A stretch of DNA of 35,180 nucleotides, taken from positions 1 to 35,180 of the forward strand of contig JAHDFB010000035.1 in the NCBI GenBank assembly GCA_020628475.1, given 5' to 3'. The position numbers were made by a program, and so were the translations under genes. Numbering within the stretch: position 1 is the stretch's first letter; the number at the start of each line of letters is the position of its first letter. The notes below the pieces were generated by a model that was not told the DNA's origin, did no database searches, and saw only the letters and a program-made list of their open reading frames with translations. The DNA comes from Saprospiraceae bacterium. Its GTDB lineage: Bacteria > Bacteroidota > Bacteroidia > Chitinophagales > Saprospiraceae. Positions 1-35,180 of the stretch are shown in pieces.

Positions 1-578
1 AGTCCTAAATTATTGGTAGCATGATCACCGACCCATTTGTCTTCCGTGCCAACATTGACGTTCGTACTGCCGAAAGAACCATTCCACATCGTGTTTTCAA
101 CGAAAGCTACGCTAATCAAACTCAAAGGTCTGGCACCTTGAACATCCATTTCAATTTCTGAATAATCTGTATTCCGAACGCGATCTTCTCCGTTCATGCC
201 AAATCCCAATCCACCATCAGCAATACCCTGTGCACTACCAGGCCTAAAACCAGCAGATGGGATATGACAAGTCGCACAAGAATAGGTTCCTATACTTCCT
301 TCCTGAGCAGCATCTGTTCCAAAAGCTGTTTCGAAAAACAACAATTGTCCAAGGTTTACTTTTTGTTCCGTCAATGGATTTTGAGGATCTTGAGGAATAT
401 TCTCAAAATCGGTTTGATCTGGTAATATCCAATGGCTTAAATCACCTGTTTCAGCGGCATTACTAACCATGCGCTTAAGAGAAGCCTCCTGTTCTGATGC
501 AGGAATCATTCTAGATTTGGTGCAAGAAAAGACAGTCACTACTAATGCAAGCACTAGTAAAGTTTGGATATGGTTCAT
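1..578 (-). CDS. Di-haem cytochrome c peroxidase family lipoprotein (partial, N-terminal part)
   Basis: The frame is open from an ATG at 578 to the window edge, giving about 192 N-terminal residues; the C-terminal part lies outside. The start of the protein is a short hydrophobic stretch ending in VFSC, which fits a lipoprotein signal peptide. Near residue 98 the sequence reads SCATCH, a c-type haem attachment motif (CXXCH), preceded by GQLLFFE and followed by PSAGFRPG, the pattern around haem 1 of the bacterial di-haem peroxidase/MauG family. Members reduce hydrogen peroxide or oxidise other substrates in the periplasm. The second haem domain should be encoded upstream of the window. Substrate cannot be told from this part. 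The family call is firm; peroxidase versus MauG-like activity is open. Confidence 0.85.
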   Translation of the reverse strand, partial: MNHIQTLLVLALVVTVFSCTKSRMIPASEQEASLKRMVSNAAETGDLSHWILPDQTDFENIPQDPQNPLTEQKVNLGQLLFFETAFGTDAAQEGSIGTYSCATCHIPSAGFRPGSAQGIADGGLGFGMNGEDRVRNTDYSEIEMDVQGARPLSLISVAFVENTMWNGSFGSTNVNVGTEDKWVGDHATNNLG

Positions 579-932
579 AACGATTATTCGGTTAAAGAAA
601 TTCATTAATATATTATGATATTTTATAATATGTAAACAATATTTCTTATTACCGTGCAAAAATAGTGCTAAATTTGTTATTGCGGAGGATTATTTTCATG
701 ATACTTGTCATCTCTCGTCAATTATTTGAATAATTGTCATGCATTTAGCGTATTCATATTACGATAATATTTAAAGTGTAAAATACACAATATCAAATAA
801 AAATACATCTAATAATTTTAATACTTCCATCAAAAAAAGACCTTTGGTCATATGTCATTTTCGGCATTAAAAAAGATTAAAAAAATTTATTATCCTCATT
901 AATAAGTATCTTAACAGCTCAAAACCAGAAGA
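579..932. other. AT-rich divergent intergenic region
   Basis: This spacer separates two divergently transcribed genes. Besides the minus-strand -7 box at 657-664 I find no ORF, RNA gene or strong hairpin. A four-base-pair hairpin (GACC-TTT-GGTC, 839-849) after an A tract is too short to call. No clear plus-strand promoter was recognised for the gene at 933. Confidence 0.6.
657..664 (-). promoter_or_regulatory. Bacteroidota -7 box for the cytochrome c peroxidase gene
   Basis: On the minus strand this reads TATTTTTG, a full match to the Bacteroidota -7 consensus TAnnTTTG, about 79 bases upstream of the ATG at 578. I see no clear TTG -33 element at the usual distance. The predicted leader is about 70 bases. 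Confidence 0.45.
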
Positions 933-2570
933 ATGAAAGCACGATGTACCCTATTCCTTCTTTTCTGTATATGGTGTATTTCTTCCGCGCAGGTCGGTGT
1001 TTTACAATATGATCCTTCAATAAATAACTATTACACCTTGTTTTCGAACACCTTTGGTGATGATAGTTACCTCATCGATAATTGCGGACGCCTTATAAAC
1101 AAATGGACTGGAGAAAAGCCAAATGGTTTATCTTCAGCATTATTAAAAGATGGGACCCTACTACGTGCCTACAAAGAATCTGGTTCCAATATTTTTCAAC
1201 CGAGTGTAGGAGGAGGATTAGAAATCTTATCGTGGGAAGGAGAAATTCTATGGCAATACAAAGAGGCCGGAGAAAATTATATTCAGCATCATGATTTTGC
1301 CATTATGCCCAATGGAAATATTCTCTTCATTGGCTGGGAAGCAATAGCCACGACGGAATTAGCAGAAATGGGTATGAATACGGATATGATTTTCACTTCT
1401 ACCGTCTGGTTTGAATATATTAAAGAAATCAAGCCAAATGGTACCGATACCGAACTTATATGGGAATGGCATATGATTGATCATGTTGTCCAAGACCAAA
1501 TACCTGATTTAGACAATTACGGAATCATTGCTGATCATCCGCACAAATTCAACTTAAATTACACCTCCGAATTACAATTTAGTGTAGAAGATCCGTATCA
1601 TGCTAACGCTATTGATTATGATCCAATAAGAGACGAAATCGTATTAAATGTGCGATCTATCGGCGAATTATGGATTTTAGATCACAGTACGACCACGGAA
1701 GAGGCAGCCGGTGAGACCGGAGGGCAATCTGGCAAAGGTGGAGATCTTTTATTTCGATGGGGAAATCCAGCTGCTTATGATCGCCAAATTTCCGAAGATG
1801 ATTGGATGCTCTTTGGAGCGCATGGAACCAATTTTGTCGACCCCGGGCTTCCGGATGCAGGCAAGATCATCTTTTTCAATAATGGTGTCTTACGTCCAGA
1901 TGGTATGTACTCCACCGTGGAAATGATCGAACCGCTTTTGGACGCAAATCAAAATTATGTCTTGAACTCGGATGGTCAATTTGCTATTAGCTCCCATGAT
2001 ATCATTTTTGGAGAAGAACAAAATCTTGTTTCACTTTATGAAGCAAATGCCCACCAATTACCAGATGGCCATTTCTATATCAACGAAACAGAACGCGATC
2101 GATTGTTGCAAGTCAATCAAAACCAAGAAATCGTTTGGGAATATAAGATACCTCTCTTTCATGATTTTGTATTGGATCAATCCGATTCTTCCAGTTTTTT
2201 CTTACCGTTCGTTAGTTTGAGATATGCCGCTGATTTTGAAGGCTTCGAAGATCAAGATGTAACGCCCGGAGAGCTTATAGAAACAAATCCTTCTTCAGAT
2301 TTCTGTTCTATTCTTTCGTTGGAGGATACTGCTTCGTCATCCATTTATCTATCTTCAGAATCCGGATTCTTGGAAATTCAATCCGATGTTCTAATGAGTC
2401 GATTAGAAGTTATGAACTTGAACGGACAATTATTAGTAAGTGAAACCGTATCAAATCGTCAACAATATCAGTTGGATTTGATGAGCATCAACAATGGTAT
2501 TTATATAGTGCGCATATGGGACCATAAAGGAAACATGTACGTGCTTCCATTTAATCACTTTATTTACTAG
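933..2570 (+). CDS. Arylsulfotransferase (ASST)-family secreted protein with T9SS sorting domain
   Basis: The 545-residue protein starts with a signal peptide ending near SSAQ. Its body contains repeated beta-propeller-type strands with ASST-family features: a haem-free HHDFAIMPNGNILFIGWE stretch near residues 119-136, HANAIDYDP near 223, RWGNPAAY near 275 and a second HQLPDGHFYINE near 381. The last 70 or so residues (LEVMNLNGQLL, then NNGIYIVRIWDHKG) are a T9SS type A C-terminal domain, so the protein is expected to cross the outer membrane and be released or surface-anchored. ASST enzymes transfer sulfuryl groups between phenolic compounds, but many Bacteroidota family members are uncharacterised, so activity is inference. 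It ends three bases before the convergent acetyltransferase gene. Confidence 0.75.
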   Translation: MKARCTLFLLFCIWCISSAQVGVLQYDPSINNYYTLFSNTFGDDSYLIDNCGRLINKWTGEKPNGLSSALLKDGTLLRAYKESGSNIFQPSVGGGLEILSWEGEILWQYKEAGENYIQHHDFAIMPNGNILFIGWEAIATTELAEMGMNTDMIFTSTVWFEYIKEIKPNGTDTELIWEWHMIDHVVQDQIPDLDNYGIIADHPHKFNLNYTSELQFSVEDPYHANAIDYDPIRDEIVLNVRSIGELWILDHSTTTEEAAGETGGQSGKGGDLLFRWGNPAAYDRQISEDDWMLFGAHGTNFVDPGLPDAGKIIFFNNGVLRPDGMYSTVEMIEPLLDANQNYVLNSDGQFAISSHDIIFGEEQNLVSLYEANAHQLPDGHFYINETERDRLLQVNQNQEIVWEYKIPLFHDFVLDQSDSSSFFLPFVSLRYAADFEGFEDQDVTPGELIETNPSSDFCSILSLEDTASSSIYLSSESGFLEIQSDVLMSRLEVMNLNGQLLVSETVSNRQQYQLDLMSINNGIYIVRIWDHKGNMYVLPFNHFIY

Positions 2571-2573
2571 GAA

Positions 2574-3032
2574 TCAGGGCAATAACTTGGCAAAACATAC
2601 ACTGTTTTCCATTCCAGCATATTGTCCATAATTATCAATTTGATGATATCCATTTTTCTTGTAAAGTTGAATCGCGGCTAATTGGCGCTTGCCTGTTTCA
2701 AGAATGACTTTCTTGAACGATTCTTCATATGCCCAGGCCTCTAATGCCTTCAAAATTTGAGAAGCAATCCCCTTTGACCGATATGCAGATAAGGTATACA
2801 TTCGTTTTATTTCCACTTGATGGTCTGTGTCTTTTTTGAAAGCACCACATGCAACGGGAATATCATCGATATAGGCTAGAATAAAATGATCGATCGATTC
2901 GATTCCATTGAATTGATGATAAAAACTATGTTCCTCTCCATCGGTTACGGCCAGTTCTTGATCCAACTGTTGGATCAGACCCCGTAAATCGGTCGATCGA
3001 TTATCGCTGCGTCTTAACTCCACAGACATCAT
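2574..3032 (-). CDS. GNAT family N-acetyltransferase
   Basis: This 152-residue protein has the core GNAT fold signature: PVACGAFK (beta 4), VEIKRMYTL leading into AYRSKGIASQILKALEAWA (residues about 83-101, the acetyl-CoA pyrophosphate loop Q/RxxGxG/A), and the terminal LYKKNGYHQI motif. It acetylates an unknown small molecule or protein amine in the cytoplasm. Its ATG overlaps the stop codon of the upstream deformylase-like gene by one base (TAATG), which suggests translational coupling. A second in-frame ATG follows immediately, so the start could be one codon later. Substrate is not predictable. Confidence 0.85.
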   Translation of the reverse strand: MMSVELRRSDNRSTDLRGLIQQLDQELAVTDGEEHSFYHQFNGIESIDHFILAYIDDIPVACGAFKKDTDHQVEIKRMYTLSAYRSKGIASQILKALEAWAYEESFKKVILETGKRQLAAIQLYKKNGYHQIDNYGQYAGMENSVCFAKLLP

Positions 3033-3670
3033 TATTGTTCGTTTTCCAAATGATCTATAAATAATATGCCATGAAGATGATCGATTTCATGCTGAAAAAT
3101 AACCGAAGTAAAGCCTTCCACCGTTTCTTTTTTATGTACACCGTCTAGCGTGTCGTATTCTATTTCAATTTGTTTAGATCGTATCGTTGTCATCGCTTGT
3201 TTGTCTGGAATGGAAAGACATCCTTCCGGACAAGGAATTTTCTCTTCACCATACGATACAATCACTGGATTTATATAGCATTCGAACGGAAATTCATCCT
3301 TATCAAAGCGCTGCACCCAAATCATATTTTTGAGCACACCAACTTGAGGAGCTGCGATCCCCACACCCATCGAAGCACTATCTCGAACTGTTGCGTATAG
3401 TCTTTGGGCGAAAGCCCTCAAATAAATATCACCATCCAGAAACTCAATCGGCTCACTTTTCTGGCGAAGTAAGATAGAATCTTGATAGGAGCTTATTTTA
3501 AAAACGCGCAAAATATCACTAGAATCACCTGCAGAAATCATTTTAATCTGATCCGTTGTGAAGGTGCTATGGATGCTTGCTCTATTCGTTATTTTTTTCG
3601 TTGAAAAACAAGAAGAACACCAAGCCAATACGGCAATAAATAGGAAAAATCTGGTTATAGATGTCATCAT
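3032..3670 (-). CDS. Peptide deformylase-like protein with lipoprotein signal peptide
   Basis: All three peptide deformylase motifs are present: GVGIAAPQVG (motif 1), EGCLSIP (motif 2, metal-ligand Cys) and QHEIDHLHG (motif 3, two His ligands and the catalytic Glu). Classical deformylase removes the N-formyl group from nascent proteins in the cytoplasm. Here the domain is preceded by about 20 hydrophobic residues (ITRFFLFIAVLAW) and CSSC, which look like a signal peptide, probably a lipoprotein one, so the enzyme is predicted to be exported. I chose the ATG at 3670 because it gives the cleanest signal peptide; ATGs at 3667 and 3700 are alternatives. It is coupled to the GNAT gene downstream. 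A housekeeping deformylase is presumably elsewhere in the genome. Confidence 0.85.
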   Translation of the reverse strand: MMTSITRFFLFIAVLAWCSSCFSTKKITNRASIHSTFTTDQIKMISAGDSSDILRVFKISSYQDSILLRQKSEPIEFLDGDIYLRAFAQRLYATVRDSASMGVGIAAPQVGVLKNMIWVQRFDKDEFPFECYINPVIVSYGEEKIPCPEGCLSIPDKQAMTTIRSKQIEIEYDTLDGVHKKETVEGFTSVIFQHEIDHLHGILFIDHLENEQ

Positions 3671-3839
3671 TTCAGTTCTGGCATTTATGTAAATCGGCAT
3701 AAAGCTAAAAAAACATCATGGATTCATCTGTGCTACAAATTAATACAGAAGGCTATTTGTGAATTAACAAATTTATAGTACCATTGCAATCTGTATACCA
3801 TCCGGCAGTGTATACTTTCATATCACAAATCATATTCTT

Positions 3840-6089
3840 ATGTCTTTAAAAACATACGCTGCCTTTCTCATTTGTTTGTTTTTTTGTTTGGTGGGTCAAG
3901 CCCAAAAGCGCTCCGATGTTGATATCGAGTTGACCATAGATTCGCTGCTTCGAAACATGTCTGTGGAGGAAAAAATCGGTCAACTAGCGCTTCGAGGAAG
4001 TTCAAGTCGTGTAAAAGGAAAACTTCCAAACTCTTTAAAAAATGCTGTTCGAGATGGCAAGATCGGTGCCATCCTAAATGTCATGAATAAGGAGCATGTC
4101 GATATTTTACAGCGGATCGCTGTCGAAGAAAGTGAGCATGGCATTCCTCTGATCTTTGCCCGTGATGTCATCCATGGTTTCAAAACTATCTTTCCAATTC
4201 CCTTAGGTATTGCCGCTACTTGGGATCCTTCCGTGGCAGAGCTAGCAGCTCGAATCTCTGCAGAAGAGGCATCCATAGGAGGGATCCGTTGGACCTTTGC
4301 CCCCATGCTTGATATCGCTCGCGATAGTCGATGGGGCCGTGTCGCAGAATCTCCGGGAGAAGATCCATACCTAGCCTCTCAATTATCCAAGGCTTATGTA
4401 GCGGGTTTCCAAGGAAATGACTTAAGTAATCCGACGAGTATGATCGCTTGTGCTAAACATATGATTGCCTATGGAGCAGCTATTGGTGGACGAGATTATA
4501 ACACCGCTATTCTTAGTGATCCGCTTCTACGAAATATTTATTTGCCACCGTTCGAAGCTGCGCTAAAAGCTGGAGCCTTGACCGTGATGTCTTCCTTCAA
4601 TGAACTAAATGGTATACCGGCAACCGGAAATCGATATTTACTAAAAGATATTTTGCGCGAGGAACTGAAATTCGATGGCTTTGTGGTCAGTGATTGGAAT
4701 TCTGTGACCGAGATGATTCCACATGGATTTGCTGCTGACGAAAAACAGGCGGCAGAAATCGCCTTTAAAGCTGGACTTGACATGGAAATGACCAGTACCG
4801 CCTATGACCTACATTTAAAACAGTTACTGGAGGAAGGTAAAATCACGGAAAAAGAAATCGATTTTTACGTGGCCAACATACTACGCACCAAACTGCGAAT
4901 GGGCCTTTTCGAAACACCATATATACCCGAGGATCATCCTGGCGTTCTGTACCGTCCAGAAAGTCTAGCCGCTGCCAAACAAGCAGCTATTGACGCCTCC
5001 GTTCTTCTTAAAAACGAACAACAAATATTACCCTTAAAGAAAGGAACGAAGATCGCGCTTATTGGTCCATTAGCCGATAAAGGAAGAGAACAACTGGGAA
5101 CGTGGACCTTTGATAGCGAAGGTTCCGCATCTATTACGCCAAAAATGGCCTTCGACAGCCTTGATAATCACGTCATTTTCGAAGAAGGTTTGAGCTATAG
5201 TAGAGATCAATCTACCGAACAATTTGATGCCGCCATTCGCGCTGCAGAAAACTCAGATTGTATCCTTTTTGTGGCGGGCGAAGAAGCCATATTATCTGGA
5301 GAAGCACATAGTCGTGCCTCGATTAACTTACCCGGTGCGCAAGAAGCACTGATCAAACGATTGGCAAAAACGGGAAAACCCATCGTATTGGTGATCATGG
5401 CTGGCCGACCAATCACGATCCACCATATGATCGATGAGCTTGATGCGGTTCTGATGATGTGGCATCCAGGTACCATGGGAGGACCTGCCTTGTACGATAT
5501 GATATTTGGATTGGATCAACCGAGAGGTAGATTGCCAATAACTTGGCCCAAAACCTCTGGCCAATTACCGCTTTTTTATAATCACAAAAATACCGGTCGT
5601 CCAGCTTCCGCTGAAAGTTTTGTACAGATGGATGATATTCCTATAGGCGCTTGGCAAAGCTCTCTAGGAAATAACTCCCATTACTTGGATGCTGGATATG
5701 AACCTCATTTTCCCTTCGGCTATGGAATGGGCTACTCCAAGATAAAATATGCTCAACTAAAACTGAATAGCAATACAATGACCAGAGCAGCGCCTATAAT
5801 TATCGAAGCTACTATACATAACCTAGGTGATCGGGACACATACGAGACGGTACAACTCTATGTAAGGGACAAGGTCGGTAGTATTACCCGACCTGTTCGC
5901 GAATTAAAAGGATTTCAAAAAATTTATTTAAAAGCTGGGGCTTCTAAAACGGTACAATTTACCATCCATGCAAGTGATCTACGTTTTGTCAATGCCACTG
6001 GACAGTCCGTCATCGAATCCGGAGATTTTGATGTGTGGATTGCCCCCAATGCCTCCGAGGGATTAAAAGCGAGCTTCCTTTTGAAATAA
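3840..6089 (+). CDS. bglX: Glycoside hydrolase family 3 beta-glucosidase
   Basis: The 749-residue protein has a signal peptide ending near GQAQ and the full GH3 architecture. The N-terminal TIM barrel carries FARDVIHGFKTIFPIPLG (about 106-123), the CAKHMIAYGA substrate-binding Lys-His pair (206-207) and the nucleophile Asp285 in FVVSDWNS. The alpha/beta sandwich domain follows (LLKNEQQILPL, LFVAGEEAILSGEA, with a Glu-rich loop that may hold the acid/base). A C-terminal fibronectin III-like domain contains VQLYVRDKVGSITRPVRELKGF-type sequence, so length and order match BglX. It probably hydrolyses beta-linked glucosides in the periplasm. No T9SS domain is present. The symbol is by family resemblance; exact linkage specificity is inferred. 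Confidence 0.9.
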   Translation: MSLKTYAAFLICLFFCLVGQAQKRSDVDIELTIDSLLRNMSVEEKIGQLALRGSSSRVKGKLPNSLKNAVRDGKIGAILNVMNKEHVDILQRIAVEESEHGIPLIFARDVIHGFKTIFPIPLGIAATWDPSVAELAARISAEEASIGGIRWTFAPMLDIARDSRWGRVAESPGEDPYLASQLSKAYVAGFQGNDLSNPTSMIACAKHMIAYGAAIGGRDYNTAILSDPLLRNIYLPPFEAALKAGALTVMSSFNELNGIPATGNRYLLKDILREELKFDGFVVSDWNSVTEMIPHGFAADEKQAAEIAFKAGLDMEMTSTAYDLHLKQLLEEGKITEKEIDFYVANILRTKLRMGLFETPYIPEDHPGVLYRPESLAAAKQAAIDASVLLKNEQQILPLKKGTKIALIGPLADKGREQLGTWTFDSEGSASITPKMAFDSLDNHVIFEEGLSYSRDQSTEQFDAAIRAAENSDCILFVAGEEAILSGEAHSRASINLPGAQEALIKRLAKTGKPIVLVIMAGRPITIHHMIDELDAVLMMWHPGTMGGPALYDMIFGLDQPRGRLPITWPKTSGQLPLFYNHKNTGRPASAESFVQMDDIPIGAWQSSLGNNSHYLDAGYEPHFPFGYGMGYSKIKYAQLKLNSNTMTRAAPIIIEATIHNLGDRDTYETVQLYVRDKVGSITRPVRELKGFQKIYLKAGASKTVQFTIHASDLRFVNATGQSVIESGDFDVWIAPNASEGLKASFLLK

Positions 6090-6092
6090 TGT

Positions 6093-7727
6093 TTATCGTA
6101 CTGTCTTAATGAGTTTTTGAACTTCTAGCAAACGATTCTTATAGCTGAAGTGAACCGTATACAAGCCTGATTCGAAGCTGGATGTGTCCAGCCAATCTTG
6201 TCGGTCGGCTATACCGCTTTTACTATATACGCTTCTACCTTGCACATCGAATATTTCGACCTGATCAAACGATTGATCTTGTGACCTTAACATGATAAAA
6301 TCTTCAAATGGATTGGGATATATCTCAAAAGATGCATCTACTTCTTCTATTGGTTCTACATCAGTGATGACCGATTCGATTCTCTCGCAAACCTCTAGAA
6401 TTTCACTTTCGGAAGGGCAAGCCAATTCCGCATTTTCAATCAAATGTACCGAAAACTTCAAGTCAATAATATCTTGTGGTTCTAAGGTAAAAGGGCCAAA
6501 ACTAACTAAGGTTCTTTTATCTCTCGTTAATTGCCCATCTTCACAAGCTTTCCAAGGTGCTGGATCGGCGTTATCCGAATGATCGTATTGAAAAGAGCGT
6601 ACATCTGTACTTCCTATATTGTAGCCTTCTCCACCATATGTCAATGGCTCTCCATCTTTCCAACGAGCGCGAAGCCCATTATACACGGACAGACTATTTT
6701 GTGGATCAGTGGTTCCAAATGGTTCGTTGGATATATTCTGTCTATTATAACTAATAAAGGATGACATAGGATCACCACCGTTCATTTCATACTTCATCAA
6801 AAGTAGTGGTTGAGTTCCTTCATTGAAAGGATTTCCTTCTTGACAAACCGTTTGCTCCGTTCCATAATAAAAGATTAAGTTCGAATCCGGCAAGCAGCCA
6901 ACCATATCATTCGTGATACAACCTAGATCCGCATCCATCCAGATTCCAAAGTAAAAATCGTTCAGGGTCTCTTTGCCATGATAGATCGCCCGGACTTTCA
7001 TCTGAGAACTAAATGCCAATTCGACTTCATCCGTGTTTACACTTGAACTGACTAAAAATTCCATACCGATATGATCATCATTATCCTCATGACGATCATT
7101 ACTGATCCAAAACACGGATTCTGTACCTCGTATCGCAGGGTAATCTCCTTTAGTAGCATCATAATTTCCATCGCCATCTCGATCCACAAATGGTGCTAAT
7201 CCACCTGTATTATCTATGGGAAGATCAAATCCAAATTTATCCTTGAATGCCGTGCTTCCCGTTCCAGGATAAAACAATACATTTTCTGGTATGCTTTCGT
7301 TGATTTCTCCATCATCCTCATAGTCCGATTTTACCTGATTAACGTCCGCCGCTGATACTTGAAAAAACTGATCCCAATTGAGACAATCGTCTGGTTCAAT
7401 ATTTCCAGTCTCATCATCTAATGGCCCCGCCGCATAATCTGTAAAATCCATATACGCTCTGGCTGACACTTTTAAATCACCATCATCCGTCAATCCTCCC
7501 ATCCATAGTCCGCCTTGAAAAATAACGGGTGTTTGTACACCATCGGTACCATTTAAAACATAACCAGCGTCAAAATCATTAAAGGAATAAAAGGTTAAAT
7601 CTGGGCGATGAGAAATATCCATATCGTCGAGATTATGTTTGTATGTTGCTGACACGTCATCATCGCATTGCGCTCGAAGGGATAACAAGGATATCATGCA
7701 AAAGCAGAAGCTAAGCCAGGTTTTCAT
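6093..7727 (-). CDS. Secreted T9SS-sorted protein of unknown function
   Basis: Translation from the ATG at 7727 gives 544 residues with a clean signal peptide (MKTWLSFCFCMISLLSLRAQ). A longer in-frame start at 7784 would bury this signal peptide and is less likely. The body includes an acidic calcium-binding-like loop, DRDGDGNYDATKGDYPA, and Asp-rich segments, and many aromatic strands but no catalytic motif I recognise. The end (FEIYPNPFEDF, then SGLYTVHFSYKNR) is a T9SS type A sorting domain. It is likely a large surface or released protein. It converges on the GH3 gene with only three bases between stop codons. Function unknown. Confidence 0.8.
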   Translation of the reverse strand: MKTWLSFCFCMISLLSLRAQCDDDVSATYKHNLDDMDISHRPDLTFYSFNDFDAGYVLNGTDGVQTPVIFQGGLWMGGLTDDGDLKVSARAYMDFTDYAAGPLDDETGNIEPDDCLNWDQFFQVSAADVNQVKSDYEDDGEINESIPENVLFYPGTGSTAFKDKFGFDLPIDNTGGLAPFVDRDGDGNYDATKGDYPAIRGTESVFWISNDRHEDNDDHIGMEFLVSSSVNTDEVELAFSSQMKVRAIYHGKETLNDFYFGIWMDADLGCITNDMVGCLPDSNLIFYYGTEQTVCQEGNPFNEGTQPLLLMKYEMNGGDPMSSFISYNRQNISNEPFGTTDPQNSLSVYNGLRARWKDGEPLTYGGEGYNIGSTDVRSFQYDHSDNADPAPWKACEDGQLTRDKRTLVSFGPFTLEPQDIIDLKFSVHLIENAELACPSESEILEVCERIESVITDVEPIEEVDASFEIYPNPFEDFIMLRSQDQSFDQVEIFDVQGRSVYSKSGIADRQDWLDTSSFESGLYTVHFSYKNRLLEVQKLIKTVR

Positions 7728-7935
7728 ATTGAGGTATTTTCTTCCGAAATTACTAAATAAAAGTATAACTATCAATGTTTCCATTTTATCATCTACAGTC
7801 GTTGATCAATTCTAATGATTGAATTTAGTGGAAGAAACTCCTGAAAAAGAAATAGTTATCTGTGTGGGAATCATCATTCGTTCTAGATTATTCTGGTAAT
7901 TTTAGTTTATTTGAGGTAAATAACAACAATCAACT

Positions 7936-8388
7936 ATGACCGAAAAAAGGAATAAATCCACGCAACGCGTTGGATTAGCTTTATTAGTAATTCTTGCTTT
8001 TTTTATTATTTACTGGTTAGCCACAGGAGAGACCAAACCTGTTGAACAACCTGGTTCAGGTGGATTCAGTACAGAAGCTACTACGACTATGAACGCGGCT
8101 GATAGCGACATTGGAAATGAAGAGGCAAAACGAGATTATGAAACCGCTAAACAACATTTTTCAGAAGGAAATGAAGAGGAGGCTGAACGCTATTTGGAGC
8201 AAGCTGTATTAAAAGTCACCGATCCTAGCTTGGCCAGTGACATATATTATTGGCTAGGAAAGGCTCAATTTGAGCGCAGAAAGTACGGGCCTGCGAGAAT
8301 CAGCTTCACACTATCGAAGCATGAAGACGCAAAAAATATGATCGAGGTAATACGACAAGTCATCAAAAATCCTGACCCCAATCGATAG
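7936..8388 (+). CDS. Membrane-anchored protein with TPR-like helical repeat
   Basis: This 150-residue protein has a positively charged N-terminus followed by one transmembrane helix (VGLALLVILAFFIIYWLA, about residues 12-29), a linker rich in Gly, Ser and Thr, and then helices resembling tetratricopeptide repeats (RDYETAKQHFSEGNEEEAER and SDIYYWLGKAQFERRKYGPA). TPR domains mediate protein-protein contacts, so it probably scaffolds partners at the inner membrane, with the repeats likely in the periplasm. A possible variant -7 box (TTTATTTG, 7906-7913) lies just upstream. The specific role is unknown. Confidence 0.75.
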   Translation: MTEKRNKSTQRVGLALLVILAFFIIYWLATGETKPVEQPGSGGFSTEATTTMNAADSDIGNEEAKRDYETAKQHFSEGNEEEAERYLEQAVLKVTDPSLASDIYYWLGKAQFERRKYGPARISFTLSKHEDAKNMIEVIRQVIKNPDPNR

Positions 8389-8514
8389 GACTTGTCATTC
8401 AAATTGACAAATCTTGACCATTCATTACTGATCGCTTATTTATTTAGAAGTATTCCCGTAATGTTGTATCTTTAAATAAACTATTTGCAAATTCATTATT
8501 AAAAATTATTGACA

Positions 8515-9183
8515 ATGAAAACACTCTACCCTATCCTATTACTCCTATTTGTTGGTTTTACCGCTCAAGCACAGACTTTTGTCATTGAAGAAGATTCTAC
8601 TTCAGCTACCGTCGATGTAGAAGAAGTATACAATGCTGATTTTACTTATGATATCGCCTACAATGACACTACGGTGGCAACGTATCGATGGACTTTAGAA
8701 TTAGATGCTCCTTCCGAATGGCAATCTCAAATTTGTTTAAATCCTGTAAAATGTTATCCGTATGACACGGATAAAGCAGAATTAGAATTTGAAGCGAATA
8801 TCGATTATGAATTTGCTTTAAAAGTATTTCACAATGAAGTATGTGGTGAAGGCGATTATATTTTAAGACTAGAAACAACAGATGGCGTCATCTTAGAAGA
8901 AGTTAAAAGTCATGTAGTCGCTACAAATTGTGCCATAACAAATACAGTCGATGTTGATCTTATGGATATACAAATCACACCAAATCCAGCTCAAGATCAA
9001 TTTGTTTTAAGCAATAATGATCAAATTCAACATGTTATGATTTTTAATTCAACGGGAAGTATGATCAAAACGTTTGGACAACAGAACAGTTACAGTGTTC
9101 ATGATTTAGCCAGCGGATTATATTTCGTTCGAATTTTAGATAAAAACAATCAATCTCAAAGCACGAGTTTAATTGTAGAATAA
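8515..9183 (+). CDS. Small secreted T9SS-sorted protein
   Basis: The ATG at 8515 yields 222 residues with a strong signal peptide (MKTLYPILLLLFVGFTAQAQ); an in-frame TTG two codons earlier is ignored. The middle 120 residues form a beta-rich domain with paired cysteines (CLNPVKC, VCGEGDY, TNC) suggestive of disulphides in an exported protein. The C-terminal 70 residues (IQITPNPAQDQFVL, then ASGLYFVRILDKNNQSQ) are a T9SS type A sorting domain. No enzymatic motif is visible. The gene ends 12 bases before a strong hairpin that also serves the convergent lipoprotein gene. Confidence 0.8.
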   Translation: MKTLYPILLLLFVGFTAQAQTFVIEEDSTSATVDVEEVYNADFTYDIAYNDTTVATYRWTLELDAPSEWQSQICLNPVKCYPYDTDKAELEFEANIDYEFALKVFHNEVCGEGDYILRLETTDGVILEEVKSHVVATNCAITNTVDVDLMDIQITPNPAQDQFVLSNNDQIQHVMIFNSTGSMIKTFGQQNSYSVHDLASGLYFVRILDKNNQSQSTSLIVE

Positions 9184-9195
9184 TAAAAAAAACAA

Positions 9196-9227
9196 ATGGG
9201 CTATCTATATGAAAATAGATAGCCCAT
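9196..9227. terminator. Bidirectional intrinsic terminator
   Basis: A perfect 13-base-pair inverted repeat (ATGGGCTATCTAT, 9196-9208, with 9215-9227) and a six-base loop lies between two convergent genes. The left flank is A-rich (9184-9195), giving a U tract for the minus-strand transcript; the right flank is only moderately T-rich. Confidence 0.85.
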
Positions 9228-9252
9228 ACTTTGCTTACTCACTACTTACTCC

Positions 9253-9888
9253 TTATTCGCAGGCATCTTTTGCCTCTAGTAATTCTTCTTTAGAAGCGAT
9301 TTCGACCACCGTTCCATCTTTATATTCTATACTAATCGGAAATTCTAGCATAGGACGTTCGTCAGCATCTGGATTATCCTGTTTCCAAGCTCTCAGTGCC
9401 ATTTTCAAAGCTTTTCGATCTTCAAAGCTTTCTGTTGTCCCGTCTGGAAATACTACCGTCAAAGGATACACGAGTCTAAAACAAGGTCTCATCTTTGCCT
9501 TATTCTTACGACACTCTTTTCTCAATTCTCTCAAGGTTTCTCTATCCTCTACCGTAATTACTTCGCCCTCTTCAGAAATTAATTCAATAGGAAATACCAA
9601 TTGAGGTCTTTCTGCAAGTGGTCCTCCGCCATTTTCTTCCTTCCAAGCTTTCAATGCTTCCTTTAACTCTTCAAATGAATCATAACTGCCCGTTGTACCA
9701 TCTGGAAAATCAATATCAATTGGAAAAACTAATTCATAACATCCACCTTCCCCAGATCGAGTTTCGATCGCTAACGATTGAATGGTTTCTTCTGCAAATT
9801 CTTCTCCGGTTTGTTCAAATCGACTACAAGAAGCAATACTAAGGATTGCCAACACAAATACAAATGACTTTACAATAAGTTTACGCAT
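9253..9888 (-). CDS. Lipoprotein made of four tandem repeats (unknown function)
   Basis: From the ATG at 9888 the protein has 211 residues; the open frame runs three codons further to a TTG that I reject. The signal peptide ends in SIASC, a good lipobox. The mature part is four repeats of about 40 to 45 residues, each opening with (L/E)(V/E)(F/Y)P(I/L) strands and a DGT or EGE turn, followed by a helix: CYELVFPIDIDFPDGTTGSY, RPQLVFPIELISEEGE, CFRLVYPLTVVFPDGTTESF, RPMLEFPISIEYKDGTVVEI. Repeats 1 and 3, and 2 and 4, resemble each other most, so a two-repeat unit was probably duplicated. Function is unknown; it should sit in the cell envelope. Confidence 0.8.
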   Translation of the reverse strand: MRKLIVKSFVFVLAILSIASCSRFEQTGEEFAEETIQSLAIETRSGEGGCYELVFPIDIDFPDGTTGSYDSFEELKEALKAWKEENGGGPLAERPQLVFPIELISEEGEVITVEDRETLRELRKECRKNKAKMRPCFRLVYPLTVVFPDGTTESFEDRKALKMALRAWKQDNPDADERPMLEFPISIEYKDGTVVEIASKEELLEAKDACE

Positions 9889-10047
9889 AATATTCAAAAT
9901 TTAATAAGTTCACAATACGGCTTTTGTCGACGAAGCACGCTACTAAGACCACAATTTTCTGTTAAAGATTAATGCACATTTCTTAAACTTTCGTTAAAAA
10001 GCGAAAACAGGGAATGATTTCATAATTTTTATAACCTATCGGGCACT

Positions 10048-10078
10048 AAAAAAGGCCCGTATCATCAGATACGAGCCT
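10048..10078 (-). terminator. Intrinsic terminator of the M1 peptidase gene
   Basis: The arms 10053-10062 and 10069-10078 form a ten-pair hairpin. The single discordant position is a U:G wobble in the minus-strand RNA but would be a C:A mismatch in the plus-strand RNA. The flanking A tract (10048-10053) provides a U run for the minus transcript. Confidence 0.8.
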
Positions 10079-10100
10079 ATTTAATTAGTTAGTCAGCCGT

Positions 10101-12458
10101 TTAAGTCCGATTGGACTTTTTAGCCTTTTGCATTGGGTTTAATTTTTTCTTCATTTTATTCGACTTGAACACTTGGAATCGATCAGGAGTTGGCACATAA
10201 TCCTCTGGAGGCCAAACATTATTCGATTCATCAATATCCGCTGTCTCTCTAAATGGATCTAAGGTAACTGATTTTACGACCTTATCTTTTACAAATACTT
10301 TCTTGAATCCATCTTCATTCAAGCGCCAGATTTCCACTGGTAATTTTTCGATTTCAGTACTTCCATCTTCGAAAGTCCATTCCAAGATGATTGGCATGAC
10401 CAGACCTCCTTTATTTGAAAAATGAAGTTGGTAGTAATTTTTACCTTCAAAAAGTTCTTTCTTCTCTTCGTCTGAAAATACTTTATCGTATCGAATGTAC
10501 TCGGATGTAGAAATAGAATCTTCTGTTTCCCAAGGTTTGTAATTCGTATAGATATCTCTCAATTCAGGATCTTTATCGACTGGGAATACCATACCCGATT
10601 CTTTATTTCTTTTCTTAGAAATATGTTCATACCGAGGTCTAGCTTTATTGGTAAATGTATCAATTCTACGTTCTGGATTATTCTCCATATCCACTTTATA
10701 CCAATCGATACTATCAATTGATATATCCACAGCATCCGTAGAATAGAACCAACCTCTCCAGAACCAATCAAGATCCATCGCGCTGGCCTCTTCCATGGTT
10801 CGGAAAAAGTCCTCTGGTGTAGGGTGTTTGAAGGCCCATCTTCTACAATATTCTTTGAAAGCGTAATCAAACAATTCTCGTCCCATCACGGTCTCTCTCA
10901 ATATATTCAAGGCCGTAGCCGGCTTACTATAAGCATTCGCCCCGTAGTTCTTAATATTTTCACTATTGGTCATAATCGGTTCCAACTGCGATTTATCAGA
11001 AGCCATATATCTTGCAATCGTATGAGCCGGCCCACTTCTGGACGGATAGTTGTTATCAAACTCTTGCTCTGTCAAGAATTGAACAAAACTGTTGATTCCT
11101 TCGTCAAACCAAGCCCATTGACGTTCATCGCTATTAATAATCATCGGGAAGTAATTATGTCCTACTTCATGAATGATGACTAGAATCGCGGCATCTTTTG
11201 CTCTTTCGGTATAGGTTCCATCATCTTCCGCACGACCTGGATTAAAACAGATCATTGGATATTCCATTCCATTAGCTGCTTCAACAGAAATCGCTACTGG
11301 ATAAGGATAAGGGATTGAATACTTCGAATAAGTCGTTAAAGTATGATCTGTTACCTTTGTAGAATACTTATTATAAATAGGATAAGCTTCTTTTCCATAA
11401 TAACTCATACACATGACCTTTTGACCCAGCTCGTTAGTATGTGCCATCGCATCCCAAACAAATTTCTTACTCGCTGTCCAGGCAAAATCACGTACATTCT
11501 CTGCTTTGTAAACCCACGTCTTTGTTTTCTGAGAAATCGCTTGATCTTCATTTCTCAAAGCTTCTTCTTTCGTCACAATTTCAATAGGCTCTTTAGAATT
11601 CTGAGCTTGCTGCCATCGAGCATATTGATCTTTTGTCAACATTTTCTTATAATTCTGACATTCTCCAGTCGAACCTACAATATGATCTGCAGGCACCGTG
11701 ATTTCAACCTCATAATCTCCAAAATTTAAGGCAAACTCTCCTCTTCCAACAAATTGTTTATTCTGCCATCCTTCAAAATCGCTGTAGACACACATCCTTG
11801 GATACCATTGAACTACTGTATACAAATAATTTCCTTTATCCTCAAAATATTCGTAACCTCCTCGACCCCAGCTTGGATTATTCATCCGGTCAATCATTTT
11901 ATAGTTCCAATCTACATTAAAAACGAACTTCTTACCGCTTTTGAGTACTGCAGGTAATTCAACGCGCATCATCGTTCCGTTGATGGTATATTTCAAAGAT
12001 TTACCAGATTTATCTGTCACTTTCAAAATATTAACACCATAATCTGCTTGTCCTCTCCAAACCTCTAAACCATTTAAAGCTCCTTCACTCATATTTTTTC
12101 GAATAGACGAACTGTTCATGCGATGCTTCATACTGTTTTCAGCATGTTCATTTTCATCCAATTGCAACCACAGGTATCTTAATTCCGAGGGAGAATTATT
12201 TGTATAGGTAATTTGTTCCGATCCATGTATACGTTGTTCTTTAGGATCTAACTTTACTTTAATCTTGTAATCTGCTTGTTGTTGCCAATAGGCAGGTCCA
12301 GGAGCTCCATCCGCTGTTCTATACTGATTGGGAGCTCTCCATTCTCCTTGAAGTTGTTCAAACTTATTGGCGTGATTTTGATTTGGATTGTTTTGCGCAT
12401 TCAGTGCAAAAACGAACATCCCGAAAAGCACCAATAAGAGCTGTTTTTTACTATTCAT
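10101..12458 (-). CDS. Secreted M1 family zinc metallopeptidase
   Basis: The 785-residue protein has a signal peptide ending near FALNAQ. Zinc motif HEVGH (residues 430-434) is followed 19 residues later by Glu453 within WFDEG, the M1 signature HEXXH-X18-E; Glu431 is the catalytic base. The exopeptidase motif is the variant GMEYP near 397 rather than the usual GAMEN, so aminopeptidase specificity may be altered. An N-terminal beta-sandwich (HGSEQITYTNNSP) precedes the catalytic domain and a helical domain plus a long C-terminal extension follow, ending in a Lys-rich tail (KMKKKLNPMQKAKKS). No T9SS domain. It probably degrades peptides in the periplasm. A terminator follows at 10048-10078. Confidence 0.88.
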   Translation of the reverse strand: MNSKKQLLLVLFGMFVFALNAQNNPNQNHANKFEQLQGEWRAPNQYRTADGAPGPAYWQQQADYKIKVKLDPKEQRIHGSEQITYTNNSPSELRYLWLQLDENEHAENSMKHRMNSSSIRKNMSEGALNGLEVWRGQADYGVNILKVTDKSGKSLKYTINGTMMRVELPAVLKSGKKFVFNVDWNYKMIDRMNNPSWGRGGYEYFEDKGNYLYTVVQWYPRMCVYSDFEGWQNKQFVGRGEFALNFGDYEVEITVPADHIVGSTGECQNYKKMLTKDQYARWQQAQNSKEPIEIVTKEEALRNEDQAISQKTKTWVYKAENVRDFAWTASKKFVWDAMAHTNELGQKVMCMSYYGKEAYPIYNKYSTKVTDHTLTTYSKYSIPYPYPVAISVEAANGMEYPMICFNPGRAEDDGTYTERAKDAAILVIIHEVGHNYFPMIINSDERQWAWFDEGINSFVQFLTEQEFDNNYPSRSGPAHTIARYMASDKSQLEPIMTNSENIKNYGANAYSKPATALNILRETVMGRELFDYAFKEYCRRWAFKHPTPEDFFRTMEEASAMDLDWFWRGWFYSTDAVDISIDSIDWYKVDMENNPERRIDTFTNKARPRYEHISKKRNKESGMVFPVDKDPELRDIYTNYKPWETEDSISTSEYIRYDKVFSDEEKKELFEGKNYYQLHFSNKGGLVMPIILEWTFEDGSTEIEKLPVEIWRLNEDGFKKVFVKDKVVKSVTLDPFRETADIDESNNVWPPEDYVPTPDRFQVFKSNKMKKKLNPMQKAKKSNRT

Positions 12459-12480
12459 TTTCGTTTAAATTATTCTTTCG

Positions 12481-12513
12481 CGAATATAATTCTTCATATA
12501 TGAATTACTCAAA
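12481..12513 (-). promoter_or_regulatory. Promoter of the M1 peptidase gene with a palindrome in the spacer
   Basis: On the minus strand TTTTG (-33) is followed after 21 bases by TATATTCG (12488-12481), one base from the TAnnTTTG consensus. The spacer holds a perfect 12-base palindrome, TTCATATATGAA (12493-12504), which could be an operator. The leader would be about 15 bases. Confidence 0.45.
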
Positions 12514-12694
12514 AGAATCGACTAAATAACATTATTTTAGCAGTAGTGTCTTCTCCACAGCTCTAAAGATTCCAATAAAGCATCAATAGACCTTAAAATT
12601 GCTCGTTTCAAGCGAAGAAATAGATGTCCTCAAACATCCTTTACATTTGGAATCGTAAAATTAATAGTAGGTTTGTGTGAATTAGAATACATGA

Positions 12695-13228
12695 ATGATG
12701 CAAACACTCATTGAAACAGCAAGATTCAATCTTAGATTGATACAGCCTACCGATATAGACATGGTTTTCAAAGGACTTTCAGACCCGATTATAACCAAGC
12801 ATTATGGTGTCCATTTTGACTCTTTAGAACATACAAAGGAGCAAATGGATTGGTTCGAAAATTTAGAAAAAACGGGTACAGGCAGATGGTTCGCTATTTG
12901 TGAAAAATCAACGAATACTTTTGTCGGAGCGATCGGTTACAACGATCTTAATAAAGAACATCGCAAAGCAGAAATTGGCATGTGGCTCCTAGCTGACCAT
13001 TGGGGAAAAGGCACTTTGAGTGAGGTGATGCCGGATGTGCTCGACTATGGATTTCAGGAATTAAATCTTCATCGAATAGAAGGATATGTCGATTCCGGCA
13101 ATGTAAAGTGTAAACGTGCATTGGACAAAATCAACTTTCAGTATGAAGGGACCATGAGAGATTGTGAAATTAAAAATGGCACCTATCTATCAGTAGATAT
13201 CTATGCCTGCCTAGCACCTTCTTCATAA
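12695..13228 (+). CDS. RimJ/RimL-type GNAT N-acetyltransferase
   Basis: This 177-residue protein starts TARFNLRLIQPTDIDMVFKG, the usual opening of the RimJ/RimL (Acetyltransf_3) branch. GAIGYNDLNKEHRKAEIGMW is followed by LADHWGKGTLSEVMPDVLDY (acetyl-CoA loop with GKG) and NLHRIEGYVDSGNVKCKRAL, DKINFQYEGTMR, all in the order expected for the family. Members acetylate N-termini of ribosomal proteins, amino acids or antibiotics; the target here is unknown. Two ATGs stand together at 12695 and 12698. No close co-directional neighbour points to a pathway. Confidence 0.85.
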   Translation: MMQTLIETARFNLRLIQPTDIDMVFKGLSDPIITKHYGVHFDSLEHTKEQMDWFENLEKTGTGRWFAICEKSTNTFVGAIGYNDLNKEHRKAEIGMWLLADHWGKGTLSEVMPDVLDYGFQELNLHRIEGYVDSGNVKCKRALDKINFQYEGTMRDCEIKNGTYLSVDIYACLAPSS

Positions 13229-13326
13229 AATGATAAGCCGTTGGTATAAAAGCACTTGCGTTGATCATTTTCTACTAAACTATTTCGTAAAAAACGCCTT
13301 TATTTGACATACTAAAAGATCAAATA

Positions 13327-14880
13327 ATGAAACCGCTTCTATTTTCCATTTGCTTATTATGTAGTTTTTCATCCAGCTATAGCCAAGAAACCACCAGTAC
13401 TGGTACAGAATTTTGGCTTGCTTACATGGAAAATTTGGACTTACTATTTAATCCGTCACCACAATTTTCAATCTATATATCTGCGAACGAAGCTGGGGAA
13501 GGCACCGTACGAGTAGAAGCTACAGGATTAGAATTCGAATTTGAATATGCCGCCAATCAAGTCACTGAATTTACGCTTCCAACTGGGATATATTATGCCG
13601 AAGAATCCGAATCTGTTGCAAACATTGGCCTCAAAATAAGTACCAACACCGACGTTCAATTATATGCTGTTCATTATAGACCTTTTTTTTCAGAAAGTAG
13701 TCTCGTTCTTCCAGTCGAATCCCTCGGAAATGAGTATGTTATTTCAGCGGCCATTGACTTCAATAATAATTTGGATGCCGCCTCGTCCTTTGTGATTGTG
13801 GCAACAGAAGATGATACCTCTGTAGAAATTATTCCATCACAAAACACATTAGGCTTACGCCCAAAAGACGTTCCATTCACGGTCGACCTAAATGCGGGCA
13901 ACAGCTATCAGGTACAGGCATTGGATGACCTGAGTGGCTCAGTCGTACGCTCATTGACCGGGCAAAAGATTGCTATCTTTAGTGGCGCGCAACGAGCAAA
14001 TATAGGATGTAGCATTGCGGATAATCATGTATATGATCAACTATTTGATATCAGCCATTGGGGTTCGGAATATGCCTTTGTACCTTTTGCTGGTCAAAGC
14101 GGTTCCATATTTAAAATCGTTGCTTTGGAAGATGCTACGGATATTTTTCTAGACAATGATTTCGTCACATCATTGAATGCATCTGAAGTATTGGAACTCG
14201 ATTTAGAAGAAGCATCCTTGATGAAAGCATCCAATCCAGTCCAATGTACACAATACAGTAAATCGTTTAATTGCTCTGGCAATAATCTTGGTGATCCTAA
14301 TATGTTGACACTTCAACCTTTGGAATATCGTATCAAAGATTGTCATTTCCCTAATCTAGACGGTTTCGAATTCAGTCCTCAGGCCTTTAGTCAACAATAT
14401 GTTCAGCTCATTTGTCCGACAGATAAAACAGAATGGGTCAACTTGGATAATGAATCGATCGACTGGAAAGTCTTTTCAAGTGATCTTGATTACAGTTATG
14501 CTCAAGTTTCTTTGAATGAAGGCTTTACACACTTAAGTGCATTAGAAGGTGTGCAGGCTTATGCTTATGGTTTCGGAGAGTATGATGCTTATAGTTACAA
14601 TCTTGGCTTTGACCAAGGTACAAACACGACCTCTACCCTAGCGTTGAATCCTTTTTCGGTAAACATAGGTCCCAATCCGGCTACTCAAGAATTGAAGGTT
14701 CATAGCTCCGAAACGATTGAAACGTATCAAATTTGGACAATTCAGGGGTCATTACTTCATACTGAGAGCGTTCAACAAAACCGATTCTTAGTAGATCTGC
14801 AAAACATGCAGCCGGGACAGTATATATTAGAATTACAATCCAACGAAAGACGATCACATCATAGCTTTACTAAACTTTAA
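13327..14880 (+). CDS. IgGFc-binding-like secreted protein with T9SS sorting domain
   Basis: The 517-residue protein has a signal peptide ending near SSYSQ and then GTEFWLAYMEN, a hallmark of the IgGFc-binding N-terminal-like domain common in Bacteroidota surface proteins. Matching strands follow (LPVESLGNEYVISAA, FVIVATEDDTSVEIIP, QKIAIFSGAQRANIG, DQLFDISHWGSEYAFVPF). The C-terminus (VNIGPNPATQELKV, then MQPGQYILELQSNERR) is a T9SS type A sorting domain. The domain was named from a mucin-associated animal protein; its ligand in bacteria is not established, so adhesion is only a reasonable guess. A variant -7 box, TTTATTTG, lies at 13299-13306. Confidence 0.8.
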   Translation: MKPLLFSICLLCSFSSSYSQETTSTGTEFWLAYMENLDLLFNPSPQFSIYISANEAGEGTVRVEATGLEFEFEYAANQVTEFTLPTGIYYAEESESVANIGLKISTNTDVQLYAVHYRPFFSESSLVLPVESLGNEYVISAAIDFNNNLDAASSFVIVATEDDTSVEIIPSQNTLGLRPKDVPFTVDLNAGNSYQVQALDDLSGSVVRSLTGQKIAIFSGAQRANIGCSIADNHVYDQLFDISHWGSEYAFVPFAGQSGSIFKIVALEDATDIFLDNDFVTSLNASEVLELDLEEASLMKASNPVQCTQYSKSFNCSGNNLGDPNMLTLQPLEYRIKDCHFPNLDGFEFSPQAFSQQYVQLICPTDKTEWVNLDNESIDWKVFSSDLDYSYAQVSLNEGFTHLSALEGVQAYAYGFGEYDAYSYNLGFDQGTNTTSTLALNPFSVNIGPNPATQELKVHSSETIETYQIWTIQGSLLHTESVQQNRFLVDLQNMQPGQYILELQSNERRSHHSFTKL

Positions 14881-14897
14881 ACACATTGACTGTAAAT

Positions 14898-15410
14898 CTA
14901 ACTTAATAGCTGGATTTTCATCCATTTTCGAATTCTAGATCGTGCATTTTTATAAGGTGAAGATGTATTTAATTGAATCATACGTCCTCTGGTGTAGTTT
15001 TTATACCAAAGAACAGCATATAATTCATCATTCGTAGCTTCCTCAATGATTTGTTTTATAGCCTGAACGGATTGATCCAATTGTACTATATGTGCGGTCT
15101 TAGAGGTTGAAGGGTATTTCATATAGAAATACTGCGCCAAATCTCCTAGCTCCGTCCACTTATAGTTTTTGTGTGGAAAAATGACTTCTTTTTGTTCCTT
15201 CCATTCGTGATGCCAATGAATGACCAATTCTGCCCATCCTATCAAATAAGCCACCAAATTTTCGGGACTCATCAAGGTTTCCTTTTTATGCCCTACCATG
15301 CTGACATTCTGATAATATCTGTCTGGTATCACCAATATATCGCTTCTCAATAGACTATAGGTCTTTTCAATGGTAGAGAGCAATTCAGATTTATTCTTTG
15401 GAATCGGCAT
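14898..15410 (-). CDS. ClbS/DfsB family four-helix-bundle protein
   Basis: The 170-residue protein matches the DfsB/ClbS (formerly DUF1706) pattern: PKNKSELLSTIEKTYSLL at the start, then MSPENLVAYLIGWAELVIHW, KWTELGDLAQYFYMKY and the Trp- and Arg-rich end NYTRGRMIQLNTSSPYKNAR. ClbS itself is a hydrolase giving self-resistance to the genotoxin colibactin, but most homologues have no known toxin partner and I see no biosynthetic genes here. It lies convergent to the IgGFc-like gene. Function beyond the fold is unknown. Confidence 0.8.
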   Translation of the reverse strand: MPIPKNKSELLSTIEKTYSLLRSDILVIPDRYYQNVSMVGHKKETLMSPENLVAYLIGWAELVIHWHHEWKEQKEVIFPHKNYKWTELGDLAQYFYMKYPSTSKTAHIVQLDQSVQAIKQIIEEATNDELYAVLWYKNYTRGRMIQLNTSSPYKNARSRIRKWMKIQLLS

Positions 15411-15475
15411 ATCTCAAAAATATGATTTCTTGAGAATTTATTCGGACCTTGAAAAGCGTTAAAGCTCGGGCACCA

Positions 15476-16240
15476 TTAATCTAGCGAAGGCGTCTTCTCT
15501 AATAAATCAAAGAATTGATCTAATCTTGGTTGGATTACAATTTCAGTTCTCCTGTTTTTAGCTCGTCCAATCGTCGTCTCATTATCCGCTTTAGGATAAT
15601 ATTCGGATCTTCCTGCTGCTACCAATCTTTCAGGATTTACGCCATAGTCAACCTGCAAGGCTCGTACTACTGCTGTGGCGCGTTGTACACTCAGGTCCCA
15701 GTTGTCCTTTACACAATTCAATTCCACTGGTACATTATCGGTATGACCTTCAACCAAGACTTCAAGTTCGTAATGATCATTAATCACCTTTGCTATTTTA
15801 GCCAACACCCGATCTGCGGCATTATTTATTTTGGAACTTCCAGAATTAAATAATAATCGATCGGCAATGGATACATGGACAATACCACCTCGAACTTCGA
15901 CCGTAATATCTTCATCATTGATGTCACTCAATGATCGTTTTAAATTCATGACCAATTGCATGTTGATAGAATCCTTACTTTGCATTTTCTCGGTAAGACT
16001 CTCGATAAAATTGTATTGGTTACTGATGTTTTCCAAGGAGGTTTTGATACTTTCCGCTCCCGCTTTATTAATGATGGATAAATCCGTCATTCTATCCAAT
16101 AAATTCGAATTTGTTTTTTCCAAATGAACAACTTGACTTTTGAGTTGCGCAATTTGTTCATCTTTTAAAGTGATCTGTTTGTTCTGACAAGACGAAAGTA
16201 TCACGATCAAAACAGTAACAAATAATATTCTATACATCAT
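15476..16240 (-). CDS. OmpA-family peptidoglycan-binding lipoprotein with coiled coil
   Basis: The 254-residue protein has a lipoprotein signal (TVLIVILSSC), a coiled-coil segment (about 25-100, with repeated Leu, Lys and Glu heptads) and an OmpA C-terminal domain. The latter shows LFNSGSSKINNAADRVL, VEGHTDNVPVE and IGRAKNRRTEIVI, where Asp and Arg of the family bind diaminopimelate. It should tether the envelope to the cell wall, resembling MotB-like or Pal-like proteins without a channel partner nearby. Terminates just past the conserved domain (FFDLLEKTPSLD). Confidence 0.85.
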   Translation of the reverse strand: MMYRILFVTVLIVILSSCQNKQITLKDEQIAQLKSQVVHLEKTNSNLLDRMTDLSIINKAGAESIKTSLENISNQYNFIESLTEKMQSKDSINMQLVMNLKRSLSDINDEDITVEVRGGIVHVSIADRLLFNSGSSKINNAADRVLAKIAKVINDHYELEVLVEGHTDNVPVELNCVKDNWDLSVQRATAVVRALQVDYGVNPERLVAAGRSEYYPKADNETTIGRAKNRRTEIVIQPRLDQFFDLLEKTPSLD

Positions 16241-16256
16241 AGCTGTATTTTATGAT

Positions 16257-16278
16257 AAGACCGGTTCATTCTGGTCTT
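16257..16278 (-). terminator. Weak hairpin after metX
   Basis: AAGACC (16257-16262) pairs with GGTCTT (16273-16278) across a ten-base loop. There is no good U tract, so termination here is uncertain. Confidence 0.25.
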
Positions 16279-16341
16279 TGTTGTATAGGATGAACGAATT
16301 GTAAAATGGTTTTTATTCTAATGAATACGTTAAATTTTATT

Positions 16342-17367
16342 TTATGCGCTGATCCCTAAGCATTCCATCAGTTGCTTTTGAGACTGCATTTTATGTTGTT
16401 GATAAAAATGAAGAATATGTTCTGTAATCTTTTCAAATTCTACTAAAAAACCATCATGGCCATATGGGGAGGTAATTTCTTTAAATACTGCATTCGGTAG
16501 TAAACCAGCGAGTTCCTTTTGTAATGAAACTGGCATTAATATATCTGATTCAAAACCAATGACCAGGGTTGGTATTTGAATGGTGGATAAGGCCTTCTCT
16601 ACTCCTCCTCGGGATCTACCTATATCATGTGAATCTAAGCAGTTTGTAAGATAATAGTAACAGATCGCATCAAATCGCTTGACAAATTTATCGCCTTGGT
16701 ATTGAATATAAGATGCTGCCTTTTTCTCCGGTTCATTGCCTGTTCTGTTTTGCTGAGTTTTTATAAATTGATCGGACGTTCTATATCCCAGCATAGCCAT
16801 AGCACGTGCAGCTTTCAGTCCGTTTTTCCCTTGATGTGGTTTTCCAAAAGTTTTATCGGCATGTAATGCCAATCTTTGCGCTTCGTGTATTGCAATTCCC
16901 CAAGGAGATTCTTTGGCGGCACAAGCCAACAACACCATATTCTCAATTTTCCCAGAAAAACTGTACGAAAACTCCAAAGCTTGAGATGCCCCCATACTTC
17001 CTCCTATTATCGTGTGAATTCGATCAATGCCTAAGGCTTCGGCCAATAGCAATTGTGCTTGCGCCAAATCTCGAATCGTAAATTCCGGAAAACTCATGTC
17101 GGTCGGACAAGTTGAACCATAGGGAGATCCAATAATATTGGCACAGATAATGAAATATTCGGATGGATCATACAATCTTTGAGTACCGAAAAGTCCACTC
17201 CACCAAGATTCCACGTCGGCATTGGCAGATAAAGCATGAAAGACCCAAACGATGTTGGTGTGTTCTTCATTCAGTGTTCCTAGGACATTGAAGCTTAAGT
17301 TGAGATTTTCTATAGTCTCACCAGACTCTAAGGTAAATGTTGGAATAGTAAAAGTATCTAATTTCAT
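16342..17367 (-). CDS. metX: Homoserine O-acetyltransferase
   Basis: This 341-residue alpha/beta hydrolase has the MetX layout: NVLGTLNEEHTNIVWVFHAL, the CANIIGSPYGSTCP oxyanion region, nucleophile Ser124 in GGSMGASQ, Asp275 in GFESDILMP and His304 in SPYGHDGFL. It transfers acetyl from acetyl-CoA to homoserine, the first committed step of methionine synthesis. Some MetX-like enzymes use succinyl-CoA, so the acyl donor is inferred. The ATG overlaps the stop of the upstream sulfhydrylase gene by one base (TAATG), and both genes follow a SAM-I riboswitch, so methionine sufficiency should shut off transcription of both. A weak hairpin (16257-16278) may end the unit. Confidence 0.92.
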   Translation of the reverse strand: MKLDTFTIPTFTLESGETIENLNLSFNVLGTLNEEHTNIVWVFHALSANADVESWWSGLFGTQRLYDPSEYFIICANIIGSPYGSTCPTDMSFPEFTIRDLAQAQLLLAEALGIDRIHTIIGGSMGASQALEFSYSFSGKIENMVLLACAAKESPWGIAIHEAQRLALHADKTFGKPHQGKNGLKAARAMAMLGYRTSDQFIKTQQNRTGNEPEKKAASYIQYQGDKFVKRFDAICYYYLTNCLDSHDIGRSRGGVEKALSTIQIPTLVIGFESDILMPVSLQKELAGLLPNAVFKEITSPYGHDGFLVEFEKITEHILHFYQQHKMQSQKQLMECLGISA

Positions 17368-18542
17368 TATTTGGACAATTTAAGGGCTTGATCAATATCA
17401 GTAAGTATATCATCGATGTGTTCTAATCCTACCGAAAATCGGAGGAATCCTGGAGTTATATCTACTAGAAGCTGTTCTTCCGGCGTCATTTTAGAATGCG
17501 TAGTTGATGCGGGATGCGTCGCTATACTCCTTGTATCTCCTAGATTGGCCGTCAATGAAAACATGTTTAACGCATTCAAAAATCGAGCTCCTCGCTCGGC
17601 TCCACCCTTAATAATACATCCTACTAAGCCTCCTCCTTGAGACATTTGTTTCTTGGCCAGATCATATTGTTCATAATTCTCATCATGCGGATAAATGACC
17701 TTTTCAATCTCCTGATGCCCATTTAAAAAACCGGCTAACTTGGATGCGTTACTACAATGTCTATCCATTCTAATGGCCAGGGTTTCAATGCTCTTCGATA
17801 ATATCCATGCATTAAAGGGTGACAAACTTGATCCAGTACGTCTAAGAAAATCGTAACATTGAGAAACCCAATGCTCCTCTCCTACTATCGCGCCGCCCAA
17901 TACTCGCCCTTGTCCATCGATATACTTCGTCGCTGAATGCAATACTAGATGGGCTCCATATTCAGCTGGGCGCTGCAGATAAGGAGTCGCGAAACAATTA
18001 TCTACAGCATAAATCAACTCGTGTGATTTGGCTAATTTCCCAATAAATTCAAGATCTGCTGTTTTCAAGGTTGGGTTCGAAGGGGTTTCTAAGAACAGCA
18101 TTTTTGTATTTTTCTGAATAGCTTGTTCCCAAGAATGATTATCACTGACTTCCACAAAGCTGTGACTAACGCCCATATTGGGCAGAATATTGGTGAGTAT
18201 GTAGCGTGAATTTCCAAAAATAGCACTGGAAGCGACCACATGATCTCCTTGTTTTAACAAGGCTGCAAAGCACAGATATACGGCCGCCATTCCAGAAGCT
18301 GTCGCCACTCCTGACTGGCATTGCTCTAGACTACATAATTTACGAATAAATTCGTCCGTATTCGGATTCGAGAAACGTGAATATAAGTTAGCGTCAATAT
18401 TTCCTTTAAAAATATCCGCTCCTTGTTCCGCCGATTCAAAGGTAAAACTTGAGGTTAAATATAAGGCGGAGGCATGTTCTCGCCTTGCCGTGCGCACCAT
18501 TTGAGTTCTTATAGCGCGTGTTTCAAATTGCTGGTCTATCAT
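17367..18542 (-). CDS. metZ: O-acyl-homoserine sulfhydrylase (Cys/Met metabolism PLP enzyme)
   Basis: The 391-residue protein is a Cys/Met-metabolism PLP enzyme. [13 protein letters not shown] binds the phosphate, VDNCFATP holds Asp181 contacting the PLP ring nitrogen, and Lys206 in [16 protein letters not shown] forms the internal aldimine. The [12 protein letters not shown] stretch is characteristic of the MetZ (O-succinylhomoserine sulfhydrylase) branch. Paired with MetX next door, the likely reaction is O-acetylhomoserine plus sulfide giving homocysteine; a cystathionine gamma-synthase role cannot be excluded. It is the first gene after the SAM-I riboswitch. Confidence 0.88.
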
Positions 18543-18576
18543 AAAGATATAAGGTAATTTGTATGACCAGAAAAAT

Positions 18577-18612
18577 GAAAAAAGCCTCTTCAGACTTTGT
18601 CAAAAGAGGCTT
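18577..18612 (-). terminator. Riboswitch expression-platform terminator
   Basis: On the minus strand AAGCCTCTT (18612-18604) pairs with AAGAGGCTT (18590-18582), with an inner GAC-AAA-GTC, followed by a U tract. It sits between the SAM aptamer and the metZ ATG (35 bases upstream). A six-base AAGATA/TATCTT pairing using the 3' strand of P1 could act as part of an antiterminator. Confidence 0.85.
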
Positions 18613-18628
18613 CTAAGATATCTTTCGA

Positions 18629-18724
18629 CTTATCTTGATCTATTGATCAGGAATTAGCACCTTCTTGAATTATCAAGGGTTGCTAAGGTTTCACAGGGCC
18701 AGTCCCTCCACCTTTCTGGATAAG
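18629..18724 (-). ncRNA. SAM-I (S-box) riboswitch
   Basis: Read on the minus strand, this 96-base element opens with CTTATC (P1), then AGGTGGAGGGACTGGCCC with the GA-rich kink-turn, TGTGAAACCTTAGCAACC, GAAGGTGCTAATTCC and a P4 hairpin (TGATC-AATA-GATCA), and closes P1 with GATAAG. These are the conserved SAM-I segments in order. SAM binding should stabilise P1 and let the downstream terminator form, reducing metZ-metX transcription. Confidence 0.95.
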
Positions 18725-18768
18725 TAATTATTTAATGTTTCGCAAGTACACTTTTATACCTGATGCAT

Positions 18769-18776
18769 CAAAGATA
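18769..18776 (-). promoter_or_regulatory. -7 promoter box of the riboswitch-metZ-metX unit
   Basis: The minus strand reads TATCTTTG, an exact match to TAnnTTTG, about 45 bases upstream of the SAM aptamer. I find no good TTG at -33, so strength is uncertain, but position and match make this the likely promoter. Confidence 0.6.
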
Positions 18777-18819
18777 CATTTAAATTCTGTAGATGATGAT
18801 CGATTTTATAAGACCATAA

Positions 18820-20376
18820 CTATATTTTAACAAATCGCTTCGTCTTCGAATAATGCGATCCAGATATTCTAAGAATATATTGTGCATTTGGAAGATCATG
18901 GAGATCTATATTAAACACATGCTCCCCTGTTGATAATCGCTTAGAAAATATATGTTTCACTTCAGATCCTAGTATGCTATATATTTTTAGTGTATAGTGA
19001 TCTTCTTGTAAATTCAGCTTGACTTGAGCATGGCCAGAATTTGGATTCGGAAAGATGTCTAAGCTTGCAAAATCCTCTTCTGTCATATTCGTATTTACTG
19101 GAGCACTACAATTTTTCAGTATAGGTAAATACTGATAATCCTCAAATAATAGCTCTCCTACCACATCCGGCTCCATTTCAAACCAATCAATTAATACAGA
19201 GGCATATATAGATCGATAGTCATACTGCATTTCGAGTCCAGCCTGTACATCCACTGATTCGTCAAAATCAGGATTACTTCCAAGGGTTCCTCTAGCTACG
19301 CATTCTCCAAAAAGGAATAATGGTGCAGCTGTTCCGTGATCGGATCCCAAGCTTACATTGGAGCGTATTCTTCTTCCAAATTCACTATAGGTCATACCCA
19401 ACACTTGCTCTCCATAGCCCAATTGACTGATATCATCTTGAAATGCACATATTGCATCGGATAATGTTTTAAGTAAATTGGCGTGCGCTCCTGTTGTATG
19501 ATCTCCATCCACTACCTGATCCGCATGTGTATCATAACCACCTTGGTTCAAAATGTAAATTTTTGTTTTCGAACCACCCGAAATCATTCTTGCCACCGTT
19601 TTTAACTGTTGGGCCATGCGATTATCTTCTGGATATTTCGTCGATAGATTCGTTCCTTTTTCATAGGTTTCCATGACACGTTCACTGTATAAATTACTTT
19701 GTTCTATGCTATCTAGAATATACTTGTATTCATCTCCATAGCAATCACTGCCATAATCCCCTACTATAGATTCAGGTACTGTACCTGCGACTGACGGATC
19801 AACCAATGCTAGACTAAAGTTAGCTACTGTACCTTGACAGGTCTCTGATAAGCTATAATCAATCGTCATAGCCAACGGATCCGGATTATCTTCATTTGGG
19901 TAGCCATCTGGGTATTGTGGATGATTATGTTCCAGGTAACGACCAAACCAACCAGTTTTTAAATAGGTCTCACTATCACTACCCGTATTCCAAACATCCG
20001 TCGACCTAAAATGTGATCTATTTTGATTCGGATAAGCAACTCCTTGAACAATTCCTAATTTATCATCGTTATACAGCTCTTGAAAGCCCGTCATGGAACC
20101 ATGAAATGCATTATCGCCATCTATGTTTAATAATGAACTTTCAGGTAGTATAATATCGGGGCGTACATTGGCCAGTACATCGTATTTATCTAAAGGGATC
20201 AACGTATTCAATCCATCATTTCCTCCTCCCATGTAAATGAGCACCAATATCTTATCATTATCAACGGATAAGTGATTGAACAATGCCGATTTTGCCACGG
20301 CGGAAATTCCCATTCCATTCACTAATATTGGTAAGGAAAAGGCTGAACTTGATCTAAGAAAATCTCTACGTTTCAT
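18820..20376 (-). CDS. DUF1501 family protein with Tat-like signal and T9SS sorting domain
   Basis: The 518-residue protein begins MKRRDFLRSSSAFSLP, a twin-arginine-like signal. The body has DUF1501 (sulfatase-fold) motifs: LVLIYMGGGNDGLNTLIPLD near residue 43, NRSHFRSTDVWNTG, ILNQGGYDTHADQ and YSEFGRRIRSN with GSDHGTAAPLFLFG. The end (LDIFPNPNSGHAQVKL, then NAQYILRISGSHYSK) is a T9SS type A sorting domain. The gene lies 50 bases downstream of a DUF1800 gene, a pairing seen across many phyla. Function of the pair is unknown. A Tat-like signal together with a T9SS tail would imply folded export to the periplasm before surface transport. Confidence 0.88.
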   Translation of the reverse strand: MKRRDFLRSSSAFSLPILVNGMGISAVAKSALFNHLSVDNDKILVLIYMGGGNDGLNTLIPLDKYDVLANVRPDIILPESSLLNIDGDNAFHGSMTGFQELYNDDKLGIVQGVAYPNQNRSHFRSTDVWNTGSDSETYLKTGWFGRYLEHNHPQYPDGYPNEDNPDPLAMTIDYSLSETCQGTVANFSLALVDPSVAGTVPESIVGDYGSDCYGDEYKYILDSIEQSNLYSERVMETYEKGTNLSTKYPEDNRMAQQLKTVARMISGGSKTKIYILNQGGYDTHADQVVDGDHTTGAHANLLKTLSDAICAFQDDISQLGYGEQVLGMTYSEFGRRIRSNVSLGSDHGTAAPLFLFGECVARGTLGSNPDFDESVDVQAGLEMQYDYRSIYASVLIDWFEMEPDVVGELLFEDYQYLPILKNCSAPVNTNMTEEDFASLDIFPNPNSGHAQVKLNLQEDHYTLKIYSILGSEVKHIFSKRLSTGEHVFNIDLHDLPNAQYILRISGSHYSKTKRFVKI

Positions 20377-20426
20377 AAGTACATAATTTTCGAGTTTGTT
20401 TCCAAACGAATGTTATTGAATAGGGT

Positions 20427-22010
20427 TTAACTTAATTGATATTCTGGTAAGGTGGTCATACTTAAAAATAATGACCTCAATTTATTTTCAATGGCCAGCT
20501 TCAGGTTTTCATCATCTGGATTGGCTATGTATTCCGTATATTCTACATTCCATTCAAAATCAGGAAGGCCTTCCAGAATCACTTCTTTTAAGAAATCTAT
20601 TTGACCGGCATTTAACGATTTCGGAAAAATATAATCAGCCAATTCTGGAATCAACACATTAATATCGGAAGGATCGCTGATGGAATCCAGCAAGCTGAAG
20701 GGATCTAATTTGAATAAATTATTACCACCTGTATTTACTCCAATCTGCCAAAGAATTACATTCACTTGAGAACGTAGAGGTAAGGTAACTGAATTTAGCC
20801 ATATTCTATAGAATACGGGTTCTTGATAATAGGCCTTCCATCCAGCAACATTCGGGTGATTATACACCGATTGTTGTAAAGCGGCGGCGCCTTCTAATAT
20901 TCCGAACCATAAATTATATTGGCGGTTCAAATTATCGATGTTATCGTTCGTATCCGATAATCCAAATGCATTGACGATGAAGTCAATTGGGCTTTTAATC
21001 ATGGTACCGATATAACATTCTTGATAAAAGTGTTCACTTCGGAGGAAGGTCTCCAGTACCGGTTTTATGTTGTATTCATTTTCTCTAAAAATCTTCGCAA
21101 GTGGTTCAATGACTTCTTCTTCAATAGTATCATCAATGGTGTAGTGTAAAAACCATCTATATAATTTTCTGACGATAAATCTCGAAACCTCTTCTTTCTC
21201 GAATATTATGTCAATGAGCACTTTATATTCCTCCTCCCCTTGATCACTGATTTCTATATTATCAAATCGATGTGATAATGTCTTGGTTGTGGTATCGTGT
21301 CTATTTGGTACAAAGACGCTTCCGATTTCTGGATTCTCTGGATTAAAATGACCGTAATCTCTCCAACCGGTTAGTACCTTTGCCATTGCAACTACGTCAT
21401 CTTCGGTATAATTGGTATAATCTCCATCACCTACTACAGGCCCCTTTCCAATCGTAAATAATTCCAGTAATTCACGCGCATAATTTTCATTGGGTGCTTG
21501 TTTTGAATTTTGTCGTCCATTTAGATAGCGTAACATAGAAGGATCAATGGTAACATCTTTAACCATTTGTTTAAAATCTCCTAATGCATTATCCCGCATC
21601 ATAGAATAGTTCCGATATATAAAACGTGCATCATTTACATCGGCTGTGACAAAATGATTGTGCCAAAACAAGGTTAATTTTTCTTGAATTGAAATATCAT
21701 CTTCCAACCATTTCTTAACGATCCATCCACCTAATGATCTATTTCGATAATTATTTAACCCAGGTACACCATTGGTAAAACCTGCATTGACCCATGTCTC
21801 TCCAACCGCAACTTCTGGATCATTTTCGAAGTATGGATTGAGTGGGAAATCGTTTGGATCTTTATAACTAAGTATTTTTTCCACTGTTTGATCCAATCCA
21901 TCTGAAACAGATTGTAGAATTTGCTTTTTACGTGCGGAAAAACTTGTACGTCTTAAGAGATGAGCGGCTACGTTAGCATTCCATGCTCCAGTGTAGGGAT
22001 TTATACTCAT
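20427..22010 (-). CDS. DUF1800 family protein
   Basis: The 527-residue protein shows DUF1800 landmarks in order: AAHLLRRTSFSARKKQI near the start, LTLFWHNHFVTADVND, NENYARELLELFTIG, AMAKVLTGWRDYG, SRFIVRKLYRWFLHY, IKSPIDFIVNAFGL and HPNVAGWKAYY. No clear signal peptide is visible, as often for this family. It is first in a two-gene unit with the DUF1501 gene, strongly suggesting joint action in an uncharacterised envelope or extracellular process. No canonical -7 box was found upstream. Confidence 0.88.
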   Translation of the reverse strand: MSINPYTGAWNANVAAHLLRRTSFSARKKQILQSVSDGLDQTVEKILSYKDPNDFPLNPYFENDPEVAVGETWVNAGFTNGVPGLNNYRNRSLGGWIVKKWLEDDISIQEKLTLFWHNHFVTADVNDARFIYRNYSMMRDNALGDFKQMVKDVTIDPSMLRYLNGRQNSKQAPNENYARELLELFTIGKGPVVGDGDYTNYTEDDVVAMAKVLTGWRDYGHFNPENPEIGSVFVPNRHDTTTKTLSHRFDNIEISDQGEEEYKVLIDIIFEKEEVSRFIVRKLYRWFLHYTIDDTIEEEVIEPLAKIFRENEYNIKPVLETFLRSEHFYQECYIGTMIKSPIDFIVNAFGLSDTNDNIDNLNRQYNLWFGILEGAAALQQSVYNHPNVAGWKAYYQEPVFYRIWLNSVTLPLRSQVNVILWQIGVNTGGNNLFKLDPFSLLDSISDPSDINVLIPELADYIFPKSLNAGQIDFLKEVILEGLPDFEWNVEYTEYIANPDDENLKLAIENKLRSLFLSMTTLPEYQLS

Positions 22011-22171
22011 TGTAAGGTTTTTTAGTGAACACTTAATATGGTCTTATTCCAATAATTCAACTTTTGAATGATCGTTTCGAAATCTTTTTTTGGGAATCAT
22101 TAATAAGGAGGGACAAAACGACTTCAAACAATATTAAGACTTATTGAGCGATGAAAGGTTTAATATTATTT

Positions 22172-22179
22172 TATTTTTG
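22172..22179 (+). promoter_or_regulatory. -7 promoter box of the MDR reductase gene
   Basis: TATTTTTG matches TAnnTTTG exactly. With a start site about seven bases downstream, the mRNA leader before the ATG at 22193 would be only a few bases, so translation may be nearly leaderless. Confidence 0.5.
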
Positions 22180-22192
22180 ACGAAAAAAATTC

Positions 22193-23155
22193 ATGATTGC
22201 TTATCAACTTACTGAATTAAAAGCATCTCTTGTTCGAAATGAAGTAGCATTGAATCTAGAAGAAGGAGATCTTATTTGTAAGAATCTATATGCAGGTCTT
22301 AACCGCCGAGATCACTGGATTACACAAGGTCTCTATCCAGGTATTGAATTGCCCTGTATTTTAGGTAGTGATGGTTTGGTCGAATACGAAGGTGTTAAAT
22401 ATGTCATGAATCCAAATGAAAATTGGGGAGATCGTCTTGACATCCCAAGTTCTAAATATACGATTCGCGGTCTTCAAAAACAGGGAACATTCGCTAGTGA
22501 ATCGGCGGTTCAGTCCAAGAAGTTGTTTAAAAAACCCAGCCATTTAAGTGATGCTGAAGCTGCCATTCTTCCGCTTGGTGGTTTAACGGCTTATCGGGCT
22601 CTCGTTTCCAATTGTAAAGTACAAGCTGGAGATCGAGTCCTGATCAACGGTATAGGAGGAGGCGTAGCTCTCTTAGCTTTCCAATTTGCTATCGCTCTGG
22701 GAGCAGAAGTATATGTCAGTTCTTCTAGTCCTTCTAAAATGGAAAAGGCCATCGCCCTTGGTGCGAAGGATGCTATTAATTATCGAGACGAACAATGGGG
22801 AAAATCCTTTAAAAAGAAGGTTGGTGGATTTGACGTAATTATCGATAGTGCTGGAGGAGAGGGTTTCATTGATCTTATTCACGCTTCCAATATGGGAGCC
22901 AGGATTGGAATTTTTGGTGGTACACGTGGGTACATTAATAAATTATCCCCTCAACATTTATTTTTCAAGCAGATACACATCTTTGGAAGTACTATGGGGA
23001 ATGATCAAGAATTTGCAGATATGATCGATTTGGTCGATAAATACGAGATTAAACCTATCGTGGATACAGTCTATTCATTTGATGAAGTAAATGAAGCCAT
23101 GCAACGCATGTTGAGTCCTGAAAAATTTGGTAAAGTTGCTATTAAGATTTCTTAG
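22193..23155 (+). CDS. Zinc-independent MDR family (quinone reductase-like) oxidoreductase
   Basis: The 320-residue protein has an N-terminal GroES-like domain (AGLNRRDHWITQGLYPG, LPCILGSDGLVEYEG) and a Rossmann domain with the NAD(P)-binding stretch VLINGIGGGVALLAFQFAIA, then SPSKMEKAIALGAKDAINYR and VIIDSAGGEG. Structural and catalytic zinc ligands of classical alcohol dehydrogenases are absent, so it belongs with quinone reductase/zeta-crystallin-like enzymes that reduce C=C or quinone substrates with NADPH. Substrate is unknown. Its 3' end overlaps the convergent merC-like gene by 14 bases. Confidence 0.85.
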   Translation: MIAYQLTELKASLVRNEVALNLEEGDLICKNLYAGLNRRDHWITQGLYPGIELPCILGSDGLVEYEGVKYVMNPNENWGDRLDIPSSKYTIRGLQKQGTFASESAVQSKKLFKKPSHLSDAEAAILPLGGLTAYRALVSNCKVQAGDRVLINGIGGGVALLAFQFAIALGAEVYVSSSSPSKMEKAIALGAKDAINYRDEQWGKSFKKKVGGFDVIIDSAGGEGFIDLIHASNMGARIGIFGGTRGYINKLSPQHLFFKQIHIFGSTMGNDQEFADMIDLVDKYEIKPIVDTVYSFDEVNEAMQRMLSPEKFGKVAIKIS

Positions 23156-23510
23156 CTCGAAGTTGTTTCCAATTTACTAAATGAGCGGTTGCTATCAACA
23201 AACCTCCTATTGCAGAAAGTATGTGAAAATGAAAAAGAATGCTGATGAATAAAGCTGTAAATCCTACTAAGAACAGAGCTATTGGAATCGCATTGATCAT
23301 ATTTTTGCTATAATTAACAAATAAGGACCAACCGGCAATAATCAGCGTTACTACTAGAAATCCGACCTCTACGAAGGTGTGATCAATTATCTGAATAACA
23401 CCGAGGCCTCCAAAACTGATAATCAACGGAATTGATATGCAGTGGATGGCGCAGGCTAAAGCTACAAAGCTTCCCGTTAACTCTAATCTAGCATGTAGTT
23501 TTTGAAACAT
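23142..23510 (-). CDS. MerC domain membrane protein
   Basis: From the ATG at 23510 the protein has 122 residues with four predicted transmembrane helices. Helix 1 holds CAIHC (Cys20 and Cys24), the metal-binding pair of MerC mercury transporters, followed by SIPLIISFGG. In Bacteroidota, MerC-like proteins without a mer operon are common and may handle zinc or other metals; no mer genes are seen here. An upstream in-frame start at 23537 would lie over the promoter, so I prefer 23510. The 3' end overlaps the convergent reductase gene. Confidence 0.8.
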   Translation of the reverse strand: MFQKLHARLELTGSFVALACAIHCISIPLIISFGGLGVIQIIDHTFVEVGFLVVTLIIAGWSLFVNYSKNMINAIPIALFLVGFTALFISILFHFHILSAIGGLLIATAHLVNWKQLRAKKS

Positions 23511-23512
23511 GA

Positions 23513-23547
23513 TTGCAAATATATGCATATGCAACATGGTTTCACAA
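23513..23547 (-). promoter_or_regulatory. merC-like promoter with an overlapping imperfect palindrome
   Basis: On the minus strand TTG (23547-23545), a 21-base spacer and TATATTTG (23523-23516) form a good Bacteroidota promoter, placing transcription start at or next to the ATG at 23510. A 22-base imperfect palindrome (23513-23534, arms TTGCA and TGCAA, with an inner perfect TGCATATGCA at 23524-23533 region) covers the -7 box and could bind a metal-responsive repressor. Confidence 0.45.
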
Positions 23548-23789
23548 GTATTTGTTGTGATTTTACATTTTCACTTACAAAAAATTTTACTTTTTGTTGC
23601 TAAACATTTCATAGTCAAGCATTAATAATCGTACGATATTTAAAATTAATAGGATGTTAAACCCGAAATATGCATTAGAAAATCTATTACGAGGTCAAAC
23701 TACTTCAAAATAAGACGTTTCACTTATTTTATTGTACTTTAAGCTCTCATTACAATATTCCAACACATAATTCGGGTAAAATAAATTTT
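23538..23789. other. AT-rich spacer
   Basis: No ORF with support or RNA gene is seen. The end of the stretch has TAAATTTTG (23782-23790), which resembles a -7 box with one extra base and would start transcription into the structured element that follows. Confidence 0.5.
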
Positions 23790-24018
23790 GCACGCGATAG
23801 CGATAGTAATGGCCAGCTTGCTGGTCCCATGAAGGTATTTAAAATATTTAGAGCGCATGGAACATATGCGAGGTATCGAATTGTGCCTTTCAATAAAGTC
23901 ATTTCATGGGATGAAACCATGGATAGCGCGGACCGAAGGTATCGCCCTGATAGACTTACTCCATAAAATATCGTCTAAAAATAATGAAGGCATGATCGAG
24001 AAACTCCATCATGCCTTC
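23790..24018 (+). ncRNA. Candidate structured non-coding RNA or repeat element
   Basis: A GC-richer island in AT-rich DNA folds into nested helices: GCGATA (23794-23799) with TATCGC (23940-23945); CGATA (23801-23805) with TATCG (23874-23878); hairpins GGCCAGC-TT-GCTGGTC (23811-23826, one wobble), CGCAT/ATGCG (23854-23870) and TTTCAT-GGG-ATGAAA (23902-23916). It ends with a perfect 11-pair hairpin. I recall similar strings (CGATAGCGATAG and GGACCGAAGGTATCGCCC) in other Bacteroidota genomes but cannot check that here. The 73-codon ORF inside it has no convincing protein features. Strand is inferred from the terminator position. Confidence 0.5.
23986..24018. terminator. Perfect 11-pair hairpin, probable intrinsic terminator
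   Basis: GAAGGCATGAT (23986-23996) pairs with 24008-24018 across an 11-base loop. The right flank is pyrimidine-rich (gctcttcttct), the left flank A-rich, so it could end the plus-strand element just upstream or, less likely, the minus-strand channel gene 255 bases away. Confidence 0.7.
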
Positions 24019-24273
24019 GCTCTTCTTCTACTGTTTTTGAATATTGGTAGATTTTTGAGCTTAGCTGTTATTAGCTAAAACTAGTCTATTCTTTTTTAGA
24101 ATATAATAGCAGCAAAGTCGTACAGCGAAAAAAAAATTGACTGACCCACTAAGAAACAAGAATAGCTAGGTTTTTTCGCTTAACCAAATATAATATAATT
24201 TGCAAATTCTACAAAATGCTTAGTGATAATTTTTAAAATAATTTACAAAACAAAATAAATGTGCTAACATCTT

Positions 24274-25095
24274 CTATTTTCCAATATTTCCTATTTCAAC
24301 ACCTTCTGAGTAGGCCACTTGAACATTATTCTCATGGAATGCCCTTTTAATTTCGGCATAAATCTCAAATTTAGCATCCCAATAATCCTCGGGAAGCACA
24401 TAAGGTCGGACGGCTATAATGATATTGTGCGAGTCGTATGATAAGATCCCGAGTTCTATTTCTGGTTCTTTCATTACTCGATCATGTTTTTCCAGCACCT
24501 CTTGAATAATCGCTTTTACCTTGGTCCAATCTTCACTATAAGGCATGGTTACTTCCAGTTCGAGTCGTATATTTCCTTTTTGGCTGATATTCGATATTAT
24601 TCCTTCGATCACCATAGCATTCGGAACAATCAAGGTTTTATTACCTGGCGTTTCTAATATGGTATTGAAGATTTGAATTTGCATGACTTGACCAAATTTC
24701 TCTTGCATTTCGACATAATCCCCTACTTTATATGGCTTGAAAATCAGGATTAATATTCCTGCTGCGAAGTTGGACAAGGAACCTTGTAAGGCAAGTCCGA
24801 CCGCAAAACTCGCTGCTGCCAATACAGCAATCAGAGATGCCGTATCTACTCCAACAATACCTGCCACGGACAAGAATAAAAATGCTTTTAAAAGGATATC
24901 GACCAATGTCGCTATAAAGCCTGAAATTTCAGGTGCCAAGCCTGTTTTGGCTATATTTTTAGAGACAATTTTGTTAATGAATTTCAATATTCTAAGTCCG
25001 ATGATCAGTATGATAATGGCACCCAATATTTTCGGTCCATAGTTAATAATACCGTCCATTATTTTATCGACGTACTTATTTATATTTTCGTTCAT
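24274..25095 (-). CDS. MscS family mechanosensitive ion channel
   Basis: The 273-residue protein has an N-terminal amphipathic part, three transmembrane helices and a soluble beta domain. The pore-lining TM3 is ASLIAVLAAASFAVGLALQG followed by SLSNFAAGILILIFKP, the Gly/Ala-packed MscS signature, then YKVGDYVEM and PNAMVIEGIISNIS. It should open under membrane tension to release solutes during hypo-osmotic shock. Length is close to E. coli MscS. It starts six bases after the serine hydrolase stop, so the two are probably co-transcribed. Confidence 0.9.
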   Translation of the reverse strand: MNENINKYVDKIMDGIINYGPKILGAIIILIIGLRILKFINKIVSKNIAKTGLAPEISGFIATLVDILLKAFLFLSVAGIVGVDTASLIAVLAAASFAVGLALQGSLSNFAAGILILIFKPYKVGDYVEMQEKFGQVMQIQIFNTILETPGNKTLIVPNAMVIEGIISNISQKGNIRLELEVTMPYSEDWTKVKAIIQEVLEKHDRVMKEPEIELGILSYDSHNIIIAVRPYVLPEDYWDAKFEIYAEIKRAFHENNVQVAYSEGVEIGNIGK

Positions 25096-25101
25096 CTTTT
25101 C

Positions 25102-26304
25102 TTAATTAATTATGTGATTTCGAATCGCGTGTAAAAATGCATAATGCCTAGCGATGGTTTTCTTTCTATCCTTGCCATACAAGTAGTTTGCCGAACATTT
25201 GACTATCACTATTTTATGTATCGGGTCGACGAAGATATATTGATTATACACTCCATTGGCTGTAAAAATGGATTCATCTCCTTCTGGAATCCACCATTGA
25301 TATCCGTAGCCGAGAGGCGAATTGGAATTTGGATTATCCCCTGGTAATAAATGCTTTTCGGTGGCATGGGTAGATGCATATACCCAGATGGAATCAATGA
25401 TTTGTTGATCGTTGGCATATCCCTGATCTGCATAGAGCTTGCCGAATCGGGCGTAATCACGTAGAGAAGCATTAAAGCCGCCGAAAACCGCCTCCATGCC
25501 CTGATTATCTCTAAGCCAGTAAGCATCAAATTCTGCCCCCATTTTCTGCCAAAGATTTTTTTCACAAAAGGTGCTTACAGATTGCTTGGTGGCCGCTTTT
25601 AATACCATACCTAGCACCTGTGTATCCATACTTACATATTTATGGTATTGCCCCGCCGCTCTTTCGCTTTGTAAGGAAGCTACATATTTATCAAAGGATA
25701 GTCCCAAGGCAAACACGCGTCCCATTTTATTAATATCTGAATTCTTATCGGAATAATCTTCATTGAATCGAATACCAGAGCTCATTTGCAATACATCTTT
25801 GATGCTCACATTGTGATATCCACTATGCTTTAATATGGTGGCATATTTGTCTACAGGATCTTCAATTGATTCTATGTGTCCTTGTTCTACCGCTATACCG
25901 ATTAATGCGGACACGATGGATTTACAAACGGACCAAGAAATATAATCCTCTTCTGGCGTCAAGCCCTCCGCATAATATTCATATAGTATGGTGTCTGCCT
26001 TTAATACCAATAATCCGGCCGTTTTGGTTTTTTCCAAATAGGTCTTAGACAGTATGGTTGAATCTTGAAATGTAAATGCAGCTGGCAGCTCTCCTAACTG
26101 ACGATTAAATGATGTAGGGGTATCCGAAGCCATTATTTTCTTGGAAGGAAAGATATCCTCCATACTCAGAAAATTTTGACTGATATTGTCTGGTTCGAAT
26201 AAACTGATCACCGTTATTAGGCGATTTATTCTGGTATAATTAAAGGCAACGAAAATTATAAGCGCTAAAAGTATTCCCAGTATAATGCGTTTCAACCATT
26301 TCAT
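25102..26304 (-). CDS. Membrane-anchored serine hydrolase (beta-lactamase/PBP-like, class C fold)
   Basis: The 400-residue protein has an N-terminal membrane anchor (IILGILLALIIFVAFNY). The catalytic SXXK motif is Ser125-Val-Cys-Lys128 in SWSVCKSIVSALIG; the second motif is Tyr223-Val-Ser225, a variant of YXN; the C-terminal part has PLGYGYQWW and ANGVYNQYIFVDP, common in the 6-aminohexanoate hydrolase/beta-lactamase-like group. It is likely a periplasm-facing esterase or peptidase rather than a true beta-lactamase. It is followed at six bases by the MscS gene. Confidence 0.85.
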   Translation of the reverse strand: MKWLKRIILGILLALIIFVAFNYTRINRLITVISLFEPDNISQNFLSMEDIFPSKKIMASDTPTSFNRQLGELPAAFTFQDSTILSKTYLEKTKTAGLLVLKADTILYEYYAEGLTPEEDYISWSVCKSIVSALIGIAVEQGHIESIEDPVDKYATILKHSGYHNVSIKDVLQMSSGIRFNEDYSDKNSDINKMGRVFALGLSFDKYVASLQSERAAGQYHKYVSMDTQVLGMVLKAATKQSVSTFCEKNLWQKMGAEFDAYWLRDNQGMEAVFGGFNASLRDYARFGKLYADQGYANDQQIIDSIWVYASTHATEKHLLPGDNPNSNSPLGYGYQWWIPEGDESIFTANGVYNQYIFVDPIHKIVIVKCSANYLYGKDRKKTIARHYAFLHAIRNHIIN

Positions 26305-26398
26305 ACTGTAAATATATTGATCCCATGTGAAAAATTCATATGAATTGATTTCATAACTGAATGTAACTGGTTTTTAGTTCGATCTATTCTTGCACTCA

Positions 26399-26428
26399 TA
26401 AAAAAAGGGATACGCTTTGCGCATCCCT
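26399..26428 (-). terminator. Intrinsic terminator of the outer-membrane protein gene
   Basis: Arms 26406-26415 and 26419-26428 pair over ten bases with a G:U wobble in the minus-strand RNA, a three-base loop, and a seven-base U tract. It lies about 25 bases after the stop codon at 26452. Confidence 0.85.
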
Positions 26429-26451
26429 CTATATTTTATTTTACGCTTTTT

Positions 26452-27210
26452 TTAGAAAGCGTAACCGATTGAAAGTCCAGCTCTCAACTCGATTAATCCC
26501 GTACTGATTCGTGGCGTATTGACTTTTACGTTATCTTCTGATAGATTCACTACTTCGTCTCGAATCACTCCTTTTAGTGCTTCTAAATCTTCAGTGGCAA
26601 TATCTGTTCCCAAGTCAGAAGGGTCGAAGGCATCGATTTCCCGAAGTACATCCACTTTCAACGCTTCAATATCCGCACCAGCAGCAGGTTCAGCTACCAC
26701 TTTTGCGCCATATACATTGTAACCGATACCGAAAATGTACCAATCGATCACAAAAGCATCTTTAATTAACCACTGGACTCCACATCCAATTCCTCCTCCA
26801 AAGTTTCTTATATTGATTTTTGCATCAAAATCTATTTCTGATCCATAACTTCCAACTTTTTTCAGATCTCTACTTCGATATCTTGCGTAAACTCCTGCAT
26901 AAAAGCCTCTTGGGCCTTCTTCATCTTTGAAGTAGTATCTATATTCTGGAGTGATTGCAAATCCAGATAATGTGGTCCGAAACTCTTCGGGTACATCGAT
27001 CGGGAAAATGACGGTACTTCCAAATTGTTCAGGTGTATCATATAAAAAGGATAGCTGAACAGCATGGTTATTTCCAAACATACGCTCATATTTCAAGTTA
27101 ATATCAGACGATACGATGGCTGATCCCAGTCCCAATTTTATGGCATTATCCTGTGCATTGATTGATAAACTCGCCATGATCAGGCAAGCCAGTAATAGGT
27201 AATTTTTCAT
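26452..27210 (-). CDS. Outer-membrane beta-barrel protein (DUF3575-like)
   Basis: From the ATG at 27210 the 252-residue protein has a signal peptide ending SINAQ. It then shows alternating strands typical of small barrels: IKLGLGSAIVSSDINLKYER, GFAITPEYRYYF, FYAGVYARYRSR, and a final aromatic-ended strand LRAGLSIGYAF. A 70-residue loop rich in Asp, Glu and Val (about 170-230) interrupts the strands, longer than usual for such proteins. The upstream in-frame start at 27225 would lengthen the signal peptide by five residues. Function unknown. Confidence 0.75.
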   Translation of the reverse strand: MKNYLLLACLIMASLSINAQDNAIKLGLGSAIVSSDINLKYERMFGNNHAVQLSFLYDTPEQFGSTVIFPIDVPEEFRTTLSGFAITPEYRYYFKDEEGPRGFYAGVYARYRSRDLKKVGSYGSEIDFDAKINIRNFGGGIGCGVQWLIKDAFVIDWYIFGIGYNVYGAKVVAEPAAGADIEALKVDVLREIDAFDPSDLGTDIATEDLEALKGVIRDEVVNLSEDNVKVNTPRISTGLIELRAGLSIGYAF

Positions 27211-27281
27211 AAATAAAATTTTCAAATGTTAGGTTCTTTGATCGAAGATGTGAAGAAACGCACATTCGATTCAAGATTTTC

Positions 27282-27289
27282 CAAAAATA
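27282..27289 (-). promoter_or_regulatory. -7 box of the outer-membrane protein gene
   Basis: The minus strand reads TATTTTTG, an exact match to TAnnTTTG, giving a leader of about 65 bases before the ATG at 27210. No clear -33 element at standard spacing. Confidence 0.5.
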
Positions 27290-27350
27290 GAAATTTATAC
27301 AATGCAATAACGAAAGCACTCGATCAAATGTTACAAAAATGCTATATATG

Positions 27351-27387
27351 AAAATAAAAAAAGGACTTCTGGTTTTCAAGAAGTCCT
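27351..27387 (-). terminator. Orphan intrinsic terminator
   Basis: AGGACTTCT (27362-27370) pairs perfectly with AGAAGTCCT (27379-27387) across an eight-base loop, and the A-rich left flank gives a U tract on the minus strand. No annotated minus-strand gene lies upstream of it, so it may end an unannotated small transcript. Confidence 0.75.
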
Positions 27388-27556
27388 ATTACCTAATCAA
27401 ATATTATTTGTGATTTTATTCACATCATATTATACTATTCTTATCTTATTAAATGGTATAATACGTGGAATACGTTGAACACCGATCGATAAAACTCACA
27501 GGCTTACAACGATTTATGTATTACAAAGATGGGATCATTTTCACTAAAAAAGCTGC

Positions 27557-27628
27557 ACTATATTGACCAATACATATACTATATTGTCTAATTTTGACTA
27601 ATTTTAAAATAATTAGCGACAATATAGT
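27557..27628 (+). promoter_or_regulatory. AraC gene promoter with three operator-like repeats
   Basis: The -33 TTG (27563-27565) and -7 TAATTTTG (27589-27596) lie 23 bases apart. Two direct copies of ACTATATTG(A/T)C begin at 27557 and 27578, 21 bases apart, exactly two helical turns, and a perfect inverted copy GACAATATAGT lies at 27618-27628, past the predicted start site. This is what an autoregulated AraC-type promoter could look like. Confidence 0.6.
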
Positions 27629-27668
27629 AGACTAAGTAATTTTTAAAACGACACAATGATACTGAGTA

Positions 27669-28541
27669 ATGAATAAGGCGAATTTAGAATTAATACAACC
27701 TTCCTTTGGAAGAAGTTTTTCGATCAAACAATTTTCTTCGAGCAACAATAACGACAAAGCGAATTTTTGGCATTTTCATCCTGAACTTGAATTGGTATAT
27801 GTTCAGGGAGGCAATGGTATTCGGCATGTTGGCAATCACCTATCATACTTCAATGACGGAGATTTGGTTTTTATTGGCTCCAATCTACCTCACAATGGTT
27901 TTACGGATGCTCATACTGGAAATCGAACGGAGGTGGTTGTTCAATTTCGAGCGGATTTCTTGGGTAAATCTTTTTTTCAATGTCCAGAATTTGAGCGTAT
28001 CCAACAACTTTTTCATCGTGCTCTAAATGGATTGACGTTTTATGGCAATACCAAAGAAAGCATTGGCCAGCGCCTGGAACATTTGGCCAAGAAATCTCCT
28101 TTTGAATCGGTGATTGAATTGATTCAAATATTACAGTTACTTGCAAAGAGTAAAGAATGCCAGATTTTAAATGCTCAGGAATATAGCATGTCCTATACTA
28201 AGCAGGATAATGATCGAGCGGCTTTTATTTTTCAATATGTGCGCGATCATTATAAATCCAATATTTCCTTGGAAGCTATTTCTCGCCTTTCCAACCTGAC
28301 GGTTTCTTCTTTTTGTCGTTACTTTAAAAAATTAACAGGAAAGACGTTCACGACTTTTGTGAATGAATTCCGAATCATTGAGTCTTGTAAATTGATGAGT
28401 CAAAAGAATCTATTGATTCGTTCGATTGCTTTCGAGGTTGGCTTTAATAATTTTGCGCATTTTAGTAAACATTTTAAGTTGGTCACTGGAAAATCTCCAT
28501 CAGCTTATAGGAAGGGTTTATTGAGTACGGTGCGTATGTAG
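27669..28541 (+). CDS. AraC family transcriptional regulator with cupin sensor
   Basis: The 290-residue protein has an N-terminal cupin-like domain (FWHFHPELELVYVQGGNGIR, YFNDGDLVFIGSNLPHNG) for ligand sensing and a C-terminal pair of helix-turn-helices: SLEAISRLSNLTVSSFCRYF and IAFEVGFNNFAHFSKHFK, ending in TGKSPSAYRKG. The second helix-turn-helix carries the family signature. Cupin-AraC proteins usually respond to sugars or aromatic compounds; here no sugar-utilisation genes flank it, so the regulon is unknown. The repeated sites just upstream suggest self-regulation. Confidence 0.9.
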   Translation: MNKANLELIQPSFGRSFSIKQFSSSNNNDKANFWHFHPELELVYVQGGNGIRHVGNHLSYFNDGDLVFIGSNLPHNGFTDAHTGNRTEVVVQFRADFLGKSFFQCPEFERIQQLFHRALNGLTFYGNTKESIGQRLEHLAKKSPFESVIELIQILQLLAKSKECQILNAQEYSMSYTKQDNDRAAFIFQYVRDHYKSNISLEAISRLSNLTVSSFCRYFKKLTGKTFTTFVNEFRIIESCKLMSQKNLLIRSIAFEVGFNNFAHFSKHFKLVTGKSPSAYRKGLLSTVRM

Positions 28542-28561
28542 ATGAGAGGTGAATGCTTGTA

Positions 28562-28957
28562 TTAGAAATCTACCTCGTAGACATCCCTATCATTCCGTGT
28601 AATGTTGAGTGCTTCAAAACCGCCACTTTGAGGGATTAATTCGACTAGATGAAATTTATTGCATGTTTTGGGTAAAGAAGAAAATATCAAGGTGAACCGA
28701 AAAGTTACGCCGGGTGGTACCATTTTCCAATCTGGCATCAAAGGAATATTTTCATTATGCAACAGGGTAGATTTGTGATCACTGGTATGATCCAGTAAAA
28801 AAGTGGTTGGCCAAATCCTAACTCCTATAGGACTTTGTTGAGGTGTTCGAATATTACAGTGTACAATTACTTGTTGTTCTAATTGTTCCTGCTCTAAGAT
28901 CTGCTTCTTGAGATCTTCTTCAATTTTAATTTTAGGCTTGGTTAAAACGTCACTCAT
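28562..28957 (-). CDS. Conserved hypothetical protein
   Basis: From the ATG at 28957 the protein has 131 residues, with no signal peptide. An N-terminal helix rich in Glu and Gln (KIKIEEDLKKQILEQEQLEQ) precedes a beta-rich domain with GVRIWPTTFLLDH, PPGVTFRFTLIFSSLPKTC and NITRNDRDVYEVDF. I recognise this as a conserved but unnamed Bacteroidota pattern from memory only. The start is 24 bases after a strong minus-strand hairpin that should end the DUF1573 transcript, so expression may depend on readthrough or on a promoter inside the spacer. Confidence 0.65.
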   Translation of the reverse strand: MSDVLTKPKIKIEEDLKKQILEQEQLEQQVIVHCNIRTPQQSPIGVRIWPTTFLLDHTSDHKSTLLHNENIPLMPDWKMVPPGVTFRFTLIFSSLPKTCNKFHLVELIPQSGGFEALNITRNDRDVYEVDF

Positions 28958-28980
28958 GCTACTATGTAAGATAAACATAA

Positions 28981-29012
28981 AAAGCCAGATAATCCATAGA
29001 CTATCTGGCTTT
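28981..29012. terminator. Intrinsic terminator between DUF1573 gene and the hypothetical gene
   Basis: AAAGCCAGATA (28981-28991) pairs over 11 bases with 29002-29012. The A-rich left flank and T-rich right flank give U tracts in both directions, but the minus strand is favoured because the DUF1573 gene stops at 29041. Confidence 0.8.
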
Positions 29013-29040
29013 TATATGATAGAGTAAATACTCTAATTAA

Positions 29041-29562
29041 TTATTTTCCTGCATCTGCTGGTGCTTCCTCTTTGTTTACAGTACCTTTAATGAATACTCT
29101 TGTTTCAGGAGGATTTGTATTTGCTGTAATTGTTACAGTCTTTGTTTCTGGTTTTCCACCAACTTTTCCTTTGTTTTTAGAGTTGTAAACCACTTTGATT
29201 TCACCTGCTTCACCTGGCTTGATTGGATCTTTTGGCCACTCAGGAACTGTACATCCACAAGAACCTTTAGCATTTGAGATGATTAATGGTTCTTTACCAG
29301 AGTTTGTGAAAGTAAAAATGTGCTCTACTTTATCTCCATCCATAATTTCACCGAAATCGAATGTTGGTTCAGCAAAGGTCATAGTTGTTGATGGACCAGC
29401 TGGAACTGCAGGAGCCGCTTTAGCTGGTGCAGGCGTAGATGCATCTGGAGTAGCTGTTATTGCTGGAGAAGCTACAGCAGCATCTGCACCTTCATTTTTA
29501 CAAGATGCTAAACCTAGCACTAGTGCAAAAATAGCTACAGAAAATAATGATAATCTTTTCAT
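29041..29562 (-). CDS. DUF1573 domain lipoprotein
   Basis: The 173-residue protein has a lipobox (LVLGLASC), a Pro/Ala-rich linker (about 30-58) and a DUF1573 immunoglobulin-like domain: FDFGEIMDGDKVEHIFTFTN, SGKEPLIISNAKGSCGCTVP (with the conserved CGC), PIKPGEAGEIKVVY and VTITANTNPPETRVFIKG. The domain resembles the HYDIN/ASPM-type Ig fold. It is a common, often abundant, envelope protein of unknown role in Bacteroidota. The upstream promoter predicts a leader of about 120 bases. Confidence 0.88.
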   Translation of the reverse strand: MKRLSLFSVAIFALVLGLASCKNEGADAAVASPAITATPDASTPAPAKAAPAVPAGPSTTMTFAEPTFDFGEIMDGDKVEHIFTFTNSGKEPLIISNAKGSCGCTVPEWPKDPIKPGEAGEIKVVYNSKNKGKVGGKPETKTVTITANTNPPETRVFIKGTVNKEEAPADAGK

Positions 29563-29691
29563 TAGATAAATTAATTTGATTAATAATAATGCAATAATAA
29601 AAGCAAAATTCGATAGAAAAAACTGTTTTACAATTCATTAACAAGCTTTAACCGTATAACTTCATGCAAGTCCATTATCTTCTAACGACTG

Positions 29692-29724
29692 CAAAAGTAA
29701 GTAAATTGAATTTGATATTATCAA
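29692..29724 (-). promoter_or_regulatory. Promoter of the DUF1573 gene
   Basis: The minus strand shows TTG (29724-29722), a 22-base spacer and TACTTTTG (29699-29692), an exact -7 match. The leader to the ATG at 29562 would be about 120 bases, long enough for post-transcriptional control. Confidence 0.6.
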
Positions 29725-29775
29725 GAAGTGTAATATTTTGATTATCGAACGGAAAGTGTTCGAAATATTTAGGAC

Positions 29776-29802
29776 AAAAAAAGGAGATGTCGAAACATCT
29801 CC
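29776..29802 (-). terminator. Intrinsic terminator (UUCG-type tetraloop)
   Basis: GGAGATGT (29783-29790) pairs with ACATCTCC (29795-29802) around a four-base loop that reads TTCG in the minus-strand RNA, followed by seven U. Extra-stable tetraloop hairpins of this kind are typical terminators. Confidence 0.8.
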
Positions 29803-29905
29803 CAGTAAACCATAATTTAATTTCGTGATAGTTAACTCTAATCTCGTATCACCAGAGACAAGTTTACTTTCATTCTTGTATGTTTATCGTCGTTATAACT
29901 CGTCT
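29776..29905 (-). ncRNA. Candidate small RNA with own promoter and terminator
   Basis: A minus-strand promoter (TTG at 29942-29940, spacer 20, TACTTTTG at 29919-29912) is followed about 110 bases later by a terminator hairpin GGAGATGT-TTCG-ACATCTCC (29802-29783) with a seven-base U tract. The transcript would be about 130 bases and lies in the spacer between the desaturase and DUF1573 genes. It contains an 11-codon ORF (29873-29838) of doubtful meaning. The hairpin could alternatively serve desaturase readthrough. Confidence 0.5.
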
Positions 29906-30000
29906 TGACAGCAAAAGTAATGTTATTTAGCCAATTCAACAAGATATCTCCCTCAAAATCAATGATATATAAAATTTATATCATGTGTTTCACATAAATA

Positions 30001-31077
30001 TTATGCTACTCCAATTTGTTTGAGCATTCTTAAATGCGATAATAAGGCAGTGCCCATCCTCTTATATTCATTATACGGTAAATCAAATTCTTTGACAGTG
30101 GTCTTTACAATTTTCGCAATTTGCGGGTAATGTATATGTGAGATATTTGGAAATAAATGGTGTTCGATTTGATGATTTAATCCACCACATAGCCAAGTCA
30201 ATAATTTATTTCTCGTCGCAAAGTTAGCCGTTGTAGAGATTTGATGAATGGCCCATGAATTTTCCATTTGTAATCCAGCATCTGTTGTGTGATGTTCTGT
30301 TCCTTCTACAACATGGGCCAATTGGAATATCACTGTAATGATGAATCCCGCGACTAAATGCATCACTAAGAATCCCAATAGGATTATATACCATTTTGCT
30401 ACAAAAATGATTGGTAATACAATGAAAAGAATATAATACAACACCTTCGTACTGGTCATAATTGTTCCAACAGCCCAAGGTTTGTATCCTTGTTCTTTAG
30501 TTAATCCATTCCTATTGTAGTGAAACAATTGTCGAAAATCCTTCACCCCTATCCAACTTACTGTGGCTAAACTATATATAAATAGGGCGTAAATATGTTG
30601 GAATTTATGATAAGATCGTTTTTTACCATGTGGTGATAAACGTAGAAATGGTTTATCATCTATATCTTCATCTAAATGATATATATTAGTAAATGAGTGG
30701 TGTAGTAAATTATGTTGCATTTTCCAGGTGAAGGAACTCCCTCCCAATAAATTCATGCTATAACTCATTATCTTGTTAATCACACTATACTTCGAGTAAC
30801 TGCCATGATTTGCATCATGCATCACACAAAGTCCAACACCTGCTGTTCCCAAACCGATAATGGCATAGGCCAAAATGGAAGCCCAACCATCGATCAATCC
30901 AACTGCCATTAGGATAAGGGGGACATAAAACAAACTGAACATGAAAATTGTCTTGACATACAGATTTAGATTTCCGGTTTTTCGAATATTATTCTGTACG
31001 AAATAATCATTTACCCTTTTTCTTAAAGTCTGAAAAAATTGATTTTGATCAACTCTAGAAAATTTTACCGTTTGCAT
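30001..31077 (-). CDS. Acyl-lipid/acyl-CoA fatty acid desaturase
   Basis: The 358-residue membrane protein carries the three histidine boxes of front-end-type desaturases: HDANH (87-91), HNLLHH (122-127) and HQIEHH (303-308), with several transmembrane helices between (FMFSLFYVPLILMAVGLI, VLYYILFIVLPIIFVA). The QIEHH third box is typical of delta-5/delta-6-like enzymes. No cytochrome b5 domain is fused, so electrons must come from a separate donor. It introduces double bases in membrane acyl chains, probably for fluidity. Position specificity is not predictable. Confidence 0.88.
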   Translation of the reverse strand: MQTVKFSRVDQNQFFQTLRKRVNDYFVQNNIRKTGNLNLYVKTIFMFSLFYVPLILMAVGLIDGWASILAYAIIGLGTAGVGLCVMHDANHGSYSKYSVINKIMSYSMNLLGGSSFTWKMQHNLLHHSFTNIYHLDEDIDDKPFLRLSPHGKKRSYHKFQHIYALFIYSLATVSWIGVKDFRQLFHYNRNGLTKEQGYKPWAVGTIMTSTKVLYYILFIVLPIIFVAKWYIILLGFLVMHLVAGFIITVIFQLAHVVEGTEHHTTDAGLQMENSWAIHQISTTANFATRNKLLTWLCGGLNHQIEHHLFPNISHIHYPQIAKIVKTTVKEFDLPYNEYKRMGTALLSHLRMLKQIGVA

Positions 31078-31259
31078 ATATTCTTGGCTTAATTTGTGAA
31101 ATTGATTTCAGGGTAATTACTGAAAGGCCGCAAGATAAGTAATAATTTCATTTCCACGGTCCAATCTATGGTTAATATGGTATAATTGCTCATTGATAAC
31201 CGCTCTAACGAGAAATTATAGAGAATAAAACGTATTTTTATTTAACTCAAATCAATCAA

Positions 31260-32012
31260 ATGAAGCGGTTATTCCCTATCTTCTTGTTCGTTTTAGGTAG
31301 TTTTCAAATTCATGGACAAATTTTAAATGTTGAACAACAGCGTATCATCACAGATACTACTGGTTGGGCAGGACGTATAGGCTTATCGATTGCCGCCTCT
31401 AAATTTACCAAATCACTCTTTTCTTTTAATGCCGGTTCTCATCTTCAATATAAAGATTCTAAAAATTTGTATTTGTTTATCGTAAATTATGACATTGTCA
31501 ATGCTGGAGGTGAACGTTTTGATAACAGAGGGCATGCTCATTTTCGCTATAACTATAAAATCAATGCTCTTGTTCGTTGGGAATTTTTTACACAGGTCCA
31601 GTTTAACTCCCTCACTAAAATCCGACTCCGTTCTTTAACGGGCACCGGGCCACGTTTCAAGTTATCCAATTATGAAAAAGCAAAATTTTATTGGGGTATT
31701 GCTTACATGTTTGAATACGAAGAATTGGTTGATCCAATCGTTTTTCACAATGACCATAGAATTAGTAGCTATTTTACTTTTACCTTAATTCCAGAAAAAA
31801 CCATTCGCTTTTCCAACACCACTTATGCACAACCTTTGATCAATAATTTTAATGATTTTCGTATTGCCAATGATTCGAATTTAGTTTTTGACATCAATAA
31901 GAACTTAAAATTTACCACCGTTTTCAGTTTCTTATATGATAGTAATCCTCCTATTGATATTCCTAACACCAATTATGTAATTAGAAATGGCCTGCAATAT
32001 AAATTTAAGTAA
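31260..32012 (+). CDS. DUF481 family outer-membrane protein
   Basis: The 250-residue protein has a signal peptide ending near IHGQ and a barrel-like sequence matching DUF481: GWAGRIGLSIAASKFTKSLF, LYLFIVNYDIVNAGGERFDN, HAHFRYNYKINALVRWEFFT and SLTGTGPRFKLS, with aromatic-ended strands to the C-terminal LQYKFK. The E. coli relative YdiY is acid or salt induced, but Bacteroidota members are uncharacterised. It stands alone, divergent from the desaturase. Confidence 0.82.
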   Translation: MKRLFPIFLFVLGSFQIHGQILNVEQQRIITDTTGWAGRIGLSIAASKFTKSLFSFNAGSHLQYKDSKNLYLFIVNYDIVNAGGERFDNRGHAHFRYNYKINALVRWEFFTQVQFNSLTKIRLRSLTGTGPRFKLSNYEKAKFYWGIAYMFEYEELVDPIVFHNDHRISSYFTFTLIPEKTIRFSNTTYAQPLINNFNDFRIANDSNLVFDINKNLKFTTVFSFLYDSNPPIDIPNTNYVIRNGLQYKFK

Positions 32013-32198
32013 GCCATTGTCGTTTTTGTCAACATTAATCCTCAAAACATCCAATCTGAGTTAAATTCCTGTCCACACCCATTGCCATAAAAACTTGTTT
32101 ATCAATCCCTTATAAATTTATTTAAAAATAGTTTCAAATTTCCGGAACGGAATCCATGGTTGATTACACTAATAAGTAGAATCAAACCATTAATCATC

Positions 32199-32876
32199 AT
32201 GATTAGAATAAAGAAAATTGTTCCGAAGGGAATTTTTGTATTTCAAGGTAAGGCTTCTGCCAATTCTTCTTTCATTGAAGATTTAAGAGAAGCTAAAAAG
32301 TTTATCATACTTGCCAATCATTATTTAAAAGGATATCTGAAAATTCATGAATATCTTCTGACGCAAGATGGCTGGATCATGATTGTTCGAATAAAATCAA
32401 AAAAAGCGATTCTTCGTACTCATCATTTGTCAGGAGTTGATATTGATCGAAATGAAATTTGGCGTATCATTTCAGAAAGGATGCGTATTCTGCTATCGAC
32501 TTTTGTAAAATTCACGAATAAAAAGCAAGGAAGAACCGGATCGAAGGTTCATTCTTCGTACGAGCGGTATTTGTTTGAAGATTTGGAGGAGGCGTTGGAT
32601 TATATTCAACGGATACGGGCGGGGTTGATCCGACTAGGTCAAACGAAGCGAAAATATCGATCGATAAAGAGTCATTACTTGATATCAGAAAAATTGGGTC
32701 GTGGAAGTATATTTATAAGTTCTAGGAAGTTAAAGAAGCGCGTGAAACGATTAAAAATTCGATTAAATAGCATTAAAATACAGGCCTTTCAGACGGACGT
32801 ACTACATGATTTGATAGAATCGACTAAATCAGATAGCCTTTCGCTAAATACTCGTACCATTTTAAACTCTTCATAG
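32199..32876 (+). CDS. Basic protein related to RAYT/IS200-like transposases but lacking the HUH motif
   Basis: I start at the ATG at 32199 (225 residues); the open frame extends to a TTG at 32160. The middle resembles REP-associated tyrosine transposases: FIEDLREAKKFIILANHYLK, LLTQDGWIMIVRIKSKK in the place where MPNHxHLLVRIK normally sits, IISERMRILLSTFVKFTNKK, QGRTGS and YERYLFEDLEEALDYIQRI. The two histidines of HUH are replaced by Gly58 and Ile60, so single-strand nicking is unlikely. The C-terminal third is very Lys/Arg-rich (RKLKKRVKRLKIRLN), fitting nucleic-acid binding. This may be a domesticated transposase fold; resemblance is from memory of the family. Confidence 0.6.
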   Translation: MIRIKKIVPKGIFVFQGKASANSSFIEDLREAKKFIILANHYLKGYLKIHEYLLTQDGWIMIVRIKSKKAILRTHHLSGVDIDRNEIWRIISERMRILLSTFVKFTNKKQGRTGSKVHSSYERYLFEDLEEALDYIQRIRAGLIRLGQTKRKYRSIKSHYLISEKLGRGSIFISSRKLKKRVKRLKIRLNSIKIQAFQTDVLHDLIESTKSDSLSLNTRTILNSS

Positions 32877-33175
32877 GATAAAACACATACTTCCAACATA
32901 TATTGATAAAAAATATATTCTTTTTGGCTATTTAATTTCAACGTATCCTTGTCTTGACTGTAGGGAACTGAGAAAGTTATGTCCGTTGGTGTACGTAGAT
33001 CAGTGGAATAGCTTGGAAAGCTTCAATATGCCTTATACCAGGTTGTAAAATCGTAGAGTGCATTAATTCTTAAAATTCCAAGATGAATGAAGTACTATTG
33101 ATTTTTGTGTAACTACTAAGATTATATAAAGAGAAGAAAGCAGTAAAACAACGTATATTGTTGATTATCAGCAAT
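32877..33175. other. Gene-free AT-rich spacer
   Basis: No supportable ORF, RNA gene or repeat is seen. The stretch from about 32950 to 33060 is less AT-rich and might be a remnant of lost coding sequence, but no protein family could be recognised. Confidence 0.4.
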
Positions 33176-33242
33176 AAAAAAACCTTCACTTATATCTTTA
33201 TATACGTGAAGGTCTGATTAAAATACTACCCTTAGCATTTAT
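33176..33242. repeat. Hairpin repeat, copy 1
   Basis: An A tract (33176-33182), a hairpin with arms ACCTTCAC (33182-33189) and GTGAAGGT (33206-33213) extended by AT pairs, and a 25-base block (33218-33242) that is identical in copy 2. On the minus strand the block comes first and the hairpin is followed by a U tract, as in an intrinsic terminator. The loop ATCTTTAT is shared with copy 2. Confidence 0.8.
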
Positions 33243-33569
33243 AACTTTGAATTTTGAGAATTTTAAAACCTATATAGTAATGTTGATTTTTAGATTTTAA
33301 AATCGACAATTTGAAATTTTAATAATGTGAAATTTGTGTTTTAAAGATTAAAAAATGTAAATAACTAATAATAAAATATCTGTAACGATAACGTTGCAAT
33401 TTTTGCTTTGTTATACATTGTAAATATACAGTACAAAATCTCTTCATTGCAAGTATTTGTAGAATAATATTCGAAAATACTGACTAAATGTCAAGTTTTT
33501 GCTGTTTTGACTTTTCTAACATTCATTTTTATAACATTCTCCCTTTGGAGACTCTATAGTAAAGACAAC
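33243..33569. other. Gene-free, very AT-rich spacer
   Basis: The sequence is extremely AT-rich with one local hairpin (GTTGATTTT with AAAATCGAC, about 33281-33306). No protein-like ORF is convincing; the frame beginning at 33507 runs antisense through the real gene at 33641. Confidence 0.5.
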
Positions 33570-33607
33570 AAAAAGGAGCACAACCCCTATCCGGTATGTT
33601 GTACTCC
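33570..33607 (-). terminator. Intrinsic terminator of the orphan gene at 33641
   Basis: GGAGCACAAC (33575-33584) and GTTGTACTCC (33598-33607) pair over ten bases; the odd position is a U:G wobble only in minus-strand RNA. The A tract at 33570-33574 gives a U run. It lies 34 bases after the stop at 33641. Confidence 0.8.
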
Positions 33608-33640
33608 CAAAAATCACGTATTGAGAAATCTTTGCCCCCG

Positions 33641-34075
33641 TTACTCAATAATGATCTCATTTACGGCATTAAATTTTCTTCGTTTTTCCTTGTCTAAAAG
33701 TTGCGTATCAAAAAATGGAGCGGGCATTGTATCTGAAGGGTCAAAAGAGTAAACTGCCCCTTGCATCATTCTTGCAAAAGGCCCAACAAAAGTTGAAGAT
33801 ACAATTGCCCGCCCAAATAAATATCTCTCTGTTGGAGTATTTAAATAGAAATAATTACCATTGTTGGGAATAGATATATTTAGGTAATTAATCATTTCTT
33901 GAAATTTCTTATCGTTTCTGGTAAGGAGGTGCTGGTTTATTATTGAAGGAACATTGTTTGTAATGGATTTTTGGTCATTTAGAGGGGAAGGTCGGTGTAA
34001 TGAGACAAGCTGATAAGCAGCCAGTCTTAACGCTGTAACTAATTTTTGAATTTTATGTTTTACAATATTTATCAT
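33641..34075 (-). CDS. Hypothetical orphan protein
   Basis: The 144-residue frame starts at the only possible ATG (a TGA lies three codons upstream) and has its own terminator, which supports a real gene. The N-terminal part is helical and basic (VKHKIQKLVTALRLAAYQLV), then polar, then a segment with aromatic and Gly residues (NNGNYFYLNTPTERYLFGRA, FVGPFARMMQGAVYSFDP). No signal peptide, transmembrane helix or family is recognised. It is isolated in a gene-poor region between two copies of a hairpin repeat, typical of accessory DNA. Function unknown. Confidence 0.6.
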   Translation of the reverse strand: MINIVKHKIQKLVTALRLAAYQLVSLHRPSPLNDQKSITNNVPSIINQHLLTRNDKKFQEMINYLNISIPNNGNYFYLNTPTERYLFGRAIVSSTFVGPFARMMQGAVYSFDPSDTMPAPFFDTQLLDKEKRRKFNAVNEIIIE

Positions 34076-34476
34076 AACACGTCAAACCATTCGTTCATCT
34101 GGAAAAATCATGCATCTTATCGTTACTTTAATTCAAATAAATAAGTAATGATTGACACAAATCTTCTTAACGAGTCCCCTATATGAACTACTACAATTTT
34201 TCACAAGAAAAAAGGACAAGTAAACTGACTTGACTAAAGATTACACGTTAAGGGAAGTAATGTTAATCTATGGTCACTAATGTGGCAATTTCTAATCTAA
34301 TTTCTTATAACAACTTTTTCTCTATTCTTCATTTAATCTTTCTCTATCTATTAAATGAAGTACTATTTTCTTTCAACTAGTTTGGTAAATCCAATATTCA
34401 CCAAATAACATATATTAATTATTCCAAATATATAATTTTTTATTACATAAAAAAAATCAATTGGATATTCGTACAA
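34076..34476. other. Gene-free AT-rich spacer
   Basis: Holds the upstream region of the orphan gene. A variant -7 box (TTTATTTG, minus strand, about 34133-34140) is the only promoter hint. Nothing else is recognised. Confidence 0.45.
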
Positions 34477-34546
34477 AAAAACAACCTTCACCTCTATCTT
34501 TATAGGGGTGAAGGTATACATTTAAAATACTACCCTTAGCATTTAT
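34477..34546. repeat. Hairpin repeat, copy 2
   Basis: The second copy, same orientation as copy 1 and about 1.3 kb away. Arms ACCTTCAC (34484-34491) and GTGAAGGT (34508-34515) are conserved; the inner stem differs in sequence from copy 1 but keeps pairing (CTCTAT with ATAGGG versus TTATAT with ATATAC). The 25-base block is at 34522-34546. The A tract is at 34475-34481. Confidence 0.8.
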
Positions 34547-34781
34547 CTTTCAGGCTGCTTTGATTAAAAACAACCACATTTTTGTAAACTTGAAAAATGA
34601 AATCTAATTATATTTTATTTCTTCTAACTATTATATATAAATCTCATATAACTCAGGACTTAACATTCGTTTCAATCCTTAGATTAAAGATACAATTCAA
34701 GTTGATTTAATCCCAAATTGCCGTGTAAAAATATTCCATTATTTATACAAATGTCAACTAATTGCTGAATGGATCCAATAG

Positions 34782-35101
34782 GTATTATTTTTAAAATATC
34801 TCATTTGGAAAAACCCTATATGACCATAGCTGTGGATACCTTAATGAATCTGATATTACAAGAGATGATTTTTTATTCTGCTCTGTACGACTTCCGTTAT
34901 CCTGAGATCAGTATGGACCAAATCAGGCAATTAAACTCAGATCACATATTACTGTCTTCAGAGCCGTTTCCGTTTAAACAAAAGGAAACAGCTTCCAAAC
35001 ATTCTTGCCATTCTGTGGATGGCACCTATTTTTCTTAGTATGGCAATCGAATGTTAGAAGCCTATGACAACTTCGAACAACTAGAAAAAATACTCGATTA
35101 A
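34782..35101 (+). pseudogene. Decayed periplasmic ABC-transporter substrate-binding protein (BtuF-like), C-terminal remnant
   Basis: The translation EKPYMTIAVDTL, FRYPEISMDQIRQLNSDHIL and LSSEPFPFKQK matches the C-terminal lobe of helical-backbone metal/cobalamin receptors. After SVDGTYFS an in-frame TAG (35036-35038) stands where the family has Trp (FSWYGSRLL), and the same frame continues YGNRMLEAYDNFEQLEKILD to a TAA at 35101. Upstream, the expected IWKKPYM is split: LIWK is read in another frame, so a one-base loss in the A run at 34809-34813 is likely. The N-terminal half is gone or unrecognisable. Clearly a pseudogene. Confidence 0.8.
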
Positions 35102-35125
35102 TCGTAGCTTAAGTCTTTTCTTTTT

Positions 35126-35180
35126 GGGCGTCCGGGCCCTACGTCCATGACTCCCTTTCGGTCGGTCCTTCGGACTTTCG
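35126..35180. repeat. GC-rich palindromic (REP-like) element, cut by window edge
   Basis: Base composition changes abruptly to GC-rich with short inverted repeats (GGGCCC; GTCC-TTC-GGAC). From memory, GGGCGT-initiated elements of this kind are widespread dispersed repeats in Bacteroidota genomes. Only the first 55 bases are in the window, so identity is not certain. Confidence 0.5.

Follow-up and report, generated by a model that had tools for sequence, protein, structure and literature searches.

The window analysed here is a stretch of 35,180 nucleotides from a Saprospiraceae bacterium. Its intergenic spacer at 23538-24273 is bordered by the start of a MerC-like gene (23142-23537) and by the 3' end of an MscS-type channel gene (24274-25095), both on the minus strand, and it carries one copy of a dispersed repeat followed by a separate hairpin. 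A sequence-only reading had described this spacer as gene-free and as harbouring a conserved structured element with relatives in other Bacteroidota, a view that holds. The features of the locus are the following.

23794..23947, plus strand: whole repeat copy, 154 bases; its ends are common to other copies, its flanks are not
23794..23798, plus strand: 5' strand of P1, GCGAT; covaries with 23941-23945
23800..23802, plus strand: 5' strand of P4, GCG; covaries with 23927-23929
23803..23806, plus strand: first motif strand, ATAG; A.G, U-A, A-U and G.A opposite 23923-23926
23809..23812, plus strand: 5' strand of P2, ATGG; covaries with 23917-23920, the inner two pairs being lost in many genomes
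23813..23824, plus strand: P2a hairpin CCAGC-TT-GCTGG within the variable lobe; read directly, own-genome counterparts by eye
23825..23911, plus strand: P2b, TCCCATGAA (23825-23833) with TTCATGGGA (23903-23911); read directly
23917..23920, plus strand: 3' strand of P2, CCAT; covariation
23923..23926, plus strand: second motif strand, ATAG; A-U/U-A/G-C/C-G and A.G to G.A exchanges
23927..23929, plus strand: 3' strand of P4, CGC; covariation
23932..23940, plus strand: P3 hairpin ACC-GAA-GGT; length varies among copies
23941..23945, plus strand: 3' strand of P1, ATCGC, then CC at 23946-23947; covariation
23986..24018, minus strand: separate 11-pair hairpin outside the repeat, probable terminator of the gene at 24274-25095 (minus strand)

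The closing stem proposed for the element stands for five pairs (23794-23798 with 23941-23945); its sixth pair, A23799-T23940, is lost in relatives, in which the base equivalent to T23940 pairs within P3 instead. The hairpin with a two-base loop is present as drawn (CCAGC at 23813-23817, TT, GCTGG at 23820-23824). The terminal hairpin indeed has 11 perfect pairs (23986-23996 with 24008-24018), but it begins 38 bases beyond the repeat and was rejected as a part of the element. It has a T-rich tail on the minus strand (ATTATTTTTA) and none on the plus strand (GCTCTTCTTC), and is probably a minus-strand terminator. A consensus terminator scan of both strands, which permits loops of 3-8, returned none; the loop of this hairpin is 11. 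The order repeat, A-tract and terminator is similar in three other genomes.

A crossing pairing of GCAC with GTGC, put forward as a pseudoknot or switch, was rejected because its 5' arm, GCAC at 23790-23793, falls outside the repeat and is missing from the other own-genome copies. The promoter consensus applied here is TAnnTTTG, and the candidate -7-like promoter at 23782-23790 was dropped since TAAATTTTG is one base too long to fit it; there is no exact TAnnTTTG in 23700-23800. Nor did the idea of a single transcript of about 220 bases, running from a promoter near 23790 to the hairpin, find support: the repeat stops at 23947, its copies carry no promoter motif, and the hairpin is separate. 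The structure is real but is not one RNA that spans the whole stretch of 230 bases, and we favour a REP-like element.

At the Rfam cut-offs, a SAM riboswitch (18627-18726, minus strand, 87.9 bits) is the sole match in the whole window; it precedes the gene of a Cys/Met-metabolism PLP enzyme (17367-18542, minus strand). Sub-threshold matches of 23700-24080 to snoZ267, rli24, RsaJ and HOTAIR_2 at E up to 10 are at chance level and were discarded. The window also holds adjacent DUF1800 and DUF1501 genes (20427-22010 and 18820-20376, minus strand), of which the latter carries a type IX secretion tail domain. At another locus (L022, 303-376, plus strand), a sub-threshold CyaR match (34 of 47 bits) is probably an ordinary terminator hairpin.

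Core fold of the repeat family

A DNA search with 23770-24030 matched 2 of 100 genomes, our own included: three further places in the own genome and a single one in a different genus, each of them matching the 3' end of the query. These first copies start with GCGATA or GTGGTA and have a common 3' part and an unrelated middle. When six copies, trimmed to their ends, were aligned by hand, 97.2% of the cells were paired versus 85.4% in shuffled alignments, and 7 of 12 pairs had changed on both sides. The family fold consists, from 5' to 3', of P1 (5 bp), one A, P4 (3 bp), the motif A.G / U-A / A-U / G.A, P2 (4 bp) around a variable lobe, two bases, P3 of variable length, the 3' strand of P1 and CC.

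An alignment of 31 copies (14 from the own genome, 17 from others), built to the fold and hence biased toward it, has 95.4% of its 527 cells paired and 14 of 17 pairs double-changed; its covariation score is 0.603, versus 0.176 for shuffles and 0.045 to 0.127 for slid partners. L012, L016, L019, L020, L025, L027, L032, L036 and L037 (unparsed, misparsed or with P3 under 9 bases) were dropped from it, as was L026, which looks like a simple repeat. A larger parse covers 149 of 155 distinct copies, with the 3' anchor picked by letters and not by pairing. In its core, 1757 of 1788 cells are Watson-Crick, 15 G-T, 3 A-C and 13 other, and 200 shuffles reached at most 1446 Watson-Crick cells; the 155 copies came from models or exact patterns, so that well-fitting ends are enriched among them. 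The covariation test that the sequence-only reading had called for was clearly passed. Other parses comprised 61 of 68 copies for counts of flanking bases and 72 for the comparison of orthologs, with 10 pattern matches left out.

The variable pair within the motif is A-T in 89 copies, T-A in 29, G-C in 24, C-G in 5 and unpaired in 2, and in 3 copies (GTAG/ATGA) the flanking A.G changes to G.A jointly with U-A to U.G. RNA helices usually hold more G-T (G-U) pairs than the 15 of 1788 in the core of this repeat; over minimum-energy RNA folds, G-U makes up 5.4% of plus-strand pairs, which is not unusually low. Among the 155 copies, the plus strand folds better in 123 and the minus strand in 30.

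The claim that the element has more structure than expected by chance holds strongly by comparison of copies, but not by folding energy: 23790-23960 alone (171 bases) gives z = -0.81, with 45 of 200 shuffles equally stable, and the longer stretch 23790-24030 reaches z = -3.21 with the separate 11-pair hairpin counted in. In the window copy the family fold has -26.2 versus -43.7 kcal/mol for the minimum-energy fold, a gap of 17.5 kcal/mol, because a second GCGATA (23800-23805) allows a register-shifted closing stem. As calculated, this gap may either speak against a stable family-fold RNA here or mean that non-standard pairs escape the energy model. P2b of the window copy encloses a 69-base insert and is longer than in the other own-genome copies. 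Owing to this long lobe, the window copy scores poorly with covariance models of six copies (R1, 34.5 bits in the wrong 5' register) and of 31 copies (R2, 19.3 bits).

Relation to Flavo-1 and distribution

The sequence-only reading had known of no named family for the element. One exists, in that the repeat is homologous to Rfam Flavo-1 (RF01705), a conclusion drawn from R2 and the Rfam model matching the same loci. When 20 R2 loci were run against Rfam, 16 proved to have a Flavo-1 match with E up to 0.1 that coincides in place and strand, seven of them above its cut-off (52.7-67.6 bits) and nine more at 28.3-36.6 bits; among 12 nearer loci with copies, four have sub-threshold matches of 24.5-30.3 bits. 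The window copy itself matches Flavo-1 neither at the gathering cut-off (42 bits) nor at E up to 10, and we therefore do not file it as a member and regard it as a divergent relative. Both share the core of P4, the AUnG/AnAG motif, the outer P2 and a variable lobe. However, full copies of the repeat add P1 and P3, which lie outside the 76 positions of the Rfam model, and the window copy carries 69 extra bases in P2b.

Flavo-1 has been a candidate structured RNA since 2010, without a function. The Rfam type is sRNA, and the relevant table of PMC2864571 gives Flavo-1 as RNA y, cis-regulatory n, Bacteroidetes. The accessible portion of PMC9029176 names it without a function, and a transcriptome study, in the part available, was unable to place it: matches were indistinctly sense or antisense to transcribed regions, and many were untranscribed (PMC9723704). 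In the open-licence literature we found no paper that deals with P1 and P3, treats Flavo-1 as a dispersed repeat or describes lobe exchange.

In the own draft genome, which is 61% complete, model R1 has 15 matches distributed over 14 places; two of the rows belong to a single copy on C45. At E 0.01 it matched 18 of 199 genomes of the bacterial family, the matches near that threshold being doubtful (L026 resembles a simple repeat). Across the phylum, model R2 at E 0.001 matches at least 48 of 395 genomes and at least 23 of 171 genera, lower bounds because 14 candidates were scored per genome. An exact 26-base pattern of the Flavobacterium-type 3' end was found in at least 120 stretches of species genomes, and the 80 matches listed are from Flavobacterium, Mucilaginibacter, Faecalibacter, Aquimarina, Mesonia and the like, genera that we take to be all Bacteroidota. 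An exact pattern of the own-genome-type 3' end had no match in a scan of genome contigs, and a near-exact one matched 3 of 298 genomes of the bacterial family; such matches are few because the letters vary while the pairing stays.

One Flavobacterium-type copy had no BLAST match in plasmid and phage collections. In IMG/VR, two patterns matched seven contigs (L294-L300); R2 matches all seven and does so at the place of the pattern in six, L295 having three R2 matches, none at that place. Some of these contigs, filed as viral, may be host DNA.

Placement and behaviour between genes

No recurring gene family adjoins the repeat at more than two of 68 loci, and the neighbour pairs that do occur are five orthologous sites and four other single protein matches. 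A cis-regulator of the riboswitch type was rejected, as no recurring gene family follows the repeat in a constant orientation. Counting open reading frames of at least 90 aa without gene-model support, at 88 loci (L013, L020 and L037 left out), 3' ends account for 97 of 166 flanking gene ends; 44 spacers are tandem (25 co-oriented, 19 anti), 23 convergent and 11 divergent, and the rest have one side uncalled. The upstream gene, where one was called (82 loci), is co-oriented with the repeat at 50 and points away at 32. Read-through RNA from the co-oriented genes is possible.

TAnnTTTG is not enriched upstream of the repeat (5 of 154 windows versus 9 of 154 for the 55 bases farther out); downstream it occurs in 8 and 15 of 153 windows. 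At the first three positions past the repeat, 37, 44 and 47 of 61 copies have an A, and the base preceding the repeat varies but is never G. When the origin is placed at dnaA, with rounded lengths for some genomes, 86 of the 143 copies among the matches listed in 15 genomes are on the leading and 57 on the lagging replication strand, a weak bias (p = 0.019).

Presence at a given site is patchy. We compared 24 orthologous loci of one genus, namely those of 30 that match the gene beside L060 at E 2.1e-33 or better: five have a model match in the spacer, and the other 19 have none at E 0.1. In the occupied spacers two copies lie 17 bases from the gene, and three lie at 115-196 bases in the opposite orientation. 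These last three copies end exactly at a terminator A-tract that is also present in five aligned empty loci; these empty loci also lack some tens of bases before the repeat, so that the exact inserted unit is blurred. Empty Flavobacterium-type spacers (L084-L105) are often bordered at both gene ends by short repeated and inverted words (aaggttctaag, cttagaacctt), which are another low-complexity repeat.

Where orthologous copies persist, the repeat can be more conserved than its flanks: 98.8% versus 88-91% identity for L060/L063, 97.7% versus 90-92% for L068/L075, and 89 of 92 bases versus 76.4% and 87.9% for L162/L238, a pair whose last 26 bases are alike by the choice of locus. Repeat identity is much lower in other orthologous pairs, down to 59-71%, because their lobes differ. 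Paired changes distinguish the lobe stems within the five-genome group of L162 (TGAG/CTCA, GGAG/CTCC, AGGG/CCCT). L170 and L211 share both flanks right up to the repeat and have unrelated lobes, so that the whole P2 lobe has been exchanged in place; L056/L064 are apparently a second such pair, with poorer near flanks. This exchange fits gene conversion among copies as well as a renewed insertion into the same site. Within a single genome, G792, 20 of 33 copies were compared and share no flanks at E 0.001; by reading, their stem letters differ and the stems still pair. Conservation above the flanks, together with paired changes in place, suggests a host function or conversion, and not a selfish element alone.

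DNA or RNA as the working form

To the reading that 23794-23947 is a copy of a dispersed repeat with a Flavo-1-like core, working as folded single-stranded DNA that a putative factor would recognise, copy and exchange, we assign a probability of about 0.42. The working form would be not RNA but a single DNA strand that replication or extrusion exposes. A protein would read P1, P4 and the AUAG/AUAG motif, with the variable P2 and P3 lobes as tolerated cargo, and this factor would copy the repeat into new spacers and exchange parts between copies. We lean this way because promoters are missing, either orientation occurs, presence is patchy and core G-T pairs are few. Dispersal in many copies, the lack of a recurrent neighbour family, the unshared flanks in G792, the better folding of the plus strand, the exact end at the A-tract and the lobe exchange of L170 and L211 count in the same direction, as does the strand indifference of Flavo-1 matches, many of them untranscribed, in the available text of PMC9723704. 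On the other side stand the failure to find a mobilizer or, with exact patterns, a long autonomous version, the weak replication-strand bias, the lack of a plasmid or phage match, the possible read-through and the 5.4% of G-U pairs. Conservation in place and the missing enzyme keep both an RNA function and a host-maintained DNA site in play.

That the repeat works as RNA, made by read-through or from unrecognised promoters and binding a protein or shaping mRNA ends, with Flavo-1 a true RNA family, seems to us rather unlikely. The strong covariation with strand preference, the non-standard A.G and G.A pairs and GNNA-like P3 loops, as in RNA, the conservation in place above that of the flanks and the prevalence of 3' ends among flanking gene ends all argue for it, and Flavo-1 is listed as RNA by Rfam and in the tabulated part of PMC2864571. 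However, the promoter motif is not enriched, the upstream gene points away at 32 of 82 loci, the minimum-energy fold of the window copy differs from the family fold, and the reported Flavo-1 matches (PMC9723704, as far as available) are indifferent to the transcribed strand. Less probable still is a DNA site maintained by the host, at which a chromosome protein or topoisomerase would bind a cruciform or hairpin, much as in some BIME functions, with gene conversion between copies. Intergenic placing indifferent to orientation, conservation and paired changes in place, and the near-perfectly Watson-Crick core agree with such a site, whereas occupancy of 5 of 24 orthologous spacers, and no match in 347 of 395 genomes with 14 candidates scored in each, argue against an essential one.

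Mobilization as a REP element by a linked Y1 HUH transposase (RAYT) would account for a dispersed, intergenic, hairpin-forming repeat, and Y1_Tnp (PF01797) is present in 23 of 26 genomes tested. We nevertheless consider it very improbable and reject a linked RAYT. The domain was not found in the own draft genome (G000) and is also absent from G363 (2 matches) and from G792, a complete genome of one contig with 33 matches, the most copies among 20 genomes. Moreover, copies do not flank Y1_Tnp genes: the repeat model had no match in 30 Y1_Tnp loci (98,752 bases), 30 of about 100 places listed. In the accessible sections of PMC6006769, RAYT-mobilized REP elements are defined with a GTAG/GTGG tetranucleotide at the hairpin foot, which by eye is not seen before P1 in the copies inspected; the same sections describe Bacteroidetes RAYT subclass 2.6 as flanked by atypical repeated structures, a point in favour of a RAYT. 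An exact pattern of the 5' half occurred 55 times in 8 genomes; 43 occurrences lie inside model matches listed, and the 12 others, which were read, are all short elements or variants.

Like REP, REPIN and BIME elements (REP and RAYT background in the available part of PMC12306157), the repeat is short, dispersed and intergenic, folds as a single strand and varies in number between related genomes. In contrast to them, it has a branched core with conserved non-standard pairs, and shows neither the GTAG/GTGG foot nor a link to a Y1 transposase. Palindromic repeats without a dedicated transposase, short hairpins with a CGTC tag, have been reported also from Bacteroidetes (PMC3733652, in the part available); no such tag is present in the core here. 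It is conceivable, and we propose it tentatively, that Flavo-1 does not constitute an RNA family. It would instead be the short version of a mobile repeat that occurs throughout Bacteroidota and folds as a single strand, with a branched recognition core of P1, P4, AUAG/AUAG and P3, an exchangeable lobe and a mobilizer other than a Y1 HUH transposase. The extended structure, placing without promoters and in either orientation, patchy presence and lobe exchange turn the Flavo-1 annotation into a testable question of what reads the fold, as DNA or as RNA. If it is read as DNA, numerous sRNA annotations in this phylum would be mistaken, and the enzyme of a bacterial mobile repeat would be waiting to be found.

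Paired ends around a variable middle are also a property of BOX and ERIC, modular intergenic repeats of other phyla and other sequences. The attC sites of integrons likewise combine conserved paired ends with a variable middle and are used as folded single-stranded DNA; their conserved letters differ from those of the repeat, around which no cassette arrays were seen. Among the lobe variants, five G792 copies (L146, L153, L156, L158 and L160) form a compact 61-base subclass whose lobe is a single hairpin of the GGTGC/GCACC or GGCTAC/GTAGC type. L187, from Mucilaginibacter sp. PPCGB 2223, apparently has an inverted repeat of the GCCTGCCTG type inserted in both P2 strands, and it also offers a near-lobeless form of the repeat, GCGTTAGGGATAGCCCGGCCGCAGGCAACGCCC.
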